In this document: piece by piece, positions 1-64,000 of the stretch
Position numbering within the stretch: the stretch's first letter is position 1
How the letters are laid out: each line of letters starts with the position of its first letter
From: Acidobacteriota bacterium
GTDB taxonomy: Bacteria; Acidobacteriota; Terriglobia; Bryobacterales; Bryobacteraceae
Assembly: GCA_016201205.1 (NCBI GenBank)
Contig: JACQDF010000219.1
Coordinates: forward strand, 1 to 64,000
Direction of reading: 5' to 3'
DNA: 64,000 nt
Notes under the pieces: model-generated
What the model was told of the DNA's origin: nothing
The model's input: only the letters and a program-made list of their open reading frames with translations
Database searches by the model: none
Made by a program: the position numbers and the translations under genes

Positions 1-2882
1 CGCTTGCGCAGCGTCCACTGCAAGGCGTGGTAGTTGCCGCCGGCGATCGAGCTCCACGCCGACAGCGCGGAAAACTGCGGGTTCATCATCATGTTCGCCC
101 CCAGCCTTCCGCAGTCGGGATCGCAGAACTCGTCGATGTCCGCCAGCGCCGAGGTAAAATCGTTCGGATAGAACCGCGCCACCCGATACACCTGTTGCGT
201 CGCTGTCTCACTGGCGGTTCTGAAGTTGTTGAAGAAATTCTCGAAAAACGGAATGCGCCCCACGTTGGCGACCGGCGTGTTCGAATTCACCTGCTGCGCC
301 AGCAGGGAAGCTGCTTCAAAGTACGTCTGCCCGCTTTGCGGATCCGTCATGTTGGTCGGCATCGCGAGGTCGCGGTTCATCAGCGAACGCCGCGACTGCC
401 GCCCCACATAGCTCCCTTGCAGGAACCACCCCTTGCCGAACTCGCGTCCGATCGAGAAGTTCATGTTCATCGTGTAGGGCATCTGAAGCCCGTCGTCGAT
501 GGTGTTGGTGATGGCGAAACTGCCCGCGCCGCTGGCGGGGAACTGAATGGGAAACCCCCCAGGCAGAGCAGGCCGGATCAGTTCGGGCGGCAGGTTGTTG
601 AGGCCGGTGAACCGCGGTGCGTTGACGGCCGTCAACTGCCCGGACGGATTGGAGAGGGTGGACGCGAATCCGAAAGCGGACGTGTCATAGGTGCGCGACA
701 GCGGCTGGCCGATCACGTCGTAGAACATGCCCCAGCCGGCGCGAATCGACGTCTTTCCCGCGCCGCCGAAGAGGAGCCTGGAAAGGCCCTTCTCCGCGTC
801 GGGCGACCAGGCGATGGCAAACCGTGGCGCCACGTTGCGCTTGCGGAACGGATAGATGGGCCGCGCTTTCGGGTCGTTCTTGCTGATGAAAATAATCCGT
901 CCCGCTTCTTCCTGGCTCTTTCCCTGGTCCGCCAGCGCGCCGCGCTGATTGAACCATTGGCCCATCGGGATGTTGGTCGAGATTTGCACCCCGTTTGCTT
1001 CATGAATCGGCGGCATCAGGGACCAACGCAGCCCGTAGGTGAGCGTCAGATTTCGCTTCATACGCCAGGTGTCCTGGAAGTACATTTCGTACTCCTCGTT
1101 TCTGAAATCGCGTGAGATGGGAGCACCCACGGGCAGGACTTTGCCATCGATCGTGTAGTTGTATCGCGCCGTCCCCAGACTGACGATGCCCAGCAGGGCC
1201 ATCATGGCATCGTTGTAAGCTGTGCGATCCGACGGCGCCAGATCCGGCGGCTGGATGTCGGCCCCGGTGCCGCGCAGCCAGCTCACATTGGTGGAGGCGC
1301 TGTGAAACGAGCGCCCAAAGTTATTCGATTGGTTCGAGATAAACCGGAAGATAGCGCCAAACTGGAACGCATGCGAGCCCTTTGTCCAGTTCATGTCCTC
1401 GCCGAATTGGTGCAGCGGGAGCTGGCGGGAAATGCCCGTCGTCAGGCCATAGCGGTCGTTGATATTGCGGAAGCTTACCGCCGATGCCGATTGGATGCCC
1501 GTCGTCTCCCGAGACAGCCGTGTAATGCCGTAGCGGAAGTTGCTGAAGATGTTGGGGCCCAGCACGGCATTGTATCCGATGGCCAGTCCTTTGGCATTCG
1601 CCAGACTCGCATTGTTGGGCTGTTCGCCCGGGAATTGCGGAGATCCCGTGCTCCGGTCATTCTGCAACTGCCCGCGGAAGAACAGGTTGTGTTTCGCATT
1701 CACCGCGTAGTCGAAGCGCGCCGTATAAGTGTTCCAGCGTAATTGCAACGGCGCCACGAAACGGAACCCCTGGATGTTCAGGCCGTCGCCCAATGTAAAG
1801 TCGTTCGGCGCCGGGTAGGTGTTGAAAAGCTGCAACACCGCCGGATTCGGACCAATCCCCCGCGGGTCGATGCGGCTGCGAATATCCTGCGCCCCTAACC
1901 GCACCAGTTGCCCGTCCCTGTTCCTGTACTGCACAACTCCCTGCCGCAGAAGCTCCGAGGGAACCGTGCGGCTCACGTTTGCCTCGCTGCGGTCATTGCG
2001 CTGCTCCCAATTCAAGAAGAAAAAGAGCTTGTTCTTCCTGATTGGCCCGCCGGCGGAAGCGCCTGGCAGGTTGATCAGCAGCTTGGGTCTCTTCACGCCC
2101 GAAAGATTGTTGAAGAAATCATTCGCTGCCGTGGCCGTGTTGCGGTGATACCAATACGCCGACCCGTGCCAATCGTTGGAGCCGCTCTTGGTCACCAGCG
2201 ACACCTGCGCGCCCGAGCTGCGGCCCTGGTCGGCGTTGGCGTTGGTCGTGGTAGTGCGAAACTCCTGTACGGAATCAAGCGTCACCCGGAGGACGCTGGT
2301 GAACGCGGTCCGCTCCATCTGATCGTTCACGTCGATCCCGTCCAGCGTCACGTTGCCTTGATCGCTCTTGCCGCCATTGACGTTGCCGAACACGGTCACG
2401 CCGGGCTGCAATTGGAGAAGCCGTGTCACGTTGCGGGCAAACGAAGGCAATTGAAGGATCGGCATGCTGCCGATGGCGTTGCCCATGGAAGCATCGATCG
2501 TGTTTACCTGCACCGTCTCCGCCGAGACAGAGACCGTTTCCGCCACTGCCCCTACTTTTTCGAATTGCACGTTCACGGTGGTGGGCGTGTTCACCAGCAG
2601 AGCAATGTTGTTGACAATCACTTCCGCAAAGCCGGCCGCCTTACCGGTCAGCTTGTAGGTTCCGGGCTGCACTTGCGGGAACGCATAGCGCCCTTGCGAA
2701 TCGGAGGTCGTCTCGCGCCGGAGGCCTCGGTCGGCATCCTCGAGCACAAGCGTCGCGTTTGGAATTACTGCCCCGGTCGGGTCAGTAACGACGCCGCTTA
2801 ACTGGGTCAGTTGCTGGCCAGCAGCAGGCCAAACAGACACCAGCAGCGTGCACAACAGCAATGTGAAAGTTTTCTTGGTCAT
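1..2882 (-). CDS. TonB-dependent receptor, Oar-like, with N-terminal carboxypeptidase-regulatory (CnaB-like) domain; C-terminus runs off the window
   Basis: Minus-strand reading from ATG at 2882: MTKKTFTLLLCTLLVSVWPAAGQQLTQLSGVVTDPTGAVIPNATLVLEDADRGLRRETTSDSQGRYAFPQVQPGTYKL..., plug-like NGGKSDQGNVTLDGIDVNDQ, no stop to the window edge. Not in the ORF track because it is open-ended. Confidence 0.88.
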   Translation of the reverse strand, partial: MTKKTFTLLLCTLLVSVWPAAGQQLTQLSGVVTDPTGAVIPNATLVLEDADRGLRRETTSDSQGRYAFPQVQPGTYKLTGKAAGFAEVIVNNIALLVNTPTTVNVQFEKVGAVAETVSVSAETVQVNTIDASMGNAIGSMPILQLPSFARNVTRLLQLQPGVTVFGNVNGGKSDQGNVTLDGIDVNDQMERTAFTSVLRVTLDSVQEFRTTTTNANADQGRSSGAQVSLVTKSGSNDWHGSAYWYHRNTATAANDFFNNLSGVKRPKLLINLPGASAGGPIRKNKLFFFLNWEQRNDRSEANVSRTVPSELLRQGVVQYRNRDGQLVRLGAQDIRSRIDPRGIGPNPAVLQLFNTYPAPNDFTLGDGLNIQGFRFVAPLQLRWNTYTARFDYAVNAKHNLFFRGQLQNDRSTGSPQFPGEQPNNASLANAKGLAIGYNAVLGPNIFSNFRYGITRLSRETTGIQSASAVSFRNINDRYGLTTGISRQLPLHQFGEDMNWTKGSHAFQFGAIFRFISNQSNNFGRSFHSASTNVSWLRGTGADIQPPDLAPSDRTAYNDAMMALLGIVSLGTARYNYTIDGKVLPVGAPISRDFRNEEYEMYFQDTWRMKRNLTLTYGLRWSLMPPIHEANGVQISTNIPMGQWFNQRGALADQGKSQEEAGRIIFISKNDPKARPIYPFRKRNVAPRFAIAWSPDAEKGLSRLLFGGAGKTSIRAGWGMFYDVIGQPLSRTYDTSAFGFASTLSNPSGQLTAVNAPRFTGLNNLPPELIRPALPGGFPIQFPASGAGSFAITNTIDDGLQMPYTMNMNFSIGREFGKGWFLQGSYVGRQSRRSLMNRDLAMPTNMTDPQSGQTYFEAASLLAQQVNSNTPVANVGRIPFFENFFNNFRTASETATQQVYRVARFYPNDFTSALADIDEFCDPDCGRLGANMMMNPQFSALSAWSSIAGGNYHALQWTLRK

Positions 2883-2900
2883 TCCCTTCCCCCTGTACGA

Positions 2901-4358
2901 TCACGAGTTCCGTGATTTCCCTCTTGTAACAGAATCCGGCACGGGATTCAAGCGGGGTGCGGCCAGCTCCCGCACCAGCCGCCACGTTTCGTCGATGTCC
3001 GCCTGCGTCGTGTGGATGTTGCCGATGGCCCATCGCAGCACAAACCTGCCGTTCAGCACCGTATGCGAAAAGAACGCCTGGCCTGTCCCGTTCAGCTCGT
3101 CAAGCAGCAGGCGGTTGAGCTCGTCGGACCCTTTCAGCCGGAAGCAAACCAGCGACATCGGCGTGGGAGCGCACAGCTCGAAGCGGCCGTCGGCCTCGAT
3201 GCGGCTGGCCAGCGTCCGCGCCATTTGAATATGGTTGCGGATGATGGCCGCGATCCGCTCCCGCCCGAAATAGCGCATGACGAACCACAGTTTCAACGCG
3301 CGGAAGCGGCGGCCGAGCGGGACGCCGTAATCCATGTAATTGACCACGCGCGGATCTTCGGCGGTGCGGAGGTACTCGGGCACAAGGGTCAGAGCATTCT
3401 TAAGCACATCCGGCCGCCGGATGTAGAACGCGCTCAGGTCAATCGGCGTGAACAGCCATTTATGCGGATTGATCACGAAAGAGTGCGCCCGGTCGACCCC
3501 CTCGAGCGCCTGCCGGTGTTCCGGCACCAGAGCGGCATGCCCGCCATAGGCTCCGTCCACATGCAGCCAAAGATCCTCCTGCTCACAGATATTCGCAATC
3601 TCCGGAACAGGGTCGATGCTGGTGGTCGACGTTGTCCCGACGGTGGCGACGACGCAGAACGGACGCTTGCCCGCGGCGCGGTCCTGGCGGATCGCATCGT
3701 GCAGAGCTTCCGGGCGCATACGGAACGCTTCGTCCACGCAAATCTTGCGCACGTTTCGCTGGCCGACGCCGATGGCGAGAGCGCCTTTTTCCACTGAGGA
3801 ATGCGCCTGTTCGGAGGTGTACAGCACGAAGTCATTTGCCGCCCCTTCGACGCGCGCCGCCGGGTCCGCCATCGCCCTGGCAGCCAGAATCGCATGCATC
3901 GTGCTGGTGGAAGCGGTGTCGTGGATCATGCCGAAGAACGACTCCGGCAGACCAAGCCACTGGCGAAGCCACTTCATCGTCACCTGCTCCAGCTCCGTCA
4001 CCGCGGGCGAGGACTTCCATAACATGCCGTTCATGTTCAGCGTTGCAATCAGCATTTCGGCGAGGATTCCGGGACCGCTGCTGGAGACGGAGAAATAAGA
4101 AAAGAAGCGTGGATGATTCCACACGGCGCAATGGGGCGCCACCAGGCTGCGAAAGTCATCGAGAATCTGCTCGATTGGCTCGCCATGATCCGGCGCAGAC
4201 GAAGGAAGCCGGCCGGCCAGGTCGCCAGGGGGGAACGGCGGGCAAACCGGATAGCGGCGCGGGTCGGCGAGAAAATCCGCGATCCAGTCGACAACCTCAT
4301 GCCCGGCGCGGCGGAACTCCTCGCTGGGCATGTCGGCGGACAGAGGTTCAACGGCCAT
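2901..4358 (-). CDS. Pyridoxal-dependent decarboxylase (aromatic-L-amino-acid decarboxylase family)
   Basis: 485 aa; HPRFFSYF, LWLHVDGAYGGHAAL, SFVINPHKWLFTPIDLSAFY PLP-lysine motif. Confidence 0.92.
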   Translation of the reverse strand: MAVEPLSADMPSEEFRRAGHEVVDWIADFLADPRRYPVCPPFPPGDLAGRLPSSAPDHGEPIEQILDDFRSLVAPHCAVWNHPRFFSYFSVSSSGPGILAEMLIATLNMNGMLWKSSPAVTELEQVTMKWLRQWLGLPESFFGMIHDTASTSTMHAILAARAMADPAARVEGAANDFVLYTSEQAHSSVEKGALAIGVGQRNVRKICVDEAFRMRPEALHDAIRQDRAAGKRPFCVVATVGTTSTTSIDPVPEIANICEQEDLWLHVDGAYGGHAALVPEHRQALEGVDRAHSFVINPHKWLFTPIDLSAFYIRRPDVLKNALTLVPEYLRTAEDPRVVNYMDYGVPLGRRFRALKLWFVMRYFGRERIAAIIRNHIQMARTLASRIEADGRFELCAPTPMSLVCFRLKGSDELNRLLLDELNGTGQAFFSHTVLNGRFVLRWAIGNIHTTQADIDETWRLVRELAAPRLNPVPDSVTRGKSRNS

Positions 4359-4367
4359 AAGGCAATG

Positions 4368-5276
4368 CTACGCCCCGGCCGCCTCCTGTTGCACCACCGG
4401 CAGCCATCCCCGGAACCATTCGCGGAATTCGCCGGCGATTTGCTCAGTGGCCGGGGCAAGCGGATTGGCGCGCCGGCCCATCTTCAAGCCGCGAACGCTG
4501 AGCGCCTCGCGAATGCCATAGGGGCCGGGGAACTGGTCGATGCGGCTCATGAACTCGTCCAGCCGCGCGCTCAGCCGGACGATGCGCGCGTCGTGACTGG
4601 CGCGAACCGCTTCTTCCAACGCAATCATCAGCTCGGGGACGGCGCAGGCGCATCCGGAGATGACGCCTGGCGCGCCGGCTGCCAGGCCGCGCACGAAGAG
4701 CGCGTCATTGCCCACCAGCACCGTGAAGTCGCGTTTGGCTCGCGCCTGCAACAATCGCCAGAGATAATTCCAGTCGCCGCTCGAGTCCTTGATTCCGGCG
4801 TAGCGGCCTTCAAGCAGCATCTCCTCAGCCACCTCAACCGGGATGGCGTTGTTGTAAGCCGGCAGGTTGTAGAGCAGCAGAGGAACGTCGTTGCCGATTC
4901 CTTCCGCGAATTCCACCAGGTACTCGCGTATCTCGGCGGCGCCATAGCGGAAATAGTAAGGGGGCTGCATCAGGATGCCGGCCGCGCCGTTGGCCCGGGC
5001 GTGGCCGGCGATCGTTTCCGCCTCTTCCAGGCAGGCGCAGGTGGCGTTGATGATCACCGGGACGCGGCTGCGCTTGATCGCCATCTGCGCCAGCCGGACG
5101 CGGTCCTCGACGCTGAAGTTCGGGAATTCGCCGGTGGCGCCGAAGAGCACGATTCCGCTGACGCGACGCCCGCACAGGAAATCGACCACTTCGAGAGCCG
5201 CGCCCATATCCATTTGATAGGCATCGGCGCGGGAGGGTGTGACTGCGGCGGCAAGAACACCTTGGAACGGGAGCAT
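4368..5276 (-). CDS. Dihydrodipicolinate synthase (DapA) family protein
   Basis: 302 aa; GVLAAAVTP, GIVLFGATGEFPNFSVEDR, LLLYNLPAYN, YAGIKDSSGD. Confidence 0.9.
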   Translation of the reverse strand: MLPFQGVLAAAVTPSRADAYQMDMGAALEVVDFLCGRRVSGIVLFGATGEFPNFSVEDRVRLAQMAIKRSRVPVIINATCACLEEAETIAGHARANGAAGILMQPPYYFRYGAAEIREYLVEFAEGIGNDVPLLLYNLPAYNNAIPVEVAEEMLLEGRYAGIKDSSGDWNYLWRLLQARAKRDFTVLVGNDALFVRGLAAGAPGVISGCACAVPELMIALEEAVRASHDARIVRLSARLDEFMSRIDQFPGPYGIREALSVRGLKMGRRANPLAPATEQIAGEFREWFRGWLPVVQQEAAGA

Positions 5277-5330
5277 GGACTGGATAGAATATTGTATCGC
5301 CTGTCGCGCAGCGCTCCGGGACGCGCTGGT

Positions 5331-5933
5331 TCAGGCCTGGGCTACATGCAGCAGATGCCCGCGCTTGCCCACGTTGACGCCAATGGTGGCGCCGATCTGC
5401 GCTTTGGCGCCTTCAGCCTCGTGGATGTGGCCGCAAAAGAAGTACACCGGCTGATGCTTGTCGAGGAATTCCTTGACCGCCGTGCTGCCGAAATGCAGCC
5501 CCTGGCCCGCGCAATCGAGCAACGTGCCCTTTGGGGGGCAGTGGCAGATGAGAATCAGCGGTTTCAGGGAAGCGAACGGCGCCAGCCGCTCGGCGAGCTC
5601 CTTCTCGCTGTACTCGCCCGGTGTGTTGAACGGCGTCGGGTTCGAATAGCCGAGAGCGGCGATCTGATATCCGCCGGCTGCCATCGACTTGCCATGGAAA
5701 TTCACAAAGCCGTGCCGCTCGCACATCCGGGCGATGTCGCGGTCTGACTCATGATTGCCCGGGATCACGTACATCTTCTCCTTGCGGCGCGCCAGGATTC
5801 CGCCCACGCGGTCGAAGCCCTTGGCCCAGCTCACCATGTCGCCGGCGGCGAAGTAGCAGTCGGCCTCGATCTCCATGAGGCGATCGAGCGCCTCCAGGTC
5901 GCTGTGAATATCGGAGAAGACGAGCAGGCGCAT
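5331..5933 (-). CDS. Metallophosphoesterase family protein
   Basis: 200 aa; FSDIHSD, GDMV, IPGNHES, GHIHE metal-binding motifs. Confidence 0.9.
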   Translation of the reverse strand: MRLLVFSDIHSDLEALDRLMEIEADCYFAAGDMVSWAKGFDRVGGILARRKEKMYVIPGNHESDRDIARMCERHGFVNFHGKSMAAGGYQIAALGYSNPTPFNTPGEYSEKELAERLAPFASLKPLILICHCPPKGTLLDCAGQGLHFGSTAVKEFLDKHQPVYFFCGHIHEAEGAKAQIGATIGVNVGKRGHLLHVAQA

Positions 5934-5935
5934 AT

Positions 5936-6589
5936 TTGATTCTATGCCGCTCCGCGGTCCACGGCGCCGGTGAGGATTGGGCGGAAAAGGTTTGTGCGGA
6001 GATTGCCCACCGCATCGGACTGCCGCACGCCAGATACGATCTTGCTCAGTGGCACTCGCCGGGCGGTCCGGTTTACGGCGTTCGCTCTTGGAGCTTCTGC
6101 ACAGATGGCGGGACTCTAATCCATGGAAACGAGCTGTTGGCGGAAGCCGATCTGGACTATTCGACCGGCGTTTCGAGGTTCCGGCAGTCTAAGCACACTG
6201 CTGACAGGGTAGTAGGTGCGCTCCAGCGTCACAAGCCAAAGGTTCCTCTGGATTGGTCGCCTCCCGTCTGGCTTGAACGGCTCAGTACTCGAGATCAGAA
6301 TTACGCCGTTGCTGCCTACGCAGCAAAAGCGCGGTCAGCGCTCTATCGCAGCGAAGGGGACGATAAGCCAATGGGGACATTGGATGCATTTCTGGAAGTG
6401 GCGCGGCGCAAACGAAGCACTGGGCTGCATTGGATCGCCACTCTCGAAGGGATTCCGGATTCCGAACTCGTTATACTGGTGGACAGAGTGCCGCCTACAC
6501 GGATTACGCCGACCTCAGCGGAATTTGCCAAGAAACTAATCCTGGCGAACAGGGCCAGGTTGAGCCAAGCCAAGGCGTCCTTGCTATGA
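5936..6589 (+). pseudogene. HipA-like kinase-family remnant lacking N-terminus and apparently the catalytic core
   Basis: Retains GEDWAEKVCAEIAHRIGLPHARYDLA, LIHGNELL, HTADRVV and C-terminal LERLSTRDQNYAVAAYAAKARSALY...FAKKLILANRARL; the segment normally holding the DRHHENW-type catalytic loop is absent between PLDWSPPVW and LERLSTRD. TTG start immediately abuts the divergent metallophosphoesterase gene. Confidence 0.55.
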
Positions 6590-7368
6590 GGGTATTCTTC
6601 GTTGCCTGGCAGGACCCGGAGCGCCGGAAGTGGTATCCCGTCGCCCGTTTGGAGTTTTGCCCCGGACACTATGAGTTCGTATACACGAAAGGGGCGGAAC
6701 AGGCCCAAAGAGAAGCTGGATTCGAACCTCTCGCATCGTTCCCTGACTTGCGAAAGATGTACGTATCGCAGAAGTTGTTCCCACTGATTTCGAACCGCCT
6801 GCTGACGGAGAACAGGCCAGAATACCAGGACTACTTGGAGTGGCTGAGCTTACCTGCGAATGAACGCGACCCGGCGGTCATCCTGGCGAGGAATGGCGGA
6901 CGGCGGGTCACGGACACCCTCGAGGTGTTTCCACGTCCGGAGCAAACTGAACAAGGGTACCAGGTGCACTTCCTTCTGCATGGGCTGAGGCACATGCCGG
7001 AAGCCGCCGTCGAGCGTACGCTCAAGCTGCAACCCGATGAGAGGCTCCTTCCAATGATTGATCTTCAGAATCCAAGAGATCCGGAAGCCATTGCTTTGTG
7101 TACTGCTGAGACCTCGCAGAAAGACGTGCATGTGATCGGGTATTGTCCGCGCTACCTAAGAAGAGACTTTCGGAAGCTCTTGAAGACGGAGGAGCAGTCG
7201 TTCAAGGTCACGGTGGTCCGTGTAAACCCTCCGCCCGCGCCTCTTCAGTTTCGAGTGTTGTGCAGGGCATCGACAAAATGGCCAGCCGATTTTGAGCCCT
7301 TCAGCGACATCGAATATGAGCCTCGTGAAACGGAAGACGTGGAGGCCGTCTCGGCGCCGTCACGGTAG
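6586..7368 (+). CDS. HIRAN-like domain protein encoded with the HipA-like remnant
   Basis: ATG at 6586 overlaps the upstream stop (ATGA). MRVFFVAWQDPERRKWYPVARLEF..., C-terminal DPEAIALCTAETSQKDVHVIGYCPRYLRRDFRKLL resembles HIRAN. Confidence 0.5.
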   Translation: MRVFFVAWQDPERRKWYPVARLEFCPGHYEFVYTKGAEQAQREAGFEPLASFPDLRKMYVSQKLFPLISNRLLTENRPEYQDYLEWLSLPANERDPAVILARNGGRRVTDTLEVFPRPEQTEQGYQVHFLLHGLRHMPEAAVERTLKLQPDERLLPMIDLQNPRDPEAIALCTAETSQKDVHVIGYCPRYLRRDFRKLLKTEEQSFKVTVVRVNPPPAPLQFRVLCRASTKWPADFEPFSDIEYEPRETEDVEAVSAPSR

Positions 7369-7387
7369 TCCGGCTCATCGGCGTCAT

Positions 7388-8288
7388 TCATTCGACGAGA
7401 AGCGCCTTCTTCCTCACCCAATCCTGCGTCTCGCGATTCAAGCGTGCAACTTCAGCCAGAAACTTGGGATCCCCCTCGTCCGGCTCGCCCAGAAAGCCGC
7501 GCCTGCGGGCGCGGTTGCGCAGATACGCGCCGCAGACGTGCCATCCGATGCAGGCGGGGAATTCGCGAAGGGTGCGCAGCATCGCGCCGTAGTCGGCCGC
7601 CCACTCGCTCTGCGGCAGCTTGTTCCAGCTCGCCGGCGCGCAATCGGCCAGCAGGAGCGGCTTGCCTGTCACCGCGTGAAACCGCTCGAAGCCGCGACGC
7701 ACTTCGTCCGGCGGCGCGAAGAACTGGAAGCTCATCACATCGACATAAGGCCTGGCCGCCAGCAGCACCTCATCCGGCAGCGGCGCCCGAGCTTCATAGC
7801 GGTCTTAAGAGAATCAGGTGATTCCTGTCATAACGGCGGATGGCATCGTGCGTCACCTGGTAATAGCGCGACGCCAGCGCGGACAGCTCGTCGCGGCCAG
7901 TCCGGCTGTCGAGCTTTGCCGGATCGAAGATTGGCTGCTTGTACTGCTGCGCGCGGGTATGCACCCACGTCGGGCAATCAGAGTAGAAGTAGCCGATGAG
8001 TCTTGGATCATCCGCCATGCGCTGGCAGGAGTCGCGAGCCACGTAGTCGCACCACTCCTCGAAATCCTTGCTGAAGAAATCGGGATAGCGCGTCTCGACT
8101 TCCCACTGGTGGATCTCGGCGAATGGCAGCAGGTGGCAATACGGCATCCCAAGCCACTGATACTGCTCATGGAAAAAGTTGCGCGAATGGCGGTGAATCG
8201 ACGGCGTGCGGACCAGTGGCCGCCCTGCCGCGCCACCTGAAAGAAGGCTTGCGAGCGCTGAGCGAAGGCTCCGCAAAGACTGGCCCAT
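7388..8288 (-). pseudogene. Frameshifted (and probably 5'-truncated) agarase/glycoside-hydrolase-like gene
   Basis: Two abutting minus ORFs form one protein: ...YYQVTHDAIRRYDRNHLIL (7794-8288) continues in another frame as (L)DRYEARAPLPDEVLLAARPYVDVMSFQFF... (7388-7768); a 1-nt indel near 7800 explains it. Confidence 0.6.
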
Positions 8289-8359
8289 TCTCTTCTCGTC
8301 AGCAGTTGCGCCATGGGCTACACGGTATCATGAAGGTGGCCGCCGCGAGTAGGAATCCC

Positions 8360-11300
8360 ATGCCACAAGAACCGGAATCCCCTATCACTGTGAATCGCTG
8401 GCTGGAGGACGAGCTCTTTCTGGAGTATCTGCATGACCGCCGCATGGTGGACGCGAGCTGGGACGACGTGTTCCGCTCCCGCCAGGGCGACGGGCAGCCG
8501 GGCAATGGCGCGCCGCAAGTCAACACGCCCGCCGCTGCCGTATCGTCGGGCGCGCCGGCCCCGCTGCGCGGCGCTGCCGCCAGAATCGCCGAGAACATGA
8601 CGGCGTCGCTCTCGATCCCTGTCGCCTCCTCGCAGCGCATCATTCCCGTCAAAGTGATCGAAGAGAACCGCCGCATCCTCAATCAGCACCGCGCGCTGAC
8701 GGGGAAGAGCAAGATCTCCTACACGCACCTGGCGGGCTGGGCGATCGTCAAGGCGCTCGGCAAGTTCCCGAATCTCAACAACGCTTACGCCGAGATCGGC
8801 GGCTCGCCGCACCGTCTGGTGCGCGAAGAAATCAACCTCGGTATCGCTGTCGATGTCGCGGGCAAAGATGGAAACCGCTCGCTGGTGGTCCCCTCCATCA
8901 AAAACGCCGGAAATCTCGATTTCCAGCAGTACATGCTCCAGTTCGACGACCTGGTGTCGCGAGCCCGCGGCGGCAGGCTGGCACCCGCCGACTTTCAGGG
9001 CACGACGATCTCGCTCACCAACCCGGGCACGGTCGGCACCTTCGGCTCGATGCCGCGCCTGATGACCGGCCAGGGAGCGATCATCGCCACCGGCGCCATC
9101 GATTATCCCGCCGAATACCAGGGTGTCTCGCCGGGCGTCCGCTCGATGATCGGCATCAGCAAAGTGATGGCCATAAGCTGCACATACGATCACCGGATGA
9201 TTCAGGGCGCCGAGTCCGGCTTGTTCCTGGCGTATTTGCAGGAATTACTGCAAGGCGGCCACTGCTTCTACGAGTCGATCTTCGCGGACCTGAAGCTGCC
9301 TTATCATCCCGTGCGGTGGGAGCCCGACCGGCAGGTGGCCGTGCCGGGACTCGGCGGCGGGCATTCCGAGGACGTGGCCAAGCAGGCCGCGGTGCTCCAA
9401 TTGATCAACGCCTACCGCGTGCGCGGGCACCTGATCGCGAATCTTGATCCGCTGGGCGCCGAGCCGCAGTATCACGCTGAACTGGACCCGGCCACGTACG
9501 GGCTCACCATCTGGGACCTGGACCGGGAATTCCTCACCGGCAATCTCTACGGCGACAGCGACCAGCCGCAGGTGGCCACGCTGCGCGAGATTCTTGAGAC
9601 GCTGCGAGGCGCCTACTGCGGCACCATGAGCTGCGAGTACATGAACATCCAGGTGCCCGAGCAGAAGCGCTGGCTGCAACAGCACATGGAGCCGCAAGCC
9701 AATGCCTGGCCGCTCGAAGCCGAAACGCGCCGGCGCACGCTCGAGATGCTGATCGAAGCCGAGGAGTTCGAGCACTTCCTGCATTCGCGATTCGTCGGCC
9801 AGAAGCGGTTTGCGCTCGAAGGCTCGGAGTCCGCGATCGCCATTCTCGATTCGTTGCTCTCGCAGGCAGCGGATAAAGGCGTCGAGGAGATCGTCATCGG
9901 GATGGCGCATCGCGGCCGGCTCACGGTGCTTGCCAATCTCATTGGCAAACCGCTGACGCAGATCTTCTCGGCGTTTGAAGGCGAGCTGGATCCGGATAGC
10001 ACACAAGGCTCCGGCGATGTGAAATACCATTTGGGCGCAAGCGGGATTCACCGCGCGCCCTCCGGCAATGAGGTCAAGGTATCGGTTTCACCAAACCCGA
10101 GTCATCTGGAAGCCGTGGATCCGGTGGTGGTGGGCATCGTACGGCCCAAACAGGAACGGCTGGGCGACACGCGGCGGGAGCGTGTGATTCCCATTCTTCT
10201 GCATGGCGACGCGGCGTTCGCCGGTCAGGGCGTCGTCGCCGAGACGCTCAACCTGTCGCAACTGGAAGGCTATACCACTGGCGGAACCATTCATCTGATC
10301 ATCAATAACCAGATCGGCTTCACAACCAATCCATACGAATCGCGCTCGACCCAGTACTGCACGGACGTGGCGCGCACGGTGCAAGCCCCCATCTTCCACG
10401 TCAACGGGGACGACCCCGAGGCCTGTATCCGCGCCACCGAACTGGCCTTCGAGTACCGGCAGGCTTTCAAGAAAGACGTCGTCATCGACATGTTCTGCTA
10501 CCGCCGGCATGGTCACAACGAAGGCGACGACCCCAGCTACACGCAGCCGGTGATGTACCGGAAGATCCGCCAGCAGCCCTCGGTGGCGAAGACCTACGCG
10601 GAAAAGCTGATTCGCGAGAACGTGATCAGCGGCGATGAGATTGCGGCCATCAAGAAACCTTACGTTCAGGGTCTTGTTGACGCGTTTGACGCAGCTCAAA
10701 AGCAGGGCGAAGAGTTCCAGGTGCAGGAACTCACCGCGCTGGCGCCCGAGGCCGCCGACCCGGTGAGCGCCGAAACGGCCATCGAGGCGGAGACCGCCGC
10801 CAGCATCCTGCGCGGCCTGACGGCGCTGCCCGCGGGCTTCACGTTGCATCCCAAGCTGCGAAATTTTCTCGAGAAACGCAAGCAGGCGCTGACCGGTGCG
10901 CCCATGGACTGGGCCACGGCGGAAGCATTGGCCTTCGGGAGCCTCCTGCTCGAAGGCACGCCCGTTCGCCTGAGCGGGCAGGACAGCGCACGCGGCACCT
11001 TCAGCCAGCGGCACCTCGAGCTTTACGACGCGGAGACCGGCAGCCTGTACGTCCCGATGAAGCGTTTGGATCCCGGCCAGGCGCGATTCGATGTCATCGA
11101 CAGCTCGCTCAGCGAATACGCCGTCATCGGCTACGAGTTCGGATACAGCCTCGGCGATCCGCTCACACTGGTGATGTGGGAGGCTCAGTTCGGCGATTTC
11201 GCCAACGGCGCACAGATCATGGTGGACCAGTTCATCGCGGCGGCCGAATCCAAGTGGGGCCAGCCGAGCGGGCTGGTGCTGTTGCTGCCGCATGGCTACG

Positions 11301-11998
11301 AAGGCCAGGGGCCGGAGCACTCGAGCGCCCGCGTCGAGCGTTTCCTCCAGCTTTGCGCGGAAAACAACATGCAAGTGGCCAACTGCACGACCCCGGCCCA
11401 GTACTTCCATCTGCTGCGCCGGCAAATGCACGGCGGGCCCGACCGCCGCGGCATTCGCAAGCCGCTCGTCATCTTCACGCCGAAGAGCCTGCTGCGGCAT
11501 CCGCGCGCGGTCTCGTATCTGAGTGAGCTGACCGCGGGCGCCTTTCAGGAAGTAGCGCCGGATCCCGGCCTGACGGAACCCGGCCAGATCACACGGCTGA
11601 TTCTGTGCACCGGCAAGATCTTCTGGGAGCTGGCCGCCGCTCGCGAAGAACGCAAGGCGAAGCACGTGACGCTGTCGCGAATCGAGCAGCTTTACCCATT
11701 CCCGGCCGGCCGGGTGCAGGATTTGTTGATGCGGTATCCGGTAACAGCGGAGGTGTTGTGGGTGCAGGAAGAGCCGTGCAACATGGGGGCCTGGCGCTTC
11801 GTGCAGGGGCTTGTCGATCCGATGCTCGAAAGCACAAAGCGGCGGCTGCGGTATGCCGGCCGGGTCGAGAGCGCGAGCCCGGCAACCGGCTCGATCAAAC
11901 GCCACGCACAGGAACAGGCGGAAGTGGTCGAGGAGGCATTCGCCGCGGTTCCGCTGGTGCGCAAGAGCACGCGCGTGGTGCGCAAGCGGGCGCGGTGA
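8360..11998 (+). CDS. kgd: Multifunctional 2-oxoglutarate decarboxylase/dehydrogenase E1 with fused E2 succinyltransferase domain (Kgd-type)
   Basis: Internal ATG at 8360 (MPQEPESPITVNRWLEDELFLEYL). N-terminal E2 catalytic domain (IPVKVIEENRRILNQHRALTGKSKISYTHL...CTYDHRMIQGAESG) followed by SucA-like E1 (AHRGRLTVLANLIGKPL, NNQIGFTTNP, HVNGDDPEA, RRHGHNEGDDPSYTQPVMY). Confidence 0.93.
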   Translation: MPQEPESPITVNRWLEDELFLEYLHDRRMVDASWDDVFRSRQGDGQPGNGAPQVNTPAAAVSSGAPAPLRGAAARIAENMTASLSIPVASSQRIIPVKVIEENRRILNQHRALTGKSKISYTHLAGWAIVKALGKFPNLNNAYAEIGGSPHRLVREEINLGIAVDVAGKDGNRSLVVPSIKNAGNLDFQQYMLQFDDLVSRARGGRLAPADFQGTTISLTNPGTVGTFGSMPRLMTGQGAIIATGAIDYPAEYQGVSPGVRSMIGISKVMAISCTYDHRMIQGAESGLFLAYLQELLQGGHCFYESIFADLKLPYHPVRWEPDRQVAVPGLGGGHSEDVAKQAAVLQLINAYRVRGHLIANLDPLGAEPQYHAELDPATYGLTIWDLDREFLTGNLYGDSDQPQVATLREILETLRGAYCGTMSCEYMNIQVPEQKRWLQQHMEPQANAWPLEAETRRRTLEMLIEAEEFEHFLHSRFVGQKRFALEGSESAIAILDSLLSQAADKGVEEIVIGMAHRGRLTVLANLIGKPLTQIFSAFEGELDPDSTQGSGDVKYHLGASGIHRAPSGNEVKVSVSPNPSHLEAVDPVVVGIVRPKQERLGDTRRERVIPILLHGDAAFAGQGVVAETLNLSQLEGYTTGGTIHLIINNQIGFTTNPYESRSTQYCTDVARTVQAPIFHVNGDDPEACIRATELAFEYRQAFKKDVVIDMFCYRRHGHNEGDDPSYTQPVMYRKIRQQPSVAKTYAEKLIRENVISGDEIAAIKKPYVQGLVDAFDAAQKQGEEFQVQELTALAPEAADPVSAETAIEAETAASILRGLTALPAGFTLHPKLRNFLEKRKQALTGAPMDWATAEALAFGSLLLEGTPVRLSGQDSARGTFSQRHLELYDAETGSLYVPMKRLDPGQARFDVIDSSLSEYAVIGYEFGYSLGDPLTLVMWEAQFGDFANGAQIMVDQFIAAAESKWGQPSGLVLLLPHGYEGQGPEHSSARVERFLQLCAENNMQVANCTTPAQYFHLLRRQMHGGPDRRGIRKPLVIFTPKSLLRHPRAVSYLSELTAGAFQEVAPDPGLTEPGQITRLILCTGKIFWELAAAREERKAKHVTLSRIEQLYPFPAGRVQDLLMRYPVTAEVLWVQEEPCNMGAWRFVQGLVDPMLESTKRRLRYAGRVESASPATGSIKRHAQEQAEVVEEAFAAVPLVRKSTRVVRKRAR

Positions 11999-12004
11999 CC
12001 ACTA

Positions 12005-12637
12005 TCAGGATTGATGCGCTGACGCCGCCCGGTTGGGCTCCCAGAGCACTTCCGGGGCGCCGAGCTTGTGATTCACCCAGCGGCACCAGACGAAAAACGC
12101 GTCACTGAGCCGGTTGAGATAGCGAATGGCGTCTTCCGGCATCTCTTCTTCCCGCGACAGCGCCACCGCCAGCCGTTCGGAGCGCCGGCACACCGTTCGG
12201 CACAGGTGCAGCTCGGCATTCAGCCTGCTGCCGCCGGGAAGCACAAACGAGCGCAGCGTGCCCAGAGGCCCGTTCATGGCGTCGATTTCGCGCTCGAGCT
12301 GCTCGACCTCCGCCGGCGTGACCCGCGGCTGCTTCGGATGCACATCTTCGGGCAGCGTCGCCAGAATGCTGCCGAGATTGAACAGCTCATGCTGGACGCG
12401 CCGCAGGATGCCGAGCAGGACGGCCAGCTCCCCTTGAGAGGGAATCAGCTCTTCAACCGTGACGCAGGCCAGGCCCACCACGGCGTTCAGCTCGTCGACG
12501 GCGCCGTAGCATTCGATGCGGAGGGAATCCTTGGACACTCGTTGCCCGCCCGCGAGGCTCGTTTCCCCCGTGTCGCCGCGGCGCGTATAGATGCGGTTCA
12601 GCGCCAGCCTCGGCTCGCTGAATGGTTTCTCGTCCAC
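12005..12637 (-). CDS. Cob(I)alamin adenosyltransferase, PduO type
   Basis: IYTRRGDTGETSLAGGQRVSKDSLRIECYGAVDELNAVVG, FVLPGGSRLNAELHLCRTVCRRSER, YLNRLSDAFFVWCRWVN; GTG start at 12637. Confidence 0.92.
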   Translation of the reverse strand: MDEKPFSEPRLALNRIYTRRGDTGETSLAGGQRVSKDSLRIECYGAVDELNAVVGLACVTVEELIPSQGELAVLLGILRRVQHELFNLGSILATLPEDVHPKQPRVTPAEVEQLEREIDAMNGPLGTLRSFVLPGGSRLNAELHLCRTVCRRSERLAVALSREEEMPEDAIRYLNRLSDAFFVWCRWVNHKLGAPEVLWEPNRAASAHQS

Positions 12638-12662
12638 GCCACTATCGTACAACGCGCCTGGA

Positions 12663-14354
12663 TCAGAAATTGGCCGCCCGCCCCGCCTCCCGGCGGACCT
12701 CGGCTTCCAGAACACGCCGCGCCGCCTCCGGCACAATCCGCCAGTTTTGGTCCGCTTTGGCCGGCAGCGTTTTGTGCTCCGTGTAGTACTCGATGATCAG
12801 ATTGCGGATCTCTTCGTTCGATCTCCACAACACGCGCGCATCGCGGAACATCGTGTATCCACCGCTGCCTCCGGCGCGGTAGCTGTTCACCGCAATGCGA
12901 AGCGGCTGCGCATCTTCGAGCGGCTTGCCGCGGTAGCGCAGATTGCGGATGCGCTGCCCTTCCGGGCGCGTCAGGTCCATTTCATATTCGACGCCCTGCG
13001 CCATGTCAAAATTGAAGCCGATGACGTTGCGGTTGAGCAGCGGTCCCTGGGAGCACGCCGCATCCGGGCAGGTGAGGAAATAGCGTGCGGCGTTCTCGAG
13101 CGCCTCGCGCAGCATCCGGCCATTCCCTTCGATCCCATACAGCTCGTTGTCGTAGAGATACAGTGCGGCAATCTCCCGCACCGTCACCGGCCCTTTGGGA
13201 AAGCGCACGCGCGGGTTGAACATCGCCGCCAGCGAAACATCCGCCTTCGAGTAGTGAAGCTGCACCTGGTGGATTGCGTCCATCAAAGGAGAATCCATGA
13301 TCCGCGCCAGCAGGCCATCCATCGCTTCCGGCGATTGCGCCACCGGCGTCGTAAGGTAGTTCTCCGCCAGCTCGTGGTAGGGCCTGGCCAGGGCGAGAAT
13401 CTCGGCATCGGGCTCGATGCGGGCCGAAACAGGAAGCAGCTTTGCTGTTTTGGCAGCGACGCGCCAGGAGCCGCCGTCCCGCTCCAGCTCGAAGTCCACG
13501 CGCGCCAGCGAGATGCCCCAGTTCTTGGGCTGCGTGATCAGCACATCGCCGATCCTCGCCTGTTCGAGCTGCTGGTGCGAGTGGCCGAACACAATGGCGT
13601 CGACGCCGTTCACCTGGCTGGCGATCCGCCACACCATGTTCTCGAAGCCGGTGTCGCCGGGGCGTACTGCGCCTGTCTTCAGATCGCGATCCAGGCCCGC
13701 GTGCGCAGCCACCAGGACCAGGTCCGGTTTATGCTGTTCCCGCAGCCCGGCCAGCACCGTCCGGGTCGCATCGGCGCCGCTCAGGAAGCGAAGCCCGAGA
13801 TAGTTCTCCGGCTTCTCCCAGTATGGAATCCCAGGCGTGGTGATTCCGATGATGGCGATTTTCACGCCCGCCACCGTCTTCAACAAGTAGGGTGCAAACG
13901 GCGGGATCGATCCCGGCGCCGCCAGCGTATTCGCCGATAGCCAGGGAAACTTCGCATCGCCGCGGGCGCGCTCCAGGTTCTTCAGTCCGAAGTTGTACTC
14001 ATGGTTGCCCACCACCATCGCGTCATAGCCGATGCGATTCATCGCCAGCATCATCGGATCGCCGGCGGGCGCCGGCTGGCCGGTCCGCACCCGTTGCTGA
14101 TAGACGCCCTCGATCGGGGCGCCCTGGATGGTGTCGCCGCAGTCCACCAGCAGCGTATTGGGGTTGCGCTGCCGCTCCTGCCGCACGAGCGTGGCGATCT
14201 TGGCTAAGCCGCGCTCGGCGGGCTTCGCCGTGAAGTAGTCATATGGGTAGATGTTGCCGTGCAGGTCCGTGGTCGCCAGCAGCGTGATCCGGACGCGCTC
14301 GGCTTCACCAGCAAGAGAAAACGCAGCTAGCAGGAACAGGCAGCGCAAGAACAC
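12663..14354 (-). CDS. Bifunctional 5'-nucleotidase / 2',3'-cyclic phosphodiesterase family protein
   Basis: 563 aa; signal peptide, TDLHGNIYPYDYF, VDCGDTIQGAP, VVGNHEYNFG, VFGHSHQ. Confidence 0.9.
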   Translation of the reverse strand: MFLRCLFLLAAFSLAGEAERVRITLLATTDLHGNIYPYDYFTAKPAERGLAKIATLVRQERQRNPNTLLVDCGDTIQGAPIEGVYQQRVRTGQPAPAGDPMMLAMNRIGYDAMVVGNHEYNFGLKNLERARGDAKFPWLSANTLAAPGSIPPFAPYLLKTVAGVKIAIIGITTPGIPYWEKPENYLGLRFLSGADATRTVLAGLREQHKPDLVLVAAHAGLDRDLKTGAVRPGDTGFENMVWRIASQVNGVDAIVFGHSHQQLEQARIGDVLITQPKNWGISLARVDFELERDGGSWRVAAKTAKLLPVSARIEPDAEILALARPYHELAENYLTTPVAQSPEAMDGLLARIMDSPLMDAIHQVQLHYSKADVSLAAMFNPRVRFPKGPVTVREIAALYLYDNELYGIEGNGRMLREALENAARYFLTCPDAACSQGPLLNRNVIGFNFDMAQGVEYEMDLTRPEGQRIRNLRYRGKPLEDAQPLRIAVNSYRAGGSGGYTMFRDARVLWRSNEEIRNLIIEYYTEHKTLPAKADQNWRIVPEAARRVLEAEVRREAGRAANF

Positions 14355-14375
14355 TTTTCAGTATAATTTGGCTGA

Positions 14376-15134
14376 ATGCGCAAGCTACTCCTTTTTCCGG
14401 TTGCCCTTGTTTTTTGTGGATTCTGTGCCGCTCAACAAGCTCCTGCTCCGGCCGCACCGGCAGCGAAGCCCGCCGAGCCGGTCAAGCCGGCTCGCGAACC
14501 CGGCCTCTACGGCACGATGACCACTTCCATGGGCTCGCTCACCTTCAAGCTGTTCGAGAAGGAGTCGCCCATCACGGTGAAGAATTTCGTGGACTTGTGC
14601 CTGGGCCGCAAAGAATGGCGTGATCCGAACACCAGGCTGATGACGAAGCGGCCGTTGATTCCAGGGACTACGTTTCATCGCGTGATTCCGGGCTTTATGA
14701 TTCAGGGCGGCGACCCCACCGGAACAGGCGCCGGCGACGTCGGCTTTGTGATCAAAGATGAATTCCATCCGGATCTGAAGTTCGACCGCCCGGGACGCTT
14801 CGGCATGGCCAATGCAGGGCCGCAGACCGGCAGCTCGCAGTTCTTCATCACCGAAGTGCCCACGCCCCACCTCGATGGGAAGCACACCATCTTCGCCCAG
14901 GTGATGGAAGGGCAGGATCTGTTGAATCAGATCGCCCGCGTGCCGCGCGGCCAGGATGACAAGCCGCGCACGCCGGTGCGCATTCTGAAGGTGAGCTTCG
15001 AGCGCGTTGGTCCCGCGCCCCCCAATGCGCCCGAAGGAGCGCCGATGAAGAAGGCCGCTGCGCCTGCCAAGACGGGCGCCGCCGCCAAAGCAGCCACCCC
15101 TGCCAAGCCCGCCGCCCCGCCGGCAAAAAAGTAG
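14376..15134 (+). CDS. Peptidyl-prolyl cis-trans isomerase, cyclophilin type, with Ala/Pro/Lys-rich tail
   Basis: TFHRVIPGFMIQGGDPTGTGAGDVGF, GRFGMANAGPQTGSSQFFITEVPTPHLDGKHTIFAQV. Confidence 0.93.
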   Translation: MRKLLLFPVALVFCGFCAAQQAPAPAAPAAKPAEPVKPAREPGLYGTMTTSMGSLTFKLFEKESPITVKNFVDLCLGRKEWRDPNTRLMTKRPLIPGTTFHRVIPGFMIQGGDPTGTGAGDVGFVIKDEFHPDLKFDRPGRFGMANAGPQTGSSQFFITEVPTPHLDGKHTIFAQVMEGQDLLNQIARVPRGQDDKPRTPVRILKVSFERVGPAPPNAPEGAPMKKAAAPAKTGAAAKAATPAKPAAPPAKK

Positions 15135-15136
15135 AA

Positions 15137-17458
15137 TCAGCGCGCCGCCACTTCGAGCTGGAAAGGCCACACGGTCCCGGCCATGCGCAGGCGCTTGCTG
15201 CCGCTCAGCAGATCCACCAGAAGCCGGCCGTCGTTCTCTGAAGCGCCTTGCCCGGTGAAGGTGTCGGCGCCCGAAGTCACTTCCAGCCCGCTGAACTTCA
15301 GAGCGGGCATGCCGCGGGGCGCCGCAAACTCGAAGCTGCCCGAGACGGCGCGAATTTCGTTCTCCGGCAGCGCGATCGCCTTGCCGGAGAACTTGCCTGC
15401 CGATTTCGCATTGCGCAGCAGGGCTGGGCCGGCGCCGCTGGTTTCGATCTTTCCTTCACTGTCGATCCAGCCGCCCTTCCAGGCGATGTTCCGCACCAGG
15501 CCGCTGAGGCTGTACTCGGGCTCCGGCCGCGCCAACCGCAGCAGGATGGCGCCGGAACCGCTCGTTTCTTCACGCTGCCAGGCCGCCTCGGCCAGCTCGA
15601 CGTGCACACCATCCCAGATCAGGAGCCCCGCCAGGCTGCCGAGCCACGCGTCTCCGGCCCAGAGCGAGTCGGCGCGCACGGCGGCCTCCAGATGACGTGA
15701 GCCGAGCCACGCCGGAGGCGATGCGCGGAAGCTCAGGGTGCGCAGCAGGCCGCCTCCCCAGCGCAGCGTTGGCAAAAAGAGACGTTCGAGCTCGGCAACA
15801 TCAGCTTCGATCACCTTCACACGCAGCCGATGCGGGCGAGCCGCCGCCGGCTCACGGCGGTACGCTGCTTCAAACTCGATGTCGCCCGCCGACCCACGAA
15901 TTGCGTCGAGCGACAGACGACCTCCTTGAATGCTGCCGGCGGCAGAGTCGATCTCGACGGGCGCCGCCAGGCCCGCCACCGCGAGCCTTGCTCGACGAAG
16001 CTGGAAGCGCCCCGACCACTGGGCGGGTGCGTCTCCGGCTTTCTCATAATCGACAGCGCCTCGCCACTGGCCGCGCTCGAAATCATCCAACAAAGGAATG
16101 CGATCCACACCCAGCAACTGTTTGCAGCCGGCGGTCACATCCCGCACTTCGATCGCGCCGTCCCGGCTGCGCCAGGTGAACGACTGCGCAGTGGGGCTGT
16201 ACGAGCCCCTGATCTCCGCCACCTGCCCGCCGCCCAGATCCAGTTGCGACGGCAGCAACTGGAATTGGCCGCCGTCCACGGCCAGCACGGCGCCCCGGAC
16301 GATGGCGGCGGCGCTCGCCGTTTTGACCGAAGCCTCCGGCATCTCGAGCATGCCTTGCAAACCGTGGCTTTGCGAGTACCCGAGAACGCCGCTCAACTTC
16401 CCTTCGAGCGCTACGCGGTCCGGCAAGGCCACGCTCATGGACTGAAACACTTCCCGCAGCGCCGCCACCGGAAGCTGGTTGAAGCGCGCAATGGCGCCCC
16501 ACCCCGGATCCTCGAGCAGCCGGTGGCCGCGCAGCCTCATCCGAACCGGCGCCGCCTCGGGTTCCGGTTGTGTCTCCAGCAGCAGCTCGCCGGCGGGAAA
16601 GTCCAGCGTCCCACGGTACCGCAGCGGCCAGTTTCCGGATCCGGCGCGCAACAGATCGAACCGCTGGATATCCTCCAGACGCGCCGTCCCTTCGATCTTG
16701 AGCCGCGCCAGCTCGCCCTGCATTTTCGCCCGCATGGCGAGAAATCCTCGCATGCCGGCGCCGCGTCCTTCGAGCAGCGTCACAATATCGGAAAGAGCGC
16801 TTCGCTCCAGCTCCAGCTCCAGGTCCGCTTCGCCTGGCTTGTTCTGGAACCGGCGATAGCGGCCGCGCCCGCTGAGCGTTCCGAATCCCTGCGCAGCCCG
16901 GTCCGTGCGAGCCGGCTCGAACGAAAACCGCACCCGCACGCCGGAGCCGGTGTCGGGCGTAAGATCCACGTCCGCGTTGGCGCAATACAGCACCGATTTT
17001 GTATCGCCGAACTTGAAGTTGATCCGCCCGCTGCGCACATGCACTTCCGGAAGCGGCGCCGGCGGGCCGGAGGCAGTCTGCTCGAGCAGCGGGCGCACAT
17101 TCCAGGAGCCCGAGTCGCGTTTGACCAGGTTGACCCGCGGCTCATCCAGCAGAATCGAGGAAACCTCCCAGCGCCCGCGCAGCATGGCGCGGATGCTGAG
17201 CGTGGCGTTGAGTGAAGACACGTACGCGAACGGCTCCATTCCTGCGCTCGGATCTTCGTGGATCACGACGTCGGAAACGGAAAAACCGGGGCCATTCCAC
17301 AAGCTGAAGCGGGTCATGCCGGTGATGTCCACTTTGCGGCCGAGCGATGTTTCCAGCACCGCCTGAATGCGCGGCTTGAAGCGGTCGGTACCGAGAAATG
17401 GCAAGGCGGCGGCGATCGCCGCCATCACGGCGCTCGGAACCAGCAGCTTGCGTTTCAT
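15137..17458 (-). CDS. AsmA-family (inner-membrane assembly/transport-like) protein
   Basis: Internal ATG at 17458: MKRKLLVPSAVMAAIAAALPFLGTDRFKPRIQAVLETSLGRKVDITGMTRFSLWNGPGFSVSDVVIHEDP. Confidence 0.75.
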   Translation of the reverse strand: MKRKLLVPSAVMAAIAAALPFLGTDRFKPRIQAVLETSLGRKVDITGMTRFSLWNGPGFSVSDVVIHEDPSAGMEPFAYVSSLNATLSIRAMLRGRWEVSSILLDEPRVNLVKRDSGSWNVRPLLEQTASGPPAPLPEVHVRSGRINFKFGDTKSVLYCANADVDLTPDTGSGVRVRFSFEPARTDRAAQGFGTLSGRGRYRRFQNKPGEADLELELERSALSDIVTLLEGRGAGMRGFLAMRAKMQGELARLKIEGTARLEDIQRFDLLRAGSGNWPLRYRGTLDFPAGELLLETQPEPEAAPVRMRLRGHRLLEDPGWGAIARFNQLPVAALREVFQSMSVALPDRVALEGKLSGVLGYSQSHGLQGMLEMPEASVKTASAAAIVRGAVLAVDGGQFQLLPSQLDLGGGQVAEIRGSYSPTAQSFTWRSRDGAIEVRDVTAGCKQLLGVDRIPLLDDFERGQWRGAVDYEKAGDAPAQWSGRFQLRRARLAVAGLAAPVEIDSAAGSIQGGRLSLDAIRGSAGDIEFEAAYRREPAAARPHRLRVKVIEADVAELERLFLPTLRWGGGLLRTLSFRASPPAWLGSRHLEAAVRADSLWAGDAWLGSLAGLLIWDGVHVELAEAAWQREETSGSGAILLRLARPEPEYSLSGLVRNIAWKGGWIDSEGKIETSGAGPALLRNAKSAGKFSGKAIALPENEIRAVSGSFEFAAPRGMPALKFSGLEVTSGADTFTGQGASENDGRLLVDLLSGSKRLRMAGTVWPFQLEVAAR

Positions 17459-18048
17459 CAGCGGCGTGCTCCCTCCATCAGGCGCTCGTAAGCTTCCGGA
17501 TCGTCGACGTCGGTCACGACGCCCGCGTCCTGGACATCGACGTACACTGTGCGGTCCGCGTGGCGGCGCACCACTTCCCGCGCCTGGCCTTGCGGTGGAA
17601 GGGCAAGGAATTCCCGCGCCAGCGCCGCGCGGCAGGCGACTGGATGGCCGCGCCGGCCTTGGCAGCGCGGGACTGCCAGCAACGCCTCCGGCTCGTGCTC
17701 GAGCGCGGCCACCAGCGCGGCCACCGTGCTCTCCAGGATTGCCGGATAATCCACCGGCGTGAACAGAAACGCTTCCGCTTGCGGCGGCAATAGCGCCAGC
17801 GCGCACTGCAAGGAGCTCAACTGCCCGCGCCCCGGATCGGGATTCACCGCGAGCACGGGGTTCCTCTTGATCCCGGCGCGAATCGCTTCTTCCTGATGGC
17901 CCAGGACGACGATCACCGGAGAGCAGTGCCGCTCCAGCACGCCGGTCAGCCGGTCGAGGAACGTCTCGCCTGCAAACGGGAGGAGTGCTTTCGGACGGCC
18001 CATCCGGCTGGAAGCGCCGCCGGCCAGAATCATGCCGGAGCACCTCAC
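17458..18048 (-). CDS. MobA-like NTP transferase (molybdenum cofactor cytidylyltransferase-like)
   Basis: V/MRCSGMILAGGASSRMGRPKALLPFAGETFLDRL; GTG start overlaps the xdhC-like stop; alternative ATG at 18033. Confidence 0.85.
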   Translation of the reverse strand: MRCSGMILAGGASSRMGRPKALLPFAGETFLDRLTGVLERHCSPVIVVLGHQEEAIRAGIKRNPVLAVNPDPGRGQLSSLQCALALLPPQAEAFLFTPVDYPAILESTVAALVAALEHEPEALLAVPRCQGRRGHPVACRAALAREFLALPPQGQAREVVRRHADRTVYVDVQDAGVVTDVDDPEAYERLMEGARR

Positions 18049-18881
18049 TTGAGTACTGTGCGCAACGTCTCGTTCACGAAAATGGATTTCGAGGCGCGCC
18101 GCCACCCGGAATCCGGATTGCGGCGTACGGCGATCATCTCGGCAACCACCGCGACGGCGATCTCCTCGGGCGTCACGGCGCCGATGTCGAGTCCCATCGG
18201 CGCATGCAGCTTCTCGAACGCCTCCCGCGGCAGCCCTTCCTTTTCCAACTCGCGCACCACGCTGATGGTCTTGCGCTTGCTGCCGATCATGGCAACGTAC
18301 CGCGCCGGGGTGGTCACCGCCCACTTCAATACGCGCATGTCGTCGCGGTGCCCGCGCGTTACGATGATCAGGTAGCTCGATTCGTTGATTGCCAGCTTCG
18401 GGAAGACTTCCTCGTACTCCTCGGCGAAGATCTGGTCCGCTTCCGGAAAGCGCTCCCGGTTGGCGAATTGTTCGCGGTTGTCGATGATGACAGTGGCGAA
18501 GCCGGCGAGCGCCGCCACTTTGGAAAGACTCTTCGAGACGTGGCCGGCGCCGAAAATGTAAGCGAATGGTTGAGCAAGCACAGGTTCCACAAATACGTTG
18601 AGCTGGCCGCCGCAGATGAGCCCGTTGTCATAGGCCGCATCCTGGCCCAGGTTGAAGGTCAGATGGCGCGGCCGTTCCGTCTCCATCACTTCGCGCGCCA
18701 CGTTCCACACCTCGGCCTCGACGCAGCCGCCGCCGATGGTGCCGAGCATGCTGCCGTCTTCGCGAACCAGCAGCTTGGCGCTTTGAAAACTGGGGATGGA
18801 GCCGTTCACCTGCACAATCGTGGCGATAGCGCACTTCTGCCCCGAGCGCCGCAAGCGCACGATTTCGTCGAAAACGTCCAC
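18045..18881 (-). CDS. XdhC/CoxF family protein (molybdoenzyme maturation)
   Basis: VDVFDEIVRLRRSGQKCAIATIVQVNGSIPSFQSAKLLVREDGSMLGTIGGGCVEAEVW..., C-terminal Rossmann YIFGAGHVSKSLSKVAALAGF. Confidence 0.9.
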   Translation of the reverse strand: MDVFDEIVRLRRSGQKCAIATIVQVNGSIPSFQSAKLLVREDGSMLGTIGGGCVEAEVWNVAREVMETERPRHLTFNLGQDAAYDNGLICGGQLNVFVEPVLAQPFAYIFGAGHVSKSLSKVAALAGFATVIIDNREQFANRERFPEADQIFAEEYEEVFPKLAINESSYLIIVTRGHRDDMRVLKWAVTTPARYVAMIGSKRKTISVVRELEKEGLPREAFEKLHAPMGLDIGAVTPEEIAVAVVAEMIAVRRNPDSGWRRASKSIFVNETLRTVLK

Positions 18882-18898
18882 TAGAATCGAATTATAGC

Positions 18899-20242
18899 GT
18901 GGGATACGATGCCATCGTGATTGGCGCGGGCCCGGCTGGGACCACCGCGTCCAGACTGCTGGCCGAGTGGGGACATCGGGTCGCGCTGGTGCACCGCCCG
19001 AAAGCGCGGCCGGTGAACGTCGCCGAATCGCTTCCGCCCAGCGTGCGGACGGCGTTTCATTTGGCCGGCATACAAGAGCAAGTGGATGGGGCGGGCTTTG
19101 CGCGCAGCGCGGGGAACGCCGCATGGTGGGGAACAGCGGAGCCGCGGGTCGAGACGTATCCGCCGCCGCGCTGGGGCTACCATGTGCGGCGCGCAGACTT
19201 CGACCGCCTGCTCTGTGACCTCGCTGTGGCCCGCGGAGTCTGCCTGCTGGAATCGGCTCCGCCTGCCTCGGCTCCGTTTGTTCTCGATTGCAGCGGGCGC
19301 ACGGGCGTTCTCGCCCGCCGCGGATTCCGGCGCACCAGCGGCTACCCTCGCACCATGGCCATCGGTGCAGTGTGGCGTAAGCCCGGAGGCCTTCCCTATG
19401 CCGGGCTGACGCTGGTGGAAGCATTTTCGGGGGGCTGGGCGTGGTCCGTGCCCGTCGATGAAGATCGCCGCTATGTATCCGTGATGATCGACGCCCGGCG
19501 CGCGGCCGACTACCGGGCGCAACTCGCCACCACAGAAGCCTTCCGCAAGATGCTCGACGGCGCTGTCATCGAGGGGAACATCCGCGCCTGTGACGCCACT
19601 CCCTACACCTGTTCCCGTTTCGCCGGCTCCGGCATCCTGGTGGTCGGCGACGCGGCATCCTTCCTTGATCCGCTCTCTTCGTTCGGCGTCAAGAAAGCGA
19701 TCACTTCGGCGTGGATGGCCGCCGTGGCCGTCCACACCGCTCTCAAAGATGGCTCGCGCGCCCCGCTCGCCATAGCGTACTTTGAAGAGCGCGAGCGGCA
19801 GGCGTACGAGGATGCGCGGCGCCATACCGCCCGGTACTGCGGCCAGGTCGCCGAGACGCTTCCGCATCCGTTCTGGAGCAGGCGCGCTTCGTCCGAACCC
19901 GGTTTCTACGCGCCCGCCGGGCTGACCGCCCAACTCGAACTCCTGCGCACTGCAGCGGAGATCCGCCTCCGGCGCTCGGAACAGATTGGCGTCGAAAAGC
20001 GTCCCGCGGTGGAAGGCAACGAAGTCGTCGAGCGCCCTAAGCTCGTCGCCCCGCAACTGCCGCCTGGACTCGAATTCGTCAACGGCGTCGAGATCAGCCG
20101 CCTGCTGGAACTCTCCGAACGCCACACACAGTTGCCCGATCTGTGGCGCGCCTACAACAGTGGGAACGAAGAAGTCGACTTGCCGAATTTCCTCGGCGCG
20201 CTCTGCCTGCTGCTGGCGAAAGATGTCCTCACGCTGCGATAA
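18899..20242 (+). CDS. FAD-dependent oxidoreductase (halogenase/LodB-like family)
   Basis: YDAIVIGAGPAGTTASRLLAEWGHRVALVHRP, GILVVGDAASFLDPLSSFGVKKAITSAWMAA. Confidence 0.82.
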   Translation: MGYDAIVIGAGPAGTTASRLLAEWGHRVALVHRPKARPVNVAESLPPSVRTAFHLAGIQEQVDGAGFARSAGNAAWWGTAEPRVETYPPPRWGYHVRRADFDRLLCDLAVARGVCLLESAPPASAPFVLDCSGRTGVLARRGFRRTSGYPRTMAIGAVWRKPGGLPYAGLTLVEAFSGGWAWSVPVDEDRRYVSVMIDARRAADYRAQLATTEAFRKMLDGAVIEGNIRACDATPYTCSRFAGSGILVVGDAASFLDPLSSFGVKKAITSAWMAAVAVHTALKDGSRAPLAIAYFEERERQAYEDARRHTARYCGQVAETLPHPFWSRRASSEPGFYAPAGLTAQLELLRTAAEIRLRRSEQIGVEKRPAVEGNEVVERPKLVAPQLPPGLEFVNGVEISRLLELSERHTQLPDLWRAYNSGNEEVDLPNFLGALCLLLAKDVLTLR

Positions 20243-20291
20243 GGAGCCGGCCGGCGCCGCTACGGATTACAATAGGTTCCCGGAGTGAAGC

Positions 20292-21263
20292 ATGCATCGA
20301 AGACAATTTTTCGGAACGACCGCAGCGATAGCGCAGGCGGCTCAAACGCCCCTGCCGCCGGCCAGCGAAAAGGTGGCCAGCGGGGCAGGCGAGGTTTCCT
20401 ACAACGTGAATGTCATTGTGGAGCGCAAGCGCTCCGGCAAGCCGCACAAGGGCAAGATGCTGGCGGCGATCCAGCCGCACTGTGACGATATCCCGATCTT
20501 TGCCACCGGCACCGTGCTGAAGCTGATCGATGAAGGCTACGAAGGAATCCTGATCACGATGTCGGACGACTCGATGGCCGGCGACGGATCGGGGTACGGG
20601 GAGGTGGTCTGGAAGAACGAGAAGGACACGCGGGAAGTAGCGCGGCGGATGGGGTTGAAGGAAGCCATTTTCCTGAACTATTCGAATCACAACATGGACG
20701 CCTGGCCGATCATCGAGATTCGCGCGAGGCTGGTGTTTTTGTTTCGCTACTTCAAGGTGGATACGGTGCTGGTGTACGACCCCAGCGGGTTGTATGAACG
20801 CAACCCGGATCACTATGTCACGGCGCAGGCGGTCGAGTGGGCGGCCGGGATCTGCGCCATGAAGTGGGATTATCCGGAGCATTTTCTGGCGGGACTAAAA
20901 CCGCATGCGGTCCAGGAGCGCTATTACTTTGCACGCGGGCCGCAGTTGGTGAATCGTGTCGTGGACATCTCCGATTACGTTGATCAAAAAGCTTGGGTGA
21001 ACATGGCCAACGTGACGCAAGGGCCGGCGGGGGACACGGGAGCGCGCTTAAGGCGGCGGCTGGCGGCGCAGGGGAAGCGACTGCCGCTGCTGGGCAATGA
21101 TGACGACACGGCCAACCGCCAATACACGAAATACTTCGCCTTGTCTCGGGACCGCGCGCGAGGGCAAGCGCACGGACTGGGATGGGCCGAGTACTTTCAC
21201 TACATCGGGCCGGAACCCTCGGACGTGGACGAGTACGTGGCTAAGAACGCCGTGTCGCTATAG
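20292..21263 (+). CDS. PIG-L family deacetylase with Tat-like leader
   Basis: MHRRQFFGTTAAIAQAA..., AIQPHCDDIPIFATGT, YDPSGLYERNPDHYVTAQ. Confidence 0.85.
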   Translation: MHRRQFFGTTAAIAQAAQTPLPPASEKVASGAGEVSYNVNVIVERKRSGKPHKGKMLAAIQPHCDDIPIFATGTVLKLIDEGYEGILITMSDDSMAGDGSGYGEVVWKNEKDTREVARRMGLKEAIFLNYSNHNMDAWPIIEIRARLVFLFRYFKVDTVLVYDPSGLYERNPDHYVTAQAVEWAAGICAMKWDYPEHFLAGLKPHAVQERYYFARGPQLVNRVVDISDYVDQKAWVNMANVTQGPAGDTGARLRRRLAAQGKRLPLLGNDDDTANRQYTKYFALSRDRARGQAHGLGWAEYFHYIGPEPSDVDEYVAKNAVSL

Positions 21264-21306
21264 GGCAAGAGTGGACGGCGCGGAGGATAGATCCCGTATC
21301 TCTTCC

Positions 21307-21882
21307 TCAGGCTGCGGGCGCCGCCGGCCACGACGCCAGTGGATGGTCCCATTTCTCTTTGGCGAACGCGAGATCCAAAGGAGTGTGTGCCAGATGGTTT
21401 ACGTAGTTGCTCAGAGTCTTCTGGGCCACTCCTAAGACCACTTCGAGCACCTGCGCGTTGGTGAAGCCCGCCCTCGCAAACTGCTCCGCGGCCGGCTCGG
21501 CCCAGCCTCTGTGCCGGACCAAGGACTGAGTGAACGCTCTCACTGCCTCCAATCGAGGATCGTCGAGCGGTGTCCCGTCGCGAAGAGACTCGATGACCTC
21601 GGGTGAGAGACCCTGCCGGCGGGCAGCCATCGAGTGGGCCGCGACGCAGTATTCGCACCCGTTTTCGACGCTGGCTGTCAGCAGCACGACCTGCCTCTCG
21701 GAGAGACTCAGTGAGCTTTTCTCGAATTGCTGCGCAGTGAGCAGATACCCTTGCAGCGCCGCCGGTGATTCCGCCAAGATTCCGAGAAGGTTGGGAATCA
21801 TGCCGAACCGCTCCTTGGCCTGAGCCAGTGCGCCTTTTGAAGCGCCGGGGGCCGTTTCCAACGTGTGAACAGAGAATGTCAT
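21307..21882 (-). CDS. Carboxymuconolactone decarboxylase / AhpD-like family protein
   Basis: ENGCEYCVAAHSMAARRQGLSPEVIESLRDGTPLDDPRLEAVRAFTQSLVRHRGW; internal ATG at 21882. Confidence 0.88.
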   Translation of the reverse strand: MTFSVHTLETAPGASKGALAQAKERFGMIPNLLGILAESPAALQGYLLTAQQFEKSSLSLSERQVVLLTASVENGCEYCVAAHSMAARRQGLSPEVIESLRDGTPLDDPRLEAVRAFTQSLVRHRGWAEPAAEQFARAGFTNAQVLEVVLGVAQKTLSNYVNHLAHTPLDLAFAKEKWDHPLASWPAAPAA

Positions 21883-22035
21883 ATCTGCTCTGTGCTTCGC
21901 CTGCGATCGCTGGGGAGTTACGCCCCCTGTAAGAACCGCGGCGATTCCGGCACTCACCTGTCGAAGCGGCGCCGCGTGCCAGGTTGCGCGTAACCTACGG
22001 CCCCAGTTTGACGAATATGTCAGCGAGGAGGGTCG

Positions 22036-22657
22036 ATGTCGTTGCGCACGTCATTGCTGGTGGCCATCGTTCTGACAGCCGCTCTCGCGATCATGTACTC
22101 GAGGTCCGCGGGAGGAGCGGGAACAGGTGTCAAAGATCGGAAGGCCGCCCCCGACTTCGCCCTAAAAGATGCCGGCGGCGCCGACCTGAAGCTATCCGAT
22201 TACAGGGGCAAAGTTGTCCTTCTGAACTTCTAAGGAACACGCGCAAAACGGACCGCGCCCGCGGCAGAGACACTCCGGTGTTCCTCTAAGGCTATGGCGC
22301 CGCGGGGCGCGGCCTTTGCGCTTCTGGGCAACCTGGTGCGGGCCGTGCAAGGTGGAGATCCCCTGGTTCGTGGATTTTGAGAACAAATTCCGCGATCGCG
22401 GCTTTGCGGTCATCGGAGTTTCCATGGACGAGGAGGGTTGGCAGGCTGTCAAACCGTACATCCGGGAGAAGAATGTGAACTACCGGGTTGTGCTCGGAAC
22501 TGAGCAGATAGCGAGGCGTTATGGCGGCATCGATTCGCTTCCTACGACGCTGCTCATCGATCGGGAGGGGCGAATTGCCGCTCAGCACGTCGGTCTCGTG
22601 GGCAGGAGCGCTTACGAGCAGGAGATCGGCAAGCTGCTTGGCGCCCCGGCGGAATGA
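22036..22657 (+). pseudogene. TlpA-like thioredoxin-fold protein interrupted by an 89-bp insertion
   Basis: APDFALKDAGGADLKLSDYRGKVVLLNF / WATWCGPCKVEIPWFVDFENKFRDRGFAVIGVSMDEEGW; coding halves 22036-22230 and 22326-22657 join to LLNFWATWCGPCK if the insertion and one target-duplication copy are removed. Confidence 0.85.
22232..22320. mobile_element. Foldback (REP/MITE-like) mini-insertion flanked by CTTCT direct repeats
   Basis: CTTCT at 22227-22231 and 22321-22325; internal inverted repeats GCGCAAA/TTTGCGC, CCGCGCCCGCGGC/GCCGCGGGGCGCGG and GGAACAC/GTGTTCC. Confidence 0.7.
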
Positions 22658-22677
22658 GCTATGTAACCCCGTTCAGT

Positions 22678-22929
22678 TCATCTCCGTCCGGGCAGCCTCC
22701 GAATGATGCGATCCTCCAAGGTTTCCGCCTCCGCATCAGCCTTGCCGGACTCGGTTCGGTGGCTCGCGCGCGCGGCGGAACCGAGCAGCCGGATTTGTGC
22801 CGCGAACCGGGAGCAGTGGCGGCACATCCAAAGATGCATTCGCACGCCCCACCGGGTCGAGAGGCTCGCTCGATGGAGCTCTTCAGTACTCAGCAGCCGG
22901 GCGACCTGCTTGCAAGAAAGCATCTTCAT
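22678..22929 (-). CDS. Small zinc-finger (HC2-type) anti-sigma-like protein
   Basis: MKMLSCKQVARLLSTEELHRASLSTRWGVRMHLWMCRHCSRFAAQIRLL; directly follows and slightly overlaps the sigma-factor gene. Confidence 0.65.
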   Translation of the reverse strand: MKMLSCKQVARLLSTEELHRASLSTRWGVRMHLWMCRHCSRFAAQIRLLGSAARASHRTESGKADAEAETLEDRIIRRLPGRR

Positions 22930-23510
22930 CTCCTCCATCCCTTCGCCTCAAGACACTCCCGCAAACGAGCGCGGGCCCGATGCATGAGCACTCCCAGATT
23001 AGTGACTGAGATATCCAGAATCTTACAAATCTCCGCTGAGTCCAGCTCTTCCACTTCTCGCAGCGTGAAGACGGAGCGTTGTGCGTGTGGAAGCTCTCCC
23101 AGGCAGGCTTGAATCAGTTTACCGGCCTGGTGGGACTCGAGCAGCCGCTGAAGGTCCTCAGGTGGGCGCGCCCACCTGCCTTTAGAATCGAAACGCGATT
23201 CGAATACCTCGTCGATGGGATCATGCCGCTGGTCGACGTTCTGTTCCCTGCGGAACTCGAGGATCTTCCGATGCAAGATGCCGAACAGCCAGGTGCGGAG
23301 CTGTGACCGGCCTTCAAAACGATCCAGCGTCTCGAGAAACGTGGTGAAGACATCCTGGACCAAGTCCTCGGCCGCCGTGTCTGTCAGTCCCATACCGCGT
23401 GCAGCCCGGAACAACGTCCGCGCATGATCTTGGACCACCTGACTGAGCAGCGCCGGCTCGCGAGCTCGGAGCCGATCCAAGTCTTGATCAGTCAGTGCGT
23501 TGGCGGTCAT
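22926..23510 (-). CDS. ECF-type RNA polymerase sigma factor
   Basis: Internal ATG at 23510: MTANALTDQDLDRLRAREPALLSQVVQDHARTLFRAARGMGLTDTAAEDLVQDVFTTFLETLDRFEGRSQLRTWLFGILHRK..., SAEICKILDISVTNLGVLMHRARARLRECL. Confidence 0.92.
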   Translation of the reverse strand: MTANALTDQDLDRLRAREPALLSQVVQDHARTLFRAARGMGLTDTAAEDLVQDVFTTFLETLDRFEGRSQLRTWLFGILHRKILEFRREQNVDQRHDPIDEVFESRFDSKGRWARPPEDLQRLLESHQAGKLIQACLGELPHAQRSVFTLREVEELDSAEICKILDISVTNLGVLMHRARARLRECLEAKGWRR

Positions 23511-23636
23511 TTGAGCTGGAAGACCAAAATCTTTCTCATCAGTGTAAGAAGTTTGCTTGTGTGTGCACTCACAGTTCGGAAGCGACGCGGTGAGACGCGC
23601 CCTTCCAGAAAAACCTCCCAAGGAGAATACAAAAAC

Positions 23637-24125
23637 GTGTTTACAAGAATCCTTTCTTTCCATCGTAGTTGGATGCTTGCCGCGGCGCTCGCCACGGCAA
23701 CGCTGATTCCCTCGTTTGCAGCCGACGAGAGTTCCTTCGCCGGCGCTCGGGTGGCGGTTACGGCCAACAAGTCCTTCGCGGACGTGAACAAAGCGGTCAA
23801 GTCGCTTGTCGCCAAGAACGGCATGATGGTCATGGCCGAAGTCAATCAAGGCAAGATGCTGTCGATGACGGGCCTCAAGCTCGACGCCACTCTTTACATC
23901 ATCGGCAACCCGACCGTCGGCAAGCAGATCTTCGAGCAGGACCACGGTGTCGGCCTCTACGTTCCGCTGCGCCTGTTCGTTTACACCGACCAGAGCGGCC
24001 AGACCCACGTGGCCTACGACAAGCCGTCGACTCTGCTCTCCCAATTCCACAACGAGAAGATCGCCATGGTCGCCCAGATGCTCGACCAGAAGTTGAACGA
24101 TCTGGCCAACATGGCTGCGCAGTAG
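23637..24125 (+). CDS. Secreted DUF302-family protein
   Basis: GTG at 23637 preceded by AAGGAGA; signal-like N-terminus; SFADVNKAVKSLVAKNGMMVMAEVNQGKMLSMTGLKLDATLYIIGNPTVGKQIFEQDHGVGLYVPLRLFVY. Confidence 0.8.
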   Translation: MFTRILSFHRSWMLAAALATATLIPSFAADESSFAGARVAVTANKSFADVNKAVKSLVAKNGMMVMAEVNQGKMLSMTGLKLDATLYIIGNPTVGKQIFEQDHGVGLYVPLRLFVYTDQSGQTHVAYDKPSTLLSQFHNEKIAMVAQMLDQKLNDLANMAAQ

Positions 24126-24179
24126 ATTCCCGGGCAGGCGGGGCGCGGCACGGAGCGCCCCTTTTCCAGGAGTCACACA

Positions 24180-24851
24180 ATGTCTCAAATCCAAATCCTG
24201 GCCCGGAGGGCGCCTTTTCTGCTCGCTGCTGCCGCCGCGCCGCTGGCGTTTCCTCTTTCTCAGATGGGCTACGGGACTCTTCACGACCTCTCCCGGATGC
24301 TGATTCTTCCGGCGGCTGTTCTTCTCATCGCAGCATGGGTGTGGCTTGCGAGAACCGGCCGCAATGATCTTGCCGGCCTGCTCTCCCACGGCGCCCTTGC
24401 GGGCGCCGTCGCGACAATTGCGCTCGAGTTGATTCGGTATCCCGCGTTCAGGTTGGGCTTCATGCCCGGCAATCTTCCCGAGCTGATGGGAGTGCTTCTG
24501 TTGGATCGGTTTTCGCTCGGTCCATCCGACGCTTCCACGCTTGCAGGTTTCGCCTATCACTTCTGGAATGGGGCCTGCTTCGGCATCACCTTCGCTCTCC
24601 TGCGAATGAACTTCTCCAACTGGTGGGCCATCCCGTTCGGTGTGGCGATTGGGCTGGGTTTCCTCGTGAGCCCAGTCGTCATGGCGCTCGGGGTTGGGGT
24701 GTTTGGCGTCAACTTTGGCTGGCACTTCGCGGCTACCGTCCTGATGGCGCACGTGGCTTTCGGAATCGCACTGGCGCGAATCCTGACAGCATTGGAACAA
24801 CCCCGCTCGGAGTGCCATCCGGCAACAGCCTGTTGTGAAATCCGCGGATGA
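24180..24851 (+). CDS. Hypothetical multi-span membrane protein
   Basis: 223 aa with repeated hydrophobic segments. Confidence 0.65.
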   Translation: MSQIQILARRAPFLLAAAAAPLAFPLSQMGYGTLHDLSRMLILPAAVLLIAAWVWLARTGRNDLAGLLSHGALAGAVATIALELIRYPAFRLGFMPGNLPELMGVLLLDRFSLGPSDASTLAGFAYHFWNGACFGITFALLRMNFSNWWAIPFGVAIGLGFLVSPVVMALGVGVFGVNFGWHFAATVLMAHVAFGIALARILTALEQPRSECHPATACCEIRG

Positions 24852-25423
24852 GGAGCGTAACCGAATTGCCGCCCGCATCGAAATACCGAGAAGATGACCT
24901 GCCCGCGTTGATGGTTCGCTACCAGAAAAGCGAGGCCGAAGCAGTGGAAGAGCTGGTCCGCCGCCTGTCGCCGAGGTTGCTCCGCTTTCTCGCAGTGTCT
25001 GAGCACATCGAGAGTGATGCTGAGGACCTGCTTCAAGAGTGTTGGATACGCATTCACAGGTCCAGGCACACCTACCGCCCACTCGAACCTGTCCTGCCGT
25101 GGCTTTTCGCGATCGCCCGGCATACTCGTCTGGACGGCTATCGGCGGAGGCGGCGGCGAGAATCCCGGGAAATCCTGGTCGCGAATCCGCCGGAGATGGC
25201 GTCAGGTATTCCGCTGACGCCGGGAGGCGAGAGCGACGAATTCGATCGACTGTTGGCCAGTTTGCCGGAGAGCCAGCGCGAGGTCATCTTGATGATGAAG
25301 GTATCGGGAATGAGTCTGGAGGAGGTCGCCCGAGCCACTTCTTCAACAGTCGGAGCGATCAAGCAGAAGGCACATCGAGCTTACGCGAAACTGCGGCTGA
25401 TCCTAAACAACGAGGAAAAGTGA
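24848..25423 (+). CDS. ECF-type RNA polymerase sigma factor
   Basis: SDAEDLLQECWIRIHRSRHTYRPLEPVLPWLFAIARHTRLDGYRRRRRR, VSGMSLEEVARATSSTVGAIKQKAHRAYAKLR; overlaps the upstream stop (ATGA). Confidence 0.92.
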   Translation: MRSVTELPPASKYREDDLPALMVRYQKSEAEAVEELVRRLSPRLLRFLAVSEHIESDAEDLLQECWIRIHRSRHTYRPLEPVLPWLFAIARHTRLDGYRRRRRRESREILVANPPEMASGIPLTPGGESDEFDRLLASLPESQREVILMMKVSGMSLEEVARATSSTVGAIKQKAHRAYAKLRLILNNEEK

Positions 25424-25425
25424 CG

Positions 25426-26241
25426 ATGTCCGTGGAACTCACAAGTGATTGCAGCGTCATCGACAGGGAACTGGACAGCCGATTCGATCAGCACGGATCC
25501 GAACTCTCGGAGCGCGCTCGCCAGCATCTTCAGGAATGCCAGCGCTGCAAGAAGCTCTACGAATGGATCACCCAGGAATCTCCGCCAGGGGAAGCTTCCC
25601 CCGAGCTCAGCGGCAGGATCCAGGGCATGCTGCAAAGCTCACTCAAGCCCGTTTCGCCGCGACCGTCCACCCGGGTGCTCGCCGTTCGGTTTCTCAGCGT
25701 CTTTCTACTCTTCGCCGCGCCCGCCATCGGCATGATGGGAGTCGCGGGGCTCCACCAGATGGGATTGCCGCAGATGATAGGAATCACCGTGGTTCTTGCT
25801 CTCGGAGTGGCGCTCCTCTCTATGTCGCTGTCGTGGCAGATGACACCCGGAAGCCTGCAACGCATTCCTCCGAAAACTGCGGCGCCGATCCTGACGGCTG
25901 GTTTTCTCATTGGCATCGCAGTGCTGTTTCCCTGGCGGGCGCCTGAGGCTTTTCTGACCACGGGATGGCCTTGCCTGAAGGCCGGACTCATGATGGCTCT
26001 GCCGGCAGCGGTTTTGTTCTGGCTGCTCGTTCGGCGTGGCGTAGCGCTGAATATCGGCGCCTTGGGGGCAACTCTGGGCGCCATTGCCGGATTGCTGAGT
26101 GCAACGGTCCTCCAATTCACTTGCAGCTTGCAGGAAGCCGGCCATCTCCTCGTGTGGCACGGTGGAGTGCTGGTCGCCTCGACCGTGCTAGGTGTAGCCA
26201 TCGCGCGCCTCGTGAATCGTCTGAGCCGCGAACCGGCGTAA
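25426..26241 (+). CDS. NrsF/DUF1109-like anti-sigma membrane protein
   Basis: LQECQRCKKLYEW zinc-finger-like motif then about six TM segments; immediately downstream of the ECF gene; ATG at 25426. Confidence 0.78.
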   Translation: MSVELTSDCSVIDRELDSRFDQHGSELSERARQHLQECQRCKKLYEWITQESPPGEASPELSGRIQGMLQSSLKPVSPRPSTRVLAVRFLSVFLLFAAPAIGMMGVAGLHQMGLPQMIGITVVLALGVALLSMSLSWQMTPGSLQRIPPKTAAPILTAGFLIGIAVLFPWRAPEAFLTTGWPCLKAGLMMALPAAVLFWLLVRRGVALNIGALGATLGAIAGLLSATVLQFTCSLQEAGHLLVWHGGVLVASTVLGVAIARLVNRLSREPA

Positions 26242-26317
26242 CTCAGCAGTGTGCTGACGCGAATTATCGGAAGATCCGATTGCGGATCTCCACTAAAGCG
26301 AAAGGAAGGCGAACAAG

Positions 26318-26677
26318 ATGAAGATGTTACTCAAGAGCCTTTGCTGTGCGGGTCTCCTGGCTGGTTTAGCCGGGATCGCATCAGCGGCGGACATTCAGGG
26401 TGTCCTCATGGACAAGATGTGCTCCATGAAGGCGATGAAGGAAGGTCAGCAGGCCGCGCACATGCACACCCGGGAGTGTGCGCTTATGCCGGATTGCCAG
26501 AAGAGCGGGTATGGAGTATTCACTGCCGATGGCAAGTTCATCAGCCTTGACGGCGCCGGGAACGCCAAGGCCCTGGCTGCTCTGAAGGCTTCGAAGAAGA
26601 AGGACGATTTGATGGTCCAGGTGACCGGCGACGTGCAGGGTGATGCGATCAAGGTCGCCAAGCTGAAATTGCTCTAG
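26318..26677 (+). CDS. Small secreted protein of unknown function
   Basis: Signal peptide then DIQGVLMDKMCSMKAMKEGQQAAHMHTRECALMPDCQKSGYGVFTADGKFISLD. Confidence 0.65.
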   Translation: MKMLLKSLCCAGLLAGLAGIASAADIQGVLMDKMCSMKAMKEGQQAAHMHTRECALMPDCQKSGYGVFTADGKFISLDGAGNAKALAALKASKKKDDLMVQVTGDVQGDAIKVAKLKLL

Positions 26678-26805
26678 TTCGACGATACGGCGGCAGGCGG
26701 CTCTCTTCCGTGGGTCGCCTGCCTCTCACTCCATCGCTTGCCTCCCTGCGTGGGATCATTGGCGTGAGGGTGCAAGCTCCATTCAGAAAGGCCTGCCACA
26801 GTTCC

Positions 26806-28362
26806 ATGGAGAAACTCAGCTCAGCGATCGTCGCAGCAACCGAACCGAAGAAGGACGCTGATTACGTCTTTTACGAATTGACACGCAGTATCTGTCCAAC
26901 CTGCCGCCGGGTGATTGACGGGCACATCCTGATTCGCGACAACAAGGTTTACATGCGCAAGCGGTGCCCGGAACATGGCGTGTTTGAGGCCTTGGTTTAC
27001 GGCGATGCGCAGCTCTACGCGAACTCGTCGAAGTTCAACAAGCCGGGCGCCATTCCCCTCGAGTTCTCGTCGCAAATCCAGAACGGGTGTCCGCACGACT
27101 GCGGGCTCTGCCCGGATCATCAACAACACACGTGCCTGGGCATCATCGAAGTCAACAGCGCCTGCGATATGAACTGTCCTTTGTGCTTTGCCGAAGCCGG
27201 ACCTGGATTTAACCTCACGCTCGAGGAAGTGGAAGATATTCTGGATCACCTGGTCGCTGCGGAAGGCAATCCCCAAGTTGTACAGTTCTCCGGCGGTGAA
27301 CCGTCGATTCACCCCGAGATCATCCCGATGATGCGGGCAGCTCAGATGCGTGGCATCCCCAACGTGATGCTAAACACGAACGGGAAGCGCATCGCAGCCG
27401 ACGACCGGTTTCTCGGGAAACTCGCCGAGATCCGCCCCAACATCTATTTCCAGTTCGATGGCTTCGACAGTGAAACATACCGGGTGATTCGAGGAGAAGC
27501 CGACATACTGCCGAAGAAATTGCGCGCGCTCGACCGGCTGGCTGGGATTGGCTGCACGGTAATCCTTGTTCCGGCGATTGAGCGCGGCGTTAATGAGCAC
27601 GAGATCGGCAAGATTGTCCGCTTCGGGCTGGATCACCCCGCGGTGAAGGGGATCAACTTCCAACCTGCGTTCCATTCGGGACGCCATGTATCGCATGACC
27701 CGCTTCGACGCATTACGAATCCCGACATTCTCAACCGGATCGAGGAACAGACGGATGGACTGTTTCGCAGAAGCGACTTCGTGCCGGTGCCCTGCTGCTT
27801 CCCGACGTGCAATTCCGTCACCTATGCCTACATCGACCAGGACCGCAAGGTGACGCCGCTCCCTCGCATCCTGAACGTGGAAGACTACCTTGATTACATC
27901 GCCAACCGCGTGATGCCCGACTTGGGCGCTGAAGTCAAGCGCGCGCTGGAAGGACTGTGGTCTTCGTCGGCGGTGCTCGGTTCGGAGAAAGTGGCACGCG
28001 AGTTTTCCTTCTCCTGCTCCGCGTGCGGCTTGCCGGACGGGAGTCTGGACGTAAAGGGCCTCTCGAATTTCATCTTCATGATCATGCTCCAGGACTTCAT
28101 GGACCCGTGGACCTTCAATCAGAAGAACCTCATGAAGTGCTGCAAGGAATTCCTGTTGCCGGGGGGCAAGCAGATTCCGTTCTGCGCCTATAACTCGGTG
28201 GGCTACCGCGAGCAGGCTCGATCTCAGCTCGTTGCGCAGGAGCCGGGCCGCCGGGCCGCGAGGCGGGCTGGTGAGAAGTATCGGGTGCAGCCAATTACGT
28301 TTTCATTCGACGAAGCTAAGGAACCCTTTGTTGAGCTGCGTCCAGGGAGTGATGGACGATGA
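26806..28362 (+). CDS. Radical SAM protein of the COG1964 / Tes (tetraether synthase)-like / TrsS-like group
   Basis: SICPTCRRVIDGHILIRDNKVYMRKRCPEHGVFEALVYGDAQLY, CGLCPDHQQHTCLGIIEVNSACDMNCPLCFAEAG (radical SAM Cys), QFSGGEPSIHPE, C-terminal KCCKEFLLPGGKQIPFCAYNSVGYREQ. Confidence 0.8.
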   Translation: MEKLSSAIVAATEPKKDADYVFYELTRSICPTCRRVIDGHILIRDNKVYMRKRCPEHGVFEALVYGDAQLYANSSKFNKPGAIPLEFSSQIQNGCPHDCGLCPDHQQHTCLGIIEVNSACDMNCPLCFAEAGPGFNLTLEEVEDILDHLVAAEGNPQVVQFSGGEPSIHPEIIPMMRAAQMRGIPNVMLNTNGKRIAADDRFLGKLAEIRPNIYFQFDGFDSETYRVIRGEADILPKKLRALDRLAGIGCTVILVPAIERGVNEHEIGKIVRFGLDHPAVKGINFQPAFHSGRHVSHDPLRRITNPDILNRIEEQTDGLFRRSDFVPVPCCFPTCNSVTYAYIDQDRKVTPLPRILNVEDYLDYIANRVMPDLGAEVKRALEGLWSSSAVLGSEKVAREFSFSCSACGLPDGSLDVKGLSNFIFMIMLQDFMDPWTFNQKNLMKCCKEFLLPGGKQIPFCAYNSVGYREQARSQLVAQEPGRRAARRAGEKYRVQPITFSFDEAKEPFVELRPGSDGR

Positions 28363-29156
28363 ATCAGCCTGCCGACTCGAATCAGCTCAAGAGCTGCTGC
28401 GCTGCTGTCTACCAGAGCGAGTTCGCCCGCATGCTGCTCGGAGATTCATTTCACCCGGGCGGCTTGCGGCTTACCGGGCGCTTGGGAGAGTTGCTGGAGC
28501 TGGGACCGGGCCGCCGCGTGCTCGACGTCGCCAGTGGCAAAGGCGAGAGTGCGATCTTCCTTGCACTGCACTTTGGATGCGAAGTCGTTGGTATCGACTT
28601 CGGTGACGGGAATATCGCGGAGGCCAACGAGCGGGCGCGGGTCGCCGAAGTGGAGCGCCTGGCAACTTTCCAACAGGGCGACGCCGAGCAACTCGACCTG
28701 CCCGACGCCAGCTTCGACGCCGTGATCTGCGAATGTGCCTTCTGCACTTTTCCGAACAAGCAAGCGGCCGCCGGGCAATTCTTCCGTGTGCTCAAGCCTG
28801 GGGGGCGAGTGGGCCTGAGCGATCTGACCCGCTCCGGTTCACTACCTCAGGAACTCGACAGCTTGCTGGCCTGGGTTGCCTGTATCGCCGATGCAAGGCC
28901 AGTCGAGGAATACGCCGAATATCTTGCGATAGCCGGGATAGGCGGAGTGCGCGTTGAACCGCACAACGAAGCGCTTGCGGAAATGGTGCGAAGCATTCAG
29001 GGAAAGCTCCTTGGCGCCGAGCTGATGATGAAGTTGAAAAGTGTGCAACTGGAAGGCGTTGACTTGGCCCAGGCCAAGTCGATGGCGCGCGCGGCCGCGG
29101 ACGCCGTTCGTGCAAAAACGCTGGGCTACGTGCTCATCGTCGGACAGCGGAGCTAA
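28359..29156 (+). CDS. Class I SAM-dependent methyltransferase (TrsM/ArsM-like)
   Basis: CCAAVYQSEFARMLLGDSFHPGGLRLT, VLDVASGKGESAIFLALHFGCEVVGIDFG, LDLPDASFDAVICECAFCTF; ATGA overlap with the radical SAM gene. Confidence 0.85.
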   Translation: MNQPADSNQLKSCCAAVYQSEFARMLLGDSFHPGGLRLTGRLGELLELGPGRRVLDVASGKGESAIFLALHFGCEVVGIDFGDGNIAEANERARVAEVERLATFQQGDAEQLDLPDASFDAVICECAFCTFPNKQAAAGQFFRVLKPGGRVGLSDLTRSGSLPQELDSLLAWVACIADARPVEEYAEYLAIAGIGGVRVEPHNEALAEMVRSIQGKLLGAELMMKLKSVQLEGVDLAQAKSMARAAADAVRAKTLGYVLIVGQRS

Positions 29157-29165
29157 GGATCTTCG

Positions 29166-29903
29166 ATGGCGCAGATCTCAGATCTCCCGTTCAAGTACCG
29201 CGCGTTCGTGCGTGCCTATCCCTATCAGCGCGTCAACTGGCGGCCCGGCACGCAGCTCGCCAAGCCTCTTTCGGCCGCGCGCGTTGCGCTCGTGACGACC
29301 GCGGGTTTCTTTCTCCCCAGCCAGACACCATTCGACCAGTCGTTCCGGCACGACGATTGCTCGTTCCGCGAAATTCCATTCGAGACTCCGATCGAGACCT
29401 TGCGGATCGGCCAAAGCAGCGACGCCTTCGACCACTCCGGCATTGAAGCGGATCGGAACCTTGCGTTCCCGCTGGATCGTCTGCGGGAACTAGCCGGCGG
29501 CGGCAAGGTCGGAGAAGCCGCACCCCGCCACTACAGCATCATGGGATCGATCGTTGCACCCGCACGCCTGATCTCGGAGAACGGTCCCGAGATCGCACGT
29601 AAGCTCAAAGCGGACGCTGTCGATGCGGTGCTGCTCGTCCCAGTTTGACCCTTCTGCCACCAGGCAGCCGGGTTGCTGCAGAGCATTATTGAGAAAGCCG
29701 GCATTGCGACGGTATCGATTTCCCTCCTGCTGGAGGTCACCCGGCGCGTGGAGCCACCGCGGGTTCTATCAGTGGATCGCCCGTTGGGATATCCGTTGGG
29801 CGAAGCTCACAACCCTGAACTCCAGCGCACCATCATGCTCGCCGCGCTCGATCTGCTTCCCCGTCCGGTTTCCGATACGCTGATCGTCCCGTTTAACGGA
29901 TGA
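29166..29903 (+). CDS. Glycine/sarcosine/betaine (GrdB) / D-proline (PrdB) reductase selenoprotein-B-family protein; predicted selenoprotein with Sec at TGA 29646-29648
   Basis: Reading through TGA gives one 245-residue protein: ...AARVALVTTAGFFLPSQTPFDQSFRHDDCSFREIP...IARKLKADAVDAVLLVPV-U-PFCHQAAGLLQSIIEKAGIATVSISLLLEVTRRVEPPRVLSVDRPLGYPLGEAHNPELQRTIML...VPFNG. UxxC motif; both halves in the same frame; SECIS-like hairpin downstream. Confidence 0.85.
29646..29683 (+). promoter_or_regulatory. Candidate bacterial SECIS of the GrdB-like gene
   Basis: After UGA: CCCUUCUGCCACCAGGCAGCCGGGUUGCUGCAGAGC; GCAGC(+16..20)/GCUGC(+27..31) with loop CGGGUU (+21..26); alternative outer stem UUCUGC/GCAGAG. 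Confidence 0.6.
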
Positions 29904-31296
29904 TTTTGGACAACCCCAGCAAAATCCGGCCGGAAGGTCCGGAGAGCAGGTTCTCGATGGCCATGTCGGCAGCCATTTGCTGTACTGCCGTCGAGTAGGT
30001 CGGATAGGCGTGAATCGCACCGGCGAGATCCGTAACCTTCCAGTTGTGCCGGATCGCCAGAATCAACTCTGTAATGGCCTCTCCGGCGCGCGCAGCCACG
30101 ATTGTCGCCCCAGTCACCGTTCCGTCGTCCTTGGCCACCAGCTTGATGAACCCCGCGGCGTCATTCTCGCAGATCGCGCGGTCGGTGTGGCTCATCTCCC
30201 AACGACAGACTTTCACGCGGTCGCCGAACTTCGCGCGGGCCGCCTCCTCGGTGAGTCCCACGTGAGCGACCTCCGGGTCCGTAAATGTCACCCAGGGAAC
30301 CACATCCGTGAAGCCGGAGGCATGTCCCGGAAGCAGCGCATTCCGCACCGCCTGGAACGCCTGCCATCCTGCGAAGTGGGTGAACTGATGCCCTCCCACA
30401 ACATCCCCGGCAGCATAAATGTGCTTCACGTTGGTGCGCAACTGGTCGTCGACTGGAATTCCCTTTGCCGAGTGAGAGACGCCTGCTTTCTCCAGGTCGA
30501 GCCCGCCGACATTCGGCTTGCGGCCGGAGGCCACCAGCAGGAGATCGCCGCGAACCTCACGGCCGTCCGTGGCCACAACGATCTCCTCCCCATCGCGCCT
30601 CGCTGAGCTGGCGCGGCCACGCGCGATCTGGATGCCCTCGCGCTCGAAGACCTCTTCAATGCACGCCCTTGCTTCCGGCTCTTCCTTCGGCAACAGCGTC
30701 CGAGCGACTACGGTGACTTGCGACCCCAGCCGCCGGTAGGCCTGCGCGATCTCGGCGCCGACAGGTCCTCCACCAACGACGATCATTCGCTCAGGCAGCC
30801 GATCATTATCGAAAATCTGCTCGTAAGTCACAAAGGGAACGCCGCCAATCCCATCGATCGCCGGCGTCGCCGGGCGTGCGCCGGTCGTAATCAAGAACGA
30901 CTTTGCGTTGACCGTGAGTTCGCCGGCGGCGATCGTGTGTTCATCTATGAATCGCGCCGGCCCGAGGATCACCTCGATTCCCTGTTTGTGAAGCTCCTCG
31001 GGACTTTCGAACTGGTAGACCTTTTGGATGGCTGTCCGCACATACTCGCGCACCTGATGCATGGCGACTTCCGGCGCTTGACCACGAATGCCGTACTGTG
31101 CCGCTGTCCTGACTTCATGCGCCACCTTGGCGGCCTTGAGAAGCGCCTTGCTCGGCACGCAGCCAGTCCAGGTGCAATCGCCTCCTATTCGGGCCTTTTC
31201 GACCAATGCGACACGCGCGCCGAGCCGCGCCGCGAAGCTTGCCGCGGTCAGCCCGCCGGAGCCAGCCCCGATGATAGCCATCTCATATTCAGGATT
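29893..31296 (-). CDS. Pyridine nucleotide-disulfide oxidoreductase (mercuric reductase/dihydrolipoamide dehydrogenase-like)
   Basis: MNPEYEMAIIGAGSGGLTAASFAARLGARVALVEKARIGGDCTWTGCVPSKALLK..., C-terminal AIHAYPTYSTAVQQMAADMA. ATG at 31296. Confidence 0.9.
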   Translation of the reverse strand, partial: NPEYEMAIIGAGSGGLTAASFAARLGARVALVEKARIGGDCTWTGCVPSKALLKAAKVAHEVRTAAQYGIRGQAPEVAMHQVREYVRTAIQKVYQFESPEELHKQGIEVILGPARFIDEHTIAAGELTVNAKSFLITTGARPATPAIDGIGGVPFVTYEQIFDNDRLPERMIVVGGGPVGAEIAQAYRRLGSQVTVVARTLLPKEEPEARACIEEVFEREGIQIARGRASSARRDGEEIVVATDGREVRGDLLLVASGRKPNVGGLDLEKAGVSHSAKGIPVDDQLRTNVKHIYAAGDVVGGHQFTHFAGWQAFQAVRNALLPGHASGFTDVVPWVTFTDPEVAHVGLTEEAARAKFGDRVKVCRWEMSHTDRAICENDAAGFIKLVAKDDGTVTGATIVAARAGEAITELILAIRHNWKVTDLAGAIHAYPTYSTAVQQMAADMAIENLLSGPSGRILLGLSKIIR

Positions 31297-32518
31297 CATT
31301 TCGACTTCCCATCCTCCGGACCAGCACAAGCGCCACGGCCGCCATTGCGACGGTGCCGTGAATCAATCCATCTACGGAATAGCAGGCGCCCAGCCAGCCT
31401 GCCAGAAGCGAACCGATGATTGCGCCCACGCTTAACAGCACCGAGTAGATGCCCATTGCCGCTCCCCGGCCTGCCTGGGCTCCAACGGCCCCGGCCAATA
31501 GAGAAAGCGCCGCCGGCGTGAATCCACTCTCGACCATGACGCATGCCGCCGTGCCTGCTCCAACGATCCACCGAAAACCCGGGCCCGAATGCCCGGAATG
31601 ATTCAACAGATAGAGACCAACACAGGCGCCGAACATGGCCACGAGCGCAAATCGCAACGCGCGTAGCACGTCCATCCGGGGCAGGACGAAGCTCCACGCC
31701 GTGACGCCCGTACCAAACACGATCGAGTAGCCCAACATCACCCAACCGACCTCGTTCGGTGCATCGGCGAACAGACCGGCCAGGAACTGTCCGCTCGAAG
31801 ATCGCTCGGTGAGGAGAAAGGAGAGCGGCGGGCCCAACCATAAGCCCACAATGGAGTTGACGCACAGCCAGATCGGAGCCAGGCGTCGCAACGAAGGCTC
31901 GCGAAGCGCTCTTCGGAAGCCTGCCAGTGCATTCTCAACGCCGTAACCACGGCTTCCCACCGAGCCGAGATAGAGCAGCGCCGCTGCCAGCAGGTAGCTG
32001 GCAGCGACCGCGGAAAAGGCGCGCGGTCCGACTCTCCGCCACAGTTCGCCGGCGAACACTGCGCCGAGGGCGAGCCCCGCGAGCAGCGACAGTTCGAAAT
32101 AACTCATCACCCGCGCTCGCAGCGGAGCGTTGCCGTCGGTCGTATCGGTCAAGTGGGCGAGTAATGAAGGGGCGCTGGCCGCCGCTCCAAGACCTTCGAC
32201 GCCACGGCTGAGAAAGAAAACGCTCGTGCTGCCGGTCATTCCGAACAACTGTGTCGCTGCGGCGCCCAGCACCGCTCCGGCTGTCATCAGGCTGCGCGGC
32301 GCGAGAGCGTCGGAGACCAGACCCATCGGGATCGCCCCAACGAGTTCCGCGCCGAAGGCGATCGCCCCCAGACTGCCCGCCAGTGCCGCACCGGATTCCA
32401 GGCCGCGATTGGCGAGGTGCGCCAGGTATAAACCCACCAGGACTCCAGTTGCTCCGCCGGCGATGCGCATCAGGGCATTTCCGAGTAATACAAGCGGAAG
32501 GCGCCGGCGCGCGGCCAT
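31289..32518 (-). CDS. MFS transporter
   Basis: Internal ATG at 32518: MAARRRLPLVLLGNALMRIAGGATGVLVGLYLAHLANRG..., about 12 hydrophobic segments; stop overlaps the downstream oxidoreductase start. Confidence 0.82.
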   Translation of the reverse strand: MAARRRLPLVLLGNALMRIAGGATGVLVGLYLAHLANRGLESGAALAGSLGAIAFGAELVGAIPMGLVSDALAPRSLMTAGAVLGAAATQLFGMTGSTSVFFLSRGVEGLGAAASAPSLLAHLTDTTDGNAPLRARVMSYFELSLLAGLALGAVFAGELWRRVGPRAFSAVAASYLLAAALLYLGSVGSRGYGVENALAGFRRALREPSLRRLAPIWLCVNSIVGLWLGPPLSFLLTERSSSGQFLAGLFADAPNEVGWVMLGYSIVFGTGVTAWSFVLPRMDVLRALRFALVAMFGACVGLYLLNHSGHSGPGFRWIVGAGTAACVMVESGFTPAALSLLAGAVGAQAGRGAAMGIYSVLLSVGAIIGSLLAGWLGACYSVDGLIHGTVAMAAVALVLVRRMGSRNES

Positions 32519-32594
32519 GGTGTCAATGTACTCTAGAGAGCGGCGCGGCCCGAGATCGTTCCCGCCGGCGGCCTGCGTCTTCTTCTCTCGTCCA

Positions 32595-33692
32595 CTATTT
32601 GGCGCCCTTCCGCAATGGAACCGGGGAACGCTGCCCGTCGTGATTGGCGTAACGGAACAACCACCGGATCGGAACGGTCTGGGGCGAGTAGCAGATTCGA
32701 TCGTCACAGGCCTGGTAATAGAAAGAATCTTCGATCTGCAACGTGCCATCAGGGGCAAGCAGCGGCCGGACCTCGCCGGCTTGCCCCACTGTCAAGTCGC
32801 GCGTGATCCGGAAGCGGCCCTCATAGACTGGAACCGTCTCCCCAATCGCAGGCAGGTGGAGCATCTTCGAGTTGGGGAGCGATACCTCATGAAGCAGCCA
32901 CCCTGTTGAGTTCTTGATCCGCCATTCGATCGGTTTGTAGCCTTTGACACCGGGCGCGTAGACGTGCATTCGGGCCTTCAACCCAAGTTCCATGACCAGG
33001 GTGACTCGATTGCCGGGCCGAACTGTTTCGTCGCTGGCATAATACCGAAGCTTCAGATGCGCGGTTTCCACCTCCGTGGATCGACCATCCAGGCCAATAC
33101 CAAGCTCCTTGACCAACACTCCGGACGTCGTAAAACGCTCGCGATGGTCCTCTTCGAAATACTTCGCAACGACGACTCCTCGCTCGTCGACCAGGTAGGT
33201 CCCTGGGAACGGGACACCGTACCACTCATGGTCCGGCGGGAAGTTGTCATTCAAGATGCCGAAGGCCCGAATCATTCTCGAATCCGAGTCACCGAGCAGC
33301 GGATAGTTGACGCCCTTTCGTGCCGCAAACTCCGCCAACAGCTCAGGCTTGTCGTAGGTGATGGCCGCAATGCCGATGCCTTTCGATGCAAGCTCCAACT
33401 TCTTCTTTCCCAGCTCCACGAGCTGGGTCTTGCAGAACGGTCACCAGTCCGCCGACCGCACGAACATCAACAAAGCGCCCTTCGGGCCGCGGATGGATTC
33501 AAGAGTCTGTTTCCGGCCATGCTGGTCGGTCACTTCGAACGAGGGGATCGGACTGCCGACCGCCGGTCCGGTCTTCAGGTTCTTGTCGAGTTCCGGGACG
33601 GGCCGCAGGCGAGGCCGCTCCGTGTCTTGTGCCGCGACGCCACCGGTCAGCCAAAACCCTGCAACCAGGATCACACTCCACGAACTCCGCAC
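32595..33692 (-). CDS. Peroxiredoxin/redoxin domain fused to a DsbD-alpha-like domain; predicted selenoprotein with Sec at TGA 33441-33443
   Basis: Two ORFs (33441-33692 and 32595-33419) are in the same frame and separated by one TGA: ...GALLMFVRSADW-U-PFCKTQLVELGKKKLELASKGIGIAAITYDKPELLAEFAARKGVNYPLLGDSDSRMIRAFGI...; C-terminal HLKLRYYASDETVRPGNRVTLVMELGLKARMHVYAPG...FYYQACDDRICYSPQTVPIRWLF. UxxC where the family has CxxC. Confidence 0.85.
33409..33443 (-). promoter_or_regulatory. Candidate bacterial SECIS of the peroxiredoxin-like gene
   Basis: After UGA: CCGUUCUGCAAGACCCAGCUCGUGGAGCUGGGAAAG; perfect CCCAGCUC/GAGCUGGG (8 bp) around GUG at +22..24 (or a 7-bp stem with CGUGG loop). Confidence 0.65.
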
Positions 33693-33704
33693 CTCGACCT
33701 CCTA

Positions 33705-33726
33705 ACGGCCCTTCCGGAAGGGCCGT
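33705..33726. repeat. 22-bp perfect palindrome ACGGCCCTTCCGGAAGGGCCGT
   Basis: Read directly; lies upstream of the peroxiredoxin-like selenoprotein start, between it and merA. Confidence 0.8.
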
Positions 33727-33931
33727 GCACCTCGAGAACAAATACGTCGATTTCCTCGCCTCGGGCCGGCACCGCCGCCCCCAGGGCAAGTCCGAGAAGA
33801 GGGTTGTACACGTTGCGACGCAGCATGGCTGATCCTCCATTATCGTGGTTTTCGCCGGCCGGAATGAAAAAGTGACGGTCCGGCCAGAACTTTCTTGGGA
33901 CGAATTAGCGGCTCACTTCTACGAGAGGAGC

Positions 33932-35596
33932 TCAAGCCGCGCAGCAGGAGAGCTTGGCGACGTCTTTCTTGAAGGTCAAGGCAGCCAGCTTCAGGCCTTC
34001 GACCATGGTCAGGTAGGGGTGGAAGGTTTCCGTAATGTCCTGGATGGTGAGCCCGAATCGAATCGCAAGGGTGGCCTCCTGAATCACGTCGCCGGCATCA
34101 GCAGCCAATACATGCGCTCCCAGAAGCCGTCCGGTATCTTCCTCCGCGATCAGCTTGATCAGACCGCGGGTGTCGCGGGCGGCCAGCGCACGTGGCACAT
34201 TATTGAGGTCGAGTACTGCGATTTTGACCCTGTGGCCTCGTTCGCGGGCCTGTTTCTCAGTCAGACGCACGCTGGCGATTTGCGGGTCTGTGAAAGTCAC
34301 TCGCGGCAAGGCAAACAGATCGTAAACACGTCCGGCGCCGTTGAGGGCATTTTCGGCCGCCAGCCCCCCAGCGTATGCGGCCACATAGACGAACATCGGA
34401 TCACCGATGCAGTCACCTGCTGCGTAAACGTCCGGGTTTGCACTCTGGAGATGCTCGTTTACTACAACCTCCCCCTTGGAGCCGGTTTCCACGCCCGCTG
34501 CTTCGAGACCAAGGCCAGCCGTATTCGGCCGGCGGCCCGTGGCGATCATCAGCTCGCTTGCCGCGCAGAGCTCCTCTTTTCCATCGAGCAACGCATGGAT
34601 CATGTACTTCCTGTCTTTGCGCTCGACCCTCTGGATGGTTGCGTTCGTACACACGCGCACTTTTTCGTCTTCGAGATATCGAGTGATCGCTGTTCCGATC
34701 TCTGGCTCTTCCGCGGCGGCTAGTTGTGGCTGGGATTCGAAAGCCATTACCCGAACGCCGAATCGGGCAAACAGTTGTGCAAACTCCAGGCCGATGGCGC
34801 CACCGCCGACGATCATCATTGAATCCGGCAACTCGGATAGGCTCAAGGCTTCCGTGCTGTCGAGATAACCCGTTTCCTCCAAGCCCGGAATGGGTGGCGC
34901 CCAGGGAAGTGAGCCGGTAGCGATCAGAATCTTTCCTGGTGAATAGGCGCTGCCATTGACGGCGAGACCGCGCCCTCCAGTGAGGACACCTTGGCCGTGA
35001 AGAATCGTGATGTTGGGGTATTGCCCGGCCACGTGAACGTACTTGTCTTCTCGCAACGCCTCGACCAGCTCATCTTTCTGCTGCACGACGCGCCGCCAGT
35101 CCGACGGCGGAGGACAGGCGGTCAAGCCTTCGAATTTCGGGTACGCGGAGTGATAGCAGAGCTCCGCGGCCTTGATCAAGGTCTTCGAGGGTACGCAGCC
35201 GATGTTGACGCAAGTGCCGCCGATCGTCCCCTTTTCGACGATCCCCACTTTCGCCCCAAGCTCGGCTGCTTTGATCGCGGCGGCAAATGCGGCGGATCCC
35301 CCTCCCAGAATCATCAAGTCGAATTGCTCTCCGCCGGACGGCGCCTGCCGTGTTCCTTCCAGCGAGCGCCGCTCGAGGACGACAGCGCGATAACCGGCTT
35401 GCTCGACCGCCTTCGTTATCGTCTCAGCAGCGACGTCGGAGCCTGCAACGACCACAGCCTGGCCGGATTTCCAGCTTCCCACCTCGGCCCGCTCCACGCC
35501 GGTCACTCCTTGCAAGGCTTTGGCGACATGACGGGCGCACCCATCGCACGTCATGCCCTCGATTCGCAGTTTGACATGAACCTTCGAATTCGCCAT
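33932..35596 (-). CDS. merA: Mercuric reductase MerA with N-terminal HMA domain
   Basis: HMA GMTCDGCARHV; GGTCVNIGCVPSKTLIKAAE active site; C-terminal KDVAKLSCCAA vicinal cysteines. Confidence 0.95.
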   Translation of the reverse strand: MANSKVHVKLRIEGMTCDGCARHVAKALQGVTGVERAEVGSWKSGQAVVVAGSDVAAETITKAVEQAGYRAVVLERRSLEGTRQAPSGGEQFDLMILGGGSAAFAAAIKAAELGAKVGIVEKGTIGGTCVNIGCVPSKTLIKAAELCYHSAYPKFEGLTACPPPSDWRRVVQQKDELVEALREDKYVHVAGQYPNITILHGQGVLTGGRGLAVNGSAYSPGKILIATGSLPWAPPIPGLEETGYLDSTEALSLSELPDSMMIVGGGAIGLEFAQLFARFGVRVMAFESQPQLAAAEEPEIGTAITRYLEDEKVRVCTNATIQRVERKDRKYMIHALLDGKEELCAASELMIATGRRPNTAGLGLEAAGVETGSKGEVVVNEHLQSANPDVYAAGDCIGDPMFVYVAAYAGGLAAENALNGAGRVYDLFALPRVTFTDPQIASVRLTEKQARERGHRVKIAVLDLNNVPRALAARDTRGLIKLIAEEDTGRLLGAHVLAADAGDVIQEATLAIRFGLTIQDITETFHPYLTMVEGLKLAALTFKKDVAKLSCCAA

Positions 35597-35612
35597 TACA
35601 CTCCAGTACTGA

Positions 35613-36506
35613 TCACTTCTGATCTCGCTTCAAAAACTCACCCACTGGCATCGCTTTGCGCCCCTGGAATTGAGGGTAGCGGGCCAGCCATTCTTTCAAG
35701 TGCTCTTTCGAACTGAAGAGATTGTTGATGCCTCAACCGCCGCCCTGAAAGACGATCGGCTCGGATGGATTGGCGCTCTTCAGGCGGCCCCGTTCGATTC
35801 TCAGCGATATACGCTGAGTGCAGTGGGCGCACGAGTCCTCGATCTTCAACGTGTCGGTGGAGTGTGTGCTGTTGACCAACAGCAGAAAATCCACCGCTCA
35901 AGCGACTTCGAACTTGTCGCGACCGTTCACCTCCACCTGGTGTGAGAAGAAATCAATACGATAGGTGGGGCGTCGCGAGTAGCGAGACGCCACCCTGTAG
36001 CCGCTCTCTTTTCCATCACTTTCGACTGCGATGGCGCCGAAGTCTTCGAGGAAGCGAAGCGGCTGCTGGAGTGAACGAGGCGAGATACCCACCTGCCGGC
36101 CGATGTCTTCCAGCTTCGCAACGCCCTGGTGTTGAATCTCGTGGAAGAGGATGGCCCGGGCGATCAACTTCTCCTCCGCAGTGAGCGCGATCGTCGTGAC
36201 GCCATGTCGTGCTGGCGCCGTGAACCCTGCGCGGTGGGCTTCCAAGAACCTTGCCAGCCGGAGTCGTGACCCGTCGGACAGCTTCGTATGTGTGACCTTG
36301 GCTGCCACACCGAGGCCGGTCGTCCGGTACTGCTTGGCCCAGTCCAGACGCAGGTATTCCAAAAGCGCTCTCTCGGAGGCCGTGAATTGAGACGTGTCGA
36401 TCGGGGGCTTTGTCGTCTGCTCCTGAGCCGCGAGTGAGACGGCCAGCAGGCCCAGAACGAGCCCCCGCCGGCCGCTACGAAGCACACGAATCGTTTGGTT
36501 CTTCAT
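35613..36506 (-). CDS. merB: MerB-like organomercurial (alkylmercury) lyase with leader peptide; predicted to contain two selenocysteines (TGA 35898-35900 and TGA 35733-35735)
   Basis: Read-through: MKNQTIRVLRSGRRGLVLGLLAVSLAAQ...LFHEIQHQGVAKLEDIGRQVGISPRSLQQPLRFLEDFGAIAVES...YRIDFFSHQVEVNGRDKFEVA-U-AVDFLLLVNSTHSTDTLKIEDSCAHCTQRISLRIERGRLKSANPSEPIVFQGGG-U-GINNLFSSKEHLKEWLARYPQFQGRKAMPVGEFLKRDQK-stop. UAVD matches C96-x-x-D99 and UGINNLFSS aligns without gaps to C159-CHVHFFAS of R831b MerB (recalled). True stop at 35613 is 16 nt before merA. GGAGG precedes the ATG at 36506. Confidence 0.85.
35703..35735 (-). promoter_or_regulatory. Candidate SECIS for the second UGA of merB
   Basis: After UGA: GGCAUCAACAAUCUCUUCAGUUCGAAAGAGCAC; CUCUU(+13..17)/AAGAG(+26..30), loop CAGUUCGA (+18..25). 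Confidence 0.55.
35855..35900 (-). promoter_or_regulatory. Candidate SECIS for the first UGA of merB
   Basis: After UGA: GCGGUGGAUUUUCUGCUGUUGGUCAACAGCACACACUCCACCG; lower stem CGGUGGA/UCCACCG, symmetric internal loop, apical stem GCUGUU/AACAGC, GGUC tetraloop at +21..24 (cf. GGUC in E. coli fdhF SECIS). Confidence 0.75.
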
Positions 36507-36542
36507 AGCACGCATGCCTCCTTCAGCATGCGGAGACCCGCA

Positions 36543-36827
36543 TCACTTGCCGGTCTTGCCTGGCTGGGCTTCGAACCCGGTCTTCTTGATGGCATCCGCA
36601 AGCTGCTTTTCCGTTACCTGGCTGTCTTCGTAGACCACGGTAGCGGTTCCTTTCTCCAGGCTCACGTCCGCATCTTTCACACCCTTGGTTGCGGTCAACG
36701 CCTTCTTCACCGTCGCGACGCACGATCCGCACGTCATTCCCTTGACCTTAATCTCGGCGGTGGCATCCTTGGCGACCGCAAGGCCGCACGCCAATGCCAT
36801 TCCGGCAATTACTGCGATGAGCTTCAT
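36543..36827 (-). CDS. merP: Periplasmic mercury-binding protein MerP-like (HMA)
   Basis: Signal peptide MKLIAVIAGMALACGLAVAKDA; IKVKGMTCGSCVATVKKALTATKGVKDADVSLEKGTATVVYED. Confidence 0.88.
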   Translation of the reverse strand: MKLIAVIAGMALACGLAVAKDATAEIKVKGMTCGSCVATVKKALTATKGVKDADVSLEKGTATVVYEDSQVTEKQLADAIKKTGFEAQPGKTGK

Positions 36828-36842
36828 TTTGTCTCTCCTTTT

Positions 36843-37781
36843 CTAAGTCTTTCGGACGCGATATCCCGCCTCCTCAATGGCCTTTTCCATCTGTGCGGGT
36901 GTTGCTGAATGAGGGTCGTAGTCGATCTCGGCTTTCTTGTGCTCGAACGAAACCGCAGCCTTCCGAACGCCCGCCACTGCCTTCAATTTGTTCTCGACCG
37001 CGGTTGCGCAAGCCGCACAGTCCACACCCTCGACCACAAACGTCGCGTGCGCGACGGCGGATGCCTGGACCGTGCGTCCCGCAGCTCCGAGGGAACCGCC
37101 GGAAAGCAGAAAGTCCGCCACCGCGCCCGAGTAGTACGGAAAAGCGGCAAACAGAATGACTGCGGCCGTGACCAGCCACAGCGCCAGCCGGCCGGATCGC
37201 CGCGTGGACGGCATGGCACAGGCGGAGCCGGGCGCGCAGTCCGCCACTCTGGGCCGATAAGCGAAATAGAACCCCACCCCCAGCAGTCCAAACGTCAGAG
37301 CCAGCAGGTACGGTCTCCAGGCCGCAAACAACGCCGATGCGCCGAGAATAGAGAATCCCGTCAGCGCGAAAACGATGGGAAGAATGCAGCAGAAGCTGGC
37401 GACAATCGCGGCGGCAACGGAGCCCGCCATCAGCAGCGGGGCGCGCGTCGATTTCTGTCCGGCCCCCGCTGGCTGAGCCTCGCGGAGCGCCTGGCGAATC
37501 ATTTCGCCTGATGGCAAACCCTCTCTCCGGCCGCCCACTATGTACGTCCTGCACATCATTCCGTATTCCCGCGCTGAACGGGCGGCCGGTTCCACATCAA
37601 GGCCGTTGACGCGGATACTCGGCGACCCCATAAAGCCCAGCGCCTGAGCGGTCGCATCGTCGGGGACATTCACTTCGGAAACCTGGGCCGAGATGCCCTC
37701 TTCCTTCAGCACGTCCCGTACTCGTTCGACGGCTGGTTTGTGGTTGGGGCACCCGTCAAAATATAGAATTTCGATTTTCAT
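36843..37781 (-). CDS. Thioredoxin-like domain - MerT membrane domain - HMA domain tripartite fusion
   Basis: Internal ATG at 37781: MKIEILYFDGCPNHKPAVERVRDVLKEEG...GSPSIRVNGLDVEPAA; MerT-like GSVAAAIVASFCCILPIVFALTGFSILGASALFAAWRPYLLALTFG; C-terminal FVVEGVDCAACATAVENKLKAVAGVRKAAVSFEHKKAEIDYDP. Confidence 0.85.
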   Translation of the reverse strand: MKIEILYFDGCPNHKPAVERVRDVLKEEGISAQVSEVNVPDDATAQALGFMGSPSIRVNGLDVEPAARSAREYGMMCRTYIVGGRREGLPSGEMIRQALREAQPAGAGQKSTRAPLLMAGSVAAAIVASFCCILPIVFALTGFSILGASALFAAWRPYLLALTFGLLGVGFYFAYRPRVADCAPGSACAMPSTRRSGRLALWLVTAAVILFAAFPYYSGAVADFLLSGGSLGAAGRTVQASAVAHATFVVEGVDCAACATAVENKLKAVAGVRKAAVSFEHKKAEIDYDPHSATPAQMEKAIEEAGYRVRKT

Positions 37782-37794
37782 CGTATGAACTCTC

Positions 37795-38244
37795 CTAACC
37801 TCCCGTTGCCCGGCTGATCTCCTCAAGGACGGGGCAGCAGCCTTCATGGGACATGCCGCTTGTCTTCAAACCCCGGTCGCATTTGCGCAAAGCGACTCTT
37901 AAGCCGTGCTCCAGCGTCTGCAGCTCTTCGATCTTTTTCACCACGCGGGCCAACTTCTGCTCCAGCAGTTCCTTGACGTGGGAGCACGCAGGAACGTCTT
38001 CACCTCGCAGGATCAGCAGCTCCCGAATCTCATCCAGCGAAAAGCCCAGCTCCTGGCATTTGCGAATGAACCGTAAGGCTTGAATCTCGCGTGGGCCGAA
38101 CAGGCGAAAGCCCCCCTCGGTCCGCGCCGAGCGTCTCAACAACCCTTCTTTTTCGTAGAACCGTATCGTGTCGATGCTCAGGCCGGTCTCCCGGGCGACC
38201 TGACCGATCTTTACCGCCGCGCTCACCTGTCTTTTTGTTCCCAT
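37795..38244 (-). CDS. merR: MerR-family regulator (mercury responsive)
   Basis: VSAAVKIGQVARETGLSIDTIRFYEKEGLLRRSARTEGGFRLFGPREIQALRFI; Cys residues ACSHV / KCDRG / EGCCPV. Start could be ATG 38244 or GTG 38226. Confidence 0.9.
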   Translation of the reverse strand: MGTKRQVSAAVKIGQVARETGLSIDTIRFYEKEGLLRRSARTEGGFRLFGPREIQALRFIRKCQELGFSLDEIRELLILRGEDVPACSHVKELLEQKLARVVKKIEELQTLEHGLRVALRKCDRGLKTSGMSHEGCCPVLEEISRATGG

Positions 38245-38248
38245 GCAT

Positions 38249-38280
38249 AGAATACACTCTGGAGGCGACTCCAGAGTCAA
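38249..38280 (-). promoter_or_regulatory. MerR-type promoter: -35 TTGACT, 20-bp spacer, -10 TATTCT, with dyad ACTCTGGA-N6-TCCAGAGT
   Basis: Minus strand TTGACTCTGGAGTCGCCTCCAGAGTGTATTCT; the 8-bp inverted repeat (38256-38277) overlaps the -35 end and fills the spacer. Confidence 0.75.
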
Positions 38281-38781
38281 GCCCCTGAAGCAAAAAAAGT
38301 TTTATTTCGCCGCTCCAAGCGAGCGCGGTGAGGACGCGGATAACGGAACCTGCGATGGGGTGCTGGCGTACCACATCGACAAAGGGAAAATCGATGGAAC
38401 CGATGTCTCCGGCCTGAGCCTTGGCCTGGTGGCTCACATCCCGGGCAACATCCTGCAAGGCAACTGGCGGATCGTTGTCTTCATGGACGATAAGGCGAGC
38501 CCGCAACAGCAGGAGGCGATCCTCAACGCCTGGACCGGGAAACTGGGAGGTCCCCTCGCCGACATGGCCAAGCTCGTCGGCGAGGTAATCGCGGTGGATA
38601 TAGGAGCCCCTCCGGCAACGTGACCACTCTGAACGAGAGCATTTTTTCCACCATCCCGGGTTCGCCGGCCTACGTCAGCAAGGCTTCGCACTTTCGGAGG
38701 CAGGGAAGCAAGTACGGGCTCCGCGACATCGACCTCAAGAACAACAATGCCATCCAGGGTTCGTTCCGCTTCGTGGCCTGA
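38281..38781 (+). pseudogene. Decayed DUF1326 gene (5'-truncated, internal deletion/frameshift)
   Basis: NGTCDGVLAYHIDKGKIDGTDVSGLSLGLVAHIPGNILQGNWRIVVFMDDKASPQQQEAILNAWTGKLGGPLADMAKLVGEVIAV then frameshift; C-terminus NVTTLNESIFSTIPGSPAYVSKASHFRRQGSKYGLRDIDLKNNNAIQGSFRFVA. Confidence 0.7.
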
Positions 38782-39529
38782 CGCCGTTCTCACGGCCGTT
38801 CTTGGCGCCCTCGTTGTGCTTGCCTGGTGGTCATTGTGGCTGTGGGGCCGCTCGCCGCAGGGACACGCGCTGTTGCACGGCTCCGCCCATGCGGGGATGG
38901 CTGCGGCCGATCCCCTGCGGTTCGGCCTGATCTTCATCACCGGCTGGACGCTGATGACGGTCGCGATGATGCTGCCTACCAGCGTTCCGCTGCTGGTGCT
39001 GTTCCAGCGCATGATCCACGGGCGGGGCACGGTGGCGTGGTTGCTGGCCGTGGTGATCTTCGGCTACCTCGTCGTGTGGGCGCTGGTCGGAGCAGGTTTG
39101 CAGGCGCTGAACTGGCTGCTACAAGCAGGCGCCGTCAGGATCGCCTGGCCCGCCGCCGCACCCTGGATCGGCGCCGCCGCGATCCTGACCATCGCGGGGC
39201 TGTACCAATTCTCTTCGCTAAAGTACGCGTGCCTGGAGAAATGCCGGTCGCCTCTCTCGTTCCTGATCGCCCGCTGGCAGGGGGGTAACGAATCTCTGCA
39301 GGCACTGCGGCTCGGGGCTGCCCACGGACTGTTCTGCGTAGGCTGCTGCTGGTCGCTGATGCTATTGATGTTCGTAGTGGGCGCCGGGAGCCTTGGCGGG
39401 ATGCTGGTATTGGGCGTGGTGATGGCCGTCGAGAAGAATTTCACGTGGGGACGCCAGGTGAGCGCGCCGCTCGGAGTGCTGCTGCTGGTCGGGGCCGCGG
39501 CGGCACTGGTCGCCGGGGTCCGCACCTGA
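38747..39529 (+). CDS. DUF2182 membrane protein
   Basis: WTLMTVAMMLPTSVPLLVLFQRM, QFSSLKYACLEKCRSPLSFL, GAAHGLFCVGCCWSLMLLMFVVG. Confidence 0.85.
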   Translation: MPSRVRSASWPDAVLTAVLGALVVLAWWSLWLWGRSPQGHALLHGSAHAGMAAADPLRFGLIFITGWTLMTVAMMLPTSVPLLVLFQRMIHGRGTVAWLLAVVIFGYLVVWALVGAGLQALNWLLQAGAVRIAWPAAAPWIGAAAILTIAGLYQFSSLKYACLEKCRSPLSFLIARWQGGNESLQALRLGAAHGLFCVGCCWSLMLLMFVVGAGSLGGMLVLGVVMAVEKNFTWGRQVSAPLGVLLLVGAAAALVAGVRT

Positions 39530-39623
39530 AAGTCAGTCGTTCTCGCAATGTCCAAGGACGTCCTCGCCGGAACGATAACCTTCACCCCGGATCAGGCGAA
39601 TACACTGGGGGAGGGCAGCCTCG

Positions 39624-40721
39624 ATGGTCCGGCTATTGGCTTGCACACTGTTCGTCACCGTTGCCTTGCAGGCGCAACTGTCGCCGGGCAAATGGAAGAC
39701 AGACCTCTCAAAGAAGTCGATCGACCTCGCGGAATTCCGAAGCGGCGGTCCGCCCAAAGATGGAATCCCCGCGATCGATGATCCGAAATTCGTAGCTGTT
39801 CATCAGGCCTCGGCCTGGCTGAATCCCAAGGAGCCGGTGCTCGCGGTCAATCTCAGCGGCGAGTCGCGTGCGTACCCGCTTCAGATTCTGATCTGGCACG
39901 AGCTGGTGAATGACCGAATTGGCGACATTCCAATTCTGGTGAGCTACTGCCCTCTCTGCAACAGTGCCATCGTCTTCGACCGCCGAATCGAGGGGGAAGT
40001 CCACGATTTTGGTGTTTCCGGCATGCTGCGCCACAGCGACATGGTCATGTACGACCGCCAGACCGACTCTCTGTGGCAACAGCTCACAGGCGAAGCGATC
40101 GTCGGAAGCATGACCGGCCGGAAGATCGAGATCCTTCCGAGCCAGGTTGTCGCGTTTGCAACGTTCGCAAAGAGCTCGCCGGCCGGCAAGGTCTTGAGCC
40201 GCGACACCGGCCATAATCGGGCCTACGGACAAAATCCGTATGCTGGATACGAGTTCGGGGACAGGCCGCTCTTTCCGGCACCCTCGCGGCGCCGGACTGG
40301 GCTGCGCCCCATGGAACGGCTTGTCACTGTCGAGGTCGGTAAGACAACCAAAGCATATCCATTCTCAGCTCTTCGCTCGCGTCGGGTTGTCGAGGACAAG
40401 ATCAGGGACACTCGTTACGTGGTTTTCTTTGAAGAGGGCACGGTGACGGCACTGGATCAGCGTGACATCGCCAGATCGCGGGACGTTGGGGCGGCCGGTG
40501 TTTTCACTTCCGAGCTCGAGGGGCGGCGCCTGAGCTTTCGCCACAAAGACGGCAAGATCGTTGACAAAGAGACCGGCAGTGTCTGGAACGTTCTTGGCGT
40601 GGCGACAGAGGGCACTCTCACCGGCAAGCGATTGACGCCGATCCCCCACGGCACCTACTTCGCCTTCGCCTGGCTGGCGTTCCGCCCGGACACGCAGATT
40701 GTGGGCGAGCGGGTCCCCTAG
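39624..40721 (+). CDS. DUF3179 domain protein (secreted)
   Basis: SRAYPLQILIWHELVNDRIGDIPILVSYCPLCNSAIVFDRRIEGEVHDFGVSGMLRHSDMVMYDRQTDSLWQQLTGEAIVG. Confidence 0.88.
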   Translation: MVRLLACTLFVTVALQAQLSPGKWKTDLSKKSIDLAEFRSGGPPKDGIPAIDDPKFVAVHQASAWLNPKEPVLAVNLSGESRAYPLQILIWHELVNDRIGDIPILVSYCPLCNSAIVFDRRIEGEVHDFGVSGMLRHSDMVMYDRQTDSLWQQLTGEAIVGSMTGRKIEILPSQVVAFATFAKSSPAGKVLSRDTGHNRAYGQNPYAGYEFGDRPLFPAPSRRRTGLRPMERLVTVEVGKTTKAYPFSALRSRRVVEDKIRDTRYVVFFEEGTVTALDQRDIARSRDVGAAGVFTSELEGRRLSFRHKDGKIVDKETGSVWNVLGVATEGTLTGKRLTPIPHGTYFAFAWLAFRPDTQIVGERVP

Positions 40722-40801
40722 CCTCAAGCGGGGGAAGCAGGTGGCAGTCGCTCAAGATAAATCCGGCCGGCTCGCGCGTTGTAATAACGGAAGGGCGGAC
40801 T

Positions 40802-41350
40802 GTGAAGATCGTTCCTTTTCGATCATCGCCGGAGAACGCGGTCGAACGCCAGCACGTGGCGGAGGTGCTGGTGGCCATCCTCGATTCGCTGTATTCGACC
40901 TCCGTCCGAATGACCGGGAACGCCCAGGCGGCAGAAGACCTGGTACAAGAAGCCTCCCGAAAGGTAGTCCAATCCGCCCGGATGCTTCGCGAGCGCCGGA
41001 ACATCCGGGCATGGATTTTCAAAGTGCTTCTCAACTCCATTCGGGATTACTTGCGCAGACAGAAGCTTTGGCGGGAAGTCGACCTCGATGCCGGCGACTC
41101 CGACTTCACCGTTTCTCCGGTCGCCACCGCCATGCACGACGTACGTAAGGCGCTGGCCAGGCTTGCTCCTCCACTCCGCGCCGTGGTGCTGTTGATCGAC
41201 ATAGAAGAGTTCACGATTTCCGAGGCGGCCGGGATTCTGAAGATCCCGCCTGGCACGGCCGCGTCGCGGCTGGCACGGGCGCACCGCGAGCTGCGGGAGC
41301 AGTTGGGTGCTTATCGAGCGAAGGTTCCGCGCGAGGGAGGTGTACTATGA
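40802..41350 (+). CDS. ECF-type RNA polymerase sigma factor
   Basis: NAQAAEDLVQEASRKVVQSARMLRERRNIRAWIFKVLLNSIRDYLRRQ; EEFTISEAAGILKIPPGTAASRLARAHRELREQL. Confidence 0.9.
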   Translation: MKIVPFRSSPENAVERQHVAEVLVAILDSLYSTSVRMTGNAQAAEDLVQEASRKVVQSARMLRERRNIRAWIFKVLLNSIRDYLRRQKLWREVDLDAGDSDFTVSPVATAMHDVRKALARLAPPLRAVVLLIDIEEFTISEAAGILKIPPGTAASRLARAHRELREQLGAYRAKVPREGGVL

Positions 41351-42108
41351 ACTGCGAGCGCGTCAGGAAACTCCTTTATCCGACCCCGGCCAAATGCGAG
41401 GTTACCGTGGAACACGCCGAGGCCATGGCGCATCTGCGTTCGTGCGAGGCCTGCCGGAAAACGATTGACGCCCGCGCGGACTGGTCACGTGAACTACAGG
41501 CAGGTTTTCCCACGGAGAAGGCCCCGGATCGCTTGCGGCTGAAAATTGGTGCAATCGTTGCGGCGTCTCGACCAGCCCTGTTGTCCAGCCGGGTGGTGCA
41601 GGCGATGGCGGCAGCAGCGGTCGTGCTGGCAGTGCTGGCCGGCTGGCTCGTAAGCCGCGCCACTTCGCAGGCGTTTTTCCGCGCGATCTGCGAAGATCAC
41701 GCGAAGTATCTGAGCGGTGAGTCCCAACTTGCATCGGGCGATCCGAGACAGCTCGAATCCTGGTTCCGTGACAAGACGGATTTCGGAGTCCGCGTGCCGT
41801 TGCTCGGAACGTCCGAGTTGCTCGGCGCACGGCTCTGCTTCCTCAAGGAGCACAAGGCTGCGCTTGTCTTTTATCGGAAGGACAACCGGCCCGTGTCGTT
41901 GTTCCAGCTAAACGCAAGGGATGTGCGCCTCAGCGGCCTGGAGCGGTCCGTGATCGATGGCGCACCCCTATGGCGGATGTCCTATCGGGGCTTCGCACTG
42001 GCAGCCTTCGAGCAGCGTGGCGTCCTGAACGTTCTTGTGTCAGACCTGCGCGAAAGCGAATTGCTGCAACTCGCCTCGACAGCGCGAATCGAATCCGCCG
42101 GCTACTGA
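41347..42108 (+). CDS. Membrane-anchored anti-sigma-like protein
   Basis: N-terminal HAEAMAHLRSCEACRKTID zinc-finger-like motif, one TM (VVQAMAAAAVVLAVLAGWLV); ATGA overlap with the ECF gene. Confidence 0.78.
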   Translation: MNCERVRKLLYPTPAKCEVTVEHAEAMAHLRSCEACRKTIDARADWSRELQAGFPTEKAPDRLRLKIGAIVAASRPALLSSRVVQAMAAAAVVLAVLAGWLVSRATSQAFFRAICEDHAKYLSGESQLASGDPRQLESWFRDKTDFGVRVPLLGTSELLGARLCFLKEHKAALVFYRKDNRPVSLFQLNARDVRLSGLERSVIDGAPLWRMSYRGFALAAFEQRGVLNVLVSDLRESELLQLASTARIESAGY

Positions 42109-42119
42109 GGAAATGGGAG

Positions 42120-45100
42120 ATGGTCCGAGGCTCGCTCAAAAACCCGTACGCTGTGGTGATCGGCGCACTCACCGTGATTCTGCTCGGCGGCGTCGCCATG
42201 AGTCGAATCCCAACCGACATCCTCCCCACCTTCAAGACACCGGCCGTACAGATCCTGACGCTTTATCCCGGAATGCCGGCGGAGGTCATGGAGAGGGACA
42301 TCACGACGAGACTGGAGCGGTGGACCGGGCAGGCGAATGGCGTCGCCCGCCAGGAGTCGCGTTCCATGATTGGAGTGAGCGTCGTTCGGGACTACTTCAG
42401 GCCGGACATCGATCCCAATACGGCGATGTCGCAGGTATCCTCGCTGGCGATTTCCGACCTCTACTATCTGCCGCCAGGCACCATCCCGCCGATGGTGATG
42501 CCATTCGATCCCACTGCGACGCTGCCGCTGGCTCTGCTGAGCGTGAGCAGTCCGATGTTCGACGAAACGCGGCTCTATGATGTCGCCTACTTCGACCTGC
42601 GGAACCGGCTCCAGGGAATCTCGGGCGTGATCGCACCCGCCGTGTATGGCGGCAGGATCAGACGCATCCTGGCGTACGTCGACCGCGACCGTTTGGAAAG
42701 CCGCCGGCTTTCTCCAATGGACGTGGTGCAGACGCTTCAGTTGTTCAACACGTTGATCCCAACCGGCAACGCCAAGATCGGCGATTTCGACTATCAGGTG
42801 AATGCCAACGGAATGGTCCCGCACGTTGCCGAGATGAACGGCTTTCCCGTGAAGATTGACGAGCGAGGCGCGCCGGTCTTCATCCGCGACGTTGCCAAGG
42901 TCGAGGACTCACATCAGATCCAAACCAACATTGTCCACGTCAATGGCAAGCGACAGGTCTACATCCCAATCTACCGGCAGCCAGGCGCCAATACGATTGG
43001 CGTGGTCGAGGGGGTCAAGTCGGCGATTGCCGGCATCCTGACGCGTCTGCCCAAGGGCATCCACCTCGATGTCGTCTTCGATCAGTCCATTTATGTGCGG
43101 AAGGCAATTCAGAGCCTCCGAAACGAGGTCATTCTCGGCGCCTTTCTTGCCGGAGTCATGATCCTTGTGTTCATCGGGAGTTTTCGGTCGACGGCTGCGA
43201 TTCTGCTGTCGATCCCTCTGTCGATTCTCGCGGCCGTGATTGGCCTTTATTTCACCGACAACAGCCTCAATGTGATGACGCTGGGCGGCCTGGCGCTGGC
43301 GGTAGGCCGCCTGGTGGATGACTCCATCGTCGTACTCGAAAATACGCACCGGCACCTTGCGATGGGTAAGCCGCCGGAGGTAGCGACCCTGGAAGCCGCC
43401 GAAGAGGTTCGGATGCCGATCCTGGTGGCCACCATCGCCACGATCGTGGTTTTCGCCCCGGTGGTTTTCTTGAGCGGAATCGGCAGATTCCTGTTTACGC
43501 CGCTCGCGCTGAGCGTCACCTTCGCGATGATCGTCTCCTACATTGTCGCCGTGACTGTTGTACCCGCCTATTGCTCCCGCTTCCTTCGCCATAGAGCCCG
43601 CAATGCCAGACCCCGTCTGTTTGACCGAGTCTACGAGCGGTTCAAAGGCGGTTATGTGAGCACCCTGCGCCGGGCACTCGATCGCAAGCTCGCTGTCCTG
43701 CTTGCGATCGTCGTGGTGGTGGGCGGATCGGGCCTTCTCTTTCCACTGATCGGCAGGGAGTTGTTTCCGCAGGTCGACTCCGGACAGTTCAGCATCCTTA
43801 TGCGTGCTCCTTCCGGGACCCGAATCGAACGAACCGAGTCTCACGTAACAAATGTGGAGCGGGTGATTCGCCAAGCGATCACGGAATCCGACTTGCTAAT
43901 GCTCATCTCCAACACCGGAGTCCTCTACGATTGGCCCGCCGCCTACACGCCCAATGCCGGCCCGATGGACTCCTACCTCATGGTTCAGCTCGCCGAAGAT
44001 CACCGCGTGCCCACACTCGAGTATGTACGGCGGCTGCGCAAGCTTCTTGGTGAGAAGTTCCCGTTTGTCGAGTTCTCTTTCGAGACCGGAGGCCTGATCC
44101 GCTCGGCGACTACGATGGGCCTCCCGAGTCCCATCAACATTCAGGTGGAGGGGAACCAGCTCGGAATTGCCCGCGAAACCGCGAGCAAGATCGCCGATGA
44201 AATTCGCGGCATTCGCGGCCTCGTGGACGTGCGAGTTCATCAGCGCCTCGATTATCCCCAACTTTCGCTCGATATCGATCGGACCAAGGCCGGCCTGCTG
44301 GGAGTCAACGCCGTTGAAACCGTGAAGAACATCGTCACCGGACTAAACTCCAGCGTCAACTTCAACCCCGCTTTCTGGATCGACGAGCGGAACGGGAATC
44401 ACTACTTTGTCGGCGTTCAATATCGGGAAGAGGATATCCGCTCGCTCGATACCCTGTTCGACATCCCGATTACCGGCCTGGCGCAGCAGCGCACCGGCGC
44501 CGCTTTTCGAAACCTGCATCGGGCGGCGCCTCGGGCCCCGGAAGCCGATGGCGCCCGGCCCGTGTTGTTGCGCAATTTCGCCTCGATCAGCCGGACCTCG
44601 GCTCCCACGGAAGTAAACCATCACAACATCACGCGGGTGATTGACCTATACGCCGGCGTCGACGGCCGCGACGTTGGCTCCGTCTCCGCCGAAATCGAAG
44701 AGCGGCTCGCGGTGAAGAAATGGCCGGAAGGCTATTTCGTGCGGATGCGGGGTGAGGTCGCATCCATGAGGGAGTCGTTCCAGGGGCTGGCGTTTGGCTT
44801 CGTTTTGGCGGTCGTGCTGATTTACTTCGTCATGACGCCGTTGTTCCGCAGCTTCCTCGATCCGCTGATCGTCATGCTGGCCGTTCCGCTGGGGCTCGCC
44901 GGCGTGCTCTGGATTCTCTTCGTCACAGGGACGACGCTCAATATTCAATCGTTCATGGGAACGATCTTCATGGTTGGAATCGCACAATCCAACAGCACGT
45001 TGCTGGTGGAATTTGCCAATCGTCTGCGCGACGCCGGCATGCCGCCTCGCGACGCCGTTGTCGAGGCTGCGGGAACGCGTCTCCGTCCGATTCTGATGAC

Positions 45101-45254
45101 TGCGGGCGCGGCTTTGATCGCCTTGCTGCCGGCCGCGCTGAACGCCGGCGACCCGGCTGCTCCACTGGCACGCGCCGTTATCGGCGGTCTGGCGTCGTCA
45201 ACCCTGCTGACCTTGATCGCGGTGCCGCTCCTCTACCTGGAGTTAAAGAAGTGA
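42120..45254 (+). CDS. RND efflux transporter permease (AcrB/MdtC/heavy-metal-efflux superfamily)
   Basis: Internal ATG at 42120: MVRGSLKNPYAVVIGALTVILLGGVAMSRIPTDILPTFKTPAVQILTLYPG; GLALAVGRLVDDSIVVLENTHRHL; C-terminal TRLRPILMTAGAALIALLPAAL. Confidence 0.92.
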   Translation: MVRGSLKNPYAVVIGALTVILLGGVAMSRIPTDILPTFKTPAVQILTLYPGMPAEVMERDITTRLERWTGQANGVARQESRSMIGVSVVRDYFRPDIDPNTAMSQVSSLAISDLYYLPPGTIPPMVMPFDPTATLPLALLSVSSPMFDETRLYDVAYFDLRNRLQGISGVIAPAVYGGRIRRILAYVDRDRLESRRLSPMDVVQTLQLFNTLIPTGNAKIGDFDYQVNANGMVPHVAEMNGFPVKIDERGAPVFIRDVAKVEDSHQIQTNIVHVNGKRQVYIPIYRQPGANTIGVVEGVKSAIAGILTRLPKGIHLDVVFDQSIYVRKAIQSLRNEVILGAFLAGVMILVFIGSFRSTAAILLSIPLSILAAVIGLYFTDNSLNVMTLGGLALAVGRLVDDSIVVLENTHRHLAMGKPPEVATLEAAEEVRMPILVATIATIVVFAPVVFLSGIGRFLFTPLALSVTFAMIVSYIVAVTVVPAYCSRFLRHRARNARPRLFDRVYERFKGGYVSTLRRALDRKLAVLLAIVVVVGGSGLLFPLIGRELFPQVDSGQFSILMRAPSGTRIERTESHVTNVERVIRQAITESDLLMLISNTGVLYDWPAAYTPNAGPMDSYLMVQLAEDHRVPTLEYVRRLRKLLGEKFPFVEFSFETGGLIRSATTMGLPSPINIQVEGNQLGIARETASKIADEIRGIRGLVDVRVHQRLDYPQLSLDIDRTKAGLLGVNAVETVKNIVTGLNSSVNFNPAFWIDERNGNHYFVGVQYREEDIRSLDTLFDIPITGLAQQRTGAAFRNLHRAAPRAPEADGARPVLLRNFASISRTSAPTEVNHHNITRVIDLYAGVDGRDVGSVSAEIEERLAVKKWPEGYFVRMRGEVASMRESFQGLAFGFVLAVVLIYFVMTPLFRSFLDPLIVMLAVPLGLAGVLWILFVTGTTLNIQSFMGTIFMVGIAQSNSTLLVEFANRLRDAGMPPRDAVVEAAGTRLRPILMTAGAALIALLPAALNAGDPAAPLARAVIGGLASSTLLTLIAVPLLYLELKK

Positions 45255-46444
45255 AGACTCTTTCGTTATGGCTGTTATTCGTAAGCGTGGGCCTGACCAG
45301 CGCCTGCTCGAGAGGGGTAAAAGGGCAAGCGCCTGCCGCGGAACGAGCCGCCGCCGTGGTGACGGTGTCCACGGCCAAGCCCCAACGGCGCGAACTGGTG
45401 GACCACCTCGACCTGACAGCCACGCTTGCACCCTACGAACAGGTCACCATCTACGCTCGGGTCTCCGGGTACCTGAAATCTATTGCCGTCGACATCGGCG
45501 ACCACGTCAGGCGCGGTCAGATGATCGCGGTTCTTGAGACACCCGAGATGGAAGCCGAGATCGAAGCGAAGCGGGCCTCGCTGCTCAAGGCTCAGGCCGC
45601 TGTCGAGCAATCTCGTGCTGTAGTCGATCAGATGCGAGCGGAGGCCGAATTCGCTGCGATCAGTTTCAAGCGCCTGAAAGCGGTTCATGATCGAGACGCT
45701 GACATACTTCCGGAGCAGGATGTCGATCAGGCACGCGCTGCCCTCGGAGTCGCGGACGGCAAGTGGAGGGCCTCCGAGACTCAGGTCAAAGTGTCGGAAG
45801 CCGCCGTCCGAGCGGCCCAAGCGGAGATTTCGACACTCGAGGCGGTGATCCGGTACGCCCGCCTCGAGGCGCCCATCGACGGGGTGGTCACCGAGCGGTT
45901 CGTCGATCCCGGCGATCTGATTCAAACCGCTTCCGCATCGCGGACGCAGTCGGCGCCGATTGTCACGATGGCTCGCATCGATCGGCTGCGTGTGGTTTTC
46001 GACGTGCCCGAATCCGCCGCCTCTCGCGTGCATGCGGGATCAGCGGCGACGGTCCGCGCGGAGAGCGCAGATGTCGAGGCGACGCCTTCCCGGATCACAC
46101 GCGTGGCAGGCGCTCTAAGTGCCGCGAGCCGCACCATGCGCGCCGAAATCGAGTTGGCAAATCCGCGGGAGCGGCTTCGTCCCGGGTCCACCGCCAAGGT
46201 ATCGCTGGCGGTTGGCGCTACTTCCGGTGCGATCACGGTGCCGGTCGCCGCACTGCGCTCCGAGGGGACCCAGCGGGTCGTCTACTGCGTCGAGCGCGGG
46301 CTCGCAAAACGAGTATCCGTCAAGACCGGTCTTGAATCCGCGGAATGGGTGCAGGTTGTGGCTGGGCTTTCCGGCGATGAGGAAGTGATTCTCCAGGCGG
46401 CTGGGACGCTTACTGACGGCACGGCAGTCAAGGTGGAGAAATGA
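45251..46444 (+). CDS. RND efflux periplasmic adaptor (HlyD/CusB-like lipoprotein)
   Basis: VSVGLTSACSRG lipobox; VSGYLKSIAVDIGDHVRRGQMIAVLETPEMEAEIEAKRA; GTGA overlap. Confidence 0.9.
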   Translation: MKTLSLWLLFVSVGLTSACSRGVKGQAPAAERAAAVVTVSTAKPQRRELVDHLDLTATLAPYEQVTIYARVSGYLKSIAVDIGDHVRRGQMIAVLETPEMEAEIEAKRASLLKAQAAVEQSRAVVDQMRAEAEFAAISFKRLKAVHDRDADILPEQDVDQARAALGVADGKWRASETQVKVSEAAVRAAQAEISTLEAVIRYARLEAPIDGVVTERFVDPGDLIQTASASRTQSAPIVTMARIDRLRVVFDVPESAASRVHAGSAATVRAESADVEATPSRITRVAGALSAASRTMRAEIELANPRERLRPGSTAKVSLAVGATSGAITVPVAALRSEGTQRVVYCVERGLAKRVSVKTGLESAEWVQVVAGLSGDEEVILQAAGTLTDGTAVKVEK

Positions 46445-47709
46445 AGGCGCGTCTGCTCACTCTCGCCATAATGAGCATGGCAGCCCGCGCGGAGACTCCG
46501 ATCACGCCCGCCAAAGCCCGCGAGATGGCGCTTCAGCACAATCCCTCCATCGAGACTGCCCGCCGCAGGCTGGTGGAGGCCGATGCCAGGATTCGCCAGG
46601 CCCGAGCCGAATACTTTCCTCAACTCGGCTTCAGCGGCATAGCCAAGGCCGGTCTGTCAGGGGCTATGAACTTGATCAACCCCATGGGTCTCGCGAATTC
46701 CCCGTTCTTCCGCAATCTTGCCGGCTCCTTCAACGTGCAGTTCACTGGACTCGACTTTGGCCGCCGAGAGCACCGCCTGGCGTTGGAGCGGCAGCGACGA
46801 GAGGTGATCGAAGCCGAACTCCGGACCCGTGAAGCGGAAGTCCTGGCCGAGACCGAACGGGGTTACTATGAACTGCTCGGCGCGCGCCGGCTTCGGTCCG
46901 TGGCAGAATCCATCGTGCGAAGCCATGAGACGATCGTCCGGCAGGCGCAGGCGTATTACGATGCGCAAATGCGCTCTCGCGTCGATGTTGAGCTGGCTCG
47001 CACGGCTTTGGCTGGCGTCCAACTCCGGCTGGTGGAGGCCGGCAACGGCGTTCAGGTGGCCGCAGCCAGGTTTGGGCGTTCATTGGGCGGCGCACAGGAT
47101 ACAGATTATGTTCCCGACGAAGGTGATCTTGGCGTTGCCAGGCCTGAGCCGCTCGAGTCGCTGGTTAAGGAGGCATTCCGGCTCCGCCCCGAGTTACGAT
47201 CGCTCGCAGCCGAGCGGGAGGCGCTGGCGGAGAAGGTGCGGCTGGCGAGGAGCCAACGCAAGCCGCAGTTCTCTTTGGCCTTCGCCGGCGGTTACGCAAG
47301 ATTCACCGATGTCAAGGCTGAGCAGTTGATGGCGACCGGCCTCGGTTTGGGACTGCCGCTGTTCACCGGCGGAAGGCTGGAGGGACAGATTCAGGAGGCG
47401 AAAGCTGCGGTGCGCGTTCTCGAGAGCCGGCAGGAAGAGCTGAGGCAGCAAGTCGAGTTCGAGGTCCGCTCAGCATGGCTGCGTGTCGAGACTGCACTCG
47501 AGTTGGTCGCAGTGCGGAAGGTCCAGATCGAGTCGGCTCGGCAGGCGTTGCGCCTCGCGTCAGAGAGATACAAGGAACGGCTTGGCAGTGCGGTCGAATT
47601 GAATGCGGCGCAGGCTGACTTTGCGCAGGCGGCGGCGGGCGAAGTGACCGCTCTCTACGATGCGAAGGTCGCCGAGTCGGCGTTGCGCTTTGCCGCCGGC
47701 CAACGCTAG
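46441..47709 (+). CDS. TolC-family outer membrane efflux protein
   Basis: ALQHNPSIETARRRLVEADARIRQARAEYFPQLGF; second repeat RPELRSLAAEREALAEKVRLARSQRKPQFSLAFAGGYARF; overlaps the adaptor gene. Confidence 0.9.
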   Translation: MKARLLTLAIMSMAARAETPITPAKAREMALQHNPSIETARRRLVEADARIRQARAEYFPQLGFSGIAKAGLSGAMNLINPMGLANSPFFRNLAGSFNVQFTGLDFGRREHRLALERQRREVIEAELRTREAEVLAETERGYYELLGARRLRSVAESIVRSHETIVRQAQAYYDAQMRSRVDVELARTALAGVQLRLVEAGNGVQVAAARFGRSLGGAQDTDYVPDEGDLGVARPEPLESLVKEAFRLRPELRSLAAEREALAEKVRLARSQRKPQFSLAFAGGYARFTDVKAEQLMATGLGLGLPLFTGGRLEGQIQEAKAAVRVLESRQEELRQQVEFEVRSAWLRVETALELVAVRKVQIESARQALRLASERYKERLGSAVELNAAQADFAQAAAGEVTALYDAKVAESALRFAAGQR

Positions 47710-47914
47710 ACAAAATGCGATCGCTATCTATGGCGACGAGACCGACCACCCTGCCCATGGAGCGCAGCGGCGTCCTTGGCTTGATCCAGCCCGTCGAGCG
47801 TCAGTTCGATCTGCACGAAGTGCTGCCAGTCCCGCTCTATCTCGGCGGCTCGCTTACTCTTTTCAGTTTGGCTGGATCTCCCACCGGAAGGTGGCCGTAA
47901 GTCTTTGAGTTCAG

Positions 47915-47991
47915 TGGTGGGCCCGACAGAACTCGAATCTGTGACCTCTACCGTGTCAAGGTAGCGCTCTAACCAACTGAGCTACGGGCCC
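47915..47991 (-). tRNA. tRNA-Val (GAC anticodon), CCA encoded
   Basis: GGGCCCGTAGCTCAGTTGGTTAGAGCGCTACCTTGACACGGTAGAGGTCACAGATTCGAGTTCTGTCGGGCCCACCA; 7-bp acceptor stem, anticodon stem CTACC/GGTAG with loop TTGACAC. Confidence 0.95.
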
Positions 47992-48028
47992 TCGCGCGGT
48001 GACGCCTTAGTGTAACACGGCGGGCGTC

Positions 48029-48859
48029 TCAGATCCCCTTCAAATCCTTCAAACCCGCCTCCACCTTCTTCCTCAGCGCCTTGGACTCTTTGTTCTCCGG
48101 AAGCCCTTTCAGCGTCTCGAGCGCCTGCGTCAGGAAATGCTTGTAGTGATCCGGCCGTCCCAGTTTCTTCTTGCCAAACAGCGCCGCCTGGGCATGGAGC
48201 GTCTGCGCCATCGCCTGCATGAATACATCTTTGGACACCTTCGCCGACTCACTCTTCAGCACATCGGTGGCCTTGGCTGTATCGTTGGACGCGCCGGCGG
48301 CACTGCAAACCGCCAGCAGGACGCTGCGCCTGAGTGCGTCGTTCTGCGCCTTTTCCACGTCCGGCGGTCCGGGCAGAAAGCCCGTCGATACTTTGTCGAG
48401 CATGGCCACCGGCGCCACCGTTCCAGCCGGCACTCTGAATTCAAGCGGCACTTCCGACCCCGTCTGCGCCTTCGTAAACTTGTCGAAGTCTTCAGCGAAC
48501 TGTATCGAGTATCGCGACGCTATCGAGCGGAAGCTGCCGACGTATTTGTGGAACGGCGTCGCGTTTGTCTTGTTCGCCTGCGCCCCTTGCTCGAAGGTTT
48601 CGGCGATGTCGATGTACGCCTGGGCAATGCCGGCGAGCAGCACCAGCCGAAATGGCCGCGCCTTGGCGGTAAAGTCGTTTTGCGAGTTCAGGATCTTCTC
48701 CAACTGGTCGCTCGCCTTGCCGTAGTCGCTATTGCCAACGTTCTCTTTGGCCGCCTGCCAATAGAAGGCCGGCGTTCCAGGTCTCGGCGGCGTCGGCCCG
48801 CTGGAGCAGGAAAAGATTGGCAGCATCATCGCGCCAATGAGCAGGGGTTTCCGGTGCAT
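48029..48859 (-). CDS. Putative lipoprotein of unknown function
   Basis: Internal ATG at 48859: MHRKPLLIGAMMLPIFSCSSGPTPPRPGTPAFYWQAAKENVG, lipobox PIFSC. Confidence 0.7.
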   Translation of the reverse strand: MHRKPLLIGAMMLPIFSCSSGPTPPRPGTPAFYWQAAKENVGNSDYGKASDQLEKILNSQNDFTAKARPFRLVLLAGIAQAYIDIAETFEQGAQANKTNATPFHKYVGSFRSIASRYSIQFAEDFDKFTKAQTGSEVPLEFRVPAGTVAPVAMLDKVSTGFLPGPPDVEKAQNDALRRSVLLAVCSAAGASNDTAKATDVLKSESAKVSKDVFMQAMAQTLHAQAALFGKKKLGRPDHYKHFLTQALETLKGLPENKESKALRKKVEAGLKDLKGI

Positions 48860-48993
48860 GGGTGTCTCCGGGAAATGATTATCACAGTGCGGCGTCCAGT
48901 GCAATCGGCCCTGTCGCCCACAGTCGCCCACAACGGCGAGAAACTGAACATTGCGCAGCATGAGTCTCCCTAGTATATTCGGACTGGTCTGCC

Positions 48994-50943
48994 ATGCAAT
49001 TTCTACTTTTTCTGCTGCTCACCACCACCGCTTCCGCCGAACCCGTCATCTTGAGCCTCGAGAAATCACCGCACGCCCGCTTGAAGAATGTCCCTCTCTC
49101 CGCGGTCCGGATCACCAGCGGCTTCTGGGCCGAGCGACGCAGGATCAACGTCGAGCGAAGCATCCCCACCATGCTCGAGCTGCTCGAAGAGCACGGCGTG
49201 ATGGATAATTTCCGCCGCCTCAGCGGGCGGAAGAGCGCCGCCCGCCGCGGGCCGCTCTACACGGACTCCGACATCTACAAGTGGATGGAAGCGGTCGGCT
49301 TCGTCTTGCAGTCCGAAGACCATCCGGCGCTCAGAGCCGCCTTCGAACGCCTGACGGAAGACATCCTGGCCGCACAGGAGCCTTCCGGCTACCTCAACAC
49401 GTACTATCAGGACGACCTCCGCTCGAAGCGCTTTACGGAAATGCACCGCGGCCATGAATTGTACTGCCTCGGCCATCTGCTCGAAGCGGCGATCGCCTAC
49501 TATCGAGCCACTGGCAACCGCCGCCTGCTGGATGGCGGCATCCGCTTCGTCGAATACCTGCTCAGCGACTTCGGACCGGACAAGCGCCCTCTGCTCGCCG
49601 GCCATCCCAACATCGAGATGGCGCTCATCGAGCTGTACCGTACCGCAGCCGATAAGCGCTATCTTGATCTGGCCGCCTATATCCTGCGCGGTGACGGTGA
49701 AAAGCTGAAGCTCACGCCCGCGCAGCTTACCTACATGTTCAGCGGCAAGCCCTTCATCGAGCGCACCATTCTGGAAGGGCACGCCGTCCGCGCCGGCTAT
49801 GCGGCTGCCGGCGCCGCCGATTACCTGCTGGAAACCGGCGACCCCGCTTACAAGCGCACGCTCGACCTGCTCTGGGACGATCTGGTGCGGCACAAGATGT
49901 ACGTCACCGGCGGCATTGGCTCGCGAGCCGAGGGGGAAGCGTTCGGCGAGGCCTACGAATTGCCCAACGCCAGGGCTTACACGGAAAGCTGCGCCGCCAT
50001 CGCCAACATGATGTGGAACTGGCGCATGCTCGCCGCCACCGGCGATGCCAAGTACGCCGACGTCATCGAAACGGCGCTCTACAACTCGATCAACTCCGGC
50101 ATGTCGCTCGACGGCACACTGTACTGCTACCGCAATCCGCTCGAGCTACGCGGCGATGCGAAGGAGAGAATCCGCAATCCGTGGTATAGCACCACCTGCT
50201 GTCCGCCGAACCTCGAGCGCATTCTCGCCTCGCTGCCCGGATATCTCTACTCGACTTCGCAGGAAGGGCTGTACGTGCATCTCTACGAGAACAGCACGCT
50301 CAACGGGAAGCTCGCCGATGGCTCGCCAATCGGCATGACGCAATCGACGCGCTATCCCTGGGAAGGCGGAATCGACATCGCCGTGAACCCGTCGGGGACG
50401 AAAGAATTCACGCTCTTGCTGCGCATCCCGGGATGGGCTGCCGGGGCGCAGCTTAGCGTGAACGGCAAGAGCCTGGGAGCCGTCAAGCCCGGCGAGTACT
50501 TCGCCGTGCGGCGGAACTGGCGGCCCGGCGACCATGTGCGCCTTTCGCTTCCAATGGATGTGCAGCTCCTGGTGGCGCATCCGCTGGTCAAGGAGAATAG
50601 CGGCCGCGTCGCCGTCCGGCGCGGACCGCTCATCTATACACTCGAGCAGACGGATCAGCCTTCGGGCGTGTCCGTGCTGGAAAGCGCGCTGGTTCTTTCT
50701 TCGGAGCCCGCGAAGGATTTCACCGCCGAATTCCGCCAACATCTGCTTGGCGGAGTCGTCGTGCTGAAGCATCGCGGCGCCGCGCCGCCGACGCCCTACG
50801 CGCAAATTCCGCTATACCAGAGTCTGGCCGTGGCGCCGTCGAAACCTGGCAAGCCCGTGGACCTCGTTCTTGTGCCCTACTACACCTTCTCGAACCGCGG
50901 CCCGGCCGCCATGCAAGTGTGGATGCCTTACTTGCGGCGCTAA
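48994..50943 (+). CDS. Glycoside hydrolase family 127 (beta-L-arabinofuranosidase-like)
   Basis: VRITSGFWAERRRINVERSIPTML, GHELYCLGHLLEAAIAYYRATG, YVTGGIGSRAEGEAFGEAYELPNARAYTESCAAIANMMWNWRML, NPWYSTTCCPPNLERILASLPGYLYS. Confidence 0.92.
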   Translation: MQFLLFLLLTTTASAEPVILSLEKSPHARLKNVPLSAVRITSGFWAERRRINVERSIPTMLELLEEHGVMDNFRRLSGRKSAARRGPLYTDSDIYKWMEAVGFVLQSEDHPALRAAFERLTEDILAAQEPSGYLNTYYQDDLRSKRFTEMHRGHELYCLGHLLEAAIAYYRATGNRRLLDGGIRFVEYLLSDFGPDKRPLLAGHPNIEMALIELYRTAADKRYLDLAAYILRGDGEKLKLTPAQLTYMFSGKPFIERTILEGHAVRAGYAAAGAADYLLETGDPAYKRTLDLLWDDLVRHKMYVTGGIGSRAEGEAFGEAYELPNARAYTESCAAIANMMWNWRMLAATGDAKYADVIETALYNSINSGMSLDGTLYCYRNPLELRGDAKERIRNPWYSTTCCPPNLERILASLPGYLYSTSQEGLYVHLYENSTLNGKLADGSPIGMTQSTRYPWEGGIDIAVNPSGTKEFTLLLRIPGWAAGAQLSVNGKSLGAVKPGEYFAVRRNWRPGDHVRLSLPMDVQLLVAHPLVKENSGRVAVRRGPLIYTLEQTDQPSGVSVLESALVLSSEPAKDFTAEFRQHLLGGVVVLKHRGAAPPTPYAQIPLYQSLAVAPSKPGKPVDLVLVPYYTFSNRGPAAMQVWMPYLRR

Positions 50944-52124
50944 ACACGCTCCATCCGCCGCGCCTGCTGATTCCACTGAATCCGCCGTCCCGTCTTCAGC
51001 GACTCCATGGCCATGCACAGCACAATGTTGGTCGACTGACCCATCTCGATGGTCGCGTTCGGATCCTGGCGCGTCCTGACGCATTCGAGGAAATTTCGGA
51101 TGTGGGCCCGCGCCGCGCCATTGAAAGCGTCCGGCCGCCGCACCTCGGATTCCGGCTTCAAATCCACAGCCTTCGGGTTTTCGCGGAACAGAGCGTACGA
51201 TTCACGCCCCATGTCCAGCCGCGCCCTGCTCCCGTGAAACTGCTTCATCTGATCGTTGATGGCCGCATAACGCATCGCCTGATAGCCGAGTGTAAACACC
51301 GCCAGGTAGCCTTCCGGGTACTCGACCGACATCGTGCACGTCTCCGGAACCTCCGCGCCGGCGATATTCGGCCGGACTGCGCTCGCCGTCACCGCCACCG
51401 GATGCGTCGAGTTCATGAACCAGTGGATGGCGTCCATGACGTGGGCCGCCTGGCCCACCAGCAAGCCGCCTGAATAATCCCAGAACCAATACCAGTTGAA
51501 GAACCGCTCCGGCGAGAGGTCGCGCTTCTCCGTGTTGCCGAGCCACTCGGTCCAATCGAGCTTGCCCTGCAAGCTGGCCTTGCGAAACGCCGCCGTGTGG
51601 TTGTACCACCAACTGTTCACCAGCCGCACTTTGCCGAGCACGCCGGAGTCCATGATCTTCTTGCCCTCGAGGAACAGATCGAAGCTGCGCCGCTGCGTTC
51701 CCACTTGCACCACGCGCCTGGTGCGACGCACCGCTTCGATCATGCGAAAGCCATCCTCGATGGTGTGCGCCAGCGGCTTTTCGACGTACACGTCTTTGCC
51801 GGCCTGGACGGCGTCGATCGTCATCTGGGCGTGCCAGTGGTCCGGCGTCGCAATCACCACGATGCCGAGCGACTTGTCGTCGAGCAGACGCCGGTAGTTG
51901 CCGTAGGGTTTCGCTCCGCTGGAAGCCACTCTGAGTCCGGCTTGCAGATTCGGCTCATACACGTCGCAAACGGCCGCCATCTCGACGCCGATTTCCTTGA
52001 ATTCTCCGGTCAGGTAGCGGCCGCGGCCGCCCGCTCCGATGATCGCACCCCGGATACGGTCCTGGGCCGCAAGAGCCATGCCGGCCGCCGCGGTTGTGAT
52101 TGCAGTTCTGCGATGGATTGCCAT
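50940..52124 (-). CDS. Gfo/Idh/MocA family oxidoreductase with Tat-like leader
   Basis: MAIHRRTAITTAAAGMALAAQDRIRGAIIGAGGRGRYLTGEFKEIGVEMAAVCDVYEPNL; DVYVEKPLAHTIEDG. Internal ATG at 52124. Confidence 0.92.
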   Translation of the reverse strand: MAIHRRTAITTAAAGMALAAQDRIRGAIIGAGGRGRYLTGEFKEIGVEMAAVCDVYEPNLQAGLRVASSGAKPYGNYRRLLDDKSLGIVVIATPDHWHAQMTIDAVQAGKDVYVEKPLAHTIEDGFRMIEAVRRTRRVVQVGTQRRSFDLFLEGKKIMDSGVLGKVRLVNSWWYNHTAAFRKASLQGKLDWTEWLGNTEKRDLSPERFFNWYWFWDYSGGLLVGQAAHVMDAIHWFMNSTHPVAVTASAVRPNIAGAEVPETCTMSVEYPEGYLAVFTLGYQAMRYAAINDQMKQFHGSRARLDMGRESYALFRENPKAVDLKPESEVRRPDAFNGAARAHIRNFLECVRTRQDPNATIEMGQSTNIVLCMAMESLKTGRRIQWNQQARRMERV

Positions 52125-52155
52125 AGGTCGATTGTGGCGCAGACTTCCCGTATAT

Positions 52156-54969
52156 TCAAAGGACGCTGGCCTGGAGAGTTTCACGCCGCAGCCACTCCTC
52201 GAGCTTATCCGGCCGCAGCGGGCCGCCGATCCAGTGTCCCTGCGCCTTGTGGCAGCCCAGATCGCGCAACAACTCCAACTGCCGTGCATTCTCGACGCCT
52301 TCCGCGGTCACCTCGAGCCCGATATTGCGCGCCAGCTCGAGAATGGTCTTCACCAGCGTCCGTGCTTCGGAGGACTCGTTCATTTCCGCGACGAAAGAGG
52401 GGGCGATCTTCAGCGCCTGGACCGGAATCCAGCGCAGGTAGCTCAGCGAAGAGTACCCCGTGCCGAAATCGTCCAGCGACAGACGCACTCCCATCTCGCG
52501 CAGCCGCTCCAGCTTCTGCCGGGCGGCGGCGACGTTCTCCATGATGGCGCTTTCGGTCAGCTCCAGCTCGAGCAGGCACGGCGGCAGCCCGCTTTCGGCC
52601 AGGGCGGCTGCCACTGTGTCCACAACATCAGGACGTGCAAACTGCTTTGGAGATACATTCACGGAGATGCGCACGCCTTCCTGTCCCTGACTCCAGGCGG
52701 CCGCCCACCGGCATGCGTCTCTGAGCACCCAGGCGCCGATGGAAGCGATCATCCCGCACTCCTCGGCGATGGGAATGAATCGCGACGGCGGCACGCGGCC
52801 CAGCGTGGGGTGCTGCCATGTCAGCAGCACCTCGAATCCCGCCAGCGGCTGGCGGCTCTCCTGAATATTGCGAATGGGCTGGAAGGAAAGCTCCAGTTCA
52901 CCCCTCTCGGGCGCCTGCCTCAACGCGTGCTCGATCTCGAGCCGCGAGGCGTGCCGTCTCTCAAGTTCCGGCGCGAAGCAGGCCAGATCGTTCTTGCCGC
53001 TTCTCTTCACCTGGTACATCGCCATATCGGCGTTGGCGAGCAGCGTTTCCGAGCGGCCGTTGAGCGGATCCAGACTGATGCCGATGCTCGCCGTGACGTA
53101 CAGCACTCTCCCATCCCAGTCGATCGGGGCGCGCAATGAGTCCAGCAGCGCCTGCGCCCGCCCGCGGACTTGCCTGGCGTCTGTCACCGGACGCAATACC
53201 GCCACGAATTCGTCCCCGCCGATTCGCGCGCACTGCTCTCCTTCCTTCAGCCATGCCCGAAGACGGGCCGCGGTTGCCCGCAACACGGCATCGCCGGCGG
53301 CGTGCCCGAGATGGTCGTTGATCTGCTTGAAGCGGTCCAGGTCGACAAAGACCGCGGCCATTCGATGTTCCGGGATCGCTGTTGTGTTCCACTCATCGAG
53401 CGCCCGCACCAGCGCGTCCCGGTTTGGCAGCCCGGTGAGCACGTCGTGACGCGCCTGATAGGCGAGTGTGTCCGTCAGCCGCCGGCGCTCGATGGCGATC
53501 GCCGCCAGTTGCGCCGCCCGCTCGATCAATTCCCGGTCCAGCCGCCGCGGCTCGATGGCCAGCCTGGTATACACGACCAGCAATCCCAGCAGCTCGCCGG
53601 CGCCGGAGAGAATCGGGCTCGCGCCGCCCGCGAGCCAGCAGTACTCATGCAGGCCGCTCCGCTTCCCCTCGGGGCCGCATTTCGGAGACGCTGTCTGGAA
53701 GATCTCCGTCTGCCGGCGAGCCGCCGCTGAAAGGCAGCAGCCCTCGACATACACGATGGCCGCCTCCTGCATCTTGGGGCGGAAATCCCGCGGCATCGAC
53801 GGCGCCGCCACACAACTGAGCGTCCCATTCCGCTCCAGGCTGATCGAGGCCGTCAAATCCGGCGCCTGCCGCTCCACCAGCAACGCGATCTGCTCCAGAA
53901 TCGCATCCAGCGGCTGGTCTTTTGCCACCATCTCCAGAATCCGGCCGCGATCCCTGTCCGACACCTCGGATCGCCGTCTGGCCTCGCGCATCCGCTCTTC
54001 CTGGATCGATCGCCCGATGCCCTTCGCCATCAGCTCGATCACTTCCGCTTCGTGTGAGGTGTACGGAATCCGCCTCTGGTGGGGAGAGGCGAAGCTGAGC
54101 ACGCCGAACGGCTCGCCATCCACCAGGATCGGCGCTCCAATGTAGGACGACGGACCCCACGAGGTGTAGTACTTCCTGCCGTCAAACAATGGATCGGCGC
54201 TGACCGACTCACAGAGCACGGTTCTCTGCTCTTTCACCACAACGCCCGAGAAGTCGCGGTCCGTCTCGAACACCATGCCGCCGGACGGTGCAGGCTCGCC
54301 CGCAAGCGCCGCGCGGAGGCCGGCGTAGCGGCCCCGCAACTGTGTCACCGCTCCACTGGTCATCCCGAAGATCGCTCTGCCTGCCTCCAGATAGTCGGCC
54401 AGAAGCTGGTCGAGCGACTCGTAGTGGGTCGTGCTCAGGCGGTGCAACTGCCGCAAGTCTTCTCCGTATTTTGCCAGCTCCAAAGTTTTTTCCAGGAGTT
54501 GTTCCTGCACTTCCAGGCGCTCGGTCTCGCGCTCCGACTCCAGCTCCAGACCGGCTTGCCTGGCCAGCTCATTCAACTGCTGAGCCTGCGCCGGCAGCGG
54601 AGTGTAAGGCTGGGCGCGGGCGGCCAGCAGGATTCCTGTTGTTCTGCCGCTTCCGGAAACCGGCGATGCCACACAGGACAGAAGCTGTCCCGGCGGTCCC
54701 GTGAAACGCCAATCCTCACGCACATCCGCCACACACTGGTAATGATCACGTCCCTTGACGCGCCACAGTCTTTCCGCCATCGCCTGCAACTCGCTGGCGT
54801 CCACCTCGGGCAAGGCGAACCCGCATCGCGAGCGGAGCCCGGCATCCTGGGCAACAAACAGGGCCGCCGCTGGAGCTTCAAAAAGCTGCGCCGCACGCAT
54901 GACGATCTGCTCCAAACGATGCTCGCGCGGCTCGCGGTCCTCAAAAGCGACACTGGTTGCTGCACGCAT
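52156..54969 (-). CDS. GAF-GAF-GGDEF-EAL cyclic-di-GMP signalling protein
   Basis: YQARHDVLTGLPNRDALVRAL, AVFVDLDRFKQINDHLGHAAGDAVLRATAARL; CARIGGDEFV; EAL-type GFEVLLTWQHPTLGRVPPSRFIPIAEE..., LSLDDFGTGYSSLSYLRWIPVQALKI. Confidence 0.93.
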   Translation of the reverse strand: MRAATSVAFEDREPREHRLEQIVMRAAQLFEAPAAALFVAQDAGLRSRCGFALPEVDASELQAMAERLWRVKGRDHYQCVADVREDWRFTGPPGQLLSCVASPVSGSGRTTGILLAARAQPYTPLPAQAQQLNELARQAGLELESERETERLEVQEQLLEKTLELAKYGEDLRQLHRLSTTHYESLDQLLADYLEAGRAIFGMTSGAVTQLRGRYAGLRAALAGEPAPSGGMVFETDRDFSGVVVKEQRTVLCESVSADPLFDGRKYYTSWGPSSYIGAPILVDGEPFGVLSFASPHQRRIPYTSHEAEVIELMAKGIGRSIQEERMREARRRSEVSDRDRGRILEMVAKDQPLDAILEQIALLVERQAPDLTASISLERNGTLSCVAAPSMPRDFRPKMQEAAIVYVEGCCLSAAARRQTEIFQTASPKCGPEGKRSGLHEYCWLAGGASPILSGAGELLGLLVVYTRLAIEPRRLDRELIERAAQLAAIAIERRRLTDTLAYQARHDVLTGLPNRDALVRALDEWNTTAIPEHRMAAVFVDLDRFKQINDHLGHAAGDAVLRATAARLRAWLKEGEQCARIGGDEFVAVLRPVTDARQVRGRAQALLDSLRAPIDWDGRVLYVTASIGISLDPLNGRSETLLANADMAMYQVKRSGKNDLACFAPELERRHASRLEIEHALRQAPERGELELSFQPIRNIQESRQPLAGFEVLLTWQHPTLGRVPPSRFIPIAEECGMIASIGAWVLRDACRWAAAWSQGQEGVRISVNVSPKQFARPDVVDTVAAALAESGLPPCLLELELTESAIMENVAAARQKLERLREMGVRLSLDDFGTGYSSLSYLRWIPVQALKIAPSFVAEMNESSEARTLVKTILELARNIGLEVTAEGVENARQLELLRDLGCHKAQGHWIGGPLRPDKLEEWLRRETLQASVL

Positions 54970-55051
54970 GCTGGGTGCGTTGTTGTTACCAGTGTGCGGG
55001 AAAGCACGGGCCGTTCTCTATTAGACCGGGTAGATGGTACGTACTGGAACT

Positions 55052-56449
55052 TCAAAACTCGGCGTGCCCCGGCGTCCGTGGGAACGGAATCACGTCCCGG
55101 ATATTCTTCATCCCGGTTACATACATCATCATGCGCTCGAAGCCCAGCCCGAAGCCGGAGTGCGGCACGCCGCCAAAGCGCCGCAGGTCGAGGTACCACC
55201 AGTAGTTCTCCTCCGGCAGGCGGTGCTCGCGCAGCTTCTCGAGCAGCACGTCCAGCCGCTCTTCCCTCTGGCTCCCGCCGATGATCTCCCCGATCCCCGG
55301 CGCCAGCACGTCCATTGCCCGCACCGTCTTGCCATCGTCGTTGGATCGCATGTAAAACGCCTTGATCCGCGCGGGATAGTCGGTGACGATCACTGGCCGC
55401 TTGAAAATCTCTTCCGTCAGGTAGCGCTCATGCTCGCTCTGCAAGTCCGAGCCCCAGCTCACCGGAAATTCCCATTGCCGGCCCGACTTCTCGAGGATTT
55501 CGACCGCCTGGGTGTACGGCAGGCGGGCGAATTCGCTTCCGGCGACGTTCTCGAGCGTCGCCAGCAGGCTTGGCTCATAGCGCTGGTTAAAGAACTCCAG
55601 ATCCGGCCGGCAATGTTCCATCACGTAGCTGATCAGATACTTGAGAAATTCCTCCGCCAACTGCTGGTTGCCCTCGAGATCGCAAAACGCCATCTCCGGC
55701 TCGATCATCCAGAACTCGGCCAGGTGACGCGGCGTGTTCGAATTCTCCGCGCGGAACGTCGGGCCGAATGTATACACGTTGGTGAACGCCAGCGCGAAGA
55801 TCTCCGCCTCGAGCTGCCCGCTCACGGTAAGATAAGCCGGCTTCGAGAAAAAATCCTTGGTGTAATCGATCCGGCCGCCGTTCTCCGGCGAACGCGGCGG
55901 ATTGGCGACGTCCAGCGTCGTCACCTGGAACATGGCGCCGGCGCCCTCGGCATCCGATGTCGTCAGGATCGGCGCATGCACATACAGGAATCCACGCTCC
56001 TGGAAGAATTTGTGGATGGCGTACGCCAGCGCGTTCCGGACGCGGAAGACGGCGCCGAAGGTGTTACTACGCGGGCGGAAGTGACCGAACTCGCGCAGCG
56101 TTTCCAGATTGTGCCGCTTCTTCTGGAGCGGATAGGTCTCCGGAGGCGACGCGCCGATCACCTCGAGCGTTTCGGCCCGCAGCTCGACCGCCTGCCCTTT
56201 GCCCGGCGATTCCACCATCTCGCCCGACACGCGAACCGCCGCCCCCGTGGTCGCCTTCGCCAGCGTCTCCTCGACGGTTTTGCCCGCCTCTAAGACGATT
56301 TGCAGGTCCGGAAACGAGGAGCCGTCATTGATCTGAATGAAGTGGACGCCCTTGCTGTCCCGGCGCGTCTTGATCCAGCCGTGCGCCGTCGCCTTCGTTC
56401 CAGGCGGCAGCGCCAGCAAATGCCTGATGGTCCGTTCTCCGCGAATCAT
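55052..56449 (-). CDS. asnS: Asparaginyl-tRNA synthetase
   Basis: [90 protein letters not shown]. Confidence 0.95.
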
Positions 56450-56489
56450 TCCATCTTCAATTATGCAGGCGCCGCGCCTGGTCCGGCTC

Positions 56490-56936
56490 CTATTCCACCT
56501 GGCCGCGGAAGCGCTGCTCGATGTGCGACCTCACGCCCTGATGCAACCGCTCCAGCTTATCCTTCTGGGGCTGGCTCAGCGAGTTGTAGAACTTCGCCAT
56601 GTTCTTCAGATGATTGGCCGCCATTTGCGACACCACCGGTCCGATGCTGCCGGCGATCTGTTGCAGCTCGGCTTCGGACTTGCCGGCTCTCACCGCTGAC
56701 CGCGCCTGCTCGAACGTCTGCCTGAGCTCGGCCGCGTAGGGCTCATTGGCCGTCCGCACCGATTCAAACAGCGCCTTCGCCTGCTCTTTCTGCTGCGCCG
56801 TCAGATCCAGATAGTCCGACAGGAACTGGAGCCCGCGCTCACCACGGCCGTTCCGGCCGAAACGCCCTGGGCCGGCCTGCGCCCATAGCATCCCCGCCGT
56901 CGCCGCCGCCGCCAAACAAATTGCTGTGAATTTCAT
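56490..56936 (-). CDS. Spy/CpxP-like periplasmic protein
   Basis: Signal peptide; [54 protein letters not shown]. Confidence 0.75.
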
Positions 56937-57001
56937 GGAACTGAATCCTCCTGTCTTGAGACTAAGCAGCAGAACTTAAGGCGGTATTGCGCCGGTGTAA
57001 A

Positions 57002-57035
57002 TCTTTGCAAATTCGTCTTTACGAATCTTTACGAA
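57002..57035. promoter_or_regulatory. Putative response-regulator box (CpxR-type direct repeat)
   Basis: TCTTTACGAA twice in tandem (57016-57035) plus degenerate TCTTTGCAAA (57002-57011); on the minus strand GTAAA-N5-GTAAA. Confidence 0.55.
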
Positions 57036-57066
57036 CCGGATCGCAGCCCCATGGTACGCTGAGGCC

Positions 57067-57756
57067 GTGCGAGTGTTGCTCATCGACGACGACGTGGAAC
57101 TCTGCCGCCTGCTCGAAGAGTACTTGCGCCGCGAAGGTTTCGAGGTTGAATCCGTTCACGATGGCTCGGCCGGTCTCGACGCCGCCCTCTCGGGAAATTC
57201 GGACATCGCCATCCTTGACGTCGGGCTGCCCAGGCTGGACGGCTTTGGCGTGCTTCGCATGCTGCGCGGGACGAGCCGCCTCCCGGTCCTCATGCTGACC
57301 GCCCACGGGGAAGACGTGGACCGCATTGTGGGCCTCGAGCTCGGGGCCGATGACTATCTGCCCAAGCCGTTCAACCCGCGCGAGCTGACGGCCCGCCTGC
57401 GAGCGATTCTGCGACGCCTCGAGCCGCGGCCGGAGGCCCGCGCGGAACGCCTCGAGATCAACGGCGTGCGCCTCGATTGCGCGTCCCGCGAGGTCGCCTG
57501 CGACGGCCGCCGCATCGACCTGACAACCCTCGAATTCGCGATTCTGCACGCTTTGATGCAGTCCGCCGGCCGCGTCCTTTCCCGCGACGGTCTGATGGAA
57601 GCGCTCTACGAGCGAAAAGCGACGCCGTTTGACCGCGCCATCGATGTCCACATCAGCCACCTGCGCAGGAAACTCGAATCCGGCCGCACGCTCATCCGCA
57701 CCATTCGTGGCGTCGGCTATCAGTTTTGCCGCAGCGAAGAGGAGGCCGCCGAATGA
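57067..57756 (+). CDS. OmpR-family response regulator (CpxR-like)
   Basis: MRVLLIDDDVELCRLLEEYLRREGFEVESVHDG; winged-helix DLTTLEFAILHALMQSAGRVLSRDGLMEALYERKATPFDRAIDVHISHLRRKLE. Confidence 0.92.
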   Translation: MRVLLIDDDVELCRLLEEYLRREGFEVESVHDGSAGLDAALSGNSDIAILDVGLPRLDGFGVLRMLRGTSRLPVLMLTAHGEDVDRIVGLELGADDYLPKPFNPRELTARLRAILRRLEPRPEARAERLEINGVRLDCASREVACDGRRIDLTTLEFAILHALMQSAGRVLSRDGLMEALYERKATPFDRAIDVHISHLRRKLESGRTLIRTIRGVGYQFCRSEEEAAE

Positions 57757-59042
57757 GGTCGCTGTTCTCGAAGATTCTGCTGTGGCTGGTGGCGACGGCA
57801 ATGATCACCGGCGTGGGCGCGGTGGTGGTCACGTTCCTGGCGACACCCAAGGTGCTGCGTGATGGGCCGTGGCCGGGGCGCGCGGTGCGGTTCTATGCCG
57901 AAGAGGCGTGGCGCAGCTACGAATCCGGCGGCAAAGCGGAGCTGGCGGAGTATCTCGAGAGGCTCCGCGAGACGGCCGTGATGGAAGGACACCTCACCGA
58001 TGCGAACGGACGCGACCTGGTGGACGGCAGGGATCTGTCCGCCGTTGTTGAGAAGCTGCATCGCAGCCGCTACCTGCTGGCCTCGCACCAGGGACGCCTC
58101 ATCACCGGGAGGCTCACTGGCAACGGGCGTGTGGTGTTTCTGCTCTACCTGCCGCGACGCCTGAGCAGCTTCCCGCTGGTGCTCCCGCATCAGTTTTGGG
58201 TGGCCGGCTCCGCCGTTCTGCTGTGCTACCTGCTGGCGCGGTATCTGACGAATCCGCTGCGCCGGCTCCAGGAGGCAGCCGACCGGCTCGGCAAAGGAGA
58301 CCTTCGCACGCGCGTTTCCGTCGAGCGCAAAGACGAGTTGGGCCGGCTGGCCGCGTCCTTCAACCAGATGGCGGAACGTATCGAGAATCTCGTCCAATCG
58401 CAGCAGCGGCTGCTCACCGATGTCTCGCACGAGATCCGCTCTCCGCTCACGCGGCTCAGCGTCGCCGTCGAGCTGGCCCGCTCGAGCGGCGCTCCGAAGC
58501 GCGAGCTCGACATCATCCAGCAGCAGGCGGACCGGCTGAACACATTGGTCAGCAGCCTGCTCCAGGTCACACGCGCGGAAATGAATCCGGTATCGCTCAA
58601 GCGCGAACCGGTGAACCTGCTGGCGCTCGCCAGGGAGCTCGCCGATGCGTGTGGCGTCGAAGCGCGGGCCAGTGGCTGCTCGATCCGCGTCGAGGGTCCG
58701 GAAAACTGCGCGGTGAACGCGGACGCCGAGCTGCTGCGCCGGGCGGTCGAGAACGTCCTCCGCAACGCCGTCCGGCATGCTCCCAGGGACACCGCCGTCG
58801 AGGTGCGCATCCAGCCGGGCGGTCGCATCACCATCCGCGACTCCGGGCCGGGCGTTCCGGAACAATCGCTGCCCTTCTTGTTTGACGCTTTCTATCGCGT
58901 GGAAGGGCAGGCCGCCGCCGGCGCCGGCCTGGGGCTCTCGATCGCCAAACGCGCCGTCGAATTGCACCGCGGCGCCATCTCGGCGCGCAACGCCAGCCCC
59001 GGCCTCGAAGTCACCCTGGAATTGCCGGAATCACGGCCTTGA
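57753..59042 (+). CDS. Sensor histidine kinase (CpxA-like)
   Basis: Two TM segments, HAMP, QQRLLTDVSHEIRSPLTRLSVAVELAR, NVLRNAVRHAP, GAGLGLSIAKRAVELHRG; ATGA overlap with the regulator. Confidence 0.92.
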   Translation: MRSLFSKILLWLVATAMITGVGAVVVTFLATPKVLRDGPWPGRAVRFYAEEAWRSYESGGKAELAEYLERLRETAVMEGHLTDANGRDLVDGRDLSAVVEKLHRSRYLLASHQGRLITGRLTGNGRVVFLLYLPRRLSSFPLVLPHQFWVAGSAVLLCYLLARYLTNPLRRLQEAADRLGKGDLRTRVSVERKDELGRLAASFNQMAERIENLVQSQQRLLTDVSHEIRSPLTRLSVAVELARSSGAPKRELDIIQQQADRLNTLVSSLLQVTRAEMNPVSLKREPVNLLALARELADACGVEARASGCSIRVEGPENCAVNADAELLRRAVENVLRNAVRHAPRDTAVEVRIQPGGRITIRDSGPGVPEQSLPFLFDAFYRVEGQAAAGAGLGLSIAKRAVELHRGAISARNASPGLEVTLELPESRP

Positions 59043-59060
59043 AGGCTGTTCTGCCACTCT

Positions 59061-60644
59061 TCACAGCTCGCCCGCCCGCCTCCGGGCGACGATGTACTCG
59101 CCGGCCCGCATCGACAACGCCAGAATGGTCAGCGTCGGATTCTGCACGCCGCCGGAGACGAAGCTGCCGCCATCCACCACAAACAGGTTCTTCACGTCGT
59201 GGCTCTGATTCCAGCGGTTCAGCACGCTGGTCTTCGGATTCGACCCCATGCGGCACGTGCCTAATTCGTGGATGCTCTCGCCCGGCGGCGCCATCTGCGC
59301 ATGTGTTGCGATCACCTGGAACCGCGCGTCCTGGCACAACTGCGCGGCCGTCTCCATCGAGTCCTTCGCCATTTTGTATTCGTTATCGGTGTATTTCTGG
59401 GTGATGTGCAGAGCCGGCATGCCCCATTCGTCCTTCAGATCAGGATGGATGCGCACCTGATGCTCGAAGCGCGGCAGCGACTCGCCCATCGTGGTCAGCG
59501 AAAAACCGGCGTCGGCGACATCTTCCAACTCCCGCAGCAGCTCGCCGCCATACAGCGGAAAATACTTCGCCGCCGGGGTGAACCCGCCTCCGAAATCGCA
59601 GGCGTATCCCCGCAGGAAGTTCTTCTCCTTGCTTTTCAGATTGCGGAACCGCGGAATGTACCCGCCGCCGCCCATCAGGCCGCGGCTGCCCTTGCCTCCG
59701 CGCGCTTCCGGCACCACCGCCACCACCACGTTCTTCACGTAGAATTGATCAAACAGGTAATGGCCCAGCACGCCGCTCGAATTGCCAAGCCCGTTCGGAT
59801 GCAGCCGCGATTTCGAATTCAGCAGAATCCGCGTGCTCTCCAGCGTCGACGCCCCCAGCACGACGATGCTCGCCCTGGCGTGATATTCGCGCCTGGACCG
59901 CCGGTCCACGAACAGCGCCCCATCCGCCAGGCCGGTTCCCGGATCGACGGTGATCTCACGCACCACCGCGTTCGGCGTCAGCGTCAGATTGCCGCTGTCG
60001 AGCGCCTGCGGCAGCAGCAGATTCGCTGAGCTGGCCAGCGTCCCCATGGCGCGCCTCGATTTCGTCGTCGGGATGCCTTTCCTGGTGCACGCGTCGATGA
60101 AGCGTTGCACGCTCTGAGGGTCACGTGAGTTGTCCGGGATGAGCTTGCCGTCGGGCAACTGTGGCAGACCTTCATTTCTGCCGGTCACATGGAACATCGG
60201 CTCGACACGGTCGTAATAGGGCGCCACATCGGCATAGGAAAGCGGCCAGTTGTCTCCGAATCCGTCGTGATCTCCGCACTTGAATTCGTAATCGCTCAGC
60301 CGCCACGAAGCGCGGCCCCAACGCAGCGTTCTGCCGCCCACCGCCCGGATGCGCACCCAGTAGTAGGGATCCTGCGGTTCGTAGGTGTATGGATTCTGCT
60401 TCTCGTCCGCCCACAGATTCGCATCGAATTCCGACGCCTGCGTGATGTGCGGAAATCTGCCCGGCCGCCCGAAACCGCGGTATGGCAGATCGCACACAGC
60501 TTTCATGACGCGTTGCTTGTCGTAGTCCATCAGCGGGCCCGCATCCAGCATCAGACACCTGGCGCCCGCGCGCGCCAGCACCCACGCCGCCATGCCGCCG
60601 GCCGCGCCCGATCCGATGATCAGCACATCGTAGTTCGCCGCCAT
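59061..60644 (-). CDS. GMC family oxidoreductase
   Basis: [33 protein letters not shown]-terminal [60 protein letters not shown]. Confidence 0.92.
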
Positions 60645-60654
60645 GGTCGCATCC

Positions 60655-61233
60655 TCAATCGAGCGGCAGCCAATAGGCGCCCAGACCCGCTGCCGAGCGG
60701 CGCCGGCCGGAAACCGCCTCTCGATACTGGCGCGAATTCACGGTCGCCTGCATCAAGTCTTCTTTCGCCTCGCGCAGAAACCGGGCCAGTGCATCCTGGG
60801 GAGGATGATATGTCCACGCCTCGGTGACGGGTTTCAGCACCGGCTTCGCCTCCGCCGGTGAAACTTGAGCGAACGGTCTGCCGTAGCGCTTGCGGGCATC
60901 GGCGTTCAGCCGGTCGAGTCCTTCGCGATAGAGCGCCTGCCGCTCCGGGGCGGACACGCCGATCAGGAAGTCCAGGAATCCGGCGGCTTCGGCTTCGGCA
61001 GCGCCTGGCCGGTCCCCGAATTTGGGAACAATCAGCTCAGCGAGTTTCTCGAACGCCGCCCACTGCTCCGCCGTGAAGAAACGCCGCACGACGCCGGCCA
61101 CTGCATCCGGCGCTGTCTCGGCCAGCTTTGGAGTCTCGGCTTCCGCAGGCTGCGCCGGGCTGCTCGTGGATTGCGCCGCCGCCGGCATCGCCGGCGCGGC
61201 AAGAATGGTCTGCAATAACCTCCGTCTTCGCAT
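60655..61233 (-). CDS. Gluconate 2-dehydrogenase subunit 3 family protein
   Basis: [41 protein letters not shown]; adjacent to the GMC oxidoreductase. Confidence 0.85.
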
Positions 61234-61240
61234 AACTCCT

Positions 61241-63097
61241 TCACAATATCACCCGGAAATCGCCTTCTCTCCGGGTCACTCGCTCGCGATCGAAGTATTC
61301 GAGCAGCGGGATCGCGTACTTGCGCGAGATCCCCGCCCAGTCCTTGAACTCCGGCACGCTGAACCGCGACCCTTTCCTGCCCGTCAGCATAGCCCGCAAA
61401 CCATCCAGGGCAGAAGGATGAAACAGCAGATCCTCGGCCACTTTGATCAGCCGCTTGTCACGCAGCAGAATCTGAAGCAGCGAGCGCGCCCTTACGCTGT
61501 CTACGCCGCAGGACTTCAGCACCTCCTGGGCCGCGGGCACAGCCAGTCCCGCCTGCTCGAAGGCCGATTCGATCTTCCTGAGCGCGGCCTCCTCATCCGT
61601 TTTCAGCGCCACCGTGTGCGACGCCAGGCGAATGGATTCGCCGCTCGCCACAACGCCCTCGACCCTCTTCAGCAGCGCGTCCAGCAGGAACGCGGGCGCT
61701 CCCGCCAGCTCACGGCTGCGCAGATCCTCCTTCATCATCCCTGGCGCCAGCGGGTTCAGCTTGTGAAACGCCGCCAGCGCCGCCTTGATCCGTTCCTGGG
61801 CGTTCGCGAACCAGTCGCGGTCCAGGGCCCACTGCTGTTCTTCGAGGAAGACGGCCGCCTCGCGCATCGCCCGGGCGGCCTCGGGAGGCATCCATCCGGT
61901 GCGCGCGACGAGGTCGTTCAGAGCAAGGCCATGTCTGGCCTCGCGCACCATCAGCTTAACGCGCTCGGAGGCGCTTGCTGACTCCAGCACACGCAACCGC
62001 TCATTCGAGGCTTTCGTGCGGCGCGGCGGCGCTGAATCCAGAACCACGCCGCCCGCAATCGTCACCACCGGGGAGAACATGCGCAGGATGAAGCGGTCGC
62101 CCGGCAGCAGCAACGCCGGCTCGCGCAGGATCAGGCGCACATAGCAGCGCGTCCCTGGCTCGATCGTCGTGCCCGCGATCAGCCGCACTTCCGCTTCGAT
62201 CCCGGCGGCGCCCGAGTGAAAATGCACCGGTGCGCGATTCTTGAGCGGCCTGGCGGACGCCAGCAGATCGAGGGCGCAGTCGGCCAGCGTCGTTGTGCGG
62301 AACCGCCCGGGCTCAGCGAGCGCCATCCCCCGGGCGAGTCCGCTGTGCTCAATGCCGCCCAGATTCAGCGCGGTGCGCTGGCCGGCCACCGCCTTGTCGA
62401 CCGGCTTTCCATGCACCTGCACCCCGCGGATGCGGACGCGCCTGCCGAGCGGGTAGACCTCCACTTCCTGATCCACTCGTACGCTTCCGGAAAGCAGCGT
62501 TCCGGTGACCACCGCGCCGAAGCCTTTCATCGAGAAGGCGCGGTCCACCGGCAGCCGGAAGTGCCGGGTGGCGTCGCGCAAGGGAACCTGGGTGGCGATC
62601 CGCGCGATTTCCTTTCTGAGTTCCTCGAGGCCTTGGCCGGTTACCGAGCTCACCGCCACCACCGGCGCGCCCTCCAGAAAGGAGCCGGCGACGAACTCCT
62701 CCGTCTCGAGCTTCACCAGCTCGACCAGATCCGGCTCGACCAGATCGGCCTTCGTCACCACCACGATCCCGAGCGAAATCCCCAGCAGGCGGCAGATGTC
62801 GAAATGCTCCCTTGTTTGCGGCTTGATGGATTCATCGGCCGCGATCACCAGCAGCGCCAGGTCGATTCCGCCTACGCCCGCCAGCATGTTCTTGACGAAC
62901 CGCTCGTGTCCCGGCACATCCACGAACCCGCACTGGATCTCGGGCGTCAACTGCAAGTGCGCGAATCCGAGGTCGATGGAAATGCCACGCCGCTTTTCTT
63001 CTTCGAGCCGGTCGGTGTCGATGCCGGTGAGCGCGCGCACCAGCGCTGTCTTGCCGTGATCGATGTGGCCGGCTGTGCCGAGGATGATGTGTCGCAT
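61241..63097 (-). CDS. selB: Selenocysteine-specific elongation factor SelB
   Basis: MRHIILGTAGHIDHGKTALVRALTGIDTDRLEEEKRRGISIDLGFAHL; VDVPGHERFVKNMLAG; C-terminal winged-helix repeats ending LIKVAEDLLFHPSALDGLRAML...ISRKYAIPLLEYFDRERVTRREGDFRVIL. Confidence 0.96.
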   Translation of the reverse strand: MRHIILGTAGHIDHGKTALVRALTGIDTDRLEEEKRRGISIDLGFAHLQLTPEIQCGFVDVPGHERFVKNMLAGVGGIDLALLVIAADESIKPQTREHFDICRLLGISLGIVVVTKADLVEPDLVELVKLETEEFVAGSFLEGAPVVAVSSVTGQGLEELRKEIARIATQVPLRDATRHFRLPVDRAFSMKGFGAVVTGTLLSGSVRVDQEVEVYPLGRRVRIRGVQVHGKPVDKAVAGQRTALNLGGIEHSGLARGMALAEPGRFRTTTLADCALDLLASARPLKNRAPVHFHSGAAGIEAEVRLIAGTTIEPGTRCYVRLILREPALLLPGDRFILRMFSPVVTIAGGVVLDSAPPRRTKASNERLRVLESASASERVKLMVREARHGLALNDLVARTGWMPPEAARAMREAAVFLEEQQWALDRDWFANAQERIKAALAAFHKLNPLAPGMMKEDLRSRELAGAPAFLLDALLKRVEGVVASGESIRLASHTVALKTDEEAALRKIESAFEQAGLAVPAAQEVLKSCGVDSVRARSLLQILLRDKRLIKVAEDLLFHPSALDGLRAMLTGRKGSRFSVPEFKDWAGISRKYAIPLLEYFDRERVTRREGDFRVIL

Positions 63098-63184
63098 GGC
63101 GTCGTGGCCCAGGCTTGTCTCGAGGCGATGTCGAGCGCGTCAGGTCGCGGCCGCTGGACCCGGCGGGCCGGCGAGGCGAGCGTT

Positions 63185-64000
63185 TCAGCGGCGGCGCGCG
63201 GGTCGCTCTTCTGTCTTCGGGGGCGACTCCTCTTTGGGGTTCCGGATCGGGATCGTCACGATGTTGCTGACGTAGATATCCTGGGCGATGGTCACCTGCG
63301 TTTGCGGATTGGTGGGCAGATCGCTGTTCAGCTCGAGATGCACCTCGTAGACTCCGACCATGTTTTGCGCCATGCCGGAGTAGAGAACATTCGCCGTCTT
63401 GCCGCCGGCGAGCGAGGAAACGAACTCGTCGGGCCGGTTGAGCTCGGGACCCTTGTACCGGAAGCCGGTGGCCAGGGCATACTTGGCGTCGTCCGGATTC
63501 ACCAGGCCGAGGCCCGTCCCATAGATAATGATCGTCTGGCCCGGCAAAGCGGGGTTCTCTTCGGTCACCCGTGCGCCGGCGGTATTGGCGCAGCATAATT
63601 CGGAGTTGGTGGCGGTGAGAATGACCTGCGCGTCATTGTTGACATTGGCGGCGATCGTGATGCCGTTGCCCGCCGGTCCCTGGACCTTCGCTCGAAGACG
63701 GATGCGTGTGAAGACTCCGGCGGGAAAAGCCACCACCTTTTCATCCGGATTCTCGTTGATGAGGCTGATCAGGCCATCGCGGATTTCCGTCAGCGTGTCG
63801 TTGGCTTTGACGGTGTAGGTGTATTGGCGGTCTTCCAGGATCACCGTCGCGCGGTCCCCTTCCTTGGCCGTGCCGTCCACGGAGATGGTGCCGGTGGCGG
63901 AGCTGCTGAAGTGGTACACCATGCCCGGGCGGGGATCCGTGCCCGGCTCTGCCAGGATGCCCGGATTCTGGCTTATGATGGGCACAGCCACGGCGGCTGT
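63185..64000 (-). CDS. TIGR03437-type (Solibacter/Bryobacter C-terminal IPT-like) protein, 5' end outside window
   Basis: ENPALPGQTIIIYGTGLGLVNPDD...GKTANVLYSGMAQNMVGVYEVHLELNSDLPTNPQTQVTIAQDIYVSNIVTIPIRNP; frame appears open to the window edge. Confidence 0.7.
   Translation of the reverse strand, partial: TAAVAVPIISQNPGILAEPGTDPRPGMVYHFSSSATGTISVDGTAKEGDRATVILEDRQYTYTVKANDTLTEIRDGLISLINENPDEKVVAFPAGVFTRIRLRAKVQGPAGNGITIAANVNNDAQVILTATNSELCCANTAGARVTEENPALPGQTIIIYGTGLGLVNPDDAKYALATGFRYKGPELNRPDEFVSSLAGGKTANVLYSGMAQNMVGVYEVHLELNSDLPTNPQTQVTIAQDIYVSNIVTIPIRNPKEESPPKTEERPARRR

Follow-up and report, generated by a model that had tools for sequence, protein, structure and literature searches.

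An intact selB gene and its likely client genes, among them a MerB-like gene with two in-frame UGAs, in an Acidobacteriota genome

A gene for SelB, the selenocysteine-specific elongation factor, raises the questions of whether the genome that carries it can decode UGA as selenocysteine (Sec), the 21st amino acid, and which genes make use of this. The gene considered here is found in a 64-kb stretch of DNA (the window) from an Acidobacteriota MAG (7.0 Mb in 392 contigs, 94.3% complete). It is of interest mainly through genes of the same stretch that appear to need SelB, including one for a relative of a mercury-detoxification enzyme. The gene is very probably a SelB of functional type that inserts Sec at UGAs, and its likely clients are selD, a redoxin family, a PrdB-like protein and a MerB-like protein with two Sec positions. 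SelB would bring Sec-tRNA(Sec) to the ribosome, where its C-terminal winged helices would read a hairpin just past selected UGAs so that Sec is incorporated instead of termination taking place.

The selB gene and its surroundings

The selB gene, its parts and its two conserved neighbours are as follows (coordinates are those of the window).

61241-63097, minus strand: selB, selenocysteine-specific elongation factor, 618 aa (profile matches, PDB alignment)
62597-63094, minus strand: SelB GTPase domain, residues 2-167, G motifs intact (Pfam, motif check)
61250-61783, minus strand: SelB C-terminal winged-helix region, residues 439-616, SelB-wing_2 and SelB-wing_3 (Pfam)
60655-61233, minus strand: Gluconate_2-dh3-type small subunit adjoining selB, a neighbour retained in congeners (Pfam, locus comparison)
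59061-60644, minus strand: GMC oxidoreductase, a selB neighbour retained in at least six congeners (Pfam, locus comparison)

The frame runs from an ATG start to a TGA stop with no interruption. Its product matches the NCBIfam profile for selB, TIGR00475, with 391.8 bits (cut-off 242.25), and Pfam cut-offs are exceeded by GTP_EFTU, GTP_EFTU_D2, the SelB beta-barrel and the two winged-helix domains SelB-wing_2 and SelB-wing_3 (PF09106 and PF09107). The G motifs are intact, with GTAGHIDHGKT at residue 7, DVPGH at 60, TKAD at 115 and SSVTG at 150. Residues 5-614 align with E. coli SelB (PDB 5lzb, 5lzc and 5lzd; E = 7e-82 for 5lzb, a ribosome complex). The two proteins have the same EF-Tu-like domains and C-terminal winged helices and differ only in sequence divergence, domains being neither gained nor lost. 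The first-pass annotation had described a full-length elongation factor with MRHIILGTAGHIDHGKTALVRALTGIDTDRL and a SelB-type C-terminal winged-helix region, and the Pfam, TIGR00475 and E. coli SelB comparisons all bear this out. In known SelB proteins the C-terminal winged-helix region binds the SECIS. The last helix of that region is here ISRKYAIPLLEYFDRERVTRR, near-identical in almost all aligned relatives. As a gene, 61241-63097 is an ordinary, intact bacterial selB.

SelB is widely distributed, with 55 of the 61 genomes searched encoding one. The congener proteins are 63-74% identical to that of the window, show no notable difference from it, and in most congeners have the same two genes beside them. 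This conservation, together with the kept neighbours, is what would be expected of a known translation factor that is inherited vertically. Neither the Gluconate_2-dh3 gene nor the GMC oxidoreductase gene has an evident selenium connection. Since selB has a conserved neighbourhood of its own, its proximity to the candidate client genes (about 25 kb) is no evidence of a functional unit.

A genome-wide profile search found one SelB above the cut-off in the whole MAG. A second candidate, on contig C213 (123 bits), proved to be an EF-Tu cut by the contig end. The single copy bears on the idea that the window SelB has taken on a different role, such as decoding another codon or serving a tRNA other than tRNA-Sec. 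Second SelB copies linked to non-Sec tRNAs have been described (PMC7609411), and it is this precedent that gives the idea some ground. Against it stand the lack of a second copy here, a tRNA-Sec with anticodon UCA, the conserved client UGAs presented below, and a C-terminal winged helix of canonical form; such a change of role is thus most improbable.

Other genes of the selenocysteine pathway

No tRNA-Sec, selD or selA had been recognised in the window, and it was expected that these would lie elsewhere in the genome if the pathway is complete. A tRNA search of the 64 kb confirmed that tRNA-Sec is absent from the window. The expectation holds for two of the three genes. The tRNA-Sec gene (selC) is on contig C184 at 673-767, with the UCA anticodon, an 8-bp acceptor stem, a long variable arm and an encoded CCA. 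The selD gene, on C253 at 5198-6121, scores 366.2 bits (cut-off 125), and a single UGA interrupts its frame, at the codon for the catalytic residue (AAGUASKLSP). A Sec-containing SelD is itself a sign of Sec decoding. The third gene, selA, is absent from the assembly: the genome-wide profile search of the 94.3%-complete MAG gave no hit above the cut-off, and a candidate on C121 (37 bits) is a different protein of the PLP-enzyme kind.

The missing selA allows a second reading, in which the gene is truly lost, SelB, selC and selD are remnants of an incomplete pathway, and the UGAs are stops or mark decaying genes. The profile search is what speaks for it. However, selA is found in 57 of the 61 genomes searched, all ten congeners included. 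In the eight congeners examined it comes after an S9 peptidase, which heads the operon, and a PIG-L deacetylase. The S9 peptidase is 68-96% identical among congeners, and no ortholog was found in the MAG (best match 34%). Genes that flank selA in two congeners likewise lack orthologs there, and the best matches, that of the S9 peptidase included, are 28-45% identical. This is the pattern expected of a missing block, and because the conserved operon neighbour and flanking genes are gone along with selA, an assembly gap is likelier than loss of the pathway. The selC contig has nothing in common with the congener selA loci. Intact SelB, tRNA-Sec and selD genes are also difficult to reconcile with decay, as is the fact that the UGAs are the sole in-frame stops in otherwise well-conserved genes; true loss of selA is accordingly very unlikely. 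The first pass had named the absence of selA, selC and selD from a complete genome as the finding that would tell against Sec decoding. With selC and selD present, and selA missing here together with its neighbour, that is not the situation in this organism.

Candidate selenoprotein genes and their hairpins

At four positions of the window (29646, 33443, 35900 and 35735) an in-frame UGA has the appearance of a genuine Sec codon, and relatives nearly always retain it. The four codons belong to three genes, each with a SECIS-like hairpin or a corresponding stretch downstream.

29166-29903, plus strand: PrdB/GRDB-like selenoprotein candidate, in-frame UGA 29646-29648, motif UPFCHQ (relatives, profiles)
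29658-29687, plus strand: sequence following the PrdB-like UGA, where relatives have a clear SECIS-like hairpin and the window a weak one
32595-33674, minus strand: AhpC/TSA redoxin plus DsbD_N selenoprotein candidate, in-frame UGA 33441-33443, motif ADWUPFC (relatives)
33402-33431, minus strand: SECIS-like hairpin of 8 bp with loop GUG, following the redoxin UGA
35613-36506, minus strand: MerB-like protein with an in-frame UGA at each of the two catalytic Cys positions (35898-35900, 35733-35735) and the Asp retained (Pfam, PDB match, Foldseek, relatives)
35859-35888, minus strand: SECIS-like hairpin after the first MerB UGA, 7 bp, loop GGUC
35694-35723, minus strand: SECIS-like hairpin following the second MerB UGA, weaker, with about 5 bp here against 7 bp in relatives

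In the PrdB-like gene the UGA is present in 11 of 11 matches, across the ten genomes that have it. The redoxin has matches in 57 of 101 genomes with UGA in nearly all; for these two families the position of the UGA was verified in about ten loci each. PrdB-type and redoxin selenoproteins are of known kinds, as are SelB, tRNA-Sec and SelD (PMC1794560; PMC13188914). A second redoxin paralogue with an in-frame UGA occurs outside the window in the same genome (C319, 24457-25416).

For each client a possible stem begins about 16 nt after the UGA and carries G and U in its apical loop. Across relatives the stems are, on average, more stable than synonymous-codon shuffles (mean z of -2.0 and -1.6 for the first and second MerB sites, -1.6 for redoxin and -2.0 for PrdB), in a comparison that uses few sequences (8-10) and is inflated by their relatedness. 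Compensatory pair changes are seen at both MerB sites and at the redoxin site (C-G to U-A, U-A to A-U and C-G, A-U to G-C). Two of the hairpins are weak in the window copy, namely those that follow the PrdB-like UGA and the second UGA of the MerB-like gene. When all TGAs of the window were scanned as single sequences, a correctly placed hairpin with a GU loop was found at 5% of them for a stem of 5 bp and at 1% for a stem of 7 bp; such a scan is weak alone, so the case rests on conservation. Between 29500 and 36000 Rfam gave no match, even with E values up to 5 allowed, and the hairpins are thus judged solely by position, loop and conservation. The window SelB presumably binds these hairpins.

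The view that this SelB supports Sec decoding is now backed by tRNA-Sec, by a selD of the Sec type and, in the window itself, by UGAs that are conserved and followed by hairpins, and the operation of Sec decoding in this genome is well supported. SelB in turn makes the four suspicious UGAs credible Sec codons rather than possible frameshifts or pseudogenes. Gene calling with the standard code truncates such genes at the UGA, and they stay hidden.

One other UGA, at 23304, was set aside: it follows a weak upstream coding signal, and the DUF302 gene downstream of it is free-standing. A motif screen for U beside Cys motifs returned 174 matches, almost all noise. A DUF3179 protein (39666-40721, plus strand), of a family with known Sec members (PMC13188914), has an uninterrupted frame here and adjoins a PpoB2-type copper chaperone.

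The MerB-like protein in the mer operon

The MerB-like gene sits in a mer operon, between the genes for an HMA protein and MerA.

33932-35596, minus strand: MerA, mercury(II) reductase (TIGR02053, 567.7 bits, cut-off 454)
36543-36827, minus strand: HMA metal-binding protein, ending with UGA 36543-36545 (profile)
36843-37712, minus strand: MerT with HMA domain (MerTP-like), thioredoxin-like N-terminal part (profiles)
37795-38226, minus strand: MerR-family regulator (profile)

With both UGAs read through, the MerB-like protein scores 33.4 against Pfam MerB (PF03243; gathering cut-off 27), and all nine members of the alignment (the window protein and eight relatives) match this family at E <= 0.01. 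The sequence also matches MerB2 in the PDB (E = 2e-6). Two Cys and an Asp are the catalytic residues of MerB, and the Cys/Asp/Cys positions of MerB2 correspond to U203, D206 and U258. The predicted structure (mean pLDDT 81) has MerB proteins as its best eleven Foldseek matches. Since the TM-scores, normalised by target length, are a modest 0.45 or so, the assignment rests on the Foldseek list and the sequence together. The protein thus shares the catalytic positions and the Asp with the organomercurial lyases MerB and MerB2 (PF03243; PDB 5c17, 3f0o), but differs from them in having UGA/Sec in place of both catalytic Cys, a longer N-terminal part and a signal-like N-terminal segment. The last of these suggests export.

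The two UGAs are retained wherever both positions could be read. A first search of 396 genomes of the phylum gave four homologues, all with both UGAs. A scan of 84,980 species gave nine loci, eight of which reach both positions, and all eight have both UGAs (four of the eight come from genomes that had already given the four homologues). These loci are spread over four phyla: Acidobacteriota, Bacteroidota, a Caldithrix relative and Neomarinimicrobiota. Of the two patterns used in the scan, one demanded Cys at the first of these positions and the second covered neither of them, so Cys versions could have been found; none turned up in this non-exhaustive scan.

One MerB-like family, SaoL, is listed in a 2026 review of prokaryotic selenoproteins, with a single Sec in a CU motif (PMC13188914). 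SaoL (NF040728) resembles the window protein in being a MerB-like family with Sec, but it has one Sec position rather than two, and the window protein, read through the first UGA only, misses the SaoL cut-off (27.2 against 140 bits). Literature on selenocysteine and organomercurial or alkylmercury lyase yielded no double-Sec MerB, with a mention in the original SaoL work possible. The double-Sec MerB-like family is apparently undescribed, and it is this family rather than SelB that is the novel part. It is likely that SelB here decodes such a family, probably exported, in which both catalytic Cys are Sec and which would act as a lyase on organomercurials or other organometals through a Sec/Asp/Sec triad. 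This raises the question of whether, in nature, both of the positions from which a MerB-type carbon-mercury lyase attacks the metal can carry selenolates in place of thiolates.

The surroundings of the gene elsewhere are different. In all three other genomes checked, the double-UGA gene follows a thioredoxin-like gene and is not in a mer operon, so the substrate may not be organomercury. The thioredoxin-like neighbour is possibly the reductant of the MerB-like protein. These genes, redoxin-type and 5' of the MerB-like gene, are at 1589-2134 (L108), 4417-5007 (L109) and 4368-4883 (L115).

Two further features of the mer operon touch on selenium. The UGA at 36543-36545 that ends the HMA gene was considered as a Sec codon; read-through would enter the ribosome-binding site of the next gene, and it is probably a plain stop. 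The thioredoxin-like N-terminal part of the MerT-HMA fusion (36843-37784, minus strand) exceeds the cut-off of the NCBIfam 'DF family (seleno)protein' and has Cys here.
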